Made by a program: the position numbers and the translations under genes
Part shown: in pieces, positions 1-64,000 of the stretch
Layout: each line of letters opens with the position of its first letter
Position numbering within the stretch: position 1 is the stretch's first letter
From: Planctomycetaceae bacterium
GTDB taxonomy: Bacteria; Planctomycetota; Planctomycetia; Pirellulales; Pirellulaceae
NCBI GenBank assembly: GCA_027487485.1
Contig: JAIYDN010000021.1
Coordinates: 1-64,000 of the forward strand
DNA length: 64,000 nt
Direction: 5' to 3'
The notes under the pieces: model-generated
What the model saw: only the letters and a program-made list of their open reading frames with translations
What the model was told of the DNA's origin: nothing
Database searches by the model: none

Positions 1-140
1 CTACGGGTGTCAGACGGGCCTCGTAGCCTCGGCCACTACGGGTGTCAGACGGGCCTCGTAGCCTCGGCCACTACGGGTGTCAGACGGGCCTCGTTGCCTC
101 GGCCACTACGGGTGTTAGACGGGCCTCGTCGCCTCGGCCA
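1..140. repeat. 35-bp tandem repeat, four copies (continues off the left edge)
   Basis: Four head-to-tail 35-bp units occupy 1-35, 36-70, 71-105 and 106-140, each beginning CTACGGGTGT and ending CCTCGGCCA. Units 1 and 2 are identical, unit 3 has one change, and unit 4 differs at two or three bases. The first bases of a fifth unit (CTAC) coincide with the complement of the stop codon of the ExbD gene at 141. The unit length is not a multiple of three and there are no spacers, so this is neither coding repeat nor CRISPR. The array probably extends left of the window. Confidence 0.95.
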
Positions 141-623
141 CTACTTGGCTTTTCGAGGTGGGGCAAACTTGATGCGTTCCACCAATCTCTTAACGTCGTC
201 ACCGATGCGTTGTCCTGTGACGGCGGTGACTGCTTCAATCACAAATTCGTACCGAAGGTTGTAATCGAGGTCGATTTCGACTTCGGGGCCTTCTTCGGGG
301 GTTGGCGGTGCGTTGCCGCCGGTAAGATCGAGCACGTACGCACGCAGCTTTTGCCAATCGTTACCGAAGGACAAGCTATCGTTAACGACGATTTCGGCCA
401 GTTCCCCTTCGGCGCTAGCGCGCAGTCGAAGCTTGATGGGGATGTTGGTCGTGTCCTGAGCTCCTGCGCCACCACCGATCGGCATTTTGACGTTGAAGTC
501 CCCTTCTTGAGCCGCGATCTTGAATGTCATCACGAAGAAGATGAGCAACAAAAAGATAACGTCGATCATCGACGTTAGCTGGAGCTCGGCTTTTTCATTT
601 CCTCGCTTGGATGCAAACTTCAT
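141..623 (-). CDS. exbD: ExbD/TolR-type biopolymer transport protein (second copy)
   Basis: 160 aa, usual ExbD/TolR length. A short charged N-terminus is followed by one membrane segment at about residues 19-36, which carries the family's conserved aspartate (D21 in TSMIDVIFLL). The rest is a periplasmic domain. The family works with an ExbB/TolQ channel to turn proton flux into mechanical energy for TonB- or Tol-type outer-membrane processes. It is the last gene of a three-gene operon (ExbB-like, ExbD, ExbD) with a 28-bp gap to the upstream ExbD. The two ExbD copies share the membrane motif but differ strongly in the periplasmic part, so they may form a heteromeric stator. The stop codon lies at the edge of the 35-bp tandem repeat. 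No TonB or TolA partner is seen here. Confidence 0.9.
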   Translation of the reverse strand: MKFASKRGNEKAELQLTSMIDVIFLLLIFFVMTFKIAAQEGDFNVKMPIGGGAGAQDTTNIPIKLRLRASAEGELAEIVVNDSLSFGNDWQKLRAYVLDLTGGNAPPTPEEGPEVEIDLDYNLRYEFVIEAVTAVTGQRIGDDVKRLVERIKFAPPRKAK

Positions 624-651
624 TGGTTAAATCTCTTGAGATGAATCGAGT

Positions 652-1089
652 TTAAACTTCTTCGCGAACTCGTAGAACAAACTTTTCGAAGCCCAGCTCT
701 TGGCACTTCTTGATCAGATCTTGGACTAGGCCGCCGGGTGTGTTCTTGTGCCCTCGGATGACGATATTGGCGTCTTTGGCGGATTGGTTTCTGGAGACCA
801 GCAATTGGATTTCAGTTCGCAGCATCGGGGCGACGGATTCGACGGTTGCAACTTCGCTTCCGACGTAAATCGCTCCGGTGGAATCCAGATGCAAGACGAT
901 AGGAAAGGTCAACGGAGCATCTGCCGGTTTGGCTAGCTCGCTGGATGGCAGCTTTATTTTGTCGTTTTGATCATCTTGCGAGAAGTTAATCAGAACCATG
1001 AAGAAGATGATCAACTGAAATACCATGTCGATCATGGCAGTCATGTCACCTTCTGCAACCTTCGTGTCAAATTTCTTGCGAGGACGCAT
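652..1089 (-). CDS. exbD: ExbD/TolR-type biopolymer transport protein (first copy)
   Basis: 145 aa. The N-terminus is basic, followed by a single membrane helix at about residues 18-36 with the conserved aspartate D21 (TAMIDMVFQLIIFF). A periplasmic domain follows and ends in the sequence RVREEV. The layout matches ExbD/TolR, the periplasm-facing partner of the ExbB/TolQ proton channel. It sits about 50 bp downstream of the ExbB-like gene and 28 bp upstream of a second ExbD, so the three are almost certainly co-transcribed. Planctomycetes often carry several such ExbB-ExbD-ExbD sets, and the substrate of this one cannot be read from the sequence. Confidence 0.9.
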   Translation of the reverse strand: MRPRKKFDTKVAEGDMTAMIDMVFQLIIFFMVLINFSQDDQNDKIKLPSSELAKPADAPLTFPIVLHLDSTGAIYVGSEVATVESVAPMLRTEIQLLVSRNQSAKDANIVIRGHKNTPGGLVQDLIKKCQELGFEKFVLRVREEV

Positions 1090-1140
1090 AGCTCACCGTG
1101 AGGTCCGAGATGTTTTTTGCTGTAAAGACGCGTTCCGAAA

Positions 1141-1884
1141 CTAGCCCTTGATGAAGGCTTGGAACTTCTCCAGCATCTCTTCGCTGATGGTTCCGGCGTT
1201 CATGATCATCCTTTGCACTCGGTTTCGAAGGATGTTGTAGATAGTGATTGCAGGGATAGCCAAGAACAATCCGAACAGCGTTGTGTAAAGAGCTTGTTCA
1301 ATACCACCAGCAAGTTCGCTAGGTTTTGGCGTTGTTTCGCTTCCTGCAATCTGGCCGAAGGATGCCACCATCCCCTGAACGGTTCCCAACAGGCCCACCA
1401 TCGGGGCGATGTTACCGATCAAGGCAAGATAGCTCAGCATATGCTCGACCCGCATGGTTTCCGATTCGCCGACGATCTGCATTGCTTCAATCGCTGGCTC
1501 TTTTCCTTTTTGGAGCTTGCCCAAACCGGCAGATAAGACTTGGCCGAGAAAACTTTCATCAGCTCGTACCAGTTCCACAGCCGCCTGTGCGTTGTTTTCA
1601 GTCAGGCTTGCTTCTACCCCTTGAATCAGGTCGTCGGGGATGAAATTGTTCTTTTGGACGGCCAGAATCGCACGGACCACTAAGGCAACCAGAATCATGC
1701 TCATGATCAAAAAGATCACGGCATACATTGGGCCAAGAGAGTTCCAAGTTTTAACGAGCAGATTCTCGCTCTTCGCGGCGGCAGGTTCTTGCGCGAGAAG
1801 ACTGCTGGACAAGACGGAGACCGTCAAACCGAACGAAGCGACGTAAGAAACGAGGGACCGCACGCGCCGAAAAGAGAATTGCAT
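1141..1884 (-). CDS. exbB: MotA/TolQ/ExbB proton channel family protein
   Basis: 247 aa from the ATG at 1884. A longer in-frame start at 2052 was rejected because 1884 gives a clean signal-peptide-like N-terminus (MQFSFRRVRSL, then a hydrophobic stretch ending in LLAQ). Three membrane segments follow: one around NSLGPMYAVIFLIMSMILVA, and two near the C-terminus around LLGTVQGMVASF and LFGLFLAIPAITIYNI, the typical TolQ/ExbB pattern with its large cytoplasmic loop. It is the first gene of the operon with two ExbD genes and would form the proton-conducting pentamer of that motor. The signal-peptide-like extension makes it longer at the N-terminus than classical ExbB and implies cleavage or an extra helix. 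Confidence 0.88.
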   Translation of the reverse strand: MQFSFRRVRSLVSYVASFGLTVSVLSSSLLAQEPAAAKSENLLVKTWNSLGPMYAVIFLIMSMILVALVVRAILAVQKNNFIPDDLIQGVEASLTENNAQAAVELVRADESFLGQVLSAGLGKLQKGKEPAIEAMQIVGESETMRVEHMLSYLALIGNIAPMVGLLGTVQGMVASFGQIAGSETTPKPSELAGGIEQALYTTLFGLFLAIPAITIYNILRNRVQRMIMNAGTISEEMLEKFQAFIKG

Positions 1885-2121
1885 AGCGACTCCGGGTTGG
1901 AATTCGAATAGTGACGAGGGGAGGTTGGGAAAGGCAATCAATGACCGTTCTGAACTCAAAACGCTCTTAGGTAGTTTATGGTACTCAAGTAATCGACGAA
2001 AGAGATAAGGGGTGAGCCATAACCGACTCATTTTTTCCAAACCGGCCCGCAAATTTGGTAACTTTTGAGGGGGGAAGAAGCGGATTCCTGAGTCCAGGAC
2101 ATAGAGCGGTGTTTCCCGACT

Positions 2122-3063
2122 CTAGGTGTTCTTCCGCTGATGCCGCATAAAGTCACGAAACTCTTGAGGCCATTGCGTTTCGATTTGAATGGCTTCCTTG
2201 GTTCTCGGATGTTGGAACCCTAGTGTTTCGGCGTGCAAAGCGATGCGGTGATGTGGCCAAGCCCAGTGTTCGGCTTGCCGAGGTTTGTATCGGGGATCTC
2301 CCAAAATAGGGTGCCCGATTTCCGCGAGCTGAATGCGGATTTGATTGCGTCGACCGGTTTCCAGTTTGACTTCGAGCATCGAGGCGTCTCGCCAAACCTG
2401 TTTGGTTTCAAAGTGAGTGATCGCGAGCTCGCCTTGATCCGGGGAATGAACGATGTAACGATTGAGATCTGCATCGGTCGACAGGTAATTCTTCAGAACG
2501 CGACTTTCGGGCGATGGTATCCCGGCGACGATGGCAATGTAACGCCGATTGGGTTTTCGCATCGCGAACTGATCTCGCAATGCTTCGGCCATTTCCAGCG
2601 ACTTTGCCAACACCAATACACCTGATACGCCTCGGTCAAGCCGATGCACGCAGAAGACTTTGGCTTGAGCGTCCTGTTTTTTGAGCTGCCTTTCGACCAA
2701 CGAGACAAGGGTGTGAGCCTCGCGATGCTTGGTAGGCACAGTCAACAGATTCGCCGGTTTGTTCACGATCGCGATATCGGCATCGTCAAACAGGAAATCA
2801 ATGGCCCGATTGGATGATTTGGATTTTGCAGCAAGACTCGGGGCCGAAATCGGCTGAGGAACCACGTCGACGGTGATACTGTCCCCCACTTCGACCACGT
2901 GAAAGGATTGACGCTTCACCCGCCCATTAAGCGTAACGTACCCTTGTTCCAAGAGCTGGAAGGTCTGATTCTTTGGGATCTTGAAAAGGATCTGAAGAAT
3001 ATTCGCAAGCTGCCTAGCAGGGGGCGGAATATTGGCAGGGACCGAGAGAGTGCGTTGCGACAT
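2122..3063 (-). CDS. RluA-family RNA pseudouridine synthase
   Basis: 313 aa. An S4-type RNA-binding domain covers about residues 15-70 (LLEQGYVTLNGRVKRQS) and is followed by a pseudouridine synthase domain with the RluA/RluC/RluD signature HRLDRGVSGVLVLAKS. The catalytic aspartate is D143. Later family motifs include the arginine-rich LETGRRNQIRIQLAEIGHPILGD segment. It isomerises uridine to pseudouridine in 23S rRNA and/or tRNA. The exact target (RluC-, RluD- or RluA-like) cannot be decided from the sequence. It stands alone between the ExbB operon and a glycosyltransferase, all on the minus strand. Confidence 0.9.
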   Translation of the reverse strand: MSQRTLSVPANIPPPARQLANILQILFKIPKNQTFQLLEQGYVTLNGRVKRQSFHVVEVGDSITVDVVPQPISAPSLAAKSKSSNRAIDFLFDDADIAIVNKPANLLTVPTKHREAHTLVSLVERQLKKQDAQAKVFCVHRLDRGVSGVLVLAKSLEMAEALRDQFAMRKPNRRYIAIVAGIPSPESRVLKNYLSTDADLNRYIVHSPDQGELAITHFETKQVWRDASMLEVKLETGRRNQIRIQLAEIGHPILGDPRYKPRQAEHWAWPHHRIALHAETLGFQHPRTKEAIQIETQWPQEFRDFMRHQRKNT

Positions 3064-3106
3064 AGAGCGTTATTGGAATCGGGATGATGGCTGGTTTCAA
3101 GTCAAT

Positions 3107-4294
3107 TCAGCCAATTCGCGGCTTTTTGGTGGCTTGCTCAAGCGTCTCTCCCAATTTATCGATCCAAGCCTGCATGCTATGGTTCGATTCCACGTAATCG
3201 CGTGCGGCTTCGATGCGAGAAAGCCACATCGCAGGCCGTTCGAACCGGTCTCGAATTGCCTGCGCGAGTTCTTCCGAGTTGGCTTTGGAGACTAAAGTCC
3301 CCAACGGATTGGCTCGCAACAGTTCGCCAGCCCCCTGAGCGGTGTTAGTCGCCAGAATTGGAACTCGGCAGGCCATCGCTTCGAGAAGGGCGTTCGGCAT
3401 TCCTTCATAGAGCGATGGCAGAACCAACAAGTCGCATTGCTTCAAGAGTGCGAAAGGGCTTGAAACTTGACCGTGAAAAAATGTGCTATCTGCCACTCCG
3501 CAATTAGCAGCGATGCTCTGAAGTTCTCTGCGCAAAACTCCGTCACCTACAATGTGTAGGTCCGCCGCTGGCACTCGGTCTTGATTCGCAAGTTGCGTGT
3601 ACTTTGCAAAAGCTTGAATCAAATAGCGATGGCCCTTTTCATCGCTCAATCTGCCGATCGAAACGATATGCTTGCGATTGGGACGAGGGACGATGCCGGT
3701 CCAGCTGACTTGGCTTTCGCGGTCCACCCGTTCGATATCGATCGGACTGAGCATTACTTGAAAAAGCTCGCGAGGTAGTCGGTAGTATCGCGATGCGTTT
3801 TCGGCGGTACCCGCACCCACGGTCAGTACGGAGTCCGCGGTGGCATACGCATTTCGCAGCTTAAACTTCTTCCATGTTCTCCATCGCTTTTCCGAACGCG
3901 CCAAATCGAATTGCGGAGGTGATACGATGGTGGAGACACGCGGGATTCCAAGATGCTGTGTTGCAGGACCGGTGATCAAGGTCATGTGAAAAAGGCGATC
4001 GTACGTGACGTCGATGTTCTCTTGCTTTAACACATTCTCCAGATGCTGAACTTGCATCCGATGGATTCTTCCAGGCCAGTTCCAGCGAGGGTACGACTTG
4101 TCGGTCCAAAACGAATACCGCTTCACATCGCTAGGAACTTCCGACAATAAAACGCCGGATTCATAAAGCAGGTACAGAATGGGCTCGAAGCGACTTCGGT
4201 CCAGTCCCTGAAGTAGATACAAGAGTTGGCGCTCGCTTCCCCCACCATCCATGGAGGATGAACACAGCAAAACTCGTGTACGGCGGTCCGACAT
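3107..4294 (-). CDS. GT4-family glycosyltransferase
   Basis: 395 aa with a GT-B layout. The N-terminal acceptor half begins DRRTRVLLCSSSMDGGGSER, a glycine-rich loop typical of the first strand-helix. The C-terminal nucleotide-sugar half has VSIGRLSDEKGHRYLIQAF at about 211-229 and the EX7E motif in YEGMPNALLEAMA (296-308). Such enzymes transfer a sugar from a nucleotide donor to a glycan or lipid in retaining fashion at the cytoplasmic membrane. No other polysaccharide genes flank it, so the product is unknown. The start ATG at 4294 fits the usual N-terminus. Confidence 0.88.
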   Translation of the reverse strand: MSDRRTRVLLCSSSMDGGGSERQLLYLLQGLDRSRFEPILYLLYESGVLLSEVPSDVKRYSFWTDKSYPRWNWPGRIHRMQVQHLENVLKQENIDVTYDRLFHMTLITGPATQHLGIPRVSTIVSPPQFDLARSEKRWRTWKKFKLRNAYATADSVLTVGAGTAENASRYYRLPRELFQVMLSPIDIERVDRESQVSWTGIVPRPNRKHIVSIGRLSDEKGHRYLIQAFAKYTQLANQDRVPAADLHIVGDGVLRRELQSIAANCGVADSTFFHGQVSSPFALLKQCDLLVLPSLYEGMPNALLEAMACRVPILATNTAQGAGELLRANPLGTLVSKANSEELAQAIRDRFERPAMWLSRIEAARDYVESNHSMQAWIDKLGETLEQATKKPRIG

Positions 4295-4661
4295 AGCAAC
4301 CCTTCAAACAAACCACTACGAAAGCATCGCAAGACCTAGAGCGTTTAGTTCGTTCAAAACAACCGATTCCTGCGATGACAGTAGTGTAACCAGAACGATC
4401 GCTATAGCGACTACCCATCTTGAGTGACTAGTTCAACGTCGGTCCCGCCCCCTAGCTCGTACCTTTCGATTTGATATCGCGCATTTTGGCCTGCAGTCCT
4501 ACTCGTACTCAATGAAATGGTACTCGTACTCGTAATCGAAATACGCTGGTCGAGCACGAGCACGAAACGCCACGTTTCCCAAGAGTGCGGTGGCCAGGAG
4601 GCCGGATTTGAACAACAACATCAAAGCTCCTACCTTCCGCCGATCCACACATGCATCGATG
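4295..4661. other. Intergenic stretch with degenerate GTACTC/CTCGTA repeats
   Basis: No plausible gene lies in these 367 bp between the glycosyltransferase start and the end of the HExxH protein. The part 4501-4574 contains several close copies of TACTCGTACTCGTA-like and GAGCACGAG-like words, some in opposite orientation. This is a simple-sequence or degenerate palindromic repeat. Open frames through it on the plus strand show no conserved-looking protein. Confidence 0.5.
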
Positions 4662-5342
4662 CTACGCAGTTCGCGAACGGTATGGTCGGTCCGAATCGAG
4701 CTTGACCCGTCGGCTCGCCATCGAAACAGCTCGCTCCACCATCTTCAGTTTGTGGTACACCACCGGTCTATTTCGAAACCGCGACAGGGAGCGACGGTAC
4801 TTTACGAAGAACATGAACGTTTCCGCAAAATCCTCACTGGCATTGGTCGATGCGTAGTCGGTGATGAATTGCTGATACAAACAACCGTAGAAGAACTTGA
4901 GCTTGCCGTGGTCTGTTTTTCGACGGCTCTTGCCCTCTTGATAGCTAGGATCTCGCTTCAAATTGCGACGCCACGATTGATACGGAGACGATGCACAATT
5001 GTCGTACGGAGCTCCGAAGGTTCGTTCAAACCATGCCTGACGAAAGAATTCGCGATCGATGTAGTACCAAGCATGGGCGTATTCATGTCGAATGGTATCG
5101 CACAGGGTCATGCCAGGCTTGTACGGTTGATGCGGCAAGTCTCGAGGCAAGTAAATAACCCCCGGTCGATATCCTCGTTTGCCATAGTGCCCTACCTGCT
5201 CAAAGACATACCCTCGCTCGCCTGAACTTTTCGCACTCGATATGCACAGCTCCACAGCGTCCAAGTAGACACCATCAGCTAGCAAGCCAATTTCAGCGAG
5301 TTCATTTCGGACTTGGTTATATGCACGGTCGACGTTGGCCAT
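4662..5342 (-). CDS. Putative zinc metallopeptidase-like protein (HEYAH motif)
   Basis: 226 aa, no signal peptide. The sequence CDTIRHEYAHAWYYIDREFF contains HExxH (H86, E87, H90), the zinc-binding and catalytic pattern of gluzincin-type metallopeptidases. A downstream SEDFAETFMFFVKY segment offers an acidic third ligand. The order HExxH then (S/N)EDFAE resembles stand-alone eukaryote-like or putative zinc-binding peptidases of unknown substrate. The C-terminus is basic and serine/arginine-rich. It is flanked by gene-poor DNA on both sides and appears monocistronic. Activity is inferred from the motif only; it could be a non-proteolytic metal protein. Confidence 0.6.
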   Translation of the reverse strand: MANVDRAYNQVRNELAEIGLLADGVYLDAVELCISSAKSSGERGYVFEQVGHYGKRGYRPGVIYLPRDLPHQPYKPGMTLCDTIRHEYAHAWYYIDREFFRQAWFERTFGAPYDNCASSPYQSWRRNLKRDPSYQEGKSRRKTDHGKLKFFYGCLYQQFITDYASTNASEDFAETFMFFVKYRRSLSRFRNRPVVYHKLKMVERAVSMASRRVKLDSDRPYRSRTA

Positions 5343-5840
5343 GATAAGACGCGATCACTAATTCCAAAGAGTAGGAGGTATGGGGCAACGCCAATCGTCT
5401 TCCAACAAATGGCACTGCTCAGTTTCGGGTTCGCGTCCCTGCTCCTAACAAGTCTGCTTTGAAGCTCGCCTCCCTACAAATTGAATTTGAAAAAAACGCA
5501 AAGCAACACCCAAAAGAGGGGTGCTGGACGGAGCGTTTCTGAGGAAGCGAGCTACCTAGACTATGCAGACGGGGGATTCTTGGGGCTCCAACCTGAGGAG
5601 GCAACCCCACCTGGAGAGGGGGGTTTTGGGCTAAGTTGGCCAACAGCTGGGATTTGCGCTGTTCAGGAAAATTTCTTCCTGGTATTTCTCCTTGGTGTCC
5701 AATCAGGATGGCGGAGCAACAGGACAAAAACCATGAAAAACATTGCAGATTTTGAGGATTGCAACACTCGCGGTTTGCCGTGCGGTATACTTCAGTCGTT
5801 CGCAAATCGGATCACCAGGAATGAATCGAGCGAGAGAATC
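5343..5840. other. Intergenic region with a weak tRNA-like segment
   Basis: About 500 bp separate the divergent HExxH gene and the exported protein at 5841. Open frames exist on both strands but lack family features. One segment (5371-5450) resembles a decayed tRNA: GTAGGAG pairs 6 of 7 with CTCCTAA, and a T-arm-like GGGTTCGCGTCCC lies in the expected place. The D and anticodon stems do not form, so it is not called as a tRNA. No promoter or terminator was identified with confidence. Confidence 0.4.
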
Positions 5841-6935
5841 ATGAGACATTGGCTTTGCATCTTCACCGCACTCAGCGCACCTTTTTGGTTTTTGGGCGTT
5901 GGGTATCCGGAGCGTGCTGCCGGTTCTGACCCGCTGCTTCTGAAAAAGCAATCGAGCTGGAACTGGCCCGAGGTCGAGCGAATCCAGCAGCAGGTTCAGG
6001 CCTTCGTGGCCAGTCGCCTGTCAGGAGATGAACTGGCGCAAGCTCAACAGAGCCTTTCGTCCTCTTCTTTTTTCAGTGGAGTCGGCATGCTGGACGCGAT
6101 CCTGAATGCAACGTCGAAAGCAGAGCCAACGATCGATGCGTTTCGAGTTTCTCTTGATGCGCCCATCACTGTTGATTCGAATTCCAAGATGGAAGCACAA
6201 CTGAGTTCGATCCTGGCCAACGGCAGCATTCCAGCTTGGCTCAAAGTGGATCTTCAGCTGATTGGATGTCGGTATCAGGTTCACCATGAATTGTTTGACG
6301 AGGCATTGCTGCGATTGCTCCCTTTGGCAAACGAAACCACTTCCGATCCGGCGACTTGGTTGTTTTGCATGGCAATTTGTCAGCATCATTTGCTCGAGCG
6401 CACCACTTGCCTGGAAACTTTGGATCGGCTGCTGGAGCGTGAAACAGAATTGCCAACGCGTTATGCCATCACGGCGCGACTGATGCAGGCTGACATCAAA
6501 CCGTTGAAAGAGGATTCGCTTGATGAAATCGCTCGGCTCATGAACGACGTGGAGCGACGCTTGACTCTTGGGCGAATCGGCGTGGTCGTTCGCGATAAGG
6601 AGCAACGCATTGTGGATAAACTCGACAAAATCATTGATAAGCTAGAACAGCAACAGCAGCAACAACAAGAGCAGCAGGACAAGAAAAAGAAAAGTGGGAA
6701 TTCCAAGGGCCAAAAACCTCAGCAAGGAAGCCAACCCATGGAAGAAAGCCAATTGGCGGAGAGTCGAGGAAAAGGGGAGGTCGATGAAAAAGATATTGGC
6801 AATGGAAGTGGCTGGGGGAATCTGCCGCCAGCTCAACGCCAAGAAGCCCTTCAAAACATGACCAAAGATCTGCCTAGCCACTATCGCGAAGTTATTGAGG
6901 CCTACTTTAAGCGTCTCGCAACCACTCAGCCTTAA
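5841..6935 (+). CDS. Exported protein with Gln/Lys-rich low-complexity region, function unknown
   Basis: 364 aa from the ATG at 5841, chosen because it opens a signal peptide (MRHWLCIFTALSAPFWFLG, cleavage near AAG). An in-frame extension to 5481 has no such feature. The body (about 60-240) is helical and TPR-like in feel. A poly-Gln/Lys segment (EQQQQQQQEQQDKKKKS) and a charged linker follow. The C-terminus, GWGNLPPAQRQEALQNMTKDLPSHYREVIEAYFKRLA in pieces, resembles the tail of planctomycete proteins encoded beside aerotolerance-type (vWA/BatB-like) operons. That resemblance is from memory and no such neighbours are present here. Predicted periplasmic; role unknown. Confidence 0.7.
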   Translation: MRHWLCIFTALSAPFWFLGVGYPERAAGSDPLLLKKQSSWNWPEVERIQQQVQAFVASRLSGDELAQAQQSLSSSSFFSGVGMLDAILNATSKAEPTIDAFRVSLDAPITVDSNSKMEAQLSSILANGSIPAWLKVDLQLIGCRYQVHHELFDEALLRLLPLANETTSDPATWLFCMAICQHHLLERTTCLETLDRLLERETELPTRYAITARLMQADIKPLKEDSLDEIARLMNDVERRLTLGRIGVVVRDKEQRIVDKLDKIIDKLEQQQQQQQEQQDKKKKSGNSKGQKPQQGSQPMEESQLAESRGKGEVDEKDIGNGSGWGNLPPAQRQEALQNMTKDLPSHYREVIEAYFKRLATTQP

Positions 6936-7375
6936 TCTCGTTGAATTTCGAACGAGGAATGTCGAATTCAAAAGAAATTCGTAAAGCACTTCGAAATTCG
7001 AAATTTCTTGTTCGGTGTTCAACATCCAAAACAACGAGAAGGTGAGTGCCATCTCGCAGTTGCAGAGTAACGTTTCCTAGCAAAAACAGGCCGCGGCCAG
7101 TCTCTACGGCCGCGATTCTGTCCCGTTCGCCCTCCTAATCGGAGGAAAAAACGACAAACTGTGCAAGATGAGGCTAGTTTTTGGGAATGGGTATGTCGCG
7201 GAGCGGAACAAGTCGCTACAGTTTAACGACGGTGAGGTTGTTGATCGAGCTGCGTTAGATTCCGTTGGAATCGGTTTGTTCTTCTGACTCATTCGCCAGG
7301 GTTGCGCACAAGACCCGTCTTTTTCGGCGAGCCAAGCAGCAACGTTAGATTTAGTTTTTTTGGGAGTTTGGGATT
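6936..7375. other. Intergenic region with AT-rich palindromes and a GC hairpin
   Basis: 440 bp before the RRM gene. The first 90 bp carry repeated TTCGAA/GAAATTCG words, partly palindromic. A GC hairpin pairs CGCGGCC (7092-7098) with GGCCGCG (7108-7114) but has no T-run, so it is not a convincing terminator. The last 200 bp are probably the promoter and long 5' leader of the RRM gene. No gene was found. Confidence 0.45.
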
Positions 7376-7732
7376 TTGGGTAAGAAACTTTACGTCGGTA
7401 ACCTGTCCTACAGTGTTACCAGCCAAAGCTTGGAAGAAATGTTCACAGAGTTCGGTGCAGTACGCAGCGCTCAAGTCATTCAAGACCGTGATACCGGTCG
7501 AAGCAAAGGTTTTGGATTTGTTGAAATGGCAGACGAGAATGGAGCTCGCGATGCTATCAGTGGCCTACACGAGAAAGAAGTTGATGGTCGTCGATTGACC
7601 GTTAATGAAGCTCGACCACGCGAAGAAGGCGGCGGCGGCGGTGGTGGATACCGTGGCGGTGGCGGCGGTGGTGGTGGAGGCGGACGTGGTGGCGATCGCG
7701 GTGGTGACCGTGGCGGCTACGGACGTAGATAA
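7376..7732 (+). CDS. Glycine-rich RRM RNA-binding protein
   Basis: 118 aa. A single RRM fills residues 3-80, with RNP2 as LYVGNL (5-10) and RNP1 as KGFGFVEM (44-51). It is followed by a Gly/Arg-rich tail (GGGGGGYRGGGG, then GDRGGDRGGYGRR). This is the cyanobacterial/planctomycete Rbp type of cold-induced RNA chaperone. The start is TTG at 7376, since MGKKLYVGNL matches the family N-terminus and no ATG is near. The codon before it is ATT, another possible rare start. No good Shine-Dalgarno lies upstream. A strong intrinsic terminator follows about 50 bp after the stop. It is monocistronic with a long leader, consistent with post-transcriptional control. Confidence 0.93.
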   Translation: MGKKLYVGNLSYSVTSQSLEEMFTEFGAVRSAQVIQDRDTGRSKGFGFVEMADENGARDAISGLHEKEVDGRRLTVNEARPREEGGGGGGGYRGGGGGGGGGGRGGDRGGDRGGYGRR

Positions 7733-7780
7733 GTCGATATCCTCAGCTGATTCCCCAATCAGTTGATTAGCGAATAAGTG

Positions 7781-7810
7781 AAACGGCAAGCTTCGGCTTG
7801 CCGTTTTTCA
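7781..7810 (+). terminator. Intrinsic terminator after the RRM gene
   Basis: A perfect stem, AACGGCAAGC with GCTTGCCGTT, closed by a TTCG tetraloop (7792-7795), is followed by TTTTTCA. This is a textbook rho-independent terminator on the plus strand. The stem is flanked by A's on the left, so it may also stop the convergent cyanophycinase-like gene whose stop is at 7847. Confidence 0.92.
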
Positions 7811-7846
7811 TTGATACTCGCTTATCGCACCAAGCTCACCTTACGA

Positions 7847-8782
7847 TCATTCTTGCGAAGGCATTGATGGAACCACCATGTCCCCGTGTTGTAGCCGCGA
7901 CGAATTGAATGGCCCCGAATTTTGGATGTTGTTTGGACGGCCGCCTGCCCCAAACAAATAAGCCGCACCGTTCCCCATGACCTGCATGCGTCCCTCAGTA
8001 ATGAGCACTGCAGTCGCCTCATCAATCCCCAGCCCCATTTGAGTCGGGTTTTCTTGGATTGCGTTCCGGAGTCGTTCAAACCGACCACGCTGCGAAAAAT
8101 GTTGGTCGACAATCAGGTTGGGCAGCAATCCCCACCCCTCTTGCGTTCGCGGCTCTGTCAGCCCCCCAGCGATCATCACCTTCGAAGCAATCGCGGCCCC
8201 CGCGCTGGTTCCGCCAACAACCCCGCCTCGTGCGAGCAGCGTTCGGAGCTCACCTAGAACGCTGGTGTTCGAGTAGCGGTCCACCAAGCGTTGTTGATTA
8301 CCGCCAGCTATCCAGACGGCACTGGCATTATTAAGCAGTTTGATCCATTCGGGCTTCTTCGCATCGTCGGATGCATTCGCATGCAAAACGGATACGTTCT
8401 GCCATCGATAATCCTTCCACATGGATGTCCAACGAGAAAAGTCCCCCGAGTCGGATTGAGGTGACGCGGTGGGAATGATGACAAGACAACCTTGTTCCGC
8501 TCCGCCAGCTTGAAAGAACCAGTCCAATACAGACTTGGGCAGCTTGTTCCCTCCGCAGAGCAATAATCGACCCGACTGCTCTTGGATGAATGGCCCCAGG
8601 GCAGAAGTCTCCAGAACACGAACTTTCCTAGGAGCATCAATGGCCTCCCTAGGAGCATCAACGGTTTGGCCCAAAGAAGTTGCATTGGAATTCGTAAGCA
8701 TTGCGATAATTGCCAACGACGAGAGGACGAATCGATTCCGACAAAAGCCAACGTAAAGGAGCCGCAACGATTGCATCGTCAA
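7847..8782 (-). CDS. Exported cyanophycinase-like peptidase (family S51)
   Basis: 311 aa. The N-terminus is hydrophobic and signal-peptide-like (FVLSSLAIIAMLTNSNATS). The catalytic domain contains the nucleophile elbow GGTSAGAAI with serine S193, and the cyanophycinase-type DQHFSQRGRFERLRNAI segment. S51 enzymes include cyanophycinase (beta-Asp-Arg dipeptides from cyanophycin) and alpha-aspartyl dipeptidase; the DQHFSQRGR motif favours the former. No cyanophycin synthetase is in the window, and the export signal suggests it acts on external polymer or peptides. Residues 42-53 hold a short duplicated DAPRE/DAPRK, encoded by a near-perfect tandem DNA repeat at about 8625-8665. Convergent with the RRM gene. 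Confidence 0.82.
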   Translation of the reverse strand: MTMQSLRLLYVGFCRNRFVLSSLAIIAMLTNSNATSLGQTVDAPREAIDAPRKVRVLETSALGPFIQEQSGRLLLCGGNKLPKSVLDWFFQAGGAEQGCLVIIPTASPQSDSGDFSRWTSMWKDYRWQNVSVLHANASDDAKKPEWIKLLNNASAVWIAGGNQQRLVDRYSNTSVLGELRTLLARGGVVGGTSAGAAIASKVMIAGGLTEPRTQEGWGLLPNLIVDQHFSQRGRFERLRNAIQENPTQMGLGIDEATAVLITEGRMQVMGNGAAYLFGAGGRPNNIQNSGPFNSSRLQHGDMVVPSMPSQE

Positions 8783-8914
8783 ACCCTGAATCTTATGCCG
8801 ATTTACAAAAATGGGTTGCGAGGCAAAGCAGCTGATTGGCTTAACGATGGTCTACGCAATAGTGAGTGGTGCTTCGCAGCAGAAGGTTGAGTATCGCAGA
8901 CCCGGCCACAAATG

Positions 8915-9334
8915 TCACTGACGCCGCAATTGAAACAGCTTGAACATAGGGTCGGAAATTTTGGAAGCACTGGCGTCAGAAAGTTCTTCGGAGAGCATCT
9001 GATCTAGCTGTCCTTGGAAAATCTTTTCTGCCCTCCCACCATTAAAGTATGCTGCTTCCTCCTGAGTCGACCGCATGGAAGCGATCATCTGGGAGAAAAA
9101 AGTCTGGCCGACGAAGTCTTGAAATGCCTGCCGAAGCTCCTCGTTCTCAGGTGCTTGGGCTTGATCGTTGGCATCGATCTTTTTCGATTCGAGTTGGTCG
9201 CTGTCCGCCGCTTTCAAAGCCGCATCAAAGGAGTTCGCTTGCGCCAGATTCTTGGATGCAGACGATGCAATTCCGTTCAAGAACTGAGTGGGTTCGACCG
9301 TGGGGATATTGGCAGGTGGGCGGTTGACTTGCAT
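8915..9334 (-). CDS. flgJ: Flagellar rod-binding protein FlgJ (N-terminal domain only)
   Basis: 139 aa. The C-terminal two thirds match the FlgJ rod-binding domain (FVGQTFFSQMIASMRSTQEEAAYFNGGRAEKIFQGQ, in pieces). The peptidoglycan hydrolase domain of enterobacterial FlgJ is absent, which is normal outside beta/gamma-proteobacteria. It acts in the periplasm as a rod-capping/assembly scaffold. It starts 8 bp after the flgI stop, so the two form an operon. No other flagellar genes are in the window. Confidence 0.88.
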   Translation of the reverse strand: MQVNRPPANIPTVEPTQFLNGIASSASKNLAQANSFDAALKAADSDQLESKKIDANDQAQAPENEELRQAFQDFVGQTFFSQMIASMRSTQEEAAYFNGGRAEKIFQGQLDQMLSEELSDASASKISDPMFKLFQLRRQ

Positions 9335-9342
9335 AGATTTGT

Positions 9343-10494
9343 TTACTCGATGACGAGCTCGCCGTACAGATTTCCTTGCCGCTTGAGCGCTTTGATAATG
9401 GCGATCACATCGGATGTTGGCACGTTTAATGTATTCAGCGCATCGCTAAGGTTCTTCAAGGTTGGCCGGCCCTTATTGCTGGCTGCCGTCGGACCGATAA
9501 GGCTTCCATCTTGAGAGCTGACCGGCACAAAACCATTCGTGACCCCTTGGGAGCTTCGCGTAGAAATGGTCAGATTCTTGTGTGCGATGGCTACCGGAGC
9601 GATTGTGACTTCTTCACCGATGATTACGACCCCCTCCCGTTCTTGAATGTAAACGCGTTTTCGGTTGTGCAAATTCAATAACTGCAAATCAAGAATGAGG
9701 GATACGAAAGAAACGGGACGTTCGCGATAAGCGGGTGGGATGTTCACCTCGATGGTCGTTTGGTCCACCGCTCGAGCAAGGTCACTGATGTCCACTTTTT
9801 GGCTCGTACCATTCGGTCGGGCAGGACCACTAATACCCTTCTTGTGAAAATCATTGATCACATCCTCGATGGTTTGCGATGTTTCGATCGATCGATGAGC
9901 CGGGTCGACAATCAAAGTGATGCGATTTTCGGCTACAAATTCATTAGCAACCGTCATCTCCATTTTGCAGCCCTGGACAATCTTGCCGGCCGTTGGAACC
10001 TTGGGGTCTTCTAAGCTGATTTGGCCACTTGCCAGTGCAAACACGATGGGTTGATCCGCTCTCGGGCCAAGCAAGGGAGTTAGCATTAGGCTTCCACCCT
10101 CTAAGCTTTTCGCGCTGATCGCGTTGACTTGGCAGTTCAGTTTATCCCCTTGCTGAACCCCGGTGGTTGGAATCTTGACTTCCACAAATACCAAGGCAAC
10201 GTTTTTCGCGTTCGCCATCTCTTTCTCGATAATGCGGCCTTGGAGGTCGCTGGCAACTTGGCCACCCATTAACTGCATCGACCTGGCAAGAGCCCGAGTC
10301 ATGGGCTTGATGTCTCCGTCCCCAGTTCCTTTCAAGCCGACAACCAACCCAAGACCTTGCAATGTGTTTTCTTCCTGACCTTTGAGTCGGCAAAGATCTT
10401 TGATTCGCAATTCGCTTTGTCCCAATGCTTGCGAGCCAAGGACGAAAGCAATCGCAACTGCAAGGATAGTGTTTAAAAGTGTGTTGGGTTTCAT
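9343..10494 (-). CDS. flgI: Flagellar P-ring protein FlgI
   Basis: 383 aa from the ATG at 10494, which begins a signal peptide (MKPNTLLNTILAVAIAFVLG, cleavage near ALGQ). A longer start at 10539 adds only a non-conserved leader. The mature protein begins SELRIKDLCRLKGQEENTLQGLGLVVGLKGTGD, the FlgI signature, and continues at full family length to NVPTSDVIAIIKALKRQGNLYGELVIE. FlgI monomers form the periplasmic P-ring bushing around the flagellar rod. It lies upstream of flgJ with an 8-bp gap. FlgH, FlgA and FlgG are not in the window and may lie elsewhere. Confidence 0.95.
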   Translation of the reverse strand: MKPNTLLNTILAVAIAFVLGSQALGQSELRIKDLCRLKGQEENTLQGLGLVVGLKGTGDGDIKPMTRALARSMQLMGGQVASDLQGRIIEKEMANAKNVALVFVEVKIPTTGVQQGDKLNCQVNAISAKSLEGGSLMLTPLLGPRADQPIVFALASGQISLEDPKVPTAGKIVQGCKMEMTVANEFVAENRITLIVDPAHRSIETSQTIEDVINDFHKKGISGPARPNGTSQKVDISDLARAVDQTTIEVNIPPAYRERPVSFVSLILDLQLLNLHNRKRVYIQEREGVVIIGEEVTIAPVAIAHKNLTISTRSSQGVTNGFVPVSSQDGSLIGPTAASNKGRPTLKNLSDALNTLNVPTSDVIAIIKALKRQGNLYGELVIE

Positions 10495-10735
10495 AGTCTT
10501 GGCAACGCAGCGGGGCGGTTGCAGTAAAGTTGCATCCAAGTTCGTCTTAGAAGTAGCATCCTGGTTTTATGGCAGCCAGATCGAAATGGAAGAACTGGCA
10601 GGCTAGGCAAGATAAGGGCCTAATTTCGCGGAAATCAGGCATAGGATGGCGTGGCATCTCCTTGCGATTACGATGCAGATTGGACACACTAGGCAAACTA
10701 GTTTCGTAACGACAATTCTCATGAGGTCCCACCTA

Positions 10736-12025
10736 ATGGCAGCACTCAGCCAATCGACTGTTCCTTCGGTCCACCCCCCCTTAAGCATGGCCCGGCGAAT
10801 CATCTTCTCCATCATGATGTTCCTTCAGTTTGCCATCTGGGGATCCTGGATTATTGTTTATTACCCGTTTCTTGTCGGGAAAGGCTTCACGGAAACCCAG
10901 GCGACTTCGCTGGTCGCCAACATCTACTTAGGTGCGATGATATCTACGTTGTTCGCTGGATACCTAGCAGACCGATGGATCAATAGCGAAAAGCTCATGG
11001 GGATCTGCCACGTTCTGGGAGCTGTGCTGTTGTATCTGATGAGTCAATTGACTTCACCCGATCAATACTGGTTGCTCTTTGCGGTTACCTTTGGCTATTC
11101 TCTTTTGTTCAATCCAACCCTCTCGGTAGTCAACTCGTTGACCTTTCGGAATGTCCCTGACGGGGAGCGAGACTTCCCTGGCCTGCGCGTCTTTGGAACG
11201 ATCGGATGGATTTGTGCCGGGCTTCTTATCGACCGTGTGTTCAACGGCACAACCATGAGCGAAGCCGGTAAAGAAATTCCGAACACCATTGCTACCAACG
11301 GCCCCTTGTTGCAAGCCTCCATCATTTCGTTCTTGTTCGGAATCTACTGCTTTGTGGCATTGCCAAAGACTCCTCCCGCAGGAACAGGCTCAGGCGCACT
11401 GGATTTCTTCCGTGCATTGTCCATGCTCAAAGACTTCTCCTATGCGGTCTTTTTTGTGACCACTCTGTTTGCTTCGATCGCCATGGGAATGTACTTTAAT
11501 TCCGCAGGTGGTTTCTTGGAGACCAAAGCGGGTATCAAGGAAGTGGGCTCCACACTTGCAATCGGACAGGTGGTTGAGCTTTTGCTGTTGGTCTCTCTAC
11601 CAATCTTTCTAGCCAAATTCGGACTCAAGACGGTCATGGTGATCGGTCTGTTTTGCTGGGCGCTTCGCTATTTGCTATTCGCGCACGGCAGTGACAGCGG
11701 CCTTGGATTCGCATTGGCTATTGGTGGTGTTGCGCTGCATGGATTCTGCTTCGACTTTTTCTTCGCAGCAGGCTTCATTCATGCCAACAAAGAAGCCCCC
11801 GACGATTTGCGAGCTAGCGCACAATCGCTTCTTGGCTTCTTGGTCTACGGTTTAGGCACTTGGTTGGGAACCTTGGCAAGTGGCTATTTGGCACAAGTCA
11901 ATAAAACCGAAACAGGCACCGACTGGTTTGGTTTCTGGATTGTTCCTAGCGTTGTGCTCTTTATTGCTCTTGGCTTCTTCATGGTATTCTTCAAGAGCAA
12001 GTCTTCAGCGACCGCCAACGCCTAG
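10736..12025 (+). CDS. MFS transporter of the nucleoside:H+ symporter type
   Basis: 429 aa from the ATG at 10736, which has GAGG about 10 bases upstream; earlier in-frame starts add a non-hydrophobic leader. Twelve membrane segments are apparent. The first, MFLQFAIWGSWIIVYYPFLVGKGF, and the following ATSLVANIYLGAMISTLFAGYLADRW are typical of the NupG/XapB-like nucleoside permease branch of the major facilitator superfamily. The last helix ends at FFMVFFKSKS. It sits at the inner membrane and probably imports nucleosides or related compounds with protons. It faces the ABC-2 permease gene convergently with a 39-bp gap. Confidence 0.82.
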   Translation: MAALSQSTVPSVHPPLSMARRIIFSIMMFLQFAIWGSWIIVYYPFLVGKGFTETQATSLVANIYLGAMISTLFAGYLADRWINSEKLMGICHVLGAVLLYLMSQLTSPDQYWLLFAVTFGYSLLFNPTLSVVNSLTFRNVPDGERDFPGLRVFGTIGWICAGLLIDRVFNGTTMSEAGKEIPNTIATNGPLLQASIISFLFGIYCFVALPKTPPAGTGSGALDFFRALSMLKDFSYAVFFVTTLFASIAMGMYFNSAGGFLETKAGIKEVGSTLAIGQVVELLLLVSLPIFLAKFGLKTVMVIGLFCWALRYLLFAHGSDSGLGFALAIGGVALHGFCFDFFFAAGFIHANKEAPDDLRASAQSLLGFLVYGLGTWLGTLASGYLAQVNKTETGTDWFGFWIVPSVVLFIALGFFMVFFKSKSSATANA

Positions 12026-12064
12026 TCATCAGAAACGACTGACCATAATTTCTGGTTAGCAAAC

Positions 12065-12961
12065 TTATCCTCCAAAGCCGCTATATCGTCTGAGACCCAG
12101 GCGATATAGCACTTTGGATAATGCAGCGAACAAGATCGTCCAGCCTGCAAGCATCAGCATGTCGATCACGAGTGCCATTCCTTGAACTTTCCCCAAGGCA
12201 ACCGCAGCAGGGAAATAAGCCAAGTATTTGATCGGCAAATAGTTGATGATGGTGAACCAGGGCTCTGGCAGGATATCTAGCGGGAACATGTGCCCCGACA
12301 GAAAAAACTGGAACAGCATGTAAACAAAAAGAAGGGATGAAACCTCCAGCATCCAAAAGCCAATCAGTCCGATGCAGGCTTCCAGATAAAAACCAAGCAT
12401 GAAGCTAAGAACAAGCGACAGGACAAAGGCTAACATGGTCCAGATGTTAGGCACTCCGGATGGGAAGAAGTCCCGGCACACTACGAAGACGATGATGAAT
12501 GGAATCGTCGCCACCGTATAGTACGCGATCTTGTGAGCGACTCGAGACCAAAACAAGAACGACACAAGGTCCACTGGCTGAACCAAGAACTTTTTGATTT
12601 CACCATCCCGAATCTTGACGGCAATGCTCGATGACAAACCCGGCATCGAGGAAAAAGCTCGCCCAACCATGGTCAATAAGTAATAAGCCACCATGTCTCG
12701 AAACGAGTAGCCTGACAATCGACCTGCATTTGGATCGGAGGGGCTGATCGATTGAAAGATGCTCCACCAAAGAAAAATCTGCGTGATGACGGGCAAGAAC
12801 CGCATCAACGTTCCCAGCATAAAGTCGCCGCGATACGCCAAGCGTTCGGCCAACGCAATTCGCAAGATCATCCAGCGAGTTTCGAGGCCCTCCGTGACCG
12901 AGTCCTTGAAGGTCCAGGTTTTTTGTTTGGACTCGACCGACTTAGATGCTGCAACGTTCAT
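12065..12961 (-). CDS. ABC-2 type transporter permease
   Basis: 298 aa with about six membrane helices, including [35 protein letters not shown] and [25 protein letters not shown] segments. The architecture is that of the ABC-2 (viologen/daunorubicin exporter) permeases. Its start overlaps the stop of the upstream ATPase gene by 4 bp (ATGA), so the two are translationally coupled and form one exporter. Many homologous operons have a second permease gene. None follows here, so either a homodimer forms or a partner is encoded elsewhere. The substrate is unknown. Confidence 0.85.
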
Positions 12962-13959
12962 GAGGATGGGGTATTCCCCTCTTCTGAGACTTGCTTGAAC
13001 AGCTTCGAAATCGTTTCTTCCAGTGGAGGATCTTCCACCGACATATCATCGATTTGGTATCGGCTCAGAATCTCCGCCAAGGCTTCGGAAACCTTGGCAC
13101 GAGGAAGCCGAAACGAGACGCGGGGTAAAGCGACTTTATCCAAACGGCCAAACCGTTCGAGCCCCTCTGGCCCAACGCCAGGTCCAAGCTGAAGCGTGAC
13201 AATCTTGTCACCAGAAAAGCTATCTACGATCCCGCTTAACGATCCGTCGTACTGGATCTGGCCCTGCGCGATCACCACGACCCGTTTGCAAAGCGCTTCC
13301 ACATCCTTCATGTAATGGCTGGTCAGCAAGATGGTGATTTTTTGCTCTTCCTGGTAATGCTTCAGGAACTGTTGAATATTATGTTGAGCAATCACGTCCA
13401 AGCCGATTGTCGGCTCATCCAGAAATAGCACTTCGGGGCTATGAAGCAATGCGGCAATCAGCTCCATTTTCATTCGTTCCCCTAGCGACAACTCTCGTAC
13501 GGGTCGTCCAAGCAGCGATTGAACCGTGAGCAAGCTGGTTAGTTCATCTAACTTTTTTTGGAAGTCCGTCGGGTCGATTCGATAAATCTGCTGATGAAGC
13601 CGAAAGGACTCTTGAGCTGGCAGATCCCACCACAACTGATTCTTCTGACCCATCACCAAAGCGAATCGCCGGCGGTAATCCAGACTGCGTTCCCATGGCA
13701 CATAGCCCATAACGCTAGCCTCGCCGGAAGTTGGGTAAATCACCCCAGAAAGAAGCTTCAGAGTCGTGGTCTTCCCTGCTCCGTTGGGACCTAAAAAGGC
13801 GACGAATTCACCTGATTCGACTTGAAGCGAGATGTTTCGAACGGCGTCAACCGTTTTGTATTCGCGGTGCCAAAGTCCACGAACTGCTTCTCGCAGCCCT
13901 TCTTTCTTCTGATAGATTCGGTACGATTTGACAAGGTTTTGTATTTCGATGATCGCCAT
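12958..13959 (-). CDS. ABC transporter ATP-binding protein (ABC-2 exporter)
   Basis: 333 aa from the ATG at 13959 ([13 protein letters not shown]), the normal family N-terminus; an in-frame start at 13983 is less likely. Walker A is [10 protein letters not shown] (about residue 57), the signature is [11 protein letters not shown], and Walker B is [12 protein letters not shown] followed by the H-loop in [10 protein letters not shown] 100-residue C-terminal extension follows, as in the DrrA/viologen-exporter branch. It drives export with the permease at 12065-12961, to which it is coupled by an ATGA overlap. Cytoplasmic face of the inner membrane. Confidence 0.93.
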
Positions 13960-14046
13960 ACGCAGAGTATAGATGGAAGGCACGGATCAGCCTAGCGATC
14001 GGTCGAATTTAACCAACTCATAAGGCACCAATTTGGCGTCGAATGG

Positions 14047-14119
14047 TTGAGCCGCGGGCGCTAGCCGCGATTGTATCCCTTGCCCAACATCATTTTCGCG
14101 GCTAGTGCCCGCGGCTCAA
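14047..14119. repeat. REP-like inverted repeat, GGGCGCTAGCC family, copy A
   Basis: A 24-bp left arm (14047-14070, TTGAGCCGCGGGCGCTAGCC then GCGA) and a right arm (14096-14119) are complementary except for one base, separated by 25 bp. Related copies are at 20446-20501, 54190-54284 and 58303-58424. It lies immediately upstream of queC and can form a long hairpin. It is probably a non-autonomous mobile palindrome. Confidence 0.85.
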
Positions 14120-14128
14120 TTTGGAATT

Positions 14129-14833
14129 ATGCCCGAAATGACTTTTGATTCAAAGCCCGCTGTTGTTCTTCTGAGTGGCGGCCTAGATTCGGCCACTTGC
14201 CTTGCCATTTGCAAGGAACAGGGCTTCTCGCCGTACGCCATCAGTTTTCGATACGGCCAAAGGCATTCCATCGAATTGGAACGGGCCGAGACGATCGCAA
14301 AGAAGGCCAATGTCGCCAAGCACGTTGTCATCAATATCGATCTTGGTGCTATCGGTGGCAGTGCTCTTACGGATTCGGACTTGCCAGTTCCAAAACATGA
14401 ACTTGCATCAGATATCGGAACCGACATTCCATTAACCTATGTACCCGCTCGAAACACGGTCTTTCTTTCATACGCATTGGGCTGGGCGGAGGTGCTGGGT
14501 GCATCCGATATCTTCATCGGTGTGAATGCGCTCGACTACAGTGGCTATCCCGACTGTCGCCCCGAGTACATCGCAGCCTTTGAAACCATGGCAAACCTTG
14601 CGACCAAGGCCGGCGTCGAAGGCCGGCCCGTAAAAATCCACACCCCTTTGATTCATTTGGCAAAGTCGGAAATCATTCGAATCGGACTGTCTCTCGGTGT
14701 GGATTATTCCGTGACTCTTTCGTGCTACGATCCCTCTGCTACGGGAGTCGCATGCGGCCACTGCGATTCCTGCTTGTTGCGACTGCGTGGCTTTGCACAA
14801 AATGGTATCGCAGATCCATCCATATTGAACTAA
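14129..14833 (+). CDS. queC: 7-cyano-7-deazaguanine synthase QueC
   Basis: 234 aa from the ATG at 14129; an ATG at 14138 is also possible, and a GTG at 14105 falls inside the inverted repeat and is rejected. The PP-loop [16 protein letters not shown] binds ATP. The C-terminal zinc site [20 protein letters not shown] supplies four cysteines. It converts 7-carboxy-7-deazaguanine plus ammonia and ATP into preQ0, the precursor of queuosine in tRNA. Length and motifs are complete. The stop overlaps the stop of the convergent GMC oxidoreductase by about 3 bp. No queD or queE is adjacent. Confidence 0.95.
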
Positions 14834-16410
14834 ACCTCTGCTGCTGACTCAAGCCAATTGGCAAGCCGATAAGCCATCATCATGACGGTGCACTGAGGGT
14901 TCGCGCTGACGATCGATGGCAGCGCCGAAGCATCGCAAACATGAAGCCCATCGACGCCATGGACGCGGAAATGGGAATCGACAACGCTATGGTCCTTCGA
15001 TGTGCCCATCTTACAAGAGCCAACGTAGTGATAAATTGTGGTTGCAAAACGAGCGAGCGATTTCGCGATTTGATCTTCGTCGATTCGTTTTTCGCCAGGC
15101 ATGATTTCTTGCCCCAAGAGTGTTTGCAAATTCGAATCGGCCAATAACTTGCGGGATTCCTGAACCGAACGAACGAAGGCAGTCCTGTCCGATTCTTCAG
15201 TCAAGTAAGCCGGGTCAATGCGAAGTGTGAAAGGCCCCTTTATGTCTGTGCCGTTTGCATCCTCGCTGCGAACCAAGCTGATTCTGCCACGGCTTTTTGG
15301 GCGAAGGACGGTGACGCCAAAACTGATGGCCGATGTTGGATCGTGACGATGTGGATACTCCAGGTAGTGCGTAGGCGTAATATGCCACTGATAATCGGGA
15401 ACAGAGGCGTTGTTGCTGCCGTGCCATGCGAAAAAACCACCTGCCTCAGCGATGTTCGAACTTCGTGGGCCCGTTCGATCGCGAAGATACCGCATTCGCT
15501 CCTCCTTGCTTGGGCTCGGATTCAGCGAAACACCACGTCGAAGGTGATGAACAATCGGGTAGACCAAATGGTCATGCAAGTTTTGTCCCACTGCTGGTGA
15601 TTGGCAGACTAAACTGCGGCCCAGTCCTCGCATGTCTTCGGCGTCTCCAATGCCGCTGTCGAGCAATAATCGGGGCGAATGAATGGCACCTGCACAAAGA
15701 ATCACGCCTTTGCCCGCATGGATCGATTCGATGCCGTGAGGGGTTAGCACTTGGACGCCAGTGGCCCGATTTAAATCAAACTCGATCTGCTTAACTTCGG
15801 TGTCGGTTCGTACCGTTAAACTTGGTTTTCGTAATCGGTGGTTCAGTTGCAGATCCCATGCAGACTGACGGCGTCCATTTTTTTGACATCGAACGAAAGG
15901 TCCGACACCCAAACGCGGTTCGTCAAGCCGCCCATGACGCAGTACCGAATGGCCAATGCACTCCATCAAATCTTTAGTCACTTCATGGAGTTCGGGAAGC
16001 GATTGATTGAGCATTCCTGTCATCTGTCCGATCGCACTGAATGCTTCTTCCACGCGATCTGGGGCCCATGCTTCGCCAAGCTGCGAATGCCATGCATCAA
16101 AATCTGACGCATGTGCTCGCATGAAGATCATCGCGTTGATTGCACTGGAGCCGCCAAGAGTTCGACCGACGGGCATCGCAATCCTGCGGTTCGCAAGATT
16201 CGGTTGGGGGGTGGTCGCATGCCCCCAAGAATGACGACCAGAAAATGCAAGTGGATACTGCGAAGGAACCTTGAGATGGAGGGACGTTGGCTGTCCACCC
16301 GCTTCTAGCAAAAGAACGCTACCTAGTTCGCGCTTCGTAATTTCAGAAGCAAGCGTGCATCCGGCCACGCCTGCTCCCACAATGATGTAATCAAATTTAG
16401 ACTGCGACAC
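14830..16410 (-). CDS. GMC-family FAD oxidoreductase (choline-dehydrogenase-like)
   Basis: 526 aa if started at the GTG at 16410 ([14 protein letters not shown]). An ATG at 16476 would overlap the desaturase by 80 bp and add a leader not seen in the family. The FAD-binding motif is [14 protein letters not shown], with LLLEAGG after it. GMC signature 1-like [13 protein letters not shown] and signature 2 [15 protein letters not shown] are present. The C-terminal active-site segment has HYVGSCKMG and NPQCTVMM, giving the conserved His and Asn. These enzymes oxidise alcohols using FAD; the substrate is unknown. The 14-bp overlap with the upstream desaturase stop suggests translational coupling. 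Confidence 0.88.
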
Positions 16411-17440
16411 GTTGGGCGTTGCGTCGCTTCTTTTCTTCCATGCTTTCCAAATCAATGACGTCTTTAGCAAGACCAAAGACTCGGAGAATGCGGATCACAA
16501 AGTAGGTCATGTCGAACTCCCACCACTTGTGACCGTGTTGAGCCAAGCGTGGATGAGCATGATGGTTGTTGTGCCAGCCTTCACCGTAGGCAATCACAGC
16601 GACCCACCACAGGTTGCGGCTGTCATCACGAGTTTCATAGTTTTTGTAGCCCCACATGTGCGACGCCGAGTTCACGAACCAAGTGGTGTGCAGAACCGCA
16701 ACCATGCGAAGGCAAACCACCCACACCAACCACGATACAGCAAGCTCGCTGCCGCCGATCATGTATCCAGCAAAAGTTACCACAGCACCAAAAACGATAT
16801 GGATCGCCAAAAACCACTTTTCCAAGAACACCAAGAAGTTGTCCTTCAAAAGATCAGGCACCCATTTCCGGGTGTATCCGACGGGATCACCATTGTCAGT
16901 GCTGAATGCAAGCCAGAAGGCATGGGCCCACCAAGGACCATCATGTGGCGAGTGAGGATCCCCAGGTTGGTCGCTGTACGCATGGTGCTTGCGATGGTTG
17001 GCGGTCCAGCTAATAGGACCACCTTCGCCAGCTAACGTTCCAATGGTTGCAAATGTGTTGGACAGCCACTTGGGAAGGGTTAAGCCGGTATGAGTAAGCA
17101 ATCGGTGAAAACCAAGACAAATGCCCAAGCTGCCGGTCATCCAATGGAACAAAACGGCCAATCCCAACCCGCTCCAAGTGAACGACCAAGGGGCATAAAG
17201 AGCTCCTACGTGCAAGGCGATCAGCCAAATCGCAGGGCCCCAATTTACATTCCATACCGTCGGCACCGCTGATTCCTTAGGAGCCGCATCACGAGCGTTG
17301 GATAAGCCGCTTCCTGCTCCCATAACACCCGGAAGAACGATCTCTTCCACTTGCGGTTGCGGAGCCGAAACCGTGCCTGCTGAGTGATGTTGGTAAATGC
17401 TCTGATTCGGTGTTTCTGGCTTCGGTTTGTTGCCCAGCAT
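16397..17440 (-). CDS. Fatty acyl-CoA / acyl-lipid desaturase (delta-9 type)
   Basis: 347 aa. Three histidine boxes of the membrane di-iron desaturases are present: HRLLTH (112-117), HRKHH (149-153) and HNNHH in GEGWHNNHHAHPRL. Hydrophobic pairs flank them (AIWLIALHVGALYAPWSF, GAVVTFAGYMIGGSE). The family inserts a cis double bond, usually at delta-9, into saturated acyl chains using oxygen and reduced ferredoxin or cytochrome b5. The first 60 residues are a Pro/Gln-rich cytoplasmic extension. It is probably co-transcribed with the GMC oxidoreductase downstream. Confidence 0.92.
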   Translation of the reverse strand: MLGNKPKPETPNQSIYQHHSAGTVSAPQPQVEEIVLPGVMGAGSGLSNARDAAPKESAVPTVWNVNWGPAIWLIALHVGALYAPWSFTWSGLGLAVLFHWMTGSLGICLGFHRLLTHTGLTLPKWLSNTFATIGTLAGEGGPISWTANHRKHHAYSDQPGDPHSPHDGPWWAHAFWLAFSTDNGDPVGYTRKWVPDLLKDNFLVFLEKWFLAIHIVFGAVVTFAGYMIGGSELAVSWLVWVVCLRMVAVLHTTWFVNSASHMWGYKNYETRDDSRNLWWVAVIAYGEGWHNNHHAHPRLAQHGHKWWEFDMTYFVIRILRVFGLAKDVIDLESMEEKKRRNAQRVAV

Positions 17441-17619
17441 GCCTTGGTTTCCTGAAGTTTGGAGGGAAAATTCGGATCGTTTCGCAATTGCCGTCGACCT
17501 TGGGGAAAACGGCTTTTCGCGAATAAATTAGTGCTACTCTTACATTAACGATCTTGGCCGTGGGTGTATGTCCAAGAATCGTTCTGGCTATGTCAAAGAT
17601 ATGTAAAAGTCAGGTTGTC

Positions 17620-19806
17620 CTACTTCAGACCTCGGCGAATCAACAGGGCATCGACCTTGGGCTCTTGCCCCCTAAAATCAATGTATTGCTGCATGACTTC
17701 GCGTGCACCGCCGCGAGAAAGAACCTTTTCCCGGTACATTTTACCATTCTCGGGCGTAAGCCCACCAAGATCTCTCATGTGCGCAAATGCGTCCGCCGCC
17801 AACACTTCGCTCCAAAGATACGCATAGTATCCAGCAGAATAGCCGCCCGACCATACGTGTGCGAAATAAGCTGTTCGATAACGAGGCGGTACGGGTGCGT
17901 AATTCACTCCGTATTTCGCAAGAAGCTTGGACTCAAATTCAACCACATCGCTGGGTGTCTCCGACTCGGAAATCGAATGCCACCCTAGATCCAACAAAGC
18001 TGCCGACATGTACTCAAGCGTTTCGAAGCCTTTGTTAAACTTGTTGGCCGCGATGCTCTTCTCCAACAAGTCTTTTGGGATAGGTTGGTTCGTTTGAAAG
18101 TGCTTTGCATAATTGGCTAACACTTCAGGGTGAACGGCCCAATCCTCGTGGAACGTCGACGGAAACTCGACGAAGTCCCTAGGGACACTCGTGCCCGACA
18201 AGGATGGATACTCGACCGAGGAAAACAGGCCATGAACGCCATGCCCGAGCTCATGAAACATCGTGGTCACATGATCTAAGCTCAACAAGGTTGGCTCGCC
18301 TGCTGCCGGTTGAGGAATGTTCATCACGTTGACCACGACTGGCAACTGATTCAGCAATCGCGATTGAGGGATGTATGCGTCCATCCACGCCCCACCCCGT
18401 TTTGCATCCCGTTGATAGTAGTCCGCATAAAACAATCCAATTTGTTTACCATCCTTTCCAAGGACATCGAATACGCGCACGGATGGATGGTAAACGGGCA
18501 TATCCGTTCTCTCTTGAAACTGGATTCCATAGAGCTTACCAAAGGTGTAGAAGACACCGTTCTTCAACACGCTTTCCAGTTCGAAGTAGGGCTTCACTTG
18601 GCTTTCATCGATTTGGTACTTTTCGGCTCGTACTTTTTCAGCATAGTATTCCCAGTCCCACGGAAGCACTTCTCCCTGAATCTTGTCTTGAGCCATATGG
18701 CGTTGAATGTCGACTGCTTCTAGCTTCGCTTTGGCAACGACACCTGGGGCAAGATCCTGTAGCATTTTGAATGCAGCAGCCGGCTTGCCAGCCATTTGAT
18801 TTTCCAAGGTATAGGCCGCGTGGTTTTCGTAACCGAGCAGCTTGGCTCGCTGAGCGCGTAGTCTTGCCATGCTGAGCACAAGAGGTCGATTGTCCAAGCC
18901 ACCGTTCTCACCCAAACCTCGATTCGCAGAAGCTTCCCAGACTCGCTTTCGAAGCTCCCGATTCTTGAGCGACAGCAGTATCGGCTGGCGCGTTGTGTTC
19001 GTGATCGCAAGGTAATACTTTCCTTTGAGCTCCTTGCTTTCAGCCATTTCCTTGGCTGCGGCAATGTCGGCCGTCGATAGTCCATCGAGCTCTGTGACAT
19101 TGTCCACCACGACTCCACGTTCTTTGGTGATGGCCAGCAAATTATTCTGAAACTGAGTTGTTAACGAAGATAGCTCTTCGTTGATGGCTCGAACGCGTGT
19201 TTGATCTTGCGCATTCAATCGAGCCCCCGCTCTGACAAAGCTCTCGTAATACTCTTTTAACAAGCGTTGCTGTTCTTCATTCCAATTCTGCTTCTCTTTC
19301 GAATTCCACAGGCTTTCAACCCGTGCAAACAGTTTCTTATTGAGATAGATATCGTCCGAATGAGCAGCCAGACGAGGGGCAATTCTTTCTTCTATCGATT
19401 GAATGGTTTCGTCTGTGTTCGCCGATGACATGTTCAAGAAGACGGCTTGCACCCGTTCCAGGATCGCACCCGATCGCTCCATGGGAAGGAGCGTGTTTTC
19501 AAACGTAGGTTGCTGAGGATTGTCGGCAATCGCGGCGATCTCCGCCAATTGCTCACGAATTCCAGCTTCGAACGCTGGCTCGTAATGTTCATGCTTGATT
19601 TTCGCGAAGTCAGGTGCTGATAACGGAAGCGTGCTAGCAGATAAAAAAGGATTCATTGTTTCCAGTCGAACGAGGCGTTGGGTTGAAGTAGTAGAGTTTT
19701 TATGCTGGACGACGTTCAAGTCCCCTGCCAAAGTAGAAGCAGCGGAAAAAACGATTGCGAAAAAAGGATAGCCGATTGTTTTTACTGGCTTGATTTGTGA
19801 CATCAT
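17620..19806 (-). CDS. Exported M3-family peptidase (oligopeptidase A / Dcp-like)
   Basis: About 728 aa from tandem ATGs at 19806/19803. They follow GAGAG and open a signal peptide (MSQIKPVKTIGYPFFAIVFSAASTLAG in pieces); an extension to 19893 was rejected. The catalytic zinc motif FHELGHGVHGLFS (HExxH, about residues 518-522) sits in the M3 context TMFHELGHG with FVEFPSTFHEDWA downstream. The motifs SYPSLSGTSVPRDFVEFPSQ-like and AYLWSEVLAADAF are typical of thimet oligopeptidase-like enzymes. It cleaves short peptides, here probably in the periplasm; many family members are cytoplasmic. It is monocistronic and divergent from the gene at 19917. Confidence 0.93.
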   Translation of the reverse strand: MMSQIKPVKTIGYPFFAIVFSAASTLAGDLNVVQHKNSTTSTQRLVRLETMNPFLSASTLPLSAPDFAKIKHEHYEPAFEAGIREQLAEIAAIADNPQQPTFENTLLPMERSGAILERVQAVFLNMSSANTDETIQSIEERIAPRLAAHSDDIYLNKKLFARVESLWNSKEKQNWNEEQQRLLKEYYESFVRAGARLNAQDQTRVRAINEELSSLTTQFQNNLLAITKERGVVVDNVTELDGLSTADIAAAKEMAESKELKGKYYLAITNTTRQPILLSLKNRELRKRVWEASANRGLGENGGLDNRPLVLSMARLRAQRAKLLGYENHAAYTLENQMAGKPAAAFKMLQDLAPGVVAKAKLEAVDIQRHMAQDKIQGEVLPWDWEYYAEKVRAEKYQIDESQVKPYFELESVLKNGVFYTFGKLYGIQFQERTDMPVYHPSVRVFDVLGKDGKQIGLFYADYYQRDAKRGGAWMDAYIPQSRLLNQLPVVVNVMNIPQPAAGEPTLLSLDHVTTMFHELGHGVHGLFSSVEYPSLSGTSVPRDFVEFPSTFHEDWAVHPEVLANYAKHFQTNQPIPKDLLEKSIAANKFNKGFETLEYMSAALLDLGWHSISESETPSDVVEFESKLLAKYGVNYAPVPPRYRTAYFAHVWSGGYSAGYYAYLWSEVLAADAFAHMRDLGGLTPENGKMYREKVLSRGGAREVMQQYIDFRGQEPKVDALLIRRGLK

Positions 19807-19916
19807 TTGAGTTCTCTCATGGTTGAAGGGCAATGTCGGGACAATTGTAGCGACAAGCCGTCCAAAGCTCCCGCCAGTAGGAGCCGATCCCATTTTTTTT
19901 CTTCGAATCCAGCGGA

Positions 19917-20384
19917 ATGCCCACCATGTCTAAAACCGAAATCTGGTACTTCGCTTACGGTAGCAATCTTTCCAAGCAACGAATGCGAATGCGGATTGGA
20001 GAAACTTCCATCGCTCGCATCGGAACTCTGGCTGGATACCAATTTGCTTTTCGAAAGTTTGTCGATAGCAACAATACCTACGCGACCATCATTCCCAACC
20101 CAGGAACTGTTGTTCACGGTGTCGCATACTTGTGCGATGAAATTGCCATCCAAAAACTGGACCGGTTTGAAGGGGTTGCAGAAGGCTGCTATCGCCGCGA
20201 GAAAATTGACATCCTCTCGGAAACGGGTGAGTCGATTTGTTGCTTTGTCTATGTTGGTGAAGCGACGCTCGAAGGGGCTTCAAAACCCGCCGCGGAATAC
20301 CTGAATTGGATTTTAACGGGGGCTCAAGAACATGGGTTGCCATCGGATTACATCCAGTGGATCAAATCGATTGCTTCTGCTTGA
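19917..20384 (+). CDS. Gamma-glutamylcyclotransferase-like protein (AIG2/GGCT family)
   Basis: 155 aa; a start at ATG 19926 (MSKTEIWYFAYGSNLS) is equally plausible. The signature YFAYGSNLSKQRMRMR binds the gamma-glutamyl substrate. The RFEGVAEGCYRRE region carries the family's glutamate, which acts as the general base in characterised members. GGCT-fold proteins form 5-oxoproline from gamma-glutamyl amino acids or glutathione-derived compounds. Bacterial members may act on other gamma-glutamyl amines. Single small cytoplasmic domain. It runs divergently from the M3 peptidase and is followed by REP copy B. Confidence 0.85.
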   Translation: MPTMSKTEIWYFAYGSNLSKQRMRMRIGETSIARIGTLAGYQFAFRKFVDSNNTYATIIPNPGTVVHGVAYLCDEIAIQKLDRFEGVAEGCYRREKIDILSETGESICCFVYVGEATLEGASKPAAEYLNWILTGAQEHGLPSDYIQWIKSIASA

Positions 20385-20445
20385 TCGAAAAAAGGACATT
20401 TTTTCGACCTCTGCGATTGATTTGATTTCGCCGATGCAGATCATT

Positions 20446-20501
20446 GCGCCCGAGGCGCTAGCCGAGCCACGCCGCTGGAAATCGGCTAGCGCCTCAGGCT
20501 C
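20446..20501. repeat. REP-like inverted repeat, GGCGCTAGCC family, copy B
   Basis: The left arm ends GAGGCGCTAGCCGA (up to 20465). The right arm, TCGGCTAGCGCCTCAGGCTC (20482-20501), is its near-perfect complement, with a 16-bp loop. It shares the CGCTAGCC core with copy A but differs in the flanking GAGG. It sits between two convergent genes and could act as a bidirectional barrier to transcription. Confidence 0.8.
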
Positions 20502-20556
20502 AATAAGCTCTAATACCATTTCAACCATACAGGTTCCATTTTTTGGGCGATCGACT

Positions 20557-21447
20557 TCACTTGGGCAAATCAAGCTTGCCAACCAAATCCTGAAGGCCAT
20601 TGAGATTGGCTTCCAGCCGAAGCTTCGCGTCTTCATCAGTATGATTCAAGATTCCAATGGGTCCTGCATAACCGGACTCGACAATGGTCTTCAGGACACT
20701 TCGGTCCAGATTGCCTTGTCCGATAGGCAAGATCTTCTTACCAATTCTATCGCCATCGGTTTCAGTTCCATTGAGATTGACCGCAATCAAATACGGTCGC
20801 ATCAACGACAGATTGGAAGCGAGGTCGCTCAGCTGGTCATGTGCGTGGTGAAGATTATAAACGATGCCAACGTTGGGCATCTTCAACCGCCGAATCAGCT
20901 CCACCTGATTCTTGGGTACCCCGAACCAACCACCGTGATTGTACAGTCCAACTTGGCAACCTTGCTCGTTCGCTGCAATTGCGATTGTGCGAATTCGTTC
21001 TACTTCGGCGACGCAAAATGCTTCTGCTTGCTCCGGAGTCATGTTCAAATCTCCACCCCCGGTGACCCAAAGCTGTGGTTTTTCGTTGTTTTTGCGAAGC
21101 ACCTCCAAAATCATTTTTGCTTCGTCGTTCAAGCTGGTAGGAAACCACCAAGCAAACAACTCAATCTTGTGTTTGCGTAGCGCGACAATCTCACGCTCAA
21201 AAGTGGGAATGTGTTCAGCGCGATAATCGTATGCAAGGCGAGTGAAACCCAATTGATGCAACATCTCCGCCCGCTCCTCCGGGGATCGTTTGGCCGCATC
21301 GAACGGAACAATGCACCAAGCTGCTAAATTGGGTTTGGAATACAAAAAGCTGGCTTGCTCGCTCTCCGATCGCTTTTGCGCAAGAAGATTGGGCGTCAAC
21401 AATGCGAAAGAAAGGAATATCGCGTGAATCAAGTACTTGGCCATCAT
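20557..21447 (-). CDS. Exported sugar-phosphate isomerase/epimerase-like TIM-barrel protein
   Basis: 296 aa from tandem ATGs at 21447/21444, which open a signal peptide (MAKYLIHAIFLSFALLTPNLLAQ). An in-frame extension to 21618 overlaps nothing useful and is rejected. The rest resembles the xylose-isomerase-like TIM-barrel family (AP_endonuc_2): LGFTRLAYDYRAEH, GLYNHGGWFGVPKNQ, VGIVYNLHHAH and GPIGILNH, with metal-ligand-like Glu/His positions. Planctomycetes carry many exported paralogues, usually annotated as sugar phosphate isomerase/epimerase, often in carbohydrate degradation. The substrate is unknown. Confidence 0.8.
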   Translation of the reverse strand: MMAKYLIHAIFLSFALLTPNLLAQKRSESEQASFLYSKPNLAAWCIVPFDAAKRSPEERAEMLHQLGFTRLAYDYRAEHIPTFEREIVALRKHKIELFAWWFPTSLNDEAKMILEVLRKNNEKPQLWVTGGGDLNMTPEQAEAFCVAEVERIRTIAIAANEQGCQVGLYNHGGWFGVPKNQVELIRRLKMPNVGIVYNLHHAHDQLSDLASNLSLMRPYLIAVNLNGTETDGDRIGKKILPIGQGNLDRSVLKTIVESGYAGPIGILNHTDEDAKLRLEANLNGLQDLVGKLDLPK

Positions 21448-21523
21448 CAATAGGGTCCAATAGCGAGAATGTGAGAGGATTAGATTTCGACTTAAGAATG
21501 AACAATACGAAAGAGTGCTTCGG

Positions 21524-22297
21524 CTATTCAAAAGCGGGCTTTCGCTTCTCTTGAAACGCCTTAAGACCTTCCAAGCATGCGTTGGTACTGCAAACGGTTG
21601 CAAGCAATGCCGCTCCACTGCTCAAGTTGGTCAACAAAGACTCACCGATCATCTCGTTGAGCAGCCTTTTTGTCATCTGAACTGACTCGGGAGCGCACTC
21701 GGACACTTGGCAAGCGATCGTATGTGCTTTCGCCCATATTTGTTCCGGCTGGACTTTGTACTGAACCAAGCCAACGCGATAAGCTTCTTCTGCGTCGAGC
21801 GATTCCGTCCCTAGCAACATCCGCGAGGCAACACCCCCTCCGCAACGAAACGCTAGTAAAGGGGCCACCAAGCCCGATATCAATCCATGTTTCGATGCGG
21901 GCGAAGAGAATACCGACTTCGAGCTTGAAACCACCAGATCGCTTGCCAATACTAACGCCAAGCCCATTCCATGTACCGCCCCATCCATGGCAACAACAAT
22001 GGGTTTAGGGAAACGCAACATCGTTTCAATCAATTCCAAAAACTCGGACGCGATGCTTTCCCACTGTTCGAGAGGATCGGCATCTTGTGACACGTCATAC
22101 CATTCCTTCAAATCGACGCCGGAACAAAATGTCGAACCCGAGGCGGTCAGGATGATCGCGCGCACTGATTTTTCGCGATGAAAATCCGAGAACGCTTCCG
22201 ATAGCGAACGAACCATCGCACGCGATAATGCGTTGCGCGATGGCTCATGGTTCAGCATGATCGTTCCGCTGGGTGCCAGCTTGCTGACCTTGAGCAT
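21524..22297 (-). CDS. Enoyl-CoA hydratase/isomerase family protein
   Basis: 257 aa, normal crotonase length. It begins LAPSGTIMLNHEPSRNALS, the first CoA-binding segment (A/S-x-NALS). It contains the oxyanion-hole motifs ILTASGSTFCSGVDLKE and VAMDGAVHGMGLALVLASDLVV. Position SPASKHGLISGLVAP corresponds to the region that holds the catalytic glutamate in hydratases, but a clear glutamate is not obvious there, so a role as isomerase or other crotonase is possible. It lies 44 bp downstream of the DUF1501 gene on the same strand; a shared function is not evident. Confidence 0.87.
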   Translation of the reverse strand: MLKVSKLAPSGTIMLNHEPSRNALSRAMVRSLSEAFSDFHREKSVRAIILTASGSTFCSGVDLKEWYDVSQDADPLEQWESIASEFLELIETMLRFPKPIVVAMDGAVHGMGLALVLASDLVVSSSKSVFSSPASKHGLISGLVAPLLAFRCGGGVASRMLLGTESLDAEEAYRVGLVQYKVQPEQIWAKAHTIACQVSECAPESVQMTKRLLNEMIGESLLTNLSSGAALLATVCSTNACLEGLKAFQEKRKPAFE

Positions 22298-22341
22298 ATT
22301 GCAATTTCCTTTCCTGAATCACGAGCGACTTGAAGGCAGTG

Positions 22342-23787
22342 TTAGCCTAATAATTCCGTGACAACACGCGAAGGTTCGACCCCGGTCAGCTTGGAATCCA
22401 GCCCTTGAAATTTATAGCTGAAACGCATGTGGTCGATTCCTAATTGATGAAGCAAGGTCGCATGCAGGTCATGCACAGAAACGCGATTCTCCACTGCATG
22501 GTAGCCCAATTCGTCTGTTGCCCCATAAGAAAATCCTGGCTTAAAACCACCGCCAGCAACCCACATGGTAAAGCCAGCGAGATGGTGGTCACGTCCGTTC
22601 CCTTGGGCCATCGGTGTTCGACCGAATTCCGAACCAAAAACCACGATCGTGTCTTTCAACATGTCCCGCTGCTTGAGATCCAACAATAGAGCTGATACAC
22701 CGCGATCGACTTCCGCAGCCGTTCCTTTGATGTGATCTTTAATGCTTCCATGGTGATCCCAATCGCGGTGATACAGTTGAATGAATCGGACTCCGCGTTC
22801 GGCCAATCTTCGTGCCAACAAGCAGTTGGACGCAAAACTACCATCGCCCCCCTTGGTTCCATACAAATCAAGCACATGCGCCGGTTCGTTGGCGATGTCC
22901 ATCAGCTCGGGAACGCTCGTCTGCATCCGGAACGCCAATTCGTATTGGCTGATTCGCGTTTCAATTTCGGGGTCACGAATGCGATCTGCTTCGATTCGAT
23001 TCATGGCTGCAACGGTGTCGATCAGATCTTTCTGTTGTGCCATCGAAATACCATTGGGACGATCCACATACAGAACTGGACTTCCCGTGCTTCGAAACTC
23101 GACCCCTTGATACTTGCTTGGCAAAAATCCAGAATGCCATTGTCTGGCAGCGATGGGTTGGCTTTGCCCGAACTTTCCGGTCGACACCATGACCACAAAT
23201 CCCGGAAGATTTTGCGACTGAGCCCCCAGGCCGTACAAAAGCCAGGAGCCCATGGCGGGTCTCCCCGAGTTCATCGAACCGGTGTTCATGAACGTGTGCG
23301 CCGGATCGTGATTGATCGCATCGGTATGCATGGAGCGTATCAAGCAAAGATCATCCGCGCATTTGCCGGCTAGCTCGGGCCAGATGTTTGCGATCTCTTG
23401 TCCCGATTGCCCCCACTTTTGAAATGGATGCTGAGGTGCAAAGCAAGTCAACTTCGCTCCTTGAAGCTGGGCAATCTGCTGCCCCTTGGTCATCGACTCG
23501 GGCATGGGCTGACCATGCAGCTCGGTGAGCTTCGGCTTTGGATCAAAGGTGTCCAAGTGACTCATGCCACCGGCCATGTACAACCAAATGATGCGCTTGG
23601 CCTTGGGGGCATGGTGAAGCTGCTTCAACGAACCGTTCGCGCCGAGCATGTTGGCCAAGTCCGAATCGCGAGCCGCAGCGCGCTGAATCCCAGGTGGGTT
23701 CAACAGACTGGTCAATGCCATGGAACCAACGCTCAATCCTGAACCTCGCAGGAACGATCGACGGCCAACCGAAGAAGGCAACAGCAT
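22342..23787 (-). CDS. DUF1501 protein, Tat-exported
   Basis: 481 aa. The N-terminus has a twin-arginine signal (GRRSFLRGSGLSVGSMALTSLL). The body matches the DUF1501 family, a sulfatase/alkaline-phosphatase-fold group: GGMSHLDTFDPKPKLTELHG, MHTDAINHDPAHTFMNTGS, VVFGSEFGRTPMAQGNGRDHH and GATDELGYHAVENRVSVHDLHATLLHQLGID. Conserved Asp, His and Glu residues could bind metals as in related phosphatases. In planctomycetes this gene is almost always next to a PSCyt1/DUF1549/DUF1553 gene, as here with a 9-bp gap. The biochemical role of the pair is unknown; a role in breakdown of complex or sulfated carbohydrates has been suggested. Confidence 0.95.
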   Translation of the reverse strand: MLLPSSVGRRSFLRGSGLSVGSMALTSLLNPPGIQRAAARDSDLANMLGANGSLKQLHHAPKAKRIIWLYMAGGMSHLDTFDPKPKLTELHGQPMPESMTKGQQIAQLQGAKLTCFAPQHPFQKWGQSGQEIANIWPELAGKCADDLCLIRSMHTDAINHDPAHTFMNTGSMNSGRPAMGSWLLYGLGAQSQNLPGFVVMVSTGKFGQSQPIAARQWHSGFLPSKYQGVEFRSTGSPVLYVDRPNGISMAQQKDLIDTVAAMNRIEADRIRDPEIETRISQYELAFRMQTSVPELMDIANEPAHVLDLYGTKGGDGSFASNCLLARRLAERGVRFIQLYHRDWDHHGSIKDHIKGTAAEVDRGVSALLLDLKQRDMLKDTIVVFGSEFGRTPMAQGNGRDHHLAGFTMWVAGGGFKPGFSYGATDELGYHAVENRVSVHDLHATLLHQLGIDHMRFSYKFQGLDSKLTGVEPSRVVTELLG

Positions 23788-23796
23788 GATAAATTC

Positions 23797-26700
23797 CTAG
23801 TTACGAGTAATGGTTTCGTGCAAATTCAGAATAGCTCGCGTAACACCGGTCCAAGCAGCCAGTTCGATCGTATCGACGTCGTTGCCCTTGAACTCGCCAA
23901 TGCTAAGAAATCGGTTCGCGGAATCGACATCTGCTCGATATTCTGATCGGCCACCAGCTAGCAACGTTTCCAGTATTTTCACTTCGGCATCGGTGGCATC
24001 TCGGCACAATACATCGCGGAATAACGTCTGAATGCGGACGTCGTCCTTCGGCTCGCTCCCTTGAAGCACCTGATAGGCCATCGATCGTGCGGCTTCAATA
24101 AAGATCGGATCGTTGAGCAGCACCAAAGCTTGAAGCGGTGTATTGGACCGAGTCCGTTCTGCAATACACTCTTCACGCCCCGGAGCGTCAAAGGCCAAGA
24201 GCGACGGATGCAAGTATTGCCGCTGCCAATGCGTGTACAAACCTCGACGATAAAGCTGATCCCCTTTTCCGTTTTCCCACTGACGCTGTGGGAAGTTCAA
24301 ATAGTCCCAATAGCCCTTAGGTTGGTATGGTTTTCCAACATCATGGCCAATTGCTTGAACCAACAGACCGGAGGTTGCAAGTGCATTATCGCGAACAAAT
24401 TCGGCATCCAGTCGCCATCGCGATTGATGCGAAAGCCATTTGTTGTAAGGATCGGATTCTCTTGCTACTTGGCTTGGTTCGGACGATTGCTTATACGTTT
24501 CGGAGATCACCATCTGCTTGACAATGTACTTCACGTCCCAGCCAGAATTCATAAACTCGAGCGCCAGAAAATCGAGCAACGCCAAATGGGTGGGCCACTC
24601 GCCCTGAGCCCCTAGGTCATCGAGCCTTCTGGAAATCCCACTGCCGTAGAACAGCTTCCAAAGTCGATTCACTGCCACTCGTGAAGTCAAAGGATTGTCC
24701 CTGGAAACAATCCATTTCGCTAAGTCCATGCGAGTCAATCGGCCTGACGATTCCGGATTCTTCCCCAACGCCGATGGAATCGAAGGCTCCACAACTTCCC
24801 CCGATTCATCCATCCAATTGCCTCGCGACAAGACTCGAATCGTGCGCGGTTCGACTCGTTTGGTAATCAAGGTCCTTGGAATCAATTGATTCAATTCAGT
24901 AACTTGCGTGGTTAGCCTAGCTAGTTCATCTCGATCCTTTTGCAGCTCCGGCGCGATCTTGCGGAAATAGGAGCCAAGGGTTTCGGTCTGAACCGACGAT
25001 CGATCCGTTTCAGAAACGGAAAGGATGGATTCGATTTCTGGAGGAATGATGCTGGCCATTGAAACAGGCTGCTTTGCTTTCGCCACGCTGATTCGAAATC
25101 GCCCCAAGGTATGCTTAGGGTTATCCAGGTTCTGCTTTAGAACCAGCTTCATTTTGCGATCCTTTCGAATCGTGGCGTCGTTGGCAAGTTCAAAAATGGC
25201 GTAGTTGGGTTTCCCCGCTTGTTCCATAATTGCCCAACCCCACTTCGCACCTTTTACATCGCGATCGAAGGCGCCAGCGACCGACCACTTCCCGTAGGGA
25301 TTTCCGTTTGCCGCTCCCGTTTGTTCGTAACTTGCAACCGCATTTTGAATCGGAATCGTTTGCGTGGTAGGATCTGCACCGGAATCACTGAGACTTTCTG
25401 AAAGCCAATACGCTTCCAATTCGGTCAAAACAAAATTGCCATTTCCAGCTCGACCGGGCCCTTGGTTCGGGAATGAACTATCGGGTAAGACATCGATACG
25501 GATTGCGGAAATTTCAGCTGGAAGTTCCTGAAAGACAAGGGAGTATTCGTCGGTATCGGGATTATTCCCGCTGACCAAGATAGAACTATCGTCCAGTGTC
25601 GTTAGCACCGCGCCTTGGCTTGATCGCGAATCGGTCGGTCGCAACGTTGTCCATTTTTCTATGTCAGACTCCCACGCTCTCTGCGATTTCGATAGCTGTT
25701 CACTCGGCGATGCCAGGAGCTTTTTGATGGCTTCCATGCGGGCCGTCAAATCTTCTAATTGCTGCTTTTGGGTCATCGTCGGGACAGCAATGTCGGGCCC
25801 CCAAGGTTCCGTCTGGCTGCCTGCGTCATAGACTCCCTTCTCTTGAATGTCTGCAAAGAACGCTTCCAGTTGATAAAAGTCCTTCGCTCGGAAAGGATCA
25901 AACTTATGATCGTGGCATTCGCAGCAACCAAAGGTAACTCCAAGCCATGCTCCGCTGACATTGCGAACGCGTTCCGAGATGTATTTGGATAAGTACTCTT
26001 TAGGCTGAGCCCCCCCTTCGGCACTCATCATCCCCAAGCGATTGTAGCCCGAAGCAATTTGATGTTCCAAAGTCGCGTTTTCCATCAAGTCCCCAGCCAG
26101 TTGCTCCATCGTGAACTGATCAAAGGGCTTGTTGTTATTGAAAGAATGGACAACATAGTCACGAAAGGGAGTCACCGAAACGACCTGGTCGCCATGGTAT
26201 CCTACACTGTCCGCATACCGGACCAAATCAAGCCACCATACCGCGAGTCTCTCCCCAAATTGTGGCGAATCGATCAGCTCTTGAACCAGTCGTTCATAGT
26301 TCTCATCGCTTGGGTCTTGAACAAGTCGCTCCACAAAATCTGCTTTCGCAGGAAGCCCGGTCAGGTCAAACGCAATGCGACGAGCCAATGTCCTTGGATC
26401 CGCGATCGCAGACGGAGTCAATCCAGCTTGTGGCAACGCAGCCCTGACGTACGCATCGATAGACGCAGCTGCCGAACGTTCGATTGGCTTTCCATCCGCT
26501 ATCGATGGAGGCGTTAGACGAATGGGCTGAAATGCCCAATGCCCTTCAAAGGGTGCCCCTTGCTCGATCCATTTGCGAAGAAGCTGTCGCTCGTACGGGC
26601 TAACTTCTTTGGCAAACTCGGGTGGAGGCATTTGAATCTCTGCATCCGTCGATTCGATTCGTCGTATCATCTCGCTCGCGTTCGGATCGCCCGGGATCAC

Positions 26701-26946
26701 AGGTCCGGCTTTGTCGCTATTCCCATGTAGCCCCTCTTGAGTGTCAAACCGAACATCCGCTTCCCGGGTATTCTTGTCGGGCCCATGACAAGCAAAGCAC
26801 CTGTCGGAAAGGATCGGGCGAATATCACGATTGAATTCGACTTTGTCTGGCAACGCCTTGGTATCGTCCGAATAAACCAAATTGGCTTGAACCATCAGGC
26901 TCAAACCGCAAGCAAAGGGAAACAACCGCGCAACGAAAGTCCTCAT
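23797..26946 (-). CDS. Exported PSCyt1 / DUF1549 / DUF1553 cytochrome-type protein
   Basis: 1049 aa from the ATG at 26946, which opens the signal peptide MRTFVARLFPFACGLSLM; an ATG at 26958 adds four residues. The planctomycete cytochrome c domain contains CFACHGPD (CxxCH, about residues 50-54). DUF1549 follows at about 150-370 (LARRIAFDLTGLPAKADFVERLVQ, YADSVGYHGDQ, CCECHDHKFDPF). The latter includes a second CxxCH-like CECHDHKFDP. A discoidin-like insertion fills the middle (AVASYEQTGAANGNPYGKWSVAG), and DUF1553 forms the C-terminal 350 residues (NRLWKLFYGSGISRRLDDLG, RRGLYTHWQRQYLHPSLLAFDAP). Likely a periplasmic haem protein working with the DUF1501 partner 9 bp downstream. Function unknown. 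Confidence 0.95.
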   Translation of the reverse strand: MRTFVARLFPFACGLSLMVQANLVYSDDTKALPDKVEFNRDIRPILSDRCFACHGPDKNTREADVRFDTQEGLHGNSDKAGPVIPGDPNASEMIRRIESTDAEIQMPPPEFAKEVSPYERQLLRKWIEQGAPFEGHWAFQPIRLTPPSIADGKPIERSAAASIDAYVRAALPQAGLTPSAIADPRTLARRIAFDLTGLPAKADFVERLVQDPSDENYERLVQELIDSPQFGERLAVWWLDLVRYADSVGYHGDQVVSVTPFRDYVVHSFNNNKPFDQFTMEQLAGDLMENATLEHQIASGYNRLGMMSAEGGAQPKEYLSKYISERVRNVSGAWLGVTFGCCECHDHKFDPFRAKDFYQLEAFFADIQEKGVYDAGSQTEPWGPDIAVPTMTQKQQLEDLTARMEAIKKLLASPSEQLSKSQRAWESDIEKWTTLRPTDSRSSQGAVLTTLDDSSILVSGNNPDTDEYSLVFQELPAEISAIRIDVLPDSSFPNQGPGRAGNGNFVLTELEAYWLSESLSDSGADPTTQTIPIQNAVASYEQTGAANGNPYGKWSVAGAFDRDVKGAKWGWAIMEQAGKPNYAIFELANDATIRKDRKMKLVLKQNLDNPKHTLGRFRISVAKAKQPVSMASIIPPEIESILSVSETDRSSVQTETLGSYFRKIAPELQKDRDELARLTTQVTELNQLIPRTLITKRVEPRTIRVLSRGNWMDESGEVVEPSIPSALGKNPESSGRLTRMDLAKWIVSRDNPLTSRVAVNRLWKLFYGSGISRRLDDLGAQGEWPTHLALLDFLALEFMNSGWDVKYIVKQMVISETYKQSSEPSQVARESDPYNKWLSHQSRWRLDAEFVRDNALATSGLLVQAIGHDVGKPYQPKGYWDYLNFPQRQWENGKGDQLYRRGLYTHWQRQYLHPSLLAFDAPGREECIAERTRSNTPLQALVLLNDPIFIEAARSMAYQVLQGSEPKDDVRIQTLFRDVLCRDATDAEVKILETLLAGGRSEYRADVDSANRFLSIGEFKGNDVDTIELAAWTGVTRAILNLHETITRN

Positions 26947-26968
26947 GATGGCATCCATTCAATTTTTG

Positions 26969-28135
26969 TTAGCGATCCAAGAATTTGATGCAAGCAGGCG
27001 CGGGCGCATTGATCGAGAATCCGGTAGGCTCCAGAGTGCCGTTTTTCGAATCGACGCGAAACGAAAAAACAGTATTGCTGTCTTGATTCTCTGCCAAAAG
27101 AAAAGCGCCGTTGGGGGAGAGTCGGAAATTGCGAGGTGTCTTACCTTGCGTTGATGTATGCCCCGTGGAGGTTAACTTGCCAGTCGACTGGTCCACTTGG
27201 AAACTTGCGATGGTGTGATGTCCACGGTTGCTACCATAGACAAAACGTCCACTGGGATGAACCAAAACCTCTGCCGTCGAAAAATTGTCCCCTTTCGCAT
27301 CCGCTGGAAGCGTGCTTATCGTCTGCAGTTCGGTCAGCTTGCCCTGGGAACCGTCCCAAGCAGCAACGGTCATGGTCATGTTCAATTCATTGATAATGTA
27401 GACCCATTTGCCATTGGGATGGAAAGAAAGATGCCTTGGCCCGCTACCGGGCGCTAAAGAGAATGCTCCATTTTTGGCCGGAACGATTACACCCTTGGCC
27501 GCGTCGAGCTCATACACAAAGACCTTATCCAATCCCAAGTCAGCAACCAAAAGGAATCGATTGTTTGGCTCCCAAACCACGCAATGCGCATGCGCCTCTT
27601 TTTGCCTCGCCTTGTTTGGTCCCTCTGAACCACTGTGATCAATCTTGATTGCAACAGGTTGCACCGAACCGTTTTCAGCAACCGGGAATAGGCAGACAGA
27701 ACCACTGGTGTAATTCGCGATCGCCAAGAATTTTCCCGATGCGTCTACAGCAACATGACACGATGCATCGCCATCGATGGGCTGTGAATTGATCCGAGTC
27801 AATTTGGGTAGTCCGCTTGAAGACTCGCCGGTTCGCTCGACATTGTAAGCAGCCACCATCGAGGGATTCTTAGGGTCCTTCCTGGAACTTTCTGTTACCA
27901 CATACAAAACACTCAATTTGGGATGAAACGCAAAGAAGGCAGGTAGACCTTGTTCCGCCAATAACTTGGGTTCGGTCATCTTGCCGTCGTCACTGAGCGT
28001 GCTACCGAAAACTCCAGGTCCATAGCCCCCAATGAAAAAAGTCTGTGCTAACAAAGTCGATGGACTCGTCATGCAAACCAAAGATCCAAAAAGGAGACAG
28101 GTGCGAAATAGGCCAGCAAAAAAGGATCGCCGCAT
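26969..28135 (-). CDS. Exported lactonase-type seven-bladed beta-propeller protein
   Basis: 388 aa from the ATG at 28135, which gives a signal peptide (MRRSFFAGLFRTCLLFGSLVC). The mature part shows the regular repeats of the 6-phosphogluconolactonase (Pgl/YbhE) family: FHPKLSVLYVV, VAVDASGKFLAIANYTSGSV, PNNRFLLVADLGLDKVFVYEL, GPRHLSFHPNGKWVYIINE and LVHPSGRFVYGSNRGHHTI. The cytoplasmic enzyme hydrolyses 6-phosphogluconolactone. An exported member is more likely to act on other sugar lactones, or not to be an enzyme. It lies upstream of the PSCyt1/DUF1501 pair on the same strand with a 22-bp gap, so it may be co-transcribed. Confidence 0.9.
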   Translation of the reverse strand: MRRSFFAGLFRTCLLFGSLVCMTSPSTLLAQTFFIGGYGPGVFGSTLSDDGKMTEPKLLAEQGLPAFFAFHPKLSVLYVVTESSRKDPKNPSMVAAYNVERTGESSSGLPKLTRINSQPIDGDASCHVAVDASGKFLAIANYTSGSVCLFPVAENGSVQPVAIKIDHSGSEGPNKARQKEAHAHCVVWEPNNRFLLVADLGLDKVFVYELDAAKGVIVPAKNGAFSLAPGSGPRHLSFHPNGKWVYIINELNMTMTVAAWDGSQGKLTELQTISTLPADAKGDNFSTAEVLVHPSGRFVYGSNRGHHTIASFQVDQSTGKLTSTGHTSTQGKTPRNFRLSPNGAFLLAENQDSNTVFSFRVDSKNGTLEPTGFSINAPAPACIKFLDR

Positions 28136-28374
28136 GAGAATCTCGTCCACTTTGAGAGGTAGGATGAAGGGAGGGGGGATTCGACCAAATTATAGCAAAG
28201 GATCGAAACGTGACCCTCCTAGTGTAGTCGAAAAAACGGAACGCAGAAACCTTGAACGAACTCGTTCGCGGCTGGTCAAAGCTCCGCTTTTCTTAAATGC
28301 AAATCTAGAGATTGACTCTGTGTTTAGTTGTTAAACGCCAGTGTTTCTAAAGCAAACAGACGCCGAAAGCCTTC

Positions 28375-31083
28375 TCAAGGCTGACGTTCATGAAAGCGTT
28401 TCAACTGATCGCGATGATGCTGAGATTTCGGTTCTAAGATTCGGCATCGTTCCGATAACTCAATCGCTCGGTCCACGTTGCCAAGTCGATACTCTACTTC
28501 GGCAAGCGTATCCAAATAAGTGGATGTCGGCTCGCTCGCCGTCACCTTTTCAGAAAGCTGTTTTGCTTTTTCCAGATTGCGATTGCAAGAAGCTGCAAGC
28601 CAAGCGGTATTATTGCCCACCAGGTGGTCGTCTGGGTATTCTTCGAGATGGCGTAGCATCGGTTCGTAAAACAGGTTGAACCATCGGTCAGCGACTTCCG
28701 GCCCCAGGTACTTGTCAGCCTTCGGAACAAACAAAATCGGAAATTCGATATCGGTAGGTACGCACCGGTGAACTACGCGGATCAGCGAGTCTGCTAGATT
28801 AACATCTTTGTTCTCAATCGCTTCCACGATCAAGGAATCCATGCATTGCATGAATATGAATTGAAGCCGCAGAAAGTCAGCGCGACCGCTCGGCCAAATG
28901 TACTTGATTCGTTCTAACGTTTTGATTCTAGCAAGGTCTGCTGACTTCTTGGTCAAGTTATCGTCGTCCTTAGCTGCCGAGCGATACTGCGATTGCAAAA
29001 CCCATCCAATATCAGGGTCGTCGCTGCGTAGCCAAGCTTGCTCCAAGATCACCTGTACCTCCCGTCGCACAGGCGCGGTGTAGATCGATTGGTCCGACAT
29101 GTCGCGACGTCTGTTTTCCACGGATGACAAAGCTTGTGCTTGAACGCGATCTAGTTCGCTGAACCGGCCTGCACGCTCCAGTTGTTCGGAGCATTGCAAA
29201 AACAGACTAACATCCGTTGCATCCTGACGAAACTCTTGAAGCAACAAATCAGCGGCCAGGCCATGCAAGCCCAGTCTCGCCAAGTATTTGGCTTTCGCTT
29301 GTACGACTTGTTTGCCGTAAGGATTTAGACCGATCGTATCTAAGGCCAATTGTGTCTCACCGACCGTATCCAACAATTCCGCTAGCTGCAATGAAAGTTC
29401 AGACATGGGCTCCGCCCGAGACTGAGCCCGAGCTAAGGTGGAACGAACAAGTGACTCCAATTTTTGCGGATCCTTCCACTGAGCGGGAAGCCGGCCTGCA
29501 TAAATGTCTTCGAGCTGTTGAACCTTTTCTTGAATCGCCCGTTCCACTTCCGCGGGTTGAGCTGAATCTGGAGAACCTTCCGGACTGAGCGACTCAAACA
29601 AACCGCGGATAGCAGCGGGTGCTAATGGATACAGAACTTGAAATGCATCCGCCGTTTCGGAATCCTCTTTCACCAAGACAGGTTCATAGGCTGGCAGTGG
29701 CTCATGCGAACTTCGAACCAAGAATTCGGTCCATAGACGAGTCGCTTTTTCACGATCATTGAGAGTTGCCATCCGGCTCAGGAAAGGGACCCAGGCAGCA
29801 AAGCCCTCAGTCCGTTCTTTCTGTATCAATTCATCGCAAATTCTCTTTTGTACCAAGTCACCTTGTTCCGTAAGCCCCAACTGGAACAGAAAATCGGAGA
29901 CCTCCGTTAGATTTCGAATCGCTTCGGCTGCCGGGTCCGCTGGCTCGCTATCCAGCGAAGGTCGAACACTGGTAAAACGCTCGGATTCAATCCATTGCGA
30001 GACCGCATTCGGGGAAAGATCATCCAGGCCAATTGCTGCGAAAGCTTGCCGTGTCTGCTGTGCACTCCGTCGAATCGCAAACTCATCGTACTCCGGAAGT
30101 GTTTCCAGATAGCTATCGCACAAAACGTCGTTTCCTAAGGCTCGGGCGAGTAAAGCGTCGCCCGGTGCAAGCTTGGGATTGCTCCGTTTTTCGCTCTCCT
30201 CATTCAACGCTTTCTCAGCCTCTTCTAGTCGGCCAAGCATGATCATCACCCCCGCTTTTTGTTGGACCAGATTCTGAGAACCAACAATAGGAATGCGGCG
30301 GGTATCAAGCGTAAGCCAAGAATCCCAGCGGTTGGATCGGATCAGCAACCGTTCGACTTGATTGAGAATGCTCTTCTTTTTGGCAAGATCGATCGCTTCA
30401 TCGATCTTCCCTTCCGATTCCAGCAGGGCAATCTTGGCGCTGGGCAAATTGCTTTGGTCGTTGACATGCCAATCCTGAGCCAGGCCAAGCTTCGACCACC
30501 ATTGATTGACGTAAGCCCGCTCGGCCGGTTCCAAAACAAGATCCAGAAAACGCGGCACGTAAACCTCATTTTCCGTCTCCCAAGCCTTGGCGATAATTCT
30601 CTCGCGATTGGTTTCCGCCATCAGCTCCCGACGTGTGGGCGAGTCCAACAAGCCGACCAGCTCGATCATGGCTTCCCACTTTCCTTCCGAAACGTACCGG
30701 TCCAGAACACTCGTGTCGAGCTGCCGAAGTGATTCAAGATCGTTCAGCAACATGACGCGTTCGGCAGGGGTGCCATTCGATTTCCTAAGCCGGATCAACC
30801 ACCGCGCTACCGACGCTCGATAAGCATCCGGATTCCGAGACTCTTTTGCCAACCAACCGTCAATATCGACGGACCGATCGCACAACTTTAAAAACGACTC
30901 GCGCCTCAAGCGGTAACTTGGACCAACGAGACCCTCGATCCAAATCTGGGCTTGATCCTCGGACGATTTTGCTTGGTCATCGCAAAAGCCAGTGCCGCAA
31001 TCTAGAATCGCCATGCAAAGCAAAGCCAAACAAAGCAGCATCCGCAACCAGCTAGCAAACAACAAAGGGATAGTTTTGAGCAC
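28375..31083 (-). CDS. Large exported helical-repeat (TPR-like) protein, function unknown
   Basis: 902 aa with a signal peptide (MLKTIPLLFASWLRMLLCLALLCMAIL). It is followed by degenerate helical repeats throughout, for example LESEGKIDEAIDLAKKKSILNQVE and ASEPTSTYLDTLAEVEYRLGNVDRAIELSERCRILEP. The last repeat at the C-terminus is a clear TPR. The pattern suggests a periplasmic or membrane-associated protein-binding scaffold. Cysteines are few and no catalytic motif was found. Similar very long TPR proteins are common in planctomycetes. It is probably monocistronic, with about 240 bp of gene-free DNA between its end and the lactonase start. Confidence 0.75.
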   Translation of the reverse strand: MLKTIPLLFASWLRMLLCLALLCMAILDCGTGFCDDQAKSSEDQAQIWIEGLVGPSYRLRRESFLKLCDRSVDIDGWLAKESRNPDAYRASVARWLIRLRKSNGTPAERVMLLNDLESLRQLDTSVLDRYVSEGKWEAMIELVGLLDSPTRRELMAETNRERIIAKAWETENEVYVPRFLDLVLEPAERAYVNQWWSKLGLAQDWHVNDQSNLPSAKIALLESEGKIDEAIDLAKKKSILNQVERLLIRSNRWDSWLTLDTRRIPIVGSQNLVQQKAGVMIMLGRLEEAEKALNEESEKRSNPKLAPGDALLARALGNDVLCDSYLETLPEYDEFAIRRSAQQTRQAFAAIGLDDLSPNAVSQWIESERFTSVRPSLDSEPADPAAEAIRNLTEVSDFLFQLGLTEQGDLVQKRICDELIQKERTEGFAAWVPFLSRMATLNDREKATRLWTEFLVRSSHEPLPAYEPVLVKEDSETADAFQVLYPLAPAAIRGLFESLSPEGSPDSAQPAEVERAIQEKVQQLEDIYAGRLPAQWKDPQKLESLVRSTLARAQSRAEPMSELSLQLAELLDTVGETQLALDTIGLNPYGKQVVQAKAKYLARLGLHGLAADLLLQEFRQDATDVSLFLQCSEQLERAGRFSELDRVQAQALSSVENRRRDMSDQSIYTAPVRREVQVILEQAWLRSDDPDIGWVLQSQYRSAAKDDDNLTKKSADLARIKTLERIKYIWPSGRADFLRLQFIFMQCMDSLIVEAIENKDVNLADSLIRVVHRCVPTDIEFPILFVPKADKYLGPEVADRWFNLFYEPMLRHLEEYPDDHLVGNNTAWLAASCNRNLEKAKQLSEKVTASEPTSTYLDTLAEVEYRLGNVDRAIELSERCRILEPKSQHHRDQLKRFHERQP

Positions 31084-31191
31084 TCTCGTTCCAGTCCTAT
31101 AACTCCAAAGACCTTTTTCACTCTCATCATTGTAGCCACTTGCGGTGTCATGTCATGGACCGAAGCCGAGTTCTTTCGCGGCGGTGCCAAG

Positions 31192-31983
31192 CTATTTGAG
31201 TCCATTCGGATCCTGACTCGAAAGCGCTTCCCCAAGTGGATCAAAATCCGGACCGCTAAACCCAAGGTGCAAATGTCGATGCCAGCCTTCCGCATGCTGG
31301 CAAGGCAGTTTTGCCAGGGAGGCAGTCTCGCGTCCAAGATCCAACATCGTTTGCAGGTAAGAATTCATCTTTTGCGTCGTTTGCAACCAACCTTGCTGCG
31401 ATTCATGACATTGCAACATTTGTAGTTTTCGGTCAAGCACGGAATCAATGTTGACCGCAAGCTGGGGAATCACCAGTTCATTCATAGGAGTTCGGTTGCC
31501 ATGCGGCTGAGCATGATAAATAGCAACTTCCCCATCATAGGCATCGACCTGCGGTATCGTTTCGAAATTTGGAATCCCTTTGGCAAAAGCGGCGGTTACG
31601 GCCAACCGACACGTTTGCATATGGTCCTCCATGTAATCGACTGGCGCATGCGTCAGAATCACAGTCGGTTTCGCCTGGCGCACTACGGCTGCGATCTTTG
31701 CGAGATTCGATGCGTTGTAAAAAATATCTAAGTCGTCGCAAATGGGTGGATAGAACGACGCTCCTAATAGGTCAGCCGACCGCTGCGATTCCTTCAATCG
31801 AATTGCCGCGGTTTGCTGCCGATCTGTCGTGGTAGAGCCGCAGCAACCATTGGCCACGTTGCAGTAATGCAATTCCCATCCCAAATCTTTCAGGTGGAGA
31901 AGTGTTCCAGCAGCCACGAATTCAATGTCGTCTGGATGCGCAAACAAGGCCAAGGCAGATCGGGCCGGAATAGAACTTGTCAT
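31192..31983 (-). CDS. LmbE/PIG-L family deacetylase
   Basis: 263 aa. The metal-binding motif ALALFAHPDDIEFVAAGTL (AHPDD) and the downstream THAPVDYMEDHMQTCRLA (third zinc ligand His) define the LmbE/PIG-L fold. These zinc enzymes remove acetyl groups from GlcNAc-type substrates, for example GlcNAc-malate (BshB, bacillithiol), GlcNAc-inositol (MshB) or GlcNAc lipids. No bacillithiol or mycothiol genes are adjacent, so the substrate is open. Cytoplasmic, no signal peptide. Monocistronic with a large gene-free region upstream. Confidence 0.9.
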   Translation of the reverse strand: MTSSIPARSALALFAHPDDIEFVAAGTLLHLKDLGWELHYCNVANGCCGSTTTDRQQTAAIRLKESQRSADLLGASFYPPICDDLDIFYNASNLAKIAAVVRQAKPTVILTHAPVDYMEDHMQTCRLAVTAAFAKGIPNFETIPQVDAYDGEVAIYHAQPHGNRTPMNELVIPQLAVNIDSVLDRKLQMLQCHESQQGWLQTTQKMNSYLQTMLDLGRETASLAKLPCQHAEGWHRHLHLGFSGPDFDPLGEALSSQDPNGLK

Positions 31984-32224
31984 GAATCTAATTAGTTGGA
32001 CGTGAGGGATTTGGAAAGCGATTGGCTGGATTATACCAAACGATGATCAATCATTTGCCAGTGCGGATGAAATCAAAGGGGTCATGCCACTTTAGTGAAG
32101 TTAACGTGAGACTGCTCTGGTGGCGCTATGTCGTTAGATGCATGTTGAGCCCCCTCGTTCGACGTTAAACATAGATCGGTTCCCCATTTTCGATCTACAA
32201 ATGCGCATTGCTGTGCTATCCCTA

Positions 32225-32430
32225 AGGGAAGATGTATCCTGAAGAGGATGACAGCCTGTATCCGGTGGTTGAGCGTCAGCGACACCACCGGAATGGTGCT
32301 GCCTAATTTATTCGGGCAGCCATGGTTCCGCTGCTCAATCTCCATTTTTCTAGGGGAGTTGTGCGTCTCCCAATGGATTTTTATTCGCAACTTCTCAGCG
32401 AAGCGCCTCATGTGCAGCCTATCTTAAGTC
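32225..32430. repeat. Candidate dispersed intergenic repeat with CCGGTGGT hairpin
   Basis: CCGGTGGT (32262-32269) and ACCACCGG (32284-32291) form an 8-bp stem around a 14-nt loop. The surrounding text (GGTGGTTGAGCGTCAGCGACA and GGAGTTGTGCGTCTCCCAAT) resembles intergenic repeats I recall from other Pirellulales genomes, where it gives rise to many spurious small ORFs. Only one copy is in this window, so the repeat status is an inference. Confidence 0.45.
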
Positions 32431-32547
32431 CGTTGATAGTATCTGACGCAAGCTACGTTGACCGATGTCAATTTGCGAGTCACGGAATTGCTATGTATGT
32501 CCTGTTTTGTTCCTTGTTCCGCTGTTTTGTTCCGACGAGGTAAGGGC

Positions 32548-32609
32548 GGTACGACGGACTTCCAAGTCCGTCCATGGGGAATTCGACGGACTAGGAAGTC
32601 CGTCGTACC
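32548..32609. repeat. Inverted repeat with 25-bp arms (GACGGACTTCC type)
   Basis: Left arm 32548-32572 and right arm 32585-32609 are complementary at 24 of 25 positions, around a 12-bp loop. The arm itself contains the internal palindrome GGACTTCCAAGTCC. It has the look of a short non-autonomous mobile palindrome (REP/MITE-like). It is not followed by a T-run and lies far from the ends of flanking genes. Confidence 0.8.
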
Positions 32610-32853
32610 ATTAAATCAACAGCCCGTCACGCTTCGGGTTGTGAAAGCAGTCCGCATTGTTTGCAACCCAAAGTAACAAGTTACGCGAGCTTGACTTACA
32701 TCCAGACCGAACTGGGGTCATTAATAATCCGCGTTTGCGCCCGCAGCTCAAGATGCCCCTGGGGAATCGTTCGTACCGGTCGTCGTTCCTTCGGTATGAT
32801 GATGGCGAGACTTGCTCGCTATGACCGTTTGCCCTGAAAAGTGATCGCGCCTT

Positions 32854-34344
32854 ATGAAACGAATTGGCATTATTGTCTTGCTTCATGAAAGCAACACTTT
32901 CCTTCCCTCACCGACAACGCTGGCGCATTTTAGAACCAACGTTTTGGTCGAAGGGGAAGAGGTTCTAAGCATTTTTCGCGGAAGCCAGCATGAGGTGGGT
33001 GGCTTTATCGATTCGATCGAGCAGGAAATGGACTTGCAGTTGGTCGGTGTCTTTGCCGCTCGGGCTATGCCGTACGGTTCCATTGATACGTCGACTTGGA
33101 ATGAACTGATGCGACTGCTCGCGAACGCTGTCGATCGATACGGTCCGTACGATGGATTGCTGGTGGCTCCGCATGGTGCTACCGTTGCCGAGAATGCTGC
33201 GGACGCGGACGGTGTATGGCTGGAAATGGTTCGAAGCAAAGTAGGTCCCAGAGTCCCCATGATTGGAACCTTCGATTTGCACGCGAACGTGTCTGCGAAG
33301 ATGGTTGATGCGACGAATGCTCTTTTTGGATATCGCACGAACCCGCACTTAGATCAGCATGAACAAGGGATGATCGCGGGCAAGATTCTTATCCGAACAC
33401 TACGCGCTGAAATCCATCCCAAGCAATACCTGGTTCAGCTACCGTTATGTATGAACATCGAGCGGCAAGCGACCGCTGAGCCGCAGTGCCGCAAACTTTT
33501 GGACCAAGCCGCGCGGCTCGTGGTGTCCACACCAGGACTGATCGATATCTCATGCGTCTTCGGTTTTCCGTACGCTGATGTACACGAAATGGGGGCAAGT
33601 GTTGTGGCGGTGGCTGAAAACGATTTGTCGATTGCGAAGGAAGCCGCCATAGCAATCTCGCAAGCATGGTACGACGATCGACATCGCTTTGTTGGGGAAC
33701 TGATCGAATTGTCGCAAGCTGTTGAGCAAGCGGTCGCATTTCGCAGGTTCGATTCCAGCAAGCCAGTTGGCTTGCTAGACATGGGTGACAACGTTGGCGG
33801 AGGCGGCCCGGGGGACGGTACTTCGGTTGTGCATCAGTGGATGATAGACGGAAAAGGCAAAATCTTAACGGTGATCGCTGATGAAAAGTGCGTTGAGCAA
33901 TGCGTGCAAGCTGGTGTCGGCTGCACGATTCCACTTTCCATCGGGGGAAAGAATTCGCCATCGCTTCATGGACAGCCGATCTTAGGATCTTTTTTGGTGA
34001 CTCATTTGAGCGATGGAAAGTTTATTGAAACGGGAGCGACCCATGGAGGTTATTCGGCCTTCGATCAAGGTCCAACGGCTGTCTTGGTGGGTGAGAATGG
34101 ACTCACGGTCATTGCGACCACGCATCGAGTCGGACCGATGAGCATTCAGCAGGTGCTTAGCCAAAATCTTGAGCCAAGTGATTTTGATGCAATCGTCATC
34201 AAGGGAGTGCACGCGCCGGTCGCTGCTTACTCACCGTATTGTGGAAAGCTGATCCGTGTGAATACCAACGGTGCGACCACGGCGGATTTAACACAACTGA
34301 CCTTTCGCCATCGCCGCGTTCCCATGTTCCCTTGGGAAGGTTAA
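32854..34344 (+). CDS. M81-family metallopeptidase (MlrC-like)
   Basis: 496 aa, full family length. It begins KRIGIIVLLHESNTFLPSPTTLAHF, the characteristic N-terminus (xxxHExNTF) of the MlrC/DUF1485 family. It contains PHGATVAENAADADGVWLEM, GTFDLHANVSAKMVDA and GYRTNPHLDQHE, which hold the zinc ligands Asp/His. The C-terminal MlrC domain ends around GVHAPVAAYSPYCGKLIRVNT. The family name comes from the microcystin-degrading metalloprotease MlrC; most members lack mlrA/mlrB neighbours, as here, and hydrolyse unknown peptides or amides. No signal peptide. Confidence 0.9.
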   Translation: MKRIGIIVLLHESNTFLPSPTTLAHFRTNVLVEGEEVLSIFRGSQHEVGGFIDSIEQEMDLQLVGVFAARAMPYGSIDTSTWNELMRLLANAVDRYGPYDGLLVAPHGATVAENAADADGVWLEMVRSKVGPRVPMIGTFDLHANVSAKMVDATNALFGYRTNPHLDQHEQGMIAGKILIRTLRAEIHPKQYLVQLPLCMNIERQATAEPQCRKLLDQAARLVVSTPGLIDISCVFGFPYADVHEMGASVVAVAENDLSIAKEAAIAISQAWYDDRHRFVGELIELSQAVEQAVAFRRFDSSKPVGLLDMGDNVGGGGPGDGTSVVHQWMIDGKGKILTVIADEKCVEQCVQAGVGCTIPLSIGGKNSPSLHGQPILGSFLVTHLSDGKFIETGATHGGYSAFDQGPTAVLVGENGLTVIATTHRVGPMSIQQVLSQNLEPSDFDAIVIKGVHAPVAAYSPYCGKLIRVNTNGATTADLTQLTFRHRRVPMFPWEG

Positions 34345-34507
34345 GTTGGAGTTTCATCGCCGATGGTGATTCAAGTCAGCTCGGCAACCACAATAGCCCG
34401 GAAGGAACTTAAGACTTTTGGCATTCGCTTGCAGCAGCAGAGCAGTACTTGAATTTTTGCGAGACGGTATGAGAAATGCTGTGCCTATTTAAAGTTCGAA
34501 TGCCCCG
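34345..34507. other. Intergenic segment upstream of the riboswitch promoter
   Basis: It holds the end of the MlrC transcript and the upstream part of the riboswitch promoter. Nothing resembling a gene. A minus-strand open frame spanning it and the riboswitch was rejected. Confidence 0.5.
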
Positions 34508-34513
34508 TATAAT
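34485..34513 (+). promoter_or_regulatory. Promoter of the c-di-AMP riboswitch transcript
   Basis: A perfect -10 hexamer TATAAT occupies 34508-34513. The matching -35 region (around 34485-34491, CTATTTA) is weak. Initiation about 7 bases downstream (near 34520) would place the first transcribed bases just before the riboswitch aptamer, which is the expected arrangement. Confidence 0.65.
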
Positions 34514-34525
34514 ACAAGACATAAC

Positions 34526-34703
34526 AGCACGCTTAGTCGTATTGCCGTCGAAAACGGCATTGCGAGCGGGGGAACCACTACCGCGACTCGAACCTTGAAC
34601 CGGCTCGTTTCGCTCGGGGCTTAGATATCCTTGAGATATCGGGACTTCCAATCCTAGCCCGACAGCTAACCTCGTCAGCCGATTGAAAGACGTTCTTTCA
34701 ATC
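34526..34703 (+). ncRNA. Cyclic di-AMP riboswitch (ydaO-yuaA type) leader
   Basis: The plus strand carries the conserved blocks of the ydaO-yuaA aptamer in order. These are: a 5' arm with CGCTTAGTCG (34530-34539); hairpin GCCGTCGAAAACGGC; GAGCGGGGGAACCA (34564-34577); CGGGGCTTAGATATCC with a following GATATC hairpin (34615-34640); GGGACTTCC (34641-34649); and the most diagnostic block CCGACAGCTAACCTCGT. A perfect 10-bp stem with a 3-nt loop follows directly (34681-34703), which may be part of the expression platform, although no T-run follows. The downstream gene starts at 34892. In characterised cases c-di-AMP binding turns expression off, usually of K+ or osmolyte uptake or cell-wall genes. 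Here it would control a flotillin-like membrane protein. Confidence 0.88.
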
Positions 34704-34891
34704 ATGGAAAGCAGTTCCAATGAACTTGCTGGTGCTGAGATTTGAGTGGCACTTATGCGTTCCCATTTTTGATTTGGTATCGCTTTTGTTTTTAGAATCT
34801 GCGTGTTCGTGTGGACGTGCATGCAAGTTCTGAGCTTTAGGCACCAAGCGAAGTGTTCCTAAGTGCTATTCCCTTGTGGAGTTGTAATACC

Positions 34892-37075
34892 ATGTACGAG
34901 TTGTTTTGGCGCTTTCCTGTTTTGATCCTACTTTGCCTGATCCTGGCCAATTTATTGATCCTGTTTTGGCTTTCGTTTCGCTATATCCCGAACAATTCTG
35001 TTGGGATTGTCGAGAAACTGTGGTCCATGCGCGGTTCCGTTCCCGAAGGCAACATCATCGCACTCGCCGGTCAAGCGGGTTTTCAAGCCGAGTTGCTACG
35101 GGGAGGTATTCACTTTGGATATTGGCGCTGGCAGTATAGTGTCCATAGGGCACCATTCGTTACCGTTTCGCAAGGCAAAATTGGGTATGTTTATGCTCGC
35201 GATGGAGAACCTTTGGAGCCGAGTCAAACACTTGGACGTGCCGTCGACTGCAATTCGTTTCAAGACGCGCGAAGATTCCTTACGGCTCAAGACGATACCA
35301 AGTTGATTAACGAGGGTTCGGACTGTTCCGTAGGTCAACGTGGTCGGCAGAGAGCAATACTGCGTGAAGGGGTGTATGCCATTAACCCTGCTCTGTTTGT
35401 TGTTCTTACTGAGGAGAAAGTCTTTGCGATGCGCGCTTTGCAATCGCGCCAAGAGATTGAAACCGTTGAGGAGTTTCGAAACCAACTGGAATTGATCGGG
35501 GGATTCTCTCCGATTGTGGTTGGTGCACCGATGCAGTTCGACAACTCTTTGCATCCCGAACAACCCGCATCGGTAGATACCATCGCCATCGTAGTGGTGC
35601 ATGATGGACCATCGTTATCTGCAGAAGATATCATCGCCCCCATTGTTGGCGACGAAGCCGGCTCTGCGAAATTTCACAATCAATTTCAAGATGCGGAAGC
35701 ATTTCTCGCCGCAGGTGGGCGACGTGGTCGGCAATATCAAGTCCTTACCGACGGTACGTACTTTATCAATCGATGGTTTGCGACGGTCGAGATGATCCCA
35801 AAGACGGTAGTTCCGATCGGATATGTTGGCGTTGTCGTCAGCTACATTGGTCGGCATGGAACGGACGTATCCGGCAAGGGCTTTCGCCACGGCGAACAGG
35901 TTGCCACGGGTGAGAAAGGCGTTTGGGAAAAATCCTTTGGTCCTGGCAAGTATCCATTCAACCGGTATGCGGGAAACATCGTTTTGGTTCCAACCACGAA
36001 CTTCGTATTGCATTGGATCACAGGACGAACTGAATCGCACCGATACGATGAAAGCTTGCGCTCTATCGATTTGGTAACTAAGGATGCTTATGAGCCACTG
36101 TTGCCATTGAGTGTCGTCGTGCACATTGATTACGAACGCGCCCCAAGCGTCATTCAGCGTTTTGGCGATGTTAAGAAGCTGATCACTCAGACCATCGATC
36201 CGATGCTGAGCGCATTCTTTCGAGACGTAGCGCACACAAAGACCATGCTTGGATTGTTGCATGAACGCGACCAAATCCAAAAGGAAGCTCGCGAAGAGCT
36301 GCGAGAGAAATTTCGCGCCTTCGATATCGAATGTGTAGACGTCCTGATCGGAAAGCCTTCGAGTGCAGTTGGCGACGACAAGATCGAAACGTTGTTGGAA
36401 CAGTTGCGTCAGCGTCAATTGTCCAGCGAACAACTTGAGACATACGAGTCACGTCGCATCGCAGCCGAAAAGCAACAGCAATTGAAGGCTGCAGAAGCCC
36501 AAGCGGATATGCAAACTTCGTTAACCAACGCTCAGGTGCAAGCTCGAATTGCCGAAAGCCAGGGCGAAGCGGATCTTGCGCGTTCACGCAAGAAAGCGCA
36601 AGAGACCATCGTCATGGCCGACGCAGCCCTGGAACGATCGCGACGCGAAGCAGAGCAAAAAATTCTATTGGCCGAAGCAGATAGCCGTGAACGAATGCTT
36701 GCAGGCCGCGGAGAAAGTCAGAAGATCATGCAAATCGGCTTATCAGAGGCAACTGTACTGATGCGCAAGATTAGCTCGTTTGGTGATCCTCGGCTTTATG
36801 CGCTTCAGCAAGTCGTGTCCGAACTTGCAACTAGCCATCAGCCATTGGTCCCAGAACGCTTGTTTGTGTCCGGTAGCCAAGGGGGGGATGCAAACTCGAT
36901 GAATTCAGGAATGATGGGCATGCTACTGCAATTGCTTGTTGCCGAGAAATCGGGTTTCTCACCAGCCGCTCAGTCTCAGCCAAAGGATCTTGCGACCCTG
37001 CAAGAAGCTGCCGAGCGCATCAGCAAGAAATCGATGGATCAAATGCTTGAGTCTTTGGATCCAGACGTCCATTGA
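34892..37075 (+). CDS. Flotillin-like SPFH/Band 7 membrane protein
   Basis: 727 aa from the ATG at 34892, with GGAG 11 bases upstream; a GTG at 34853 is possible but adds a poor leader. One N-terminal membrane helix (about 5-30, FPVLILLCLILANLLILFWLSF). Two related segments follow: FQDARRFL...GQRGRQRAILREGVYAINP (about 120-165) and FQDAEAFLAAGGRRGRQYQV...GTYFINRWF (about 263-300). An SPFH/Band 7 domain then reaches about 490. A long Ala/Glu/Gln/Arg coiled coil (SRRIAAEKQQQLKAAEAQAD onward, about 515-610) and a Gly/Met-rich tail follow. Flotillins scaffold ordered membrane regions. Under the c-di-AMP riboswitch this one may respond to turgor, K+ or envelope stress (inference). It overlaps the convergent CbiX gene by 37 bp. 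Confidence 0.85.
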   Translation: MYELFWRFPVLILLCLILANLLILFWLSFRYIPNNSVGIVEKLWSMRGSVPEGNIIALAGQAGFQAELLRGGIHFGYWRWQYSVHRAPFVTVSQGKIGYVYARDGEPLEPSQTLGRAVDCNSFQDARRFLTAQDDTKLINEGSDCSVGQRGRQRAILREGVYAINPALFVVLTEEKVFAMRALQSRQEIETVEEFRNQLELIGGFSPIVVGAPMQFDNSLHPEQPASVDTIAIVVVHDGPSLSAEDIIAPIVGDEAGSAKFHNQFQDAEAFLAAGGRRGRQYQVLTDGTYFINRWFATVEMIPKTVVPIGYVGVVVSYIGRHGTDVSGKGFRHGEQVATGEKGVWEKSFGPGKYPFNRYAGNIVLVPTTNFVLHWITGRTESHRYDESLRSIDLVTKDAYEPLLPLSVVVHIDYERAPSVIQRFGDVKKLITQTIDPMLSAFFRDVAHTKTMLGLLHERDQIQKEAREELREKFRAFDIECVDVLIGKPSSAVGDDKIETLLEQLRQRQLSSEQLETYESRRIAAEKQQQLKAAEAQADMQTSLTNAQVQARIAESQGEADLARSRKKAQETIVMADAALERSRREAEQKILLAEADSRERMLAGRGESQKIMQIGLSEATVLMRKISSFGDPRLYALQQVVSELATSHQPLVPERLFVSGSQGGDANSMNSGMMGMLLQLLVAEKSGFSPAAQSQPKDLATLQEAAERISKKSMDQMLESLDPDVH

Positions 37076-37986
37076 TCGTCTGTTCGATCAGAATCCTCAT
37101 TGCGAAACAACGCTTCTTTGGCTAAATCAAGAAAGACATTCGCAAGCATCGGGTCAGCACCTAGCGTGCGCGAAACAAACCATTGCTTGCCAGGATAGGA
37201 ATCTCTTCGGTTCAGTACTTTGTTCCGCAATTGTTCGATGAGATCCCCTTCAAATAGAAGATGCGCCTGGACAATGACGGTATCGCAATCCCAGCCGGTT
37301 GCTAGATCGAGCAACGCATCGACATTTGGCTTGCCGCCTGCAAAGAATCCGGTTTCGTGCACGACCACCGAGGTGTTACCATCGGAAACTCGAAGCTCCG
37401 TTAATCGCCGCATATGGTCCAGTGCTGCTTGTTCGCTGGTCCCTCGACCTACCATGGCCAGGCCAATTCGTCCCATGGAAACACCCTGCCCCTCGCATCG
37501 CCCAGATTGGCATTGAACTCGGGCGCATGCACCTGCAGGGCAGGTGTGCATCTTTTGGAGATCGGTCACTTCTTGGTAACGCCGGCACGAAAGATCCAGA
37601 ACGCTAGGGTGCGTTCCTAGCGAGGTGGTTTGGCCAAGTATCTCGATCCCGGCGGGTATTGCTGCTGCCGCCACCGCGTCGGGGATATCTTCCTTGGCAT
37701 GAGCTGCCGTGAAGAGCAAAACTGGTACGACCAGAATCTTCCGAACCGACTGCTCCCGAAGTCGCTCGATCGCTTTTTCAATGGACGGTTCGGCCAGTTC
37801 CAGAAAGCAACCTGCTATAACCGCAGCAGGTACTTTGGATTGCATTTGGGAAACCAAGTCGTGCAATTGGACCGCACCCGATGGATTGCGAGTCCCATGA
37901 CCAACGACCAAAATCGCCCCGCCTTCCGACGTGAATTGGCTCCATGCTTGGGGCTCGATTTGACATGAAAGCTCAGGTGCAGGCAT
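37039..37986 (-). CDS. cbiX: Two-domain sirohydrochlorin chelatase (CbiX) with a cysteine-rich linker
   Basis: 315 aa from the ATG at 37986; an in-frame start at 38088 adds a Pro-rich leader. The N-terminal CbiX domain has AILVVGHGTRNPSG with the catalytic His and the later VVPVLLFTAAHAKEDIP. The second domain begins IGLAMVGRGTSEQAAL, where the His of the first motif is replaced by Arg, and continues VHETGFFAGGKPNVDALLDLA and VQAHLLFEGDLIEQL. Between them, about residues 149-164, four cysteines are spaced exactly C-x4-C-x4-C-x4-C (CPAGACARVQCQSGRC), a possible Fe-S or metal site. CbiX inserts Co2+ or Fe2+ into sirohydrochlorin (vitamin B12 or sirohaem). Its 3' end overlaps the flotillin gene by 37 bp. 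Confidence 0.88.
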   Translation of the reverse strand: MPAPELSCQIEPQAWSQFTSEGGAILVVGHGTRNPSGAVQLHDLVSQMQSKVPAAVIAGCFLELAEPSIEKAIERLREQSVRKILVVPVLLFTAAHAKEDIPDAVAAAAIPAGIEILGQTTSLGTHPSVLDLSCRRYQEVTDLQKMHTCPAGACARVQCQSGRCEGQGVSMGRIGLAMVGRGTSEQAALDHMRRLTELRVSDGNTSVVVHETGFFAGGKPNVDALLDLATGWDCDTVIVQAHLLFEGDLIEQLRNKVLNRRDSYPGKQWFVSRTLGADPMLANVFLDLAKEALFRNEDSDRTDDQWTSGSKDSSI

Positions 37987-38251
37987 TTGATGTTCGGGTG
38001 GTGGTTTGGGGGGGATGGGGCGATTGGGTCGGTATCTAAGATAGTTTGTAGTGGTTGTAGGGAATTCGCAGGATTTGACGAGTCCCAAGTTGCCGTTAAG
38101 GTCTCAAAAAAAGATGTTTCCCTAAAGACCGACAAGATAAGCGCTTAAGGTCCATTTTCTTCAATATGATTCGGATTCTTATTTGAAAGAGTTGTCAGCG
38201 TAAACAACAATTAGAGCACTTCTTTCAGATTTTCCTAAAGGGTATGGCGTT

Positions 38252-40024
38252 ATGGACTCAAGAAATCGCAAACGACAAGCATTTCAGCTCGTTCTCCGCG
38301 GAGCATTGTCGATCGCTGGTTCAACGATGGTGGCTGGCCAATTTGCTATCGCTCAGTGCGAAACATGCGTTCCTGTTGCTACGTATCGACTGCAGAACGA
38401 GACGGTTCTAGAGCAGGTTCCCGTGACCAGCATGCGAATCGAGTATGAAGAGCGGATGGTCGAAAAGGAGATCGTCTCGTATCGCCCCGCAGTGCAAGAA
38501 CGCGTTGAGAAGCGGCAGTACACTGTTCGGAAACCCGTTACCGAAACCAGCACTCGCAACGAGACCTACACCGTTTACAAGCCAGTGGTGAAAACGGACT
38601 ACGTCGACGAAACCACCTACGTGAACGAAACTTCCCAGGTGGAGCAAACCGTAACCACGTTGAAGCCTGTCATTGAAACCCAGATGCAAACCCAACAAGT
38701 TGTGGTGCAAAAGCCGGTGACGGAGACTGTCTACCAAACACAAAACTACATGGTTCAGCGACCTGTCACCGAAACCACCATGCAGCAGCAACAGCAAGTG
38801 GTTCAGCGACCAGTGACGGAAACCGTCATGCAAACTCAAAACTATGCTGTTCAGCGTCCAGTCACAGAGACGTTCATGCAGACTCAGAACTATACGGCTC
38901 TGCAACCGGTAACCACCTACCAACCAGCCACCGTAGATGCGGGCGGTTATGTGGCTCAACAATATGTGAAGCCTGGCGATGTCCGTTACCATCTGCGATG
39001 GCAACAGGCTGGCTATGGCGTCAACCCGGCCGGCATGCCAAACTACCAACGCGGTGGACTTGGCTGGGTTCCTTATCAAGCCCCTTCGCAATCTTTTGCT
39101 CAACTACAGTATCAGCCTAATTATCAACAAGTCGCTGTTCCCCAGTTGAGCTATGTTCCGCAGACCGTTAGTCAGCAGATACCTGTGACTTCAACGCGAC
39201 TTCAGACGGAAATGGTTCAGCAGCAGGTACCCATCACGACAACTCGGATGGAAAGCCAAGTGGTGACTCAGCAGGTACCAGTCACCTCGACGCGCATGCA
39301 GACCGAGATGATTCAGCAGCAAGTGCCGATCACAACAACTCGCATGGAAAACCAAGTTGTTACGCAGCAAGTTCCTGTGCAAACTCAGCGGATGGAAGCG
39401 GTCCAAGAGAAGGTCATGGTCCCTCATACGGTCCAGAAACCAGTGACTCGCAAGGTCGCTCGCGAACGTATCGAATATGAAGCAGAAACTCATGTCCGTC
39501 CTGTTTCGACGCAGTATACAACTTACAAGTCGGAAGTGGTCACCGAAGATGTTGTGATCAAAACGCCCGTCATGGAGCGGATCGTTCAAAAGGTACAAGT
39601 GCCCGAAAGAATCGCTCGATCGGTGCCTTACACCGAAATGAAAACGGTTGCTCGAACTTACACAACTCGAGTGCCCATTTATCCAGATGGCACCATCATC
39701 GGCTCGGCAAGCTTACCGATCGTGGATGGCGGAGTGGTTACGGCAAGCGGATCGAATCAAGGAACGGCAAGCCAAGCTTCCGGGACTTCTACACCTGCAA
39801 CTAGCGGATCTGGTTCCGGCGATGTGGCGTCGAAAAAGCCGGCTGTTGCGGAAGAAGCAGAACTGCCCAGCCCCAAGAAAGATCCCAAGAAAGATAAGCC
39901 CGAGCCTGAAGCAGCCAAGGAAGAAGGTCTTTCCATCGGACCGGCTGATGGTGGCTCAACAACGCCAACCGAAACGGCTGCGAACAAGCCGGCAGAACGA
40001 ATCAAGCTGAAAGACGACGAGTAG
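38252..40024 (+). CDS. Exported repeat-rich (PVTET / VTQQVP) surface-type protein
   Basis: 590 aa with a signal peptide (QLVLRGALSIAGSTMVAGQFAIAQ). Two repeat fields frame a middle segment. Residues about 85-215 hold units such as KPVTETxxQTQNYxVQRPVTET; residues about 295-390 hold units such as VTQQVPVTSTRMQTEM. The N-terminal field includes QYTVRKPVTET and ETYTVYKPVV, recalling the YTV repeats of planctomycete cell-wall proteins; that link is from memory. The middle (about 230-290) is Tyr/Gly/Gln-rich. The C-terminus is a Ser/Thr/Gly linker then a Lys/Glu/Pro tail. Two cysteines (QCETC) follow the signal. Likely a cell-surface or envelope structural protein. It is ended by the terminator at 40052. 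Confidence 0.78.
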   Translation: MDSRNRKRQAFQLVLRGALSIAGSTMVAGQFAIAQCETCVPVATYRLQNETVLEQVPVTSMRIEYEERMVEKEIVSYRPAVQERVEKRQYTVRKPVTETSTRNETYTVYKPVVKTDYVDETTYVNETSQVEQTVTTLKPVIETQMQTQQVVVQKPVTETVYQTQNYMVQRPVTETTMQQQQQVVQRPVTETVMQTQNYAVQRPVTETFMQTQNYTALQPVTTYQPATVDAGGYVAQQYVKPGDVRYHLRWQQAGYGVNPAGMPNYQRGGLGWVPYQAPSQSFAQLQYQPNYQQVAVPQLSYVPQTVSQQIPVTSTRLQTEMVQQQVPITTTRMESQVVTQQVPVTSTRMQTEMIQQQVPITTTRMENQVVTQQVPVQTQRMEAVQEKVMVPHTVQKPVTRKVARERIEYEAETHVRPVSTQYTTYKSEVVTEDVVIKTPVMERIVQKVQVPERIARSVPYTEMKTVARTYTTRVPIYPDGTIIGSASLPIVDGGVVTASGSNQGTASQASGTSTPATSGSGSGDVASKKPAVAEEAELPSPKKDPKKDKPEPEAAKEEGLSIGPADGGSTTPTETAANKPAERIKLKDDE

Positions 40025-40918
40025 TCACTGCATCGACAGCAAAAAACATTTATCGGCCCGCCAAAGTTGCGGGCCGATTTTTTTAATCAGTGCGCGTAGT
40101 CGGCCAGCCGAGTCCACAACAGCGGCATAGTCTTCAGTCCATGGTGTCGATGCTTCTAATTCATCTTGCATGACCGACTTGCCCTGTTCCAGTTTCAACA
40201 GTACTTCGTCGTTGGGTGTGGCTTGCTGCCAGTGTTGAACTCCTAGTCTCGGTGGAGCGAGCTCCTTTTCGACTGCTACCAAATCGGTCATCGATTCCAA
40301 AGAGCAACTTTGTCGGATCGAGAACGGGCCAATCGCAGTCCTGGTAAGATGAGTCATCACGGCATCCGACCCAAGCTCCAAGGCGATGTCTCGACCAAGG
40401 GATCGGACATAAGTACCTGTGCCGCAACGAATGCGAAGCTCGAAACTGTTACCATCGAAATCGGTTAGCTCGATCTCCTCGATATGCACTTTGCGGCTGG
40501 GGATTTCAAACGACTTGCCCTCGCGTGCGAGTTCGTGCGCTCGTTTTCCATCGATCCAAATGGCGGAGAATTTGGGTGGGGTCTGTTCGATATGGCCGGT
40601 GTATTTGGGAAGAATTCGTTCGATGCACTCGCGGCTCAAAGTAGCTGCCCCGACGAGCGGAATAAGCTCGGACTCCGTATCGGCGGATTCGCTGGTTACC
40701 CCGAGCTGAAATCGACCTACGTATTCTTTAGGCAACGTATGGATCGCGTCCGTTAGCCGAACGGCCTGCCCAACCAGCACCAACAAGACTCCGTTTGCGA
40801 TGGGGTCTAATGTTCCTGCGTGTCCGGCCTTCAGAGGTCGGACCAGCTTTTCGATCGCGCTGACACAGGCTCGGCTGGTCGGCCCGGACGGTTTATTGAG
40901 ATTCAGGATGCCAAACAT
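40025..40918 (-). CDS. truB: tRNA pseudouridine-55 synthase TruB
   Basis: 297 aa from the ATG at 40918 (MFGILNLNKPSGPTSRACVS), the standard TruB start; an extension to 41014 was rejected. The catalytic motif GHAGTLDPIANGVLLV supplies Asp38. KVHIEEIELTDFDGNSFELRIRCGTGTYVRSLGRDIA is the family core (in pieces). It makes pseudouridine 55 in the T-loop of tRNAs. Its stop codon is adjacent to the stop of the convergent repeat-protein gene. Its last 15 codons run through the terminator hairpin of that gene, so the TruB C-terminus is partly set by a foreign regulatory element. Downstream of rpoD on the same strand. Confidence 0.95.
   Translation of the reverse strand: MFGILNLNKPSGPTSRACVSAIEKLVRPLKAGHAGTLDPIANGVLLVLVGQAVRLTDAIHTLPKEYVGRFQLGVTSESADTESELIPLVGAATLSRECIERILPKYTGHIEQTPPKFSAIWIDGKRAHELAREGKSFEIPSRKVHIEEIELTDFDGNSFELRIRCGTGTYVRSLGRDIALELGSDAVMTHLTRTAIGPFSIRQSCSLESMTDLVAVEKELAPPRLGVQHWQQATPNDEVLLKLEQGKSVMQDELEASTPWTEDYAAVVDSAGRLRALIKKIGPQLWRADKCFLLSMQ
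40052..40084 (+). terminator. Intrinsic terminator of the repeat-rich protein gene
   Basis: ATCGGCCCGC (40052-40061) pairs with GCGGGCCGAT (40069-40078) around a 7-nt loop, followed by a run of T's to 40084. It is oriented for plus-strand transcripts and starts 28 bp after the stop at 40024. It lies wholly inside the 3' end of truB on the other strand. Confidence 0.9.
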
Positions 40919-41046
40919 AGTTTTGCTTGTGCGGGATAAAGCGTCAGCAGGAATGCTCCGGGCCGACCTCAGATGGACGCATTGAGTATGCATCCATCTT
41001 ATCATAGGAGCCAAACTTTTGGCTCGTCAGTGCGAGCGAGTTCAGC

Positions 41047-42669
41047 TTAAGCAACCTGCTTCAGGAATCCCTCTAGCATTTGGGCTCGGACAGGGTTCTG
41101 AAGCTTGGCAACCGCCTTGGCTTCAATCTGGCGTACACGTTCTCGAGTTACCTTGAAGATGCGTCCAACCTCTTCCAGCGTATAGGAATATCCGTCGGTA
41201 AGACCGTATCGCAAGCGAATGATCTCGCGTTCGCGGTAGGTAAGAGTCTTCAGCAGCGAATCGATTCGGTCTCGCAAAACGCCATTGCTGGCGTTGCGAA
41301 CAGGGCTGTCGCTGGAAGGATCTTCGATGAATTCACCGAATGCGTTGTCTTCACCTTCGCCGACAGGACGGTCCAAGCTGATGGGGCTTCGGCCGATATC
41401 CATCACTCGCTGTACTTCCTCGATCGAGAGTTCTGCGACTTCTGCAATCTCGTACATGCTTGGCTCTCGCTTCAGTTCTTGCGTCAGCCGTTTCTGAATG
41501 TTGCGAAGCTTGCTGAGCACATCGATCATGTGAACAGGAATGCGAATGGTTCTCGCTTGATCGGCGATGGCTCGCGTGATCGCTTGGCGAATCCACCATG
41601 TCGCGTAAGTGGAGAACTTGAATCCACGTCGATACTCGTATTTGTCGACGGCTCGCATCAAGCCAGTGTTGCCTTCTTGAATCAGATCCAAGAAGCTCAT
41701 TCCACGGTTACGGTACTTCTTGGCAATCGAAACTACCAACCGCAAGTTGCCGCTGGACAGTTGGCGTTTTACTGCTTCATACTCCTTAAAGCTGCTCTTG
41801 AAATCATCGACGCGAGTTCGCAGTGAACGTGGGCTTTCTTGAGTGGTCATAATCAAATGACGGAGTTCAGCCACGCAGCGTTTCAGTTCTGTCGGCGAAA
41901 TACCGGTTTCTTGCAAGTGGCCAATTCGGCTTTGCAAATAGTCCATGCGTTGCGAGAACTGTTCCAGTTGTTTCATCAAAGGAATCACGCGTCGCGAACG
42001 AAGCGATAGTTCTTCGACCAAGATCAGCGACTTCAATCGTCGACGTTGGTAGCCTCGACGCAGACGTGCTTTGTCGGATTCCGAAACGCTCTTTCGGATA
42101 ATGCCTTGGAAGTCGCGGCGATTATCTTCCATCAGCGAATCCAAGGTCTTCAGGTTGTGCGGCATGCGGGCGCCAACTTGTTCTTTGGTCAACCGTTCGG
42201 TGAGCGAAACTTTGATGGTACGATCGAAGGGAAGGATGCCTGCGGCAACTTTGCGAAGGACTTCAACGGTTTGTCGAAGGGCGAAGTCGTTTCCTAACAC
42301 TGCCCGTCGAAACTTGCGACGCGTGATCTCGATCTTCTTAGCCAACGAGATTTCTTGATCGCGATTCAGTAATGGAATCTCGCACATTTGGCTCAGATAG
42401 AGCCGAATCGGATCGTTGGTCAGTTTGGGTGCATCGGAAGTTGTTGGGGCAGCCATGCCATCCCCGTTGTAGACCTTCAAGCCATGGTTCAATTCGGCTT
42501 CGACTTCGTCAACAATGTTGATGCCAGCTCGTTCCAGAACCACTAGGAGCTGATCCAGTTTTTCCGCCGTATTGGCTTCGTCTGGAAGATATTCATTGAC
42601 CTGTTCGTAAGTCAGAAAGCCTTGTTTTCGACCGATCGAAACCAATTGCTCAAGATCAATAGTTTGCAT
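41047..42669 (-). CDS. rpoD: RNA polymerase primary sigma factor (RpoD/SigA)
   Basis: 540 aa from the ATG at 42669 ([29 protein letters not shown]); an upstream ATG at 42753 is less likely, and GGAG lies upstream of 42669. Region 1.1 is short, then region 1.2 ([29 protein letters not shown]). A non-conserved insert of about 130 residues follows, then region 2 ([59 protein letters not shown] in pieces), region 3 ([11 protein letters not shown]) and region 4 with the helix-turn-helix [23 protein letters not shown]. This is the housekeeping sigma factor. It lies 185 bp downstream of dnaG on the same strand, as in the classic macromolecular-synthesis operon, without rpsU. Confidence 0.96.
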
Positions 42670-42854
42670 TTCCACGAGATCAACTCCTTTTGACAGTGGT
42701 ACTCTGGTTGTTGCTGATCGCTCATCCGGTGAGCAATCGCCTGGGGTCAACAACTTGAATAAATTTTATAGCCGAGCGGGGCTCGACGTTTTTCTATCGA
42801 GAAGGTTTGCGTTCCAAAGGTTCGCATCACTTCCTTCTCCTTGCGGAGAGTTCT

Positions 42855-44819
42855 TCATTCTCCTTGCGGAGGAAACAGACCATGTCGGGCACGGGCCTGT
42901 TGCACAATGTCGAAAAGCACACTCATCTCGTCTGCTTCGCCGAATTGTTTTTTCTCAAGCGATTGAATTTGCTGGCGACGATGTGATTTGTCGTCATGAC
43001 CACTCAATCGTTCACACAGTGAATGCAATCGCTCGTCGGGAGTCATGCTGGAAAGCTTTGCCTTTTCAGCGGAGTGCTCTTCGATACTAACGAGCACACT
43101 TTTGAGACCGGGGTCTTCAATCGCAGACATGACGCTGGCAAAGTCTAACGCATGCGCCTCAAGTTCCAAGTCCAAAAAAACCTGAAATAAAGACTTTGCT
43201 GTAATCGTGGTTAGATTGCTAACCGGGAATCGTTCGATTGCTACTGGGGCAAGATCCGGATGAATCGCCATGATTTCGAATAGCTCGCATTCCGTTGCTG
43301 TCATTTCGGAATAGCGAACCACTCGAAGCTCGGGTGCAACGTTTTGTCCCGAGGGCGCATGACTTCCGGTCGCGTTGGGACGCGAATTCCATGCCCCGGG
43401 CGATGTGCCTTGAGTGCTGTTTTGAGGGCTGGATGTTTGTTGACTTCGAAACGCTTGACGCTGAGTCTCTCGTTCTGCGGATTGCTTCCGTATGGAATCC
43501 AGGCGCAAGCGAACTTCCGAATGGTCGATCCCGAACTGCCGACCGAGCCTCGATATCAACTGATCTTGACGGAGCCGCATCGCTTCGTTGGATAGGAGCG
43601 AGCTGTGCGACACGCGAGACATCGTTTGCAGCACATCCTCCAGAGCGATGTTGGCTCGATGCGTATCCAAGAGTGGATCGAAGCCTTTGCAGACAACGCG
43701 AAGCTTATGTTCCAGCGCATCGACCGAGCTAGCGATTCGTTCTTGGAGTTCTTGACCGCTATGCTTTTGCAGGAAGTCACAGGGGTCTAGCCCATCTGGT
43801 AGAGTCAGGATGCGAAGATCCATTTGGGCCGTCACAAATAGCTCGAGGATTTCGCTGGTGCGGCGTTGACCGGCCTCGTCCCCGTCCAGCAGCAAAACCA
43901 CCGAATCGCAGTATCGTTTCAATAGCCGGATTTGGCTTTCACCCAGGGCCGTGCCGCAACATGCAACGGCATTCGAGATGCCGTGCTGGACTGCCATGAT
44001 GACGTCGGTGTAGCCTTCCATGACGACCGCTTGGCGTGATTTGACGATGGAATCGCGAGCCAAATCTAGGCCGTAAAGCTGATGGCTTTTGTGATAAAGT
44101 CGCGTTTCATTGCAATTGATGTACTTGGCGGATTCCGAAGTTGCCCCGGGAAGGATGCGTCCACCCACAGCGATCGGTCGAGCCTGAACGTCGTGGATTG
44201 GGAAAATCGCTCGACCTCGAAATCGATCGTATCGAGACCCGCGTTCGCTTCGTGCCGCTAATCCGATCGACTCCAACACATCGGCTTTCCACGATTGGGA
44301 TGCGCCGCGATCGATTAACCACGACCAAGATTCCGGAGCGAACCCCAATCGAAATTTCTCGATGCTGGATTCGGTGATGCCGCGATCGGCGAGATAATCT
44401 CTGGCTGGCTTCCCTTCGTCGGTTTTGACGAGGCATTCGTGATATTGGCCAACAGCCCATTTCATCGCTTCAAAAAGGGCTCGTTTGCCATCGTTACCGC
44501 CACGGCCCGCTCGGTTTTTGGGTTCTTCCAGAGTGATTCCTGCACGGTCGGCAAGCATCCGAAGGGCTTCAGGAAACGAAACCGATTCCTTTTTCATCAC
44601 AAAGCTGAATACGTCACCCCCGATATCACACACCCAGCATTTCCAAATTTGCCGGTCGGGATTGATCTGAAGACTTGGCCGTCGATCGTCATGGAAAGGA
44701 CAAACGCAAACAAATCCTCGGCCTTGGCGTCGCAGCTCGGTATAGCCGCTCATCAAATCGACAATGCTGGTCGCTAGGCGAACCCTATCCTTGACTTCAT
44801 TGTCAATCGCGAAGGACAC
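42855..44819 (-). CDS. dnaG: DNA primase DnaG
   Basis: 654 aa. The N-terminal CHC2 zinc finger uses C40, H43, C61 and C64 (CPFHDDRRPS... KCWVC). The TOPRIM domain has VVMEGYTDVIMAVQHGISNAVACCGTALGE and VVLLLDGDEAGQRRT with its DxD-type acidic residues. The core between them is typical (FRGRAIFPIHDVQARPIAVGGRIL). A Gln/Ser/Thr linker near 430-480 joins the C-terminal helicase-binding region. It makes RNA primers at the replication fork. It is upstream of rpoD on the same strand; the region upstream of dnaG to 45115 probably carries the operon promoter. Confidence 0.96.
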   Translation of the reverse strand: MSFAIDNEVKDRVRLATSIVDLMSGYTELRRQGRGFVCVCPFHDDRRPSLQINPDRQIWKCWVCDIGGDVFSFVMKKESVSFPEALRMLADRAGITLEEPKNRAGRGGNDGKRALFEAMKWAVGQYHECLVKTDEGKPARDYLADRGITESSIEKFRLGFAPESWSWLIDRGASQSWKADVLESIGLAARSERGSRYDRFRGRAIFPIHDVQARPIAVGGRILPGATSESAKYINCNETRLYHKSHQLYGLDLARDSIVKSRQAVVMEGYTDVIMAVQHGISNAVACCGTALGESQIRLLKRYCDSVVLLLDGDEAGQRRTSEILELFVTAQMDLRILTLPDGLDPCDFLQKHSGQELQERIASSVDALEHKLRVVCKGFDPLLDTHRANIALEDVLQTMSRVSHSSLLSNEAMRLRQDQLISRLGRQFGIDHSEVRLRLDSIRKQSAERETQRQAFRSQQTSSPQNSTQGTSPGAWNSRPNATGSHAPSGQNVAPELRVVRYSEMTATECELFEIMAIHPDLAPVAIERFPVSNLTTITAKSLFQVFLDLELEAHALDFASVMSAIEDPGLKSVLVSIEEHSAEKAKLSSMTPDERLHSLCERLSGHDDKSHRRQQIQSLEKKQFGEADEMSVLFDIVQQARARHGLFPPQGE

Positions 44820-45114
44820 GGTTATCTCAATCTCCTAATGGGTTTGCGATTGCCTGGCCAGGATGATTCTCCGGGACAGTGAAATTCGCAGCACTTGCGA
44901 GCAAATTCGGGAAGGGAACGCAAGAGCAGTTAAGCCGTCCATGACTTGGGGAAACAGTATGGGCGGTTTCGGAAGACTGCGTCAACATCAGTTTTACTGA
45001 ATACAAAGCTTTCCCCTCCTCATTTCCGGGAAATCATAGTACCCTTTTGAATCGTCAGGACTAGCCTTTCATTTTCTTTTTTACCCATTTTAACTCTCAA
45101 CCCCCTCCACGGTC

Positions 45115-46311
45115 ATGTTTGAGCATTTGCCAGTTGCCCCCCCGGACTCCATTCTTGGCCTCAGCGAAGCTTTTTCGAAAGATTCTCGGGCTAACAAAAT
45201 CAATTTGACGGTAGGGGTTTACAAGGACGAACAGGGCCGAACTCCTATTCTGGACACCGTCAAAAAAGCCGAAGCGAGCTTGCTAAAGAGCGAAACGAGC
45301 AAGGGCTATATGCCGATCGAAGGTCACCCAGAATATTTGAAGGCAGTTACGGAGCTGATCTATGGTGGCAGCGGAATCGATCTTGGAAGGGTCGCTATCG
45401 CTCAAACACCTGGCGGAACAGGTGCATTGCGCGTTGGGGCGGACACGGTCATTCGTCATTTCCCTGGCACTCGCATTTGGCTCAGCAATCCAACTTGGGC
45501 CAATCATGGTTCGATCTTTCAAGCCGCAGGCATGGAAACGCCGGTCTACCCCTACTTAACTGCCGACAAAACCTCGCTCGACTTCTCGGCGATGGTCACG
45601 GAACTGAAAACCAACGGTCGCCGGGGCGACTTAGTCTGTTTGCATGCTTGCTGCCATAACCCAACAGGGATCGACCCGACCTTGGAACAGTGGCGAGAAA
45701 TCAGTGATCTACTGGCTGAAAAGCAAATGATGCCGTTCGTCGACTTTGCATATCAAGGTTTCGGAGATGGTTTGGAGGCCGACGCGAAACCGTTGCATTT
45801 GATTTTGGAAAAGAACCCTGAAGCGATTGTCTGCAATTCCTTTTCGAAGAACTTCGGTTTGTATTCGGAACGCGTCGGATCCGTCTCGATTGTCAGCCAA
45901 GAGGCGAAGAACACCGAAGCCGTTTTGAGTCAGATCCGACAGGCGGTGCGATGCAATTACAGCAACCCACCTCGACATGGCGCAGCAACGGTGGCGGCAG
46001 TGCTGACTTCACCCGAGCTGAAATCGGAATGGGTTGCAGAAGTGAATAGCATGCGTGATCGCATTTCCAAGATGAGATCCATGTTCATCGACGGCATGAA
46101 GCAAGCCACAACCGTGCGAGATTTCAGTTTTCTGAGCCGGCAGAAGGGAATGTTTTCCTACAGCGGACTCAATGCCATGCAGGCGGACTGGCTGAAGAAC
46201 GAGCGTGGAATCTACATCGTCGGTACCGGGCGTATCAACGTGGCGGGAATGGCATCATCCACGATGCCAACTTTATGCGCTGCTATCGCGGACTGCTTGA
46301 AAGCGACATAA
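45115..46311 (+). CDS. Aspartate/aromatic aminotransferase (class I, AspC/TyrB-like)
   Basis: 398 aa. The sequence MFEHLPVAPPDSILGLSEAFSKDSRANKINLTVGVYKDEQGRTPIL is the AspC/TyrB N-terminus. The PLP lysine is K245 in NSFSKNFGLYSERVGS. Other class I markers are HACCHNPTGIDPTLEQW, FAYQGFGDGLEAD and the substrate-binding Arg in the C-terminal IYIVGTGRINVAGM. It transfers the amino group between aspartate, tyrosine or phenylalanine and 2-oxoglutarate in the cytoplasm. It stands alone, divergent from dnaG, and is followed by three palindromic repeats. Confidence 0.94.
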   Translation: MFEHLPVAPPDSILGLSEAFSKDSRANKINLTVGVYKDEQGRTPILDTVKKAEASLLKSETSKGYMPIEGHPEYLKAVTELIYGGSGIDLGRVAIAQTPGGTGALRVGADTVIRHFPGTRIWLSNPTWANHGSIFQAAGMETPVYPYLTADKTSLDFSAMVTELKTNGRRGDLVCLHACCHNPTGIDPTLEQWREISDLLAEKQMMPFVDFAYQGFGDGLEADAKPLHLILEKNPEAIVCNSFSKNFGLYSERVGSVSIVSQEAKNTEAVLSQIRQAVRCNYSNPPRHGAATVAAVLTSPELKSEWVAEVNSMRDRISKMRSMFIDGMKQATTVRDFSFLSRQKGMFSYSGLNAMQADWLKNERGIYIVGTGRINVAGMASSTMPTLCAAIADCLKAT

Positions 46312-46312
46312 C

Positions 46313-46398
46313 GCGGTTGTCCTCATCTGCCTCAAAATAATGTAGTGCAGTTGTCCTCAACTGCTTAAAGATAAAGGAGAGCAGTTGCCCTCAACTGC
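46313..46398. repeat. Three GCAGTTG-TCCT-CAACTGC palindromes at 34-bp spacing
   Basis: Units start at 46313, 46347 and 46381, exactly 34 bp apart. The second and third are hairpins with 7-bp perfect arms (GCAGTTG / CAACTGC) and a 4-nt loop; the first is degenerate. The same palindrome, in longer 9-bp form, is in every unit of the 169-bp array at 60521-61310. The set lies just after the aminotransferase stop. Confidence 0.88.
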
Positions 46399-46611
46399 CT
46401 CCAGGGTAGCGAATAGGTAAACCTTGACGGATGAAGCGGATCCGCCATCCCGCGAGGACTCAATCCCAACTTCTTGCATGTCGGCCACCGTCTTTCGGAT
46501 TGTGGCGGTCGATAGCTCTTCCAGGGGCATTCACCGAAAAGACGTCATCAAGATCGAAAGGAATTCGACCTTAAAAGAATTGCCCTTTGCACTTTTACAT
46601 GCAGGGATGCA
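46399..46611. other. Gap before the TolC-like gene
   Basis: About 210 bp without a gene. A frame beginning at 46424 has no family features. It presumably includes the promoter of the TolC-like gene; no clear -10/-35 pair was identified. Confidence 0.4.
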
Positions 46612-48084
46612 ATGTTTACAAAGTCGACCGTATTCGCTCTATCTTCTGGTATTCTGCTTTCCGGCTGCGCTCATGTAGGCGGTCTATCGAACAGGTTGAC
46701 CCCAAAGCTCGATCGCATTCCTGCCGCCTCCCTTGAGCCAGTCTCGCCAACGCCAAAAGCACCCGAGTATCTCATTTCCGCAAGCGAAACGGAGAAGTCC
46801 GTGGTGGAGGCCGCTTCGTTTCAAGTTGCACCCCTGCCTACACCAACGTCCGATTTTGAAAGCGAAGGCGTTCTCTATACCCTAGCCGATTTTGAGCAGA
46901 TCGCGCTTGCCAACAACCCTTCTCTGGCGGCCTTAAACTCGCTGACTCAGAAAGCGTCGGGCCTGCGCCAGCAAGTTGGAACTCGACCCAACCCGACGTT
47001 GGGTTACTTCGGTCAGCAACTTGCGGATCGTGGCACCGATCAACAAGGATTTTTTGTGGATCAAGAGTTTGTCCGGGGTGATAAGCTCGCTCTGAATCGA
47101 GCCGTCTTGAACCACACTCTGGCTGCACAACGTTGGGAAAGCGAAACTCAGAAGTATCGTATCTTGACGGATGTTCGAGTGCTCTACTTCGAGACAGCAG
47201 CCGCCCAGCAGCAACTCGATGCGATCCAGAAATTTGAAGAAGTATCGAAACGCGGAGTCGAAGTTGCGTTAGAAAGAAAGAAAGCCGATGAAGGCTCGTT
47301 GGTCGAAGTCCTTCAATCCAAGACGCTCAACAGCGAAGTTGCACTTGCTGGCGAGCGGGCCACAGCTGCTTACCGCGGTGCATGGCGCAATCTGACTGCA
47401 ATAGCAGGTCTGCCGGACACTAGGCCAACGCAATTGTCTCCTGATTTCGGCGATATCCAATCATCGCCTGATTGGGACGCAACATACCAGCAGATACTTT
47501 TGCAAAGCCCTGAACGGGCCGTGGCACAAGCTTTAGTGTGCGAGAAGGTCAGCATACTACGCCGCGAACAAGTTCAAAGAACGCCGAATCTGGAAACGCA
47601 ACTCGGAGCCGGCTACGATAACGGCACAAACTCGGGGATGATCAATGTGCAAGTTGGAGCACCGATTCCGGTCTTTAATAAGAACACAGGCAATATTGCG
47701 GCGGCTCAGGCTGACTACACTCGGGCTGTTGAAAACGTGAAGCGAATCGAACAATCCATCCAAGCAAGGTTGGCCCGCGCGGCCCAAGAATTCGAATCGT
47801 ATCTTGCCTCAGTTCAAAAATACGAATCCGAAATTCTGCCTCAAGTGAAAGAAAGTTTGCAGCTGTCGGAAGAGGCCTATAAGGCAGGTGAACTAGACTT
47901 TCTTCAAGTTCTCATCGTTCGAAAAAGCTACTTTGAATCGAATCTACAATTCATTCAGTCCAGAGCTCAATTGGCTCAAGCGAATGCGAAGATTGAAGGC
48001 CTGCTTCTCACCGGTGGTTTGGACGCTCCTCAAGACTACACCAACGGGGATAGTCTGCGTGGGCAATCGTTCGGTGGGCAGTAG
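46612..48084 (+). CDS. TolC-family outer-membrane efflux lipoprotein
   Basis: 490 aa. A lipoprotein signal ends at LSGC (MFTKSTVFALSSGILLSGCAHVG), so the mature protein is probably lipid-anchored at Cys19. The rest has the doubled TolC/OEP layout with long helices: a first half with LNRAVLNHTLAAQRWESETQKYRILTDVRVLYFETAAAQQQLDAIQK and a second half with TGNIAAAQADYTRAVENVKRIEQSIQARLARAAQEFESYLASVQKYE (in pieces). Members such as CusC and NodT form the outer-membrane tunnel of RND or ABC efflux pumps. No pump or membrane-fusion gene is adjacent, so partners must be encoded elsewhere. Convergent with the sugar ABC ATPase. Confidence 0.88.
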   Translation: MFTKSTVFALSSGILLSGCAHVGGLSNRLTPKLDRIPAASLEPVSPTPKAPEYLISASETEKSVVEAASFQVAPLPTPTSDFESEGVLYTLADFEQIALANNPSLAALNSLTQKASGLRQQVGTRPNPTLGYFGQQLADRGTDQQGFFVDQEFVRGDKLALNRAVLNHTLAAQRWESETQKYRILTDVRVLYFETAAAQQQLDAIQKFEEVSKRGVEVALERKKADEGSLVEVLQSKTLNSEVALAGERATAAYRGAWRNLTAIAGLPDTRPTQLSPDFGDIQSSPDWDATYQQILLQSPERAVAQALVCEKVSILRREQVQRTPNLETQLGAGYDNGTNSGMINVQVGAPIPVFNKNTGNIAAAQADYTRAVENVKRIEQSIQARLARAAQEFESYLASVQKYESEILPQVKESLQLSEEAYKAGELDFLQVLIVRKSYFESNLQFIQSRAQLAQANAKIEGLLLTGGLDAPQDYTNGDSLRGQSFGGQ

Positions 48085-48101
48085 TCCCATCCAAGGGCCC
48101 G

Positions 48102-49628
48102 CTAGGAACCAGTGAAAAATCCGCGAGTGGCGGCTTCCAAGATTTTTTCTTGGGTCGCTTCTTGTCTTGAAAACAAAGCGGTTTGACGACCTTCGCTCAG
48201 CACCATAATGCGATCGCTTAAGGTCAACACCTCGGGCAGCTCGCTGCTGGTGACGATAACGCCAAGTCCCTCGTTGCATAACTGTCGAATGATTCGATAC
48301 AGTTCCGCTTTAGCACCTACGTCCACGCCGCGAGTTGGATCGTCCAGCAAAAGAATTTTGGGCTTGGTCAGCAACCATCGACCGATGATACACTTTTGTT
48401 GATTGCCACCACTTAGGCTGGTAATCGCTGCCTGCAGCCCAGCGGTTTTGATCAGTAACTTGTCGACCATCGAGTTGGATGCTATTTGCTCTTTTCGATT
48501 GCTGACTGCCGGGCCGCTTCGCATCGAAACAAGTTCGCATAGCGAGATGTTTTTCCCTACGTTCATGGCGGTGAAGATCCCGAGTCGTTTTCGGTCTTCG
48601 GTAACCAAAGCCATGCCAGCTTCCAATGCTTCTGCCGGATGAGAGGGGCGAATCTCTTTTCCCTCCAGGACGATTCGTCCGGTGGGGGCTAGAACGGAAG
48701 CACCGAACAAGCATTCAAGAAGTTCAGTTCTGCCGGCTCCCATGAGTCCGGCAATGCCAAGCACTTCACCTTCGTGCAGATCAAAGGAAATGTCTTTGAG
48801 CCGGAACCCGCGAGCGTGGCCGGGCCAAGCAAGCGATAGCTTTTCTACGGCAAGCAACTTTTTGCCTTGAGCCGTGCGTTCTCCAAGTTCGATCGATTCC
48901 AGTTCGCGCCCCACCATCAAGCGAGTGACTTCTTGGGGATTGGTTTTCTCGGTATCAAGCTGTGCAATGAAGCGACCATCGCGGAGCACGACGATCTGAT
49001 TTGACAGATGGAAAACCTCTTCCATCTTGTGTGAGATGTATAGGATCGTTGTTCCGCGTTCTCTGAGTTTCGCAATGACTCGATACAGTCGTTCCACTTC
49101 CGATTCGGTGAGTGCGCTGGTCGGTTCGTCCATGACTAGAATACGGCTGTTCAGGCTTAGGGCCTTGGCGATCTCTACCAGCTGTTGATCGCCGACGCGA
49201 AGTGAGCCGGCCAGTGCCGATGCGGGAACGTTGCATTCAAGTTCTTTTAAGAGACGCCCTGCTTCTTCCAGCATGGATCGGTCGTCTCGCATGAGCCAGG
49301 CAGAGCGTTTTTCTCGGCCAAGAAACACATTCGCCGCTACCGACAGTTGCTCGACCAGGTTGAGCTCTTGGTGGATGATGCTGATGCCAGCATGTTCTGC
49401 ATCCCGAGTTCCCGAAAACCGAACCGCTTGGCCGTCAACACTAAGCGTTCCATCGTAGTCGGTGATGACGCCTGACAGAATTTTCATCAAGGTGCTTTTG
49501 CCTGCACCGTTCTCGCCGCAAATAGAAACCAGACTTCCTTTGGGAACGTCAAAGGTAACACCATCGAGCGCCTTGACGGCGGCAAAGCGTTTCCCGATCC
49601 CTTGCATCGATACGATAGACTCGGTCAT
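48102..49628 (-). CDS. Sugar ABC transporter ATP-binding protein (CUT2, RbsA/MglA-like)
   Basis: 508 aa with two fused nucleotide-binding domains. The first has Walker A GENGAGKSTLMKI and Walker B ILVMDEPTSAL. The second, starting near residue 260, has GLMGAGRTELLECLFG in place of a normal Walker A and LSGGNQQKCIIGRWLLTKPKILLLDDPTRGVDVGAK. The degenerate second P-loop is standard for CUT2 ATPases. It powers sugar import with the permease at 49635 (6-bp gap) and the binding protein at 50855. Substrate is probably a pentose or hexose; exact specificity is not readable. Confidence 0.93.
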   Translation of the reverse strand: MTESIVSMQGIGKRFAAVKALDGVTFDVPKGSLVSICGENGAGKSTLMKILSGVITDYDGTLSVDGQAVRFSGTRDAEHAGISIIHQELNLVEQLSVAANVFLGREKRSAWLMRDDRSMLEEAGRLLKELECNVPASALAGSLRVGDQQLVEIAKALSLNSRILVMDEPTSALTESEVERLYRVIAKLRERGTTILYISHKMEEVFHLSNQIVVLRDGRFIAQLDTEKTNPQEVTRLMVGRELESIELGERTAQGKKLLAVEKLSLAWPGHARGFRLKDISFDLHEGEVLGIAGLMGAGRTELLECLFGASVLAPTGRIVLEGKEIRPSHPAEALEAGMALVTEDRKRLGIFTAMNVGKNISLCELVSMRSGPAVSNRKEQIASNSMVDKLLIKTAGLQAAITSLSGGNQQKCIIGRWLLTKPKILLLDDPTRGVDVGAKAELYRIIRQLCNEGLGVIVTSSELPEVLTLSDRIMVLSEGRQTALFSRQEATQEKILEAATRGFFTGS

Positions 49629-49634
49629 AAGAAT

Positions 49635-50858
49635 CTAGCTCGTAACGCTCGAGGTGACATTCCGCGCGGATCGGGCTTCCCAAAATGCTCTGGAGGTTAA
49701 AGCGGCGGCAACAATCAGTCCGACGATGACTGCGTAGGAGCTTGCGTACCAATCCTGCTTACCGAAGAACAGCATCGTCAACAGACCTGAAATCAGAGAC
49801 AAGATCGGGATAATAGTCCAGCCAATCCCTCCATCGAAGTATCGCTTCGACGAGATGCGTTGCCCGCGTTGACTGAAGGTGACCGCGAAGACAACGACAA
49901 TGCCCACGATCATCCCCTCGAAGATATCTGCGCCGGAGCCAACCACTTTGCTGACCGCGTCAATGACGGTCCGCAAAAAGAGGCAACCTAAAATGGTTCC
50001 GGGAATTGTTCCAATACCACCTTGCAACGAACAGCCACCGATCACGGAGCCTGCAATGGCGTTCAGTTCGTAACCGCGAGCCATAATGTCAGGCTTGGCT
50101 GAACCGTCATCGGCAAACGAAATGATACCCACGATCGAGGCCGATACGGATCCGAGCACGTAAGCCAACCACTTTAAGCGATCCGTTCGAATGCCGCTAA
50201 GCTTCGCGGCTTGTTCGTTGCCACCCATTGCGTGCAAATGTCGACCGGTAACTGTGCGGCTCATCAAGAACCAAAGAACCAATGCAAAAACCAAGAAAAG
50301 CACCGTGATGGTAGGGACATCCTTGATCGCGTTTCGAAGGGCAGTGTCCGTAAAATCAATCTGCGATTTCCCGCCAGTGAGTGTTGGCGCGAGCCCTCGA
50401 CCAAAGCTTCGCAGGCCAACCAAGGTTGCAAGCGTCGCGATAAAGGGAGGGAGCCCGATGCGCGTGATGAGCCAAGCGTGAAGGGTTCCGATCATCCCTC
50501 CCACCAAAAGGGTTCCGGCAATCGCGGCAGCCACAGCAACTCGCGATATTTGACCGTTGCGAAAGCCTTCGGGATCCAGCAGGATCATGAAAGCGCCAAA
50601 GACAGTTGCGCTCAAGGCGATCACGGACCCGCTAGAAAGGTCGATTCCACCCGAGATGATGATAATAGCGCTACCCAGAGCGAAGAACCCAAGCAGAACC
50701 GTTCGACGAATGATCAGTTGCGAGGCACCGGAGGCATCCGTCCAATACGTATGATTGGAGTCCAACAAAGCGGTGCCCACGACAACGAAGAGCCAAGCCA
50801 AAATCAGCTTGAGCTCTACGGAGCTCCACAGTCTAGAAAGCAAATTGGGAGAGCTCAT
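49635..50858 (-). CDS. Sugar ABC transporter permease (CUT2, RbsC-like)
   Basis: 407 aa with about ten membrane helices. The CUT2 signature TDRLKWLAYVLGSVSASIVGIISFADDGSAKPDIMARGYELNAIAGSVIGGCSLQGGIGT (in pieces) includes the GYELNAIAAxVIGG loop that contacts the ATPase. The start overlaps the stop of the binding-protein gene by 4 bp (ATGA), and the ATPase begins 6 bp later. The C-terminal 60 residues (QDWYASSYAVIVGLIVAAALTSRAFW) form additional helices not common in RbsC. Confidence 0.92.
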   Translation of the reverse strand: MSSPNLLSRLWSSVELKLILAWLFVVVGTALLDSNHTYWTDASGASQLIIRRTVLLGFFALGSAIIIISGGIDLSSGSVIALSATVFGAFMILLDPEGFRNGQISRVAVAAAIAGTLLVGGMIGTLHAWLITRIGLPPFIATLATLVGLRSFGRGLAPTLTGGKSQIDFTDTALRNAIKDVPTITVLFLVFALVLWFLMSRTVTGRHLHAMGGNEQAAKLSGIRTDRLKWLAYVLGSVSASIVGIISFADDGSAKPDIMARGYELNAIAGSVIGGCSLQGGIGTIPGTILGCLFLRTVIDAVSKVVGSGADIFEGMIVGIVVVFAVTFSQRGQRISSKRYFDGGIGWTIIPILSLISGLLTMLFFGKQDWYASSYAVIVGLIVAAALTSRAFWEARSARNVTSSVTS

Positions 50859-52003
50859 GAGCTTGTTAGTTTGTACTTCGCTAGCCAGTTTTGGAATTCG
50901 GGAAGCGTCACGAATTCGACCGATGGCCCGAACTCCTGAAACATTTCTGCCTTGAGCGGAGTATTGCTTGCGGGAACAACAATCTTGAGGCCTGTGTTCT
51001 TGATGTTGCCACCGGCAGATCCCATATTTGGAAACATTTCTTTGACGGTTGCTTCATCGCCGGTCGATTTTGCAAATGCGTATCGGACCGAATCGTATCC
51101 CATTCCGAATGGATTTTGAACGACCATCGCATCGATCATGCCTTCACCCATTTGTTGGATCGCGAGCTGTTCCGCGTCGAAGGTAACAATCGTGAACTTG
51201 TCTCTTACTTTTTTGTCGCTTACCACGTCAACGATGGCGGGAGCGTTGTAGGACCAGATGCCCACTAAGATCGACAGATCAGGGTACTTGGAAATAACAT
51301 CTTGAACGTTGTCTCGGGCTCGAGCGCGATCGGCATCGTCGAGACGTCGATCTTTCTGGACGAAGGCAGGACCAACGGCTTCGGTGAATCCGTTCATTCT
51401 TTCGATGGCATTTTGCTGGCTGTCTAAACCTACAAACTGAACGTATTCGCCGCTGGGCTTGATATTCTTGGCTGCGGTTCCCAGGACTTTGCCTCCGACG
51501 ATGTTATCGGTGCCAACGTAAAATTCGCGGGCGGATTGGTACTTTGCGTCGAGATCGCTGTCGAAGCACCCGATGATCACACCTTTCTTGGCCAGGTTCT
51601 CAAGTTCTTCCGCGATGGCTGGGTTGGTGGAAGAGGTGGGGGAGATGACTACGGCGACGATGTCCTTTTGCGTTCCGTACTGTCGAAGTTTTTCGACTTG
51701 GCCTTGTTCCGTACCATCGTTAGCATCCATCGATGCGCTGAAACCGGCTTCTTTCAGCTTCAAGTCCAATGCCGCCTGCTTGATGCCTTCGCGAGCTGCG
51801 TCCCAGAACGGAGACTCGGTGTTGTTCAGCAAAATGATGCGTTTCAGTGCAACCGGTTTGGTTTCGCTACCAGAATTGGCTGGTGTTCCTTTGGAGTCAC
51901 ACCCGACAAAACAGACAGAGCCAAGAACCAAGCCCAAAGCGACGAATCGCGGAAGACTTTGCTGCATTTGAAATCCCAGACGAACCAGATCGAACATTTT
52001 CAC
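50855..52003 (-). CDS. Sugar ABC transporter substrate-binding lipoprotein (RbsB-like)
   Basis: 382 aa as drawn; a start at ATG 51967 (MQQSLPRFVALGLVLGS) gives the shortest lipoprotein signal, ending in the lipobox FVGC before DSKG. The periplasmic-binding-protein fold of family 1 follows: RIILLNNTESPFWDAAREGIKQA, VAVVISPTSSTNPAIAEELENLAKKGVIIGCFDSD, YVGTDNIVGGKVLGTAA and VVQNPFGMGYDSVRYAFAK. It captures the sugar outside the inner membrane and hands it to the permease. First gene of the three-gene operon. Divergent from panB with about 250 bp between the starts, where regulation probably lies. Confidence 0.92.
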   Translation of the reverse strand: MKMFDLVRLGFQMQQSLPRFVALGLVLGSVCFVGCDSKGTPANSGSETKPVALKRIILLNNTESPFWDAAREGIKQAALDLKLKEAGFSASMDANDGTEQGQVEKLRQYGTQKDIVAVVISPTSSTNPAIAEELENLAKKGVIIGCFDSDLDAKYQSAREFYVGTDNIVGGKVLGTAAKNIKPSGEYVQFVGLDSQQNAIERMNGFTEAVGPAFVQKDRRLDDADRARARDNVQDVISKYPDLSILVGIWSYNAPAIVDVVSDKKVRDKFTIVTFDAEQLAIQQMGEGMIDAMVVQNPFGMGYDSVRYAFAKSTGDEATVKEMFPNMGSAGGNIKNTGLKIVVPASNTPLKAEMFQEFGPSVEFVTLPEFQNWLAKYKLTSS

Positions 52004-52258
52004 AAATCTTCCTCCCGAAAACCGACGCTGCCAACGGCGAATGGATCCTCACCGATTGGCACCCATGGTAGTTTTCGCCCCCAACTTCGGCAAGCACGGG
52101 AAGATCAAATGCCCTGCAGCGGAGGGAGTCCTGTTGCAACGAACATGCTTTCGGTGCCGTTTTGGACTAATTCGCTTTTGGACTAAACTGTTGTTTGTTT
52201 CATTTCTTAGCTTGGCATGCACCGCCAGGCACAGCTTCCGCGAAAACTTGATCCAACG

Positions 52259-53047
52259 ATGAATACCCGGGTAACCGTCAAAACACTTCAGTCAATGAAG
52301 CTCAAAGGCCAAAAGATTACGATGCTTACGGCCTACGACTATCCGACCGCCAAAATGCTCGACGAAGCCAACGTCGAATGCATCTTGGTCGGGGACTCGC
52401 TGGGAATGGTGGTTCAGGGCAAAACCACCACGATTCCCGTGACGCTGGAGGAGATGATTTACCATGGCGAGATGGTTGCCAGAGCAACCAACCGATCGAT
52501 GGTAATCGTCGATTTGCCGTTCCCAGTAGGCCAATTGAGTATCGCACATACGGTGGAATCAGCCGCTGCAATCATGAAAAGGACTCAGTGCCAGGCAGTG
52601 AAGATGGAAGGTGGGCATCAACAGGCCGCCGCCATTCGCGCCTTGGTGGATGCCGGAATTCCGACGATTGCCCACATCGGTTTGCGTCCTCAAAGCGTTC
52701 ATGCCATTGGTGGTTATCGAGTTCAACGCGATGCGGATCAACTGATGAAGGATGCCAAGGCGGCGGAAGAAGCTGGCGCATTTTGTGTTTTGATGGAATG
52801 CGTCCCCCCTGATTTGGCTCGGCAAGCAACCCAAGCGATCCATGTTCCAACCATCGGGATTGGGGCAGGCAATGGCTGCGATGGGCAAGTGCTTGTTACC
52901 AACGACATGCTTGGTTGGAACAGCGGATACGTCCCCAAATTCGTTCGGCAATATGCTGATTTGCGCAAAGCGTCGTCCGAAGCGGTTGCCAAATTTATGC
53001 AGGATGTGCAAAGTGGCGATTTTCCGGGCCAAGCGGAGTCCTTCTGA
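52259..53047 (+). CDS. panB: 3-methyl-2-oxobutanoate hydroxymethyltransferase PanB
   Basis: 262 aa from the ATG at 52259 (MNTRVTVKTLQSMKLKGQKITMLTAYDYPTA), the standard start; a TTG at 52217 is rejected. The family motifs VGDSLGMVVQGKTTTIPVTLEEMIYH (Mg-binding Asp), AVKMEGG with the substrate Lys/Glu, and HIGLRPQSVHAIGGYRVQ are all present. The C-terminal NGCDGQVLVTNDMLGW completes it. It makes ketopantoate from 2-oxoisovalerate and methylene-THF, the first step of pantothenate and CoA synthesis. No panC or panD is adjacent. Confidence 0.96.
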   Translation: MNTRVTVKTLQSMKLKGQKITMLTAYDYPTAKMLDEANVECILVGDSLGMVVQGKTTTIPVTLEEMIYHGEMVARATNRSMVIVDLPFPVGQLSIAHTVESAAAIMKRTQCQAVKMEGGHQQAAAIRALVDAGIPTIAHIGLRPQSVHAIGGYRVQRDADQLMKDAKAAEEAGAFCVLMECVPPDLARQATQAIHVPTIGIGAGNGCDGQVLVTNDMLGWNSGYVPKFVRQYADLRKASSEAVAKFMQDVQSGDFPGQAESF

Positions 53048-53193
53048 GATGTCGGTCTTGGCGAGCTTATAGGATTGAAAACCGTCGCGCTAGACGATTT
53101 TCAGGTACCCATGGCTCGACAGCAGGCGTAAGCTTGTTGAACCCTGAGATCGACATTCCAATTCCACCGCCCTTCTTTCTTCAAAGAGTCCAA

Positions 53194-53508
53194 ATGGTCC
53201 AAATCATCCCTCTCGATCAACCCGATGTTCCACCGTTGACGATGCCCGATCGGTTCCGCAAAGAAGTTGTCTATTTCATGACTCCGGCAGAGGGAACGGG
53301 GGCACCTCATTTGGGAAAGGACGAATACTGGGTTCGTTTGGAAGATTCAGCCCGCTGGTTAGACGATGGTTTCTTTTCCCTGGTTTCGCCACTCGATGCG
53401 CATTCGGTGGCAGAGATTGAGATTACCGAGGAGCAAGAAGAATGGCTTGAGTGGATGGTCGTTCACAAAATCACCAGCATTCGACTGGAAGCAGGCCCCG
53501 CGAAGTAA
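53194..53508 (+). CDS. Small conserved protein, function unknown
   Basis: 104 aa if started at ATG 53194 (MVQIIPLDQPDVPPLTMPDRFRKE); a TTG at 53134 would add 20 residues. No signal peptide or membrane helix. The centre is acidic (GKDEYWVRLEDSARWLDDG) and the C-terminus, ITEEQEEWLEWMVVHKITSIRLE, is likely helical. It sits between panB (about 150 bp upstream) and efp (104 bp downstream) on the same strand. Codon use looks like its neighbours. I do not recognise a family; planctomycete-specific hypothetical proteins of this size next to efp are plausible but not verified. Confidence 0.65.
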   Translation: MVQIIPLDQPDVPPLTMPDRFRKEVVYFMTPAEGTGAPHLGKDEYWVRLEDSARWLDDGFFSLVSPLDAHSVAEIEITEEQEEWLEWMVVHKITSIRLEAGPAK

Positions 53509-53612
53509 CGAATTGCGAGGGGGGAGGCGACAGAATCCTTGTTTTTGTTTAGAATCGGAGGGCTCAGTATCGTACCCCCCTCCTTCCCACTTGGCATAAG
53601 AGAATCCCTAGC

Positions 53613-54185
53613 GTGGCATCCTACAAAACCAGCGACCTAAAAAAAGGACTCAAAGTTCAAATCGATGGCGAACCCTACCTGCTTGTTGAGGTGGACTTTT
53701 TCAAGCCAGGCAAGGGGAATGCTCTATACCGTTGCAAAATGAAGAACTTGGTTCGCAACACGATTTTGGATCGGACTCTCAAGGGGGGTGACGAACTAGA
53801 AATCGCCGATGTGGAAGAGATCGATACCGTTTTTCTTTACAACCAAGCTGGGTCGTTCGTTTTCATGGACAATGAATCGTTCGAACAGTATGAATTGACG
53901 GCTCAACAAGTGGATGACAATTGGAAGTATTTGAAAGAGCAAATGCCGATTGCGATGGTGCTGTTCAACGGCAATCCGCTGACCATTTCGCCACCTTCTC
54001 ACGTCACCTTGAAGGTTGTTGAAACTGATCCAGGCACCAAGGGCGATACCGCTACGAACGTAACCAAGCCTGCTAAAGTGGAAACGGGAGCTGAGATCAA
54101 CGTTCCGGGCTTTATCAAAGAGGGTAACGTGATCAAGGTCGACACTCGCAATTGCACGTATGTTGAGCGGGTCAGCATGGACTAG
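53613..54185 (+). CDS. efp: Elongation factor P
   Basis: 190 aa with a GTG start at 53613. The three OB-like domains are complete. The loop FKPGKGNALYRCKMKN carries the conserved lysine (K34) that is modified in many bacteria by EpmA or other routes; here it sits in the KPGKG context seen with a lysine at the tip. EF-P binds between the P and E sites and relieves stalling at polyproline stretches. No epmA/epmB, earP or ymfI gene is in the window. It is followed by REP copy C. Confidence 0.96.
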   Translation: MASYKTSDLKKGLKVQIDGEPYLLVEVDFFKPGKGNALYRCKMKNLVRNTILDRTLKGGDELEIADVEEIDTVFLYNQAGSFVFMDNESFEQYELTAQQVDDNWKYLKEQMPIAMVLFNGNPLTISPPSHVTLKVVETDPGTKGDTATNVTKPAKVETGAEINVPGFIKEGNVIKVDTRNCTYVERVSMD

Positions 54186-54189
54186 TTAT

Positions 54190-54284
54190 GATTATTCACG
54201 GCGTTCAACTTGAGCCGTGGGCGCTAGCCGCGATCTTCGTTTTGCCACGAAGCTGAGCTGAAAAGCGGCTCAGTGTGAATAATC
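54190..54284. repeat. REP-like inverted repeat, GGGCGCTAGCC family, copy C
   Basis: The outer arms GATTATTCAC (54190-54199) and GTGAATAATC (54275-54284) are perfect complements. Inside lies TTGAGCCGTGGGCGCTAGCC on the left, matched by a partly degenerate AGCGGCTCAG on the right. The core matches copy A. The element lies between efp and the methyltransferase gene and could trim read-through. Confidence 0.8.
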
Positions 54285-54350
54285 CCGACTGCTCCGTTTC
54301 GTCTGATTTTGAACTGAGTCCAAGCCAAAGTTTTCTGAAGCCGGATCGTA

Positions 54351-55589
54351 ATGATGACAAGAATTGCCAAATGGAATGCACTCTCTTGGTTATTGATCGG
54401 CTTTGCCTGCTTTTGGATAAGTGGCTCGGAATCATGGGCTCAGAGCAAAGAGCGGTTTGATAAGCTTCGAGAGAACTTGGTCACGAACGTTTTGATACCT
54501 GGTGGCATCACTCACCCGGGGGTTCTCAAATCGGTTGGCGAGACTCCTCGGCATGAATTTGTGCCGAAGCAATACAAATTGCAGGCGTATCAGGATATCG
54601 CTATTCCGATTGGCGAAGCTCAGACGATTAGTAGCCCGTTCATCGTCTCATTGATGACGCAATCGCTCCAGCCTCAACCAACCGATCGGGTCTTGGAGAT
54701 CGGAACAGGAAGCGGCTACCAGGCAGCTATTCTTAGCCCGTTGGTGGCCGAAGTTTATACGATTGAAATCGTTGAAAAGCTTGGACGTGAAACCACGCAG
54801 CTACTGGCAGACTTGGAGTACAAAAACGTCTTTTGTCGGATTGGAGACGGGTTTAAGGGTTGGAAGGAGCACGCACCGTTTGACAAGATTATTGTGACAT
54901 GTTCTCCCGAAGAAGTTCCGCAGCCGCTTTTGGATCAATTGAAAGAGGGTGGGCTGATGATTATTCCTGTTGGAGAACGCTACCAACAGATGTTGTATTT
55001 GATGCGGAAAGTGGACGGCAAGCTAGAGAAAGAGGCTTTGCAACCCACGCTGTTTGTACCCATGACCGGGACGGCAGAAGACCAAAGAAAGATAACCCCT
55101 GATCCGCAAAATCCAACATTGCAAAACGTCAGCTTTGAAGAACCATTGATCAAGAACGAGCACATTCCCGGCTGGTATTACAAGTTCGGTTGCTCGATCG
55201 TCAAGGATGCCAGTTCTCCGGAAGGCGGGATGGTCGCTGAATTTCGATCGGACAACGGAAGCGAACCCAGTATGTTGCTGCAGGGTATCGCGATCGATGG
55301 ATCCTACGTGAAAAAGATACGACTTGCTGGCTGGATCTACACCGAGGGGGTGAAGATTGGGAAGGATAAAGAAAAGTCACCATCCATTGCGATTCAGTTT
55401 TTCGATTCGAATCGCAATCGAATTGGATACAATTACATTGGTGGGTTCAAGGGAAGTCGACCATGGAAACGAGAGGACCGTATCTTTAGTGTCCCGCCCG
55501 CAACGCGCGAAGCGATTGTTTCGATCGGTCTTTTTGGTGCCGAGGGTTTGGCTAGGTTCGATAACATTTCGCTCGAAGCGACGAGGTAG
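54351..55589 (+). CDS. Exported protein-L-isoaspartate O-methyltransferase with C-terminal beta-type domain
   Basis: 412 aa. The N-terminus is a signal peptide (MMTRIAKWNALSWLLIGFACFW, cleavage near SWAQ). The PCMT domain (about 35-250) has PRHEFVPKQYKLQAYQDIAIPIGEAQTISSPFIVSLM with the active-site Ser, the SAM motif VLEIGTGSGYQAAI (114-127) and DKIIVTCSPEEVPQPLLDQL. From about 257 to the end is an extra domain with alternating hydrophobic strands (FEEPLIKNEHIPGWYYKFG, MLLQGIAIDGSYVKKIRLAGWIY, ARFDNISLEATR), resembling a carbohydrate-binding jelly roll. PCMT repairs isoaspartyl residues using SAM. Export is odd because SAM is cytoplasmic. Followed 5 bp later by the glutamine-synthetase-like gene. 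Confidence 0.88.
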   Translation: MMTRIAKWNALSWLLIGFACFWISGSESWAQSKERFDKLRENLVTNVLIPGGITHPGVLKSVGETPRHEFVPKQYKLQAYQDIAIPIGEAQTISSPFIVSLMTQSLQPQPTDRVLEIGTGSGYQAAILSPLVAEVYTIEIVEKLGRETTQLLADLEYKNVFCRIGDGFKGWKEHAPFDKIIVTCSPEEVPQPLLDQLKEGGLMIIPVGERYQQMLYLMRKVDGKLEKEALQPTLFVPMTGTAEDQRKITPDPQNPTLQNVSFEEPLIKNEHIPGWYYKFGCSIVKDASSPEGGMVAEFRSDNGSEPSMLLQGIAIDGSYVKKIRLAGWIYTEGVKIGKDKEKSPSIAIQFFDSNRNRIGYNYIGGFKGSRPWKREDRIFSVPPATREAIVSIGLFGAEGLARFDNISLEATR

Positions 55590-55594
55590 ATTGC

Positions 55595-56818
55595 GTGAAA
55601 CCAAAGGCCGTCTTGGCGTACTGCCGCGAACGAGGAATCAAGTCGGTTGACCTGCGTTTCTCGGATATCCAAGGGAACTGGCGACGTATCACTTTTCCCT
55701 TGTCCGCGCTTACCGAAGCTTCTTTTGAAGAGGGTTTCGGGCAGATGATTTCACTGCCATCGTCACCTCGCGACTCCCAGGTTGTGGCAAAAGAGTATGC
55801 GAACTTGGTTCCTCAAAGCGATGCCAACTACTTAGATCCGTTCACGACGCATCCGACTCTTATCCTGCTAGCCTCGATTCAAGACGCCATGATGCGCGAA
55901 GAGAGCGCGTGGGATTCGCGTCAAGTCGCCATCAAAGCGACTCGGTTTTTAGAAACGTCCACCATCGGCGACGGGCTCATGGTAAGCGCAAGTGTTCCGT
56001 TTTGTATGCATGATTTGTCGCCCGATGATTCAAGCAGTGCGAATACGTTTCTTGCTTGCGGTTTAGACGACAAGCACTTTACGTTGCGGTGTGACATTGC
56101 GGACGTTGCCAATGAAGCAGGTTTGCAAATCGATCGTCATTTTTGCGACATCAACAACAGCTCCTCCATGATTTTGAAGCCGTCCAAGCTGGTAGAAAGC
56201 TGCGACGATGTGATGATGTTGCGGTATTTGGTAAGTCAGTTCACTAGCCAACGAAACGTACGTGTTTGTTTCGGAAACCTTTGGATAACGAGTCACTGGA
56301 CTATTTCGCGACAAGGTGAGTCCATTTTTGCCGGCGGGGCATATCGCGGGATGAGCGACATCGGCTTGCAGGCGATGAGCGGAATCCTGCACCATGCATC
56401 GTCCATTTGCGCCATTGCGGCAGCTTCATCCCCTAGGCTGTCTACTATTCCGTGGCTTCGGCTATGCTCCAGTGACCATCCCGACTCCATCTGTCGCATT
56501 GCGATTCCATCCAATCAACCTCGTGGGCGATTGATTGAGTTTTCTGGATCGCCATCCCAGTCCAATCCGTATCTCGTCAACTCGGCGGTGGTCATGGCCA
56601 TGATTGATGGAATTCAGAACAAGATGGCCGCCGGGAAGTCGCTGGACATCTTGAACTCGCCCGCGTTCGATCGCACGGATTATTCTTTGGGTGGATCTGC
56701 CTCGAATGCACTTGATCGATCGGGGCTTAAGTCAAGCTTGGACGACGATCGAGAATATTTGATTCAAGGCGAAGTCTTCTCGGACGATTTGATCGACTCC
56801 ATTTGTGACCAGCTCTAG
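55595..56818 (+). CDS. Glutamine-synthetase-like protein, probably catalytically inactive
   Basis: 407 aa against about 470 for GSI. The start is GTG at 55595. The order of GSI blocks is kept: beta-grasp VDLRFSDIQGNWRRITFP (18-35), SDANYLDPF... (75-83), IFAGGAYRGMSDIGLQAMSGILHHA (244-268), RIAIP (301-305) and GSPSQSNPYLVNSAVVMAMIDGIQNK (318-343). The catalytic positions are largely lost. The PEPEFF block, with its two metal-binding glutamates, reads SASVPF (131-136). The glutamate pair of the GQNEVATRF block is replaced by INNSSSMIL (186-194). The histidine of GMHCH is absent from GNLWITSHW (228-236). It begins 5 bp after the PCMT stop, so both are one operon. Probably a sensor or scaffold rather than an ammonia ligase. 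Confidence 0.82.
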   Translation: MKPKAVLAYCRERGIKSVDLRFSDIQGNWRRITFPLSALTEASFEEGFGQMISLPSSPRDSQVVAKEYANLVPQSDANYLDPFTTHPTLILLASIQDAMMREESAWDSRQVAIKATRFLETSTIGDGLMVSASVPFCMHDLSPDDSSSANTFLACGLDDKHFTLRCDIADVANEAGLQIDRHFCDINNSSSMILKPSKLVESCDDVMMLRYLVSQFTSQRNVRVCFGNLWITSHWTISRQGESIFAGGAYRGMSDIGLQAMSGILHHASSICAIAAASSPRLSTIPWLRLCSSDHPDSICRIAIPSNQPRGRLIEFSGSPSQSNPYLVNSAVVMAMIDGIQNKMAAGKSLDILNSPAFDRTDYSLGGSASNALDRSGLKSSLDDDREYLIQGEVFSDDLIDSICDQL

Positions 56819-56849
56819 CACGGATTTTATTCTTAGTCGAACCTAGTTT

Positions 56850-57476
56850 ATGCACAACATCACCGGTTTAGTTGAGTCCCGAACGTTGTTGCTTGGAACC
56901 AGCAATCGAAAAAAAATTATTGAGCTCGTTCATTTGTTGGAGCCTCGTGGTTTCAGGTTGCGGACTCCAAGCGATTTTGAAGATGTGCTGGAAGTGGATG
57001 AGACGGGTGATACCTTCATGGCGAATGCTCAGTTGAAGGCGGTGGCTCAAGCAAAGCACAGGCAAGTATGGGCTATCGGCGAAGATAGCGGTCTTTGTGT
57101 GCCTGCTCTTCAAGGTGAACCGGGCATCTATTCGGCGCGATACGCTGGCTCCGGTGCAACGGACGCTCTCAACAACGCCAAACTCTTGGTAAAGATGGCG
57201 GACCTGCCCGACCACCAACGCCAGGCATACTATGTCTCAACCATGGCATTGTCGGACCCTAGTGGTCATATTCACATTCAGGCTCAGGGAGAGTGTTGGG
57301 GTAGAATCTTGCGTACGCCTCGTGGCGAGCACGGCTTTGGATATGATCCTTTGTTTGAGATTGCGGAATACCATTTGACGTTTGCAGAGATGGGACAGGG
57401 AGTGAAACGCGCAATTAGTCACCGGGCGCGAGCCTTGCGATCGTTTCTGGCTCGGTTGGATTGCTTGGTAGCGTGA
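56850..57476 (+). CDS. rdgB: XTP/dITP pyrophosphatase (RdgB/HAM1)
   Basis: 208 aa. It begins LLLGTSNRKKIIELVHLLEPRGFRL, the family's TSNxxK nucleotide-binding start. It contains the substrate motif IGEDSGLCVPALQGEPGIYSARYAG (DSGL metal site) and GEHGFGYDPLFEI. The C-terminus with SHRARAL is the conserved H/R base-binding segment. It hydrolyses ITP, dITP and XTP to the monophosphate, cleaning the nucleotide pool. It follows the GS-like gene by 31 bp. Its stop overlaps the GTG of the downstream TauE-like gene by 4 bp (GTGA), so the two are translationally coupled. Confidence 0.95.
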   Translation: MHNITGLVESRTLLLGTSNRKKIIELVHLLEPRGFRLRTPSDFEDVLEVDETGDTFMANAQLKAVAQAKHRQVWAIGEDSGLCVPALQGEPGIYSARYAGSGATDALNNAKLLVKMADLPDHQRQAYYVSTMALSDPSGHIHIQAQGECWGRILRTPRGEHGFGYDPLFEIAEYHLTFAEMGQGVKRAISHRARALRSFLARLDCLVA

Positions 57477-58222
57477 GTTTACTTCCGGAATCTTACCTGG
57501 GTTGGATTGCGTTATGTATAGCCGCCCTGGGCATAGGAATTACCAAGAGCGGCTTTTCTGGCTTTAGCATGGTACATGTGATTCTGTTTGCATCTGTTTT
57601 TGGTGCGATGGAGTCCACTGGGATCGTTCTTCCGATGTTGATCGCCGGTGATGTTTTTGCGATGTTGCTTTATGGCAAACACGCCAACTGGACGTATGTG
57701 CGCCGCATGTTCCCCCCGACGATGCTGGGGGTGGTGTTGGGTTGGCTTTTGATGATGGTCTTAGATGGAAGATTTTATCGCCCGCTGATCGGTGCAATCA
57801 TATTGGGGTTGGTCATCCTTCAGATCATAAGACTCTGGAGAGAAGATTGGCTGAGCGACCTACCGCACTCGGTATGGTTTGCATGGAGCATGGGGTGCTT
57901 GGTTGGGTTAACAACCATGTTGGCAAATGCAGCGGGACCGATTTTTGGACTTTACCTATTGGCGATTGCGGTCCCGAAAATGGAGTTCGTTGGAACGGCG
58001 GCTTGGTTCTTTTTGCTGTTGAACCTGATTAAGATCCCGTTCAGTTGGGGGCTTGGCTTGATTCGATTGGACACTCTCGCGCTCAATGTGATGTTGATGC
58101 CGCTGATTGCCATCGGCCTCTGGATCGGTACCAGTCTCGTGAAATGTATCCCTCAAAAACTGTTCGACAGTCTTGTTTTGGTTTTCACGGGCTGTGCGTC
58201 CATTCGCATGCTGCTGAGTTGA
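57473..58222 (+). CDS. TauE/SafE-family sulfite exporter-like permease
   Basis: 249 aa with the GTG at 57473 as start, which gives a GTGA overlap with rdgB; a TTG at 57461 would overlap more. Seven to eight membrane helices can be traced. The paired TauE/SafE repeats are GIGITKSGFSGFSMVHVILFASVFGA near the N-terminus and MGCLVGLTTMLANAAGPIFGLYLLA in the second half. Family members export sulfite or sulfoacetate, or import related anions. The coupling to rdgB has no obvious metabolic meaning. Inner membrane. Confidence 0.88.
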   Translation: MSLLPESYLGWIALCIAALGIGITKSGFSGFSMVHVILFASVFGAMESTGIVLPMLIAGDVFAMLLYGKHANWTYVRRMFPPTMLGVVLGWLLMMVLDGRFYRPLIGAIILGLVILQIIRLWREDWLSDLPHSVWFAWSMGCLVGLTTMLANAAGPIFGLYLLAIAVPKMEFVGTAAWFFLLLNLIKIPFSWGLGLIRLDTLALNVMLMPLIAIGLWIGTSLVKCIPQKLFDSLVLVFTGCASIRMLLS

Positions 58223-58302
58223 CCGCAAGCGTATCAGGTCATTGAGAAGTCCCCTCGCCCCGTAGTGGATCTGGCTACAGATCCCCAAAACCACGAGTTC
58301 CA

Positions 58303-58424
58303 CTTGAGTCGTGGGCGCTCGTTGATTTCATCTTAACTTGAGCCGCAGACGTTGGCCGCGAGCAAGTATCTAGCGCAACTAGACTCAACTCGGCTAGCGC
58401 CAGCGGCGCAGTGCGAATTATTCG
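58303..58424. repeat. REP-like inverted repeats, GCTAGC family, copy D (two left arms)
   Basis: Two left-arm-like segments, TTGAGTCGTGGGCGCTCG (58304-58321) and TTGAGCCGCAGACGTTGGCC (58338-58357), are followed by a right arm CTCGGCTAGCGCCAGCGGCG (58390-58409) and a GTGCGAATTATTC end. Identity to copies A to C is clear in the CGGCTAGCGCC core but the arms have decayed. It may be two nested or adjacent insertions of the same element. It lies between the TauE-like and methyltransferase genes. Confidence 0.7.
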
Positions 58425-58503
58425 TGCTAGACGGCATGTTGTTTCTGTTTATCGTGCGTTGAATGAAGTTCTCTCCACTCATCTTATTGCGACAACTGAA
58501 TCC

Positions 58504-59202
58504 ATGAACGTTTTGATTGCGTCCCCTTTTCGATTTGTAAGGCAGATTCGCGAAAACCTTGACGTGATTCGGATCATGATCAAGAAGTTCGGTTTTTTCG
58601 GTCTTTTTGAACTTTTGAAGTCTGATGTTTTGTATGACTATCGGTACGGCGTTGATACGTACTCAGCAGTCGGCAGGGAAGAGCTTTTCACCGGCGAGCG
58701 TCTAGCGCTGCAGAACCGCTATTGTCCGTCAACCTTTGCTCTTATTGATCTTGCGATTAGGGAAGCGCACGCGTTGATTGGAGATGAAATTCGCAACTGT
58801 CACTTCGTGGATTATGGTTCCGGCAAGGGAAAGGTCCTGATCGGAGCCGTGAAGTACGGATTTCCGTTAGCTCGTGGAATAGAGTACACGGAACGATTGC
58901 ATCGCGTAGCGGTATGCAATTTAGAAAAGTTGGGGCTCAATAGCCGTGCTGAATCGATCCATGGCGACGCAACTGAATTTTTTCCTTCGCCTAGGGATCG
59001 CGTGCTGTACTTTTTTAATCCTTTCGAAGGTGTCGTGCTTGATCAGACACTTCAAAATATCAAAACCATTGAGCCCGAAGGAAAGCGAGTTCTAGTAGTT
59101 TACAATCCCGTTTGCGACGACATCTTTTGCCGCTACTTCGAACGAGTTGCAGAAAAGGTATCGAATCCTGGCCAAGCTCACTACAACGTTTATGTCGGCT
59201 AA
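58504..59202 (+). CDS. SAM-dependent methyltransferase (class I), substrate unknown
   Basis: 232 aa from the ATG at 58504. An in-frame GTG at 58411 lies inside the REP element and is rejected. Motif I is HFVDYGSGKGKVLIGAVKYG, where GSGKGK replaces the usual GxGxG, as in a group of small bacterial methyltransferases. Motif II is ARGIEYTERLHRVAV, and motif IV-like DRVLYFFNPFEG (NPF in place of NPPY) suggests an unusual active site. The N-terminal 55 residues are basic and hydrophobic and may touch the membrane. Similar proteins methylate varied small molecules or lipids. Monocistronic. Confidence 0.75.
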   Translation: MNVLIASPFRFVRQIRENLDVIRIMIKKFGFFGLFELLKSDVLYDYRYGVDTYSAVGREELFTGERLALQNRYCPSTFALIDLAIREAHALIGDEIRNCHFVDYGSGKGKVLIGAVKYGFPLARGIEYTERLHRVAVCNLEKLGLNSRAESIHGDATEFFPSPRDRVLYFFNPFEGVVLDQTLQNIKTIEPEGKRVLVVYNPVCDDIFCRYFERVAEKVSNPGQAHYNVYVG

Positions 59203-59269
59203 GCACTAATCGCACGTCACTTTTGTCCGTGCGATCCACTTGGCGGTAGATCCAGTGTCGGCCTTATCC

Positions 59270-60373
59270 TCAGGAAATCTCCACCAGTCGCTTTCCAAGC
59301 ACTTCCGTTCGTGGGGCGATTCCCAGTCCAGGTTCTTGGCTGGTTGTCATGAATCCATTTTGACGTTGCGGTGCACCGGTTGCCGTGCTGACGGTGACAT
59401 AGCTGTTGAAGTCTGTGCTGGTGAAGCGGAATTCTTCGGGCGTACTGTGAGCGAGATGAGCGATTGCGGCCGTGGTGATGTCGCCGCCCCAGCTGTCCTC
59501 GAGCGTCATGGCGATCCCCATGGAAACGCACAGGTCGCGAGCTTGTTTTGTTTTGGTCAGGCCGCCCAGTTTGCTGATCTTGAGATTGACGACATCCATC
59601 GCAAGATCCGCCTTTCCTTGCAAAAGCATCTCGAGCGAATCGATGTTCTCGTCCAAAACAAAAGGGTGGCTTGTGTTGCGTCGAACGGCAAGGCATTCTT
59701 GGTAAGTCAAGCAAGGTTGTTCGATGTAGACATCGATATCTTGCACCGCTCGTACAACTCGCATAGCTTCGTGTTGCGTCCAACCGGTGTTTGCATCTGC
59801 AACCAATCGATCGGTCGGTTTCAGCATCGCCCTTACGGCACGAATGCGCTGGATGTCGGTATCGGGATCCCCGCCAACTTTCAACTGAAAGCGTGTATAC
59901 CCCTGCTGGCAGTAGCCATCCACATTCTTTGCCATTTCCTCGGGCGATTGTTGCGAGATTGCTCGGTACAGGCGAACGTTTTCGCCGTATCGGCCACCCA
60001 TCAAAAGGCATACTGGCAGCTTGGTTACTTTGCCTAAAATGTCCCAGCATGCGATATCGATTCCCGATTTCACGTAAGGGTGCCCCTTGAGAGCGGCATC
60101 CATGCGATGATTGAGTTTTGCTAATTCTCGCGGATCCATGCCGATCAGATGCGGTCCTAATTCGCGGATGCCAGCGCGAACACCTTCCGCGTAGGCAGGA
60201 AGGTAAAAAGGGCCCAGCGGGCAGACTTCGCCGTAGCCGACCCATCCGCATTCCGTCTCGACACCAACAATCGTGCTGTCAAAAACCGTCACAGACTTTC
60301 CACCAGACCACTTGTACGAGCCTTCCACTAAAGGCAGCTCAACTCGATGGGCAAAGATTCGTGCGATTTTCAT
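59270..60373 (-). CDS. Enolase-superfamily enzyme (mandelate racemase/muconate lactonizing type)
   Basis: 367 aa from the ATG at 60373 ([28 protein letters not shown]); an extension to 60424 is rejected. The barrel has [12 protein letters not shown] with Lys165, the metal ligands in [10 protein letters not shown] (D193), IEQPC (E218) and LDENIDS (D241), and the opposing base in NLKISKLGG (K265/K268). This pattern of a Lys on both faces (KxK-like) is that of MLE, dipeptide epimerase and hydroxyproline-betaine epimerase or cis-3-hydroxyproline dehydratase groups. The [25 protein letters not shown]-terminus recalls the last. Substrate not proven. Isolated on the minus strand before the repeat array. 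Confidence 0.88.
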
Positions 60374-60520
60374 GGGTTCAGAGCCTGCATGGTGGATGTG
60401 GTTGGGATTGAGTTGCGAGTCCAATCGGCGGGTTCGCCCTTGTGGGATCTCCCGAACTGATGAAGATCCCTGATTTGTCGATGTTTGACAACCACTGCCC
60501 GAAAGACTTTGCCCAATGTC

Positions 60521-61310
60521 GAACAGTTGTCCTCAACTGTTCCGCCCTGCGTCGCCAACTCTTGGGGCTACTGCATCGGGCAAAAACTGCTGATTTCTCA
60601 ATGTTAAGGATTGGTTCAGGTGAGACAAATCTGATAAAGATAAGACGGAAGCGTGCTAGGAATCGGAAACGCAGGCTTTGAGCAGTTGAGGACAACTGCT
60701 CTACACTGTTTCGCCCTGCGTCGCCAACTTTGGGTGCTACTGCATCGGGCAAAAACTGCTGATTTCTCAACGTCAAGGTTTGGTTCAGGTGAGACAAATC
60801 TGATAATGATAAGATAAAAGCGTGCTAGGAATCGGAAACGCAGGCTTTGAGCAGTTGAGGACAACTGCTCTACATTGTTCCGCCCTGCGTCGCCAACTCT
60901 AGGTGCTACGGCATCGGGCAAAAACTGCTGATTTCTCAACGTTAAGGATTGGTTCAGGTGAGACAAATCTGATAATGATAAGACGGAAGCGTGCTAGGAA
61001 TCGGAAACGCAGGCTTTGAGCAGTTGAGGACAACTGCTCTACATTGTTCCGCCCTGCGTCGCCAACTCTAGGTGCTACGGCATCGGTTAAAAACTGTTGA
61101 TTTCTCAACGTCGAGGTTTGGTTCAGTTGAGACAAATCCGATAATGATAAAACGGAAGCGTGCTGGGAGTCGGAAACGCAGGCTTTGAGCAGTTGAGGAC
61201 AACTGCTCTACATTGTTCCGCCCTGCGTCGCTAACTCTGGGGGCATTTGCGGCGAATCAACGAGGCTGATTTGTCAGGGTTGGTTTTGTTCGATGAGGCA
61301 AATTCGCCCA
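60521..61310. repeat. 169-bp tandem repeat array with GAGCAGTTG palindromes
   Basis: The word GCCCTGCGTCG recurs at 60544, 60713, 60882, 61051 and 61220, exactly 169 bp apart, giving four full units and a partial fifth that decays into the jetA upstream region. Each unit junction holds a 22-bp palindrome with 9-bp arms (GAGCAGTTG / CAACTGCTC) and loop AGGA, at 60680, 60849, 61018 and 61187. A variant with loop TCCT is at 60521-60542. The unit length is not a multiple of three and frames shift between copies. The palindrome recurs at 46313-46398. The array separates the enolase-superfamily gene from the Wadjet operon and may affect its transcription. Confidence 0.93.
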
Positions 61311-61438
61311 TGTCAGTTAGGGATAAGACGGAAGCGATGTTCGAGAATAAAACTCAAAAACGCTTGGTTTTGTTGAATATTTCCCTTTTTTAGACGGGGA
61401 AAGTGATAATTCTGGTGGTTTTGAATTAACGTTGATTC
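61311..61438. other. Leader region of the Wadjet operon
   Basis: 128 bp between the repeat array and jetA. It is AT-rich, with T-runs at 61385-61391, which is consistent with a promoter region. A GATAAT hexamer at 61405-61410 is a candidate -10 element without a good -35. No gene. Confidence 0.35.
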
Positions 61439-62953
61439 ATGATCACCAGCCGTTTCGTTTCGTCCTTGCGGCGCGATAGCGTCCGCACATTCTTTGATGC
61501 ATCCCCCACCGCGCGATTGCTCCGGTCGGACAATGCGCCGCTGGTCCTTGATTTTCTTCATCGCGTTTTCAAATCGGGTGAACTGATCTCGATCGGACAA
61601 ACGGATCTTCGCATACGGCTCTCCAGCTACCAAGAAGAAATACACGCCACCGAACCATCGCTGATTCCAGGCCCTCCCGAACGGTATCTTACCCACTGGG
61701 TTGATTCGGATTGGCTTCAACGTTTTTTGGAGGCCGCATCGGTCGAGCCTCAGTTTCAGCTGACTCGCTACGCCGAAGAAGCGATTCAATTCGTCGATTC
61801 AGCGGTAACGCGGGGATCGAATCTGGTTGGTACCGAAAGTCGATTGAGATTAGTCATCGATACGCTCGAAGATATCGTGCGCGGTGCGTCAGCGGATCCT
61901 GATCGACGTCTTGATTACCTCAGGGCGCAGCGCTCCGCTATCGATGAAGAGATACGTGCGATTGAATCAGGAAAGTCCGTCCAGATTTATCGGCCCGCAC
62001 AGATTCGCGAACGATTTCAAAACGCGGTGGACTTGCTTCGCGCCTTGCAATCCGACTTCCGTGCCGTTGAAGAAAGGTTTCAGAAGATTGCTCGCGAAGT
62101 GCAACAACATCAGTCCTCAAGCGCTGATTCTCGAGGGCAGATTCTTGGACATGCACTCGATTCGGAAGATCTGCTCAAGCAACAAGACGAAGGGATCAGC
62201 TTCTTCGCATTTGTTTCTTTTTTGTTTTCACCGACGCAACAGGCGGCTCTGCGAAAGAACATCGAGGAGATTCAGCATCTTGCCGCTTTGGCGGATCAGC
62301 ACGATTCACTCGCCCGCGTTCGTAGGATGGTGCCATTGCTATTGGCCGAAGCGGAAAAGGTAATGCGTACTACCGCAAGGCTTTCTGTCACCTTGCGCCG
62401 CCTTCTCGATGCAAGAGCGTCCGCTCATCGAATTCGACTTGCCAATGTTCTGCGGGACATTCGGAAGCAAGCGATGCTATTGCGAGGTGGCGATGCATGC
62501 AAGTCGATTCAGCTGTCGGTGGATGCCGAAGCTGACCTGCATTCCCCCATGGCACGCACGTTTTGGGTTGCGTCCCAGGAATTTGAATCACACCAGCTGG
62601 CGGAACAAGTGATTGATCCGAAGCATGCGAAAGCAATGGCCTCTGCATTCGCACGATTGCAGCGACTCGATTTGCGAAAATTGCGTGGGCAGATTCGCGA
62701 ACTCACGCAAGATGGTGCGGAAACTTCATTGGTTGAATTGCTTCAGACGTGGCCGCTCGAAGGAGGAGTGGTGGACCTGCTTGGCTATCTTCAAATCGCC
62801 CATGACGACGCGCATTCGATCGATACCTCGCGAATCGACCAGATCACGATCAACCAACCGCGAGGCAGGAACCGAGCCTTGGTGGTGTCCATTCCACACA
62901 TCGTTTTTCAGCCAAAAGCATCCAATCGCGAAGTTGCCAAAAAACCTCGCTAG
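61439..62953 (+). CDS. jetA: Wadjet subunit JetA (DUF3375, kleisin-like)
   Basis: 504 aa. The N-terminus ITSRFVSSLRRDSVRTFFDASPTARLLRSDNAPLVLDFLHRVFK and the segment LTRYAEEAIQFVDSAVTR match the DUF3375 family of JetA, the kleisin-like (MukF-type) subunit. Long helices fill about 160-330 (RLDYLRAQRSAIDEEIRAIESG; HSADLQALRKNIEEIQHLAALA-like), and a compact C-terminal domain follows. In Wadjet systems JetA, JetB and the JetC ATPase form an SMC-type complex that recognises and, with the JetD nuclease, cleaves circular plasmid DNA. The downstream jetB begins 35 bp later. No good Shine-Dalgarno upstream of the ATG. Confidence 0.88.
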   Translation: MITSRFVSSLRRDSVRTFFDASPTARLLRSDNAPLVLDFLHRVFKSGELISIGQTDLRIRLSSYQEEIHATEPSLIPGPPERYLTHWVDSDWLQRFLEAASVEPQFQLTRYAEEAIQFVDSAVTRGSNLVGTESRLRLVIDTLEDIVRGASADPDRRLDYLRAQRSAIDEEIRAIESGKSVQIYRPAQIRERFQNAVDLLRALQSDFRAVEERFQKIAREVQQHQSSSADSRGQILGHALDSEDLLKQQDEGISFFAFVSFLFSPTQQAALRKNIEEIQHLAALADQHDSLARVRRMVPLLLAEAEKVMRTTARLSVTLRRLLDARASAHRIRLANVLRDIRKQAMLLRGGDACKSIQLSVDAEADLHSPMARTFWVASQEFESHQLAEQVIDPKHAKAMASAFARLQRLDLRKLRGQIRELTQDGAETSLVELLQTWPLEGGVVDLLGYLQIAHDDAHSIDTSRIDQITINQPRGRNRALVVSIPHIVFQPKASNREVAKKPR

Positions 62954-62988
62954 CCTTTACTCTTTCTTGACAGCAACCGAGCCCTATT

Positions 62989-63627
62989 GTGGATAGTTTC
63001 ATCAGCGATTCAAAAAGCATCCTACCGTCTACGATGGATTGGAGCCCTGTGGCTGTCCGGTTGCTTCAAGGTGTCGTTTACCACGACGATGGTCGCGAAA
63101 TGTGGGAACAGTTGTTGGAAAATGTTTCTCCACTTACGGAGTACTTTGGAAAATTGGGCCTGCTACTAGTAGTCAACGAACCAGACGCGATGGCCTACTT
63201 GCGGCAGTTGGACGAAGACGAAATCCCAGCAGACTATCCTTCGATGCCAAGATTGTTTCGCCGAACCCCGCTCGGGTACGATGCTACCCTGCTCTGTGTT
63301 TTGCTTCGCGACGAGCTTCGGCAATACGAAGAGGAAGACGTCCAAAACGAACGATGCGTTGTTTCTCAAATGGATTTGCTTTCGATGTGGGAAGCCTTCT
63401 TTCCCGATCAAACCGATTCTGTGCGACTGAATCGCAGCTTGACTGCTGCGCTTCGGAAAATGGAAGACCTCAAGTTTGTTCGTCCCTTTGAAAAGGATCC
63501 ACCGACTTGGGAGATCCGTCGCATCATCAAAGCAAGGCTGCCTCTAGCGGACTTGGAACGGTTGAGAGTTTCGTTAGCTTCCGTCGTTGGCAATTCGTCT
63601 GAAGAGAATGGAGCGGAAGATTCATGA
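62989..63627 (+). CDS. jetB: Wadjet subunit JetB (DUF4194, MukE-like)
   Basis: 212 aa from the GTG at 62989 (MDSFISDSKSILPSTMDWSPVAVRLLQGVVYHDD). The DUF4194 signature features are present: VVYHDDGREMWEQLLEN, LGLLLVVNEPDAMAYLRQLDE, RRTPLGYDATLLCVLLRDELRQYEEED and winged-helix-like RSLTAALRKMEDLKFVRPFEKDPPTWEIRRIIKARL (in pieces). JetB bridges kleisin and SMC parts, as MukE does in MukBEF. It begins 35 bp after jetA and overlaps the start of jetC by 4 bp (ATGA), so the two are coupled. Confidence 0.9.
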   Translation: MDSFISDSKSILPSTMDWSPVAVRLLQGVVYHDDGREMWEQLLENVSPLTEYFGKLGLLLVVNEPDAMAYLRQLDEDEIPADYPSMPRLFRRTPLGYDATLLCVLLRDELRQYEEEDVQNERCVVSQMDLLSMWEAFFPDQTDSVRLNRSLTAALRKMEDLKFVRPFEKDPPTWEIRRIIKARLPLADLERLRVSLASVVGNSSEENGAEDS

Positions 63628-64000
63628 GCAATGTTTCATTCGATCGAGACCGCCCACCCTTGCAAGGTTTTCGACTGGCGAAGCTGGAAGTCTACAATTG
63701 GGGCACCTTTGACGGTTCCGTCTATTCCGTTCATCCAGCAGGCCAAACAACTTTGTTGGTGGGTGAAAACGGCTCGGGAAAATCTACCTTGGTCGATGCG
63801 ATGTTGACCTTATTGGTTCGGCCACAAACACGTAACTACAATGTTGCGGCCGGAGCATCGAAGAACGAACGTGACGAGAAAACCTACATTCGTGGTGCCT
63901 ACGATCGAACGGTTGGGGATGGTGGAAGACCTCAGATTCAGTATCTCCGCAGCGGTACTGGTCATTACACCGCGTTGCTTGCTGTCTTCGCCAACGAAGT
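63624..64000 (+). CDS. jetC: Wadjet subunit JetC, SMC-like ATPase (5' part only)
   Basis: Only about 125 residues are inside the window, and the gene runs off the right edge. The visible part is the SMC head: FRLAKLEVYNWGTFDGSVYSV, then Walker A GENGSGKST (47-55) and a Q-loop-like region (QIQYLRSGTGHYTALLAVF). The family is about 1100 residues with a long coiled coil. It supplies ATP-driven DNA loop extrusion. It is coupled to jetB by a 4-bp overlap. The last Wadjet gene, jetD, the topoisomerase-VI-like nuclease, should follow to the right of this window. Confidence 0.9.
   Translation, partial: MSNVSFDRDRPPLQGFRLAKLEVYNWGTFDGSVYSVHPAGQTTLLVGENGSGKSTLVDAMLTLLVRPQTRNYNVAAGASKNERDEKTYIRGAYDRTVGDGGRPQIQYLRSGTGHYTALLAVFANE

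Follow-up and report, generated by a model that had tools for sequence, protein, structure and literature searches.

A 64,000-nucleotide stretch of a planctomycete genome (Planctomycetaceae bacterium; hereafter the window) encodes an RNA that is, as surely as a sequence allows, a member of the c-di-AMP riboswitch family. The RNA lies upstream of an SPFH/Band_7 gene, and its homologs in related planctomycetes suggest that this pairing is most likely old and mostly inherited. The riboswitch family is a known one, here with a structural variation, a hairpin within the aptamer region, and with a new target. The conserved SPFH target, the extent of the switch in planctomycetes, and the class-wide inserted hairpin are new as far as the literature that we searched is concerned; the original accounts of the family's discovery and crystal structures (Nelson 2013, Block 2010, Jones 2014), or their supplements, might mention a target of the SPFH type or a member from planctomycetes. 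We consider it very probable that the RNA is a genuine c-di-AMP riboswitch with its own promoter, that it is the leader of the SPFH gene, that c-di-AMP lowers the expression of this gene, and that the output is something other than an intrinsic terminator.

Results

Identity of the riboswitch

A covariance-model search (cmscan) gave a match to RF00379 (c-di-AMP/ydaO/yuaA) at 34520-34694 on the plus strand of the window. The match scored 47.2 bits against a curated gathering score of 38 (E 7.4e-8) and spanned model positions 1-134 of 134, end to end. It was the only match in the whole 7.49-Mb genome, in a search in which all 107 candidates were scored. The original prediction had named an RF00379 search as its computational test; since the score exceeds the gathering score, the test was passed, and the riboswitch family, the strand, and the planctomycete origin were borne out. 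The blocks that it had listed (TATAAT, GGGGGAACC, the GATATC stem, GCCCGACAGCTAACCTCG, and the 10-bp hairpin) are all present in the window. The core blocks GGGGGAACC and CAGCUAACCUCG are found together with P1, in which three pairs are standard and one is a mismatch. The end of the match is 197 nt from the likely ATG of the SPFH gene, and the RNA is in a 5'-leader position with an upstream promoter recognized from sequence only. The features are listed below.

34508..34513, plus strand: TATAAT, likely -10 element (from the sequence); start expected at about 34520, the 5' edge of the aptamer
34520..34694, plus strand: c-di-AMP (ydaO/yuaA) riboswitch aptamer (RF00379 match)
34530..34533, plus strand: P1 5' strand, pairing with 34677-34680 with the one mismatch (cmscan alignment)
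34568-34576, plus strand: conserved block GGGGGAACC (from the sequence)
34624..34640, plus strand: GATATC-cttga-GATATC stem-loop of the aptamer (sequence, cmscan alignment)
34645..34651, plus strand: hairpin-loop strand of the pseudoknot (complementarity, covariation); UUCCA at 34646-34650 can pair with UGGAA at 34705-34709
34657..34674, plus strand: conserved core GCCCGACAGCUAACCUCG (GCCCGACAGCTAACCTCG); 16 of 18 positions invariant or nearly so in alignment A2
34677..34680, plus strand: P1 3' strand (cmscan alignment)
34681..34703, plus strand: hairpin A, 10-bp stem and 3-nt loop (sequence, fold, covariation)
34705..34709, plus strand: pseudoknot 3' strand UGGAA (complementarity, alignment, covariation)
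34711..34729, plus strand: hairpin B, directly 3' of the pseudoknot strand (leader fold; putative role)
34874..34881, plus strand: probable ribosome-binding site UUGUGGAG (from the sequence); L013, the nearest relative, has UGUGGAGUUG ahead of its ATG as well
34892..37075, plus strand: SPFH/Band_7 gene, 727 aa, presumed to be regulated (PF01145); reading frame open from the GTG at 34853
L119:2703-3647 (contig C15 of the same genome), minus strand: DacZ-type homolog

The scores of the 42 SPFH-linked matches described below ranged from 37.4 to 70.8 bits, whereas other classes of the switch reach 99.9; because of these low scores, searches may miss members of the SPFH-linked group. The inserted hairpin is not the sole cause, since the RNA of L004 lacks it and scored 60.4 bits.

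The SPFH gene

The downstream protein matched PF01145 with 47.6 bits against a cut-off of 23.6 (E 2.5e-12). The Band_7 match covers residues 306-528, with about 300 residues before it. The target had been called flotillin-like; its place in the SPFH/Band_7 superfamily is sound, and the identification goes no further than this level: the protein hit no NCBIfam family up to E 0.01 and no sequence in the PDB. Its AlphaFold model (pLDDT 48.7) was too poor to use. The nearest relatives of the gene are in assemblies labelled Planctomycetaceae bacterium or uncultured Pirellula. The window also encodes, at 41047-42753 on the minus strand, a sigma-70 factor with regions 1.1 to 4 (RpoD type); the TruB, CbiX, and M81-peptidase (MlrC) genes beside it look ordinary.

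Hairpin A and the pseudoknot

The 10-bp hairpin had been predicted to follow the aptamer. It is present at 34681-34703, but it sits between P1 and the pseudoknot 3' strand; thus, it is inserted in the aptamer region and does not trail it. The RNA, formerly ended at 34703, reaches at least 34709. Hairpin A also forms in the predicted fold of 34676-34900 (z-score -3.35). As we read the crystallised RNA in the excerpted text of PMC5393176, the ydaO pseudoknot is made by a hairpin loop and a strand just 3' of P1. In RNAs of the other classes, the pseudoknot 3' strand is mostly a few nucleotides past P1.

A stem of at least 6 pairs was found at the place of hairpin A in 55 of 61 RNAs from the window's taxonomic family, its riboswitch class, and SPFH-linked loci (19/22 from the taxonomic family, 1/2 others of the same class, and 35/37 SPFH-linked RNAs from named genomes). 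The same test was passed by 4 of 46 RNAs of other classes and by 127 of 2140 shuffled tails. The length of the stem across the window's class is 7-10 bp. Hairpin A was also considered as a mark of SPFH genes and was rejected in this role: KUP-type RNAs of the taxonomic family carry it, and the SPFH-linked RNAs of L025, L052, and L086, which belong to other classes, do not.

For covariation, we aligned 58 RNAs that we had ourselves assigned to the window's class (56 distinct). In hairpin A, 95.1% of the cells were paired and all seven counted pairs had changed on both sides. The pseudoknot helix was 81.6% paired, with both-side changes at 5 of 7 pairs, even though the sequences from the window's own genus are misaligned by one column there. 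For the whole structure, which was drawn from the same sequences and is favoured by the test for this reason, 88.6% of cells were paired (68.6% after shuffling), 205 cells were changed on both sides (61 after shuffling), and the covariation score was 0.612 (0.239 after shuffling; at most 0.214 with partners slid), each above all 500 shuffles. The count of pairs with a both-side change (14 vs 12.8, with 129 of 500 shuffles as high) and that of further pair types (39 vs 35.9, with 42 of 500 as high) were not clearly above the shuffled values.

We also scored the helix between each RNA's own loop and own tail in 107 of 109 planctomycete RNAs, the two without a recognized core being left out. The mean was 16.8, compared with 13.2 for swapped partners (sd 0.24; the highest of 200 swaps was 13.97), in a swap that ignores relatedness. 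The alignment and the swaps indicate that the ydaO pseudoknot is retained with covariation among the relatives. The loop-to-3'-strand pairing is found for the group and is weaker in the window RNA, in which 5 bp are possible and a rival pairing scores 14 vs 12 for the pseudoknot, as happens in some other RNAs. The 5-bp pseudoknot, the P1 mismatch, and this better-scoring rival pairing count against our preferred explanation.

Promoter

A hexamer differing from TATAAT at no more than one position was found in the 35 nt before P1 in 37 of the 59 RNAs that we put in the window's class (the window included), against 14 of 646 control windows taken further upstream; a perfect TATAAT at the same place occurred in 10/59 and 0/646, respectively. 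In the remaining RNAs, a -10-like hexamer was found in 15/49, against 10/523 controls. The riboswitch had been predicted to have a consensus -10 element of its own. The TATAAT is indeed present and its position is kept in relatives, but no good -35 element accompanies it in the window, and the sigma-70 scanner does not report the site. Because the -10 box is conserved at the P1 edge, a class-wide transcription start at the aptamer's edge is well supported.

Pairing of the riboswitch with SPFH genes

In the taxonomic family, RF00379 was found in 21 of 241 genomes (22 matches) by a search that scored part of the candidates and may therefore be incomplete. When the 1.5 kb after each match was compared by tblastn, the next gene was of the SPFH type in 10 cases (including the window's own and the fragmentary L008), KUP in 9, TrkH in 1, and unconfirmed as SPFH in 2. 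In L008 (G104:C207), the SPFH gene after the riboswitch is reduced to a short frame that matches over 68 residues, and the copy is broken or misassembled. A second type of downstream protein, in L010 and L020, looked SPFH-like by eye and was rejected, L010, the one checked, having no Pfam match. The 241 genomes contain 12 near-full-length SPFH genes, the window's included; 9 are preceded by the riboswitch, 1 is at a contig end, and 2 (G057 and G054) lack it, with no missed copy up to E 5.

We then considered the best 80 of 129 relatives of the SPFH gene in named genomes. At 42 of these loci, RF00379 lies on the same strand no more than 1.5 kb before the gene (41 of the matches exceed the gathering score; 5 of the 42 are in the same genomes as loci of the taxonomic family). 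One more locus (L148) has it by motif scan, 33 have neither, and 4 are too short on the upstream side (less than 450 nt) to be judged. A named strain, Aeoliella straminimaris (L160), is among those with the arrangement. The gene does not depend on the switch, since 33 of 76 testable loci lack it. On a quick maximum-likelihood tree of 81 SPFH proteins (44 with the riboswitch, 33 without, and 4 not scored), the trait needs 4 changes, compared with a mean of 25.1 after shuffling, and none of 500 shuffles was as low, in a tree with some long branches flagged and near-copies that help clustering. The riboswitch is absent on the Singulisphaera/Aquisphaera side and on the most distant branch. It is this clustering that points to an old pairing. 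An SPFH homolog of the same type, without the riboswitch, is also found in an assembly labelled Schekmanbacteria (L200).

The conserved context bears on the idea that the window RNA is a relic, with the fold kept and the gene no longer regulated. The score of 47 bits, where other classes reach 99.9, the P1 mismatch, and the atypical cyclase motifs described below would fit such decay. We nevertheless regard it as very improbable, given that relatives show compensatory changes in both hairpin A and the pseudoknot, that the promoter position is conserved, and that the trait clusters on the SPFH tree.

Targets elsewhere in Planctomycetota

The original prediction took the riboswitch to be known from Firmicutes and Actinobacteria. 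This range was too narrow: the part of PMC6488665 at hand names four phyla more (Cyanobacteria, Proteobacteria, Verrucomicrobia, and Fusobacteria), with Planctomycetota outside its six. The clear planctomycete example that had been expected is a real member, but not a single case, because 46 of 392 genomes in a sample of the phylum carry RF00379 (51 matches). The targets of the 50 matches other than the window's, with the transporter classes checked with Pfam on one representative each, were 14 amino-acid-permease-type, 6 of a second permease type, 14 TrkH, 6 other TrkH-type, 2 KUP, 3 SPFH type, and 5 unclassified. We take the amino-acid-permease-type targets to be KimA-like K+ importers. Two of the three SPFH genes (L025 and L086) have Band_7, and L052, SPFH by tblastn, has no Pfam match. 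The 79 genomes of the named SPFH loci contain 67 RF00379 matches; 42 are those before the SPFH loci, and the other 25 were classified in part. Across the phylum, the switch thus serves chiefly transporter genes, including those for K+ uptake, and SPFH genes.

The KUP gene of the window's genome lies at 68870-70309 (minus strand) of the same contig, about 4.9 kb past the end of the window (L290), and no RF00379 copy, degenerate copies included, was found near it up to E 5. Congeners carry the riboswitch on KUP, and one relative (G096) carries it on both KUP and SPFH. In another planctomycete genome (G680:C163), two divergent matches, 4368-4532 (minus strand) and 4634-4846 (plus strand), are about 100 nt apart.

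Signaling genes

The genome encodes a DacZ-type diadenylate cyclase homolog with DacZ_P and DAC domains above the cut-offs and the motifs DGG and RHW. The usual DAC motif at the DGG position is DGA, and the usual cyclase motif at the RHW position is, we assume, RHR; on account of these differences, the homolog is a putative cyclase only. Among 30 DAC loci that we read, 25 have DGA and RHW, the window's genome has DGG and RHW, and the other four differ; thus, RHW is common in the clade and may be a planctomycete clade feature, and DGG was seen only in the window's genome. A second DAC-like protein (L120:3383-4606, minus strand, contig C107 of the same genome) is below the threshold (21.7 bits vs 27) and has DGA and a GTRTTAA stretch; it may serve as a DAC-like sensor domain and not as a cyclase. 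The genome also encodes a 7TM-7TMR_HD protein, presumably of the PgpH type.

A DAC match above the cut-off was obtained in 28 of 28 genomes searched, including the 21 riboswitch genomes of the taxonomic family. In the phylum, a cyclase was found in 361 of 392 genomes and in 43 of 46 riboswitch genomes (the exceptions being G321, G490, and G539). The presence of a cyclase was therefore dropped as a correlate of the riboswitch, as it is too common to inform.

A putative source of c-di-AMP in the same cell bears on the specificity of the aptamer. The insertion is largely class-specific, and it might have enabled the recognition of another ligand; we give this almost no credence, as the core positions are mostly invariant in alignment A2, KUP K+ transporters are preceded in relatives by RNAs that share the insertion, and the cyclase homolog and the 7TM-7TMR_HD gene are both present in the genome.

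Leader and output

No terminator-like site was found in the window leader. Such sites occurred in 12 of 43 SPFH leaders, compared with 8-15 of 43 over six rounds of shuffling; since they are no commoner than in shuffles, intrinsic termination was rejected as the general mechanism, and with it the reading of hairpin A as an intrinsic terminator. From near the aptamer end to the first matched SPFH codon, the 43 leaders measure 148 to 680 nt. Masking of the ribosome site was also considered for the window leader; pairing probabilities around this site in the full-leader fold were mixed (0.21-0.97). The place of hairpin B is occupied by GGGC...GCCC in many relatives. By its place, hairpin B is perhaps the start of the expression platform, and it could be a switching partner of the pseudoknot strand. 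The output is probably translation control or factor-dependent attenuation. The portion of PMC9960051 available gives precedents for c-di-AMP switches that work without an intrinsic terminator; in it, the S. coelicolor rpfA switch is described as lacking a canonical terminator and is said to be Rho-independent.

Discussion

Our preferred explanation is as follows. Transcription would start at the 5' edge of the aptamer from its own promoter, so that the riboswitch RNA forms the 5' leader of a putative membrane-scaffold gene of the SPFH type. At high concentrations, c-di-AMP would bind and close the aptamer through P1 and the pseudoknot and, most likely, lower SPFH expression, probably at the level of translation or of factor-dependent attenuation. 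When c-di-AMP falls, under low K+ or hyperosmotic conditions, SPFH expression would rise together with that of K+ importers, which in relatives have this switch too.

The direction of the switch rests on analogy. Because the switch elsewhere in the phylum is mostly located before transporters, many of them for K+, an OFF switch tied to the K+ and osmotic state is likely. An ON switch, by which c-di-AMP would raise SPFH expression, opposite to the K+ importers, could be argued from a target unlike transporters and from a leader in which, with no visible terminator, the platform does not reveal the direction. We consider it improbable, because hairpin A is shared by the KUP-type RNAs of the taxonomic family (8/9 pass the stem test) and because c-di-AMP riboswitches are described as OFF switches in the portion of PMC9960051 available.

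In a further, bolder reading, SPFH would be an old, mostly vertical riboswitch target through which c-di-AMP governs a membrane scaffold in Planctomycetia, and hairpin A would either supply a second input, by contact with a protein or RNA, or tune the closing of the pseudoknot. We regard such a two-input variant as a speculative and rather unlikely possibility.

c-di-AMP is a known signal of K+ and osmotic state and of the cell wall, and the riboswitch would link it to an SPFH membrane-organising protein. Planctomycetota have unusual cell envelopes, and about 40 related loci offer tests of a link between c-di-AMP and SPFH.

Comparison with known systems

The window RNA resembles the known c-di-AMP riboswitch family in the full-length model match above the gathering score, the core blocks, and the 5'-leader place, and differs from it in its SPFH target and in a leader in which no intrinsic terminator was found. 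The switches of the K+ transporters ktr, trk, kdp, kup, and kimA, as given in the part of PMC6488665 at hand, belong to the same family, and planctomycete members precede KUP, TrkH, and amino-acid-permease-type genes. In contrast, KUP in the window's genome is without RF00379, and the only match is on SPFH. The nlpC switch of Corynebacterium glutamicum is similar in lacking an intrinsic terminator, and translation control was proposed for it (PMC9960051, in the portion available); it differs in its target, a cell-wall peptidase, in a comparison made by description. Among SPFH/Band_7 proteins (stomatin, prohibitin, flotillin, and HflK/C), PF01145 is common ground, and the window protein has the long N-terminal part before Band_7.

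The crystallised ydaO RNA, from the excerpted text of PMC5393176, resembles the window RNA in the pseudoknot of loop and 3' strand. In our reading, the crystallised RNA has about 2 nt between P1 and the pseudoknot strand, whereas the window's class has a hairpin of 7-10 bp. This comparison suggests that the c-di-AMP aptamer region tolerates an extra helix beside the ligand-readout junction, and that one class largely conserves it.
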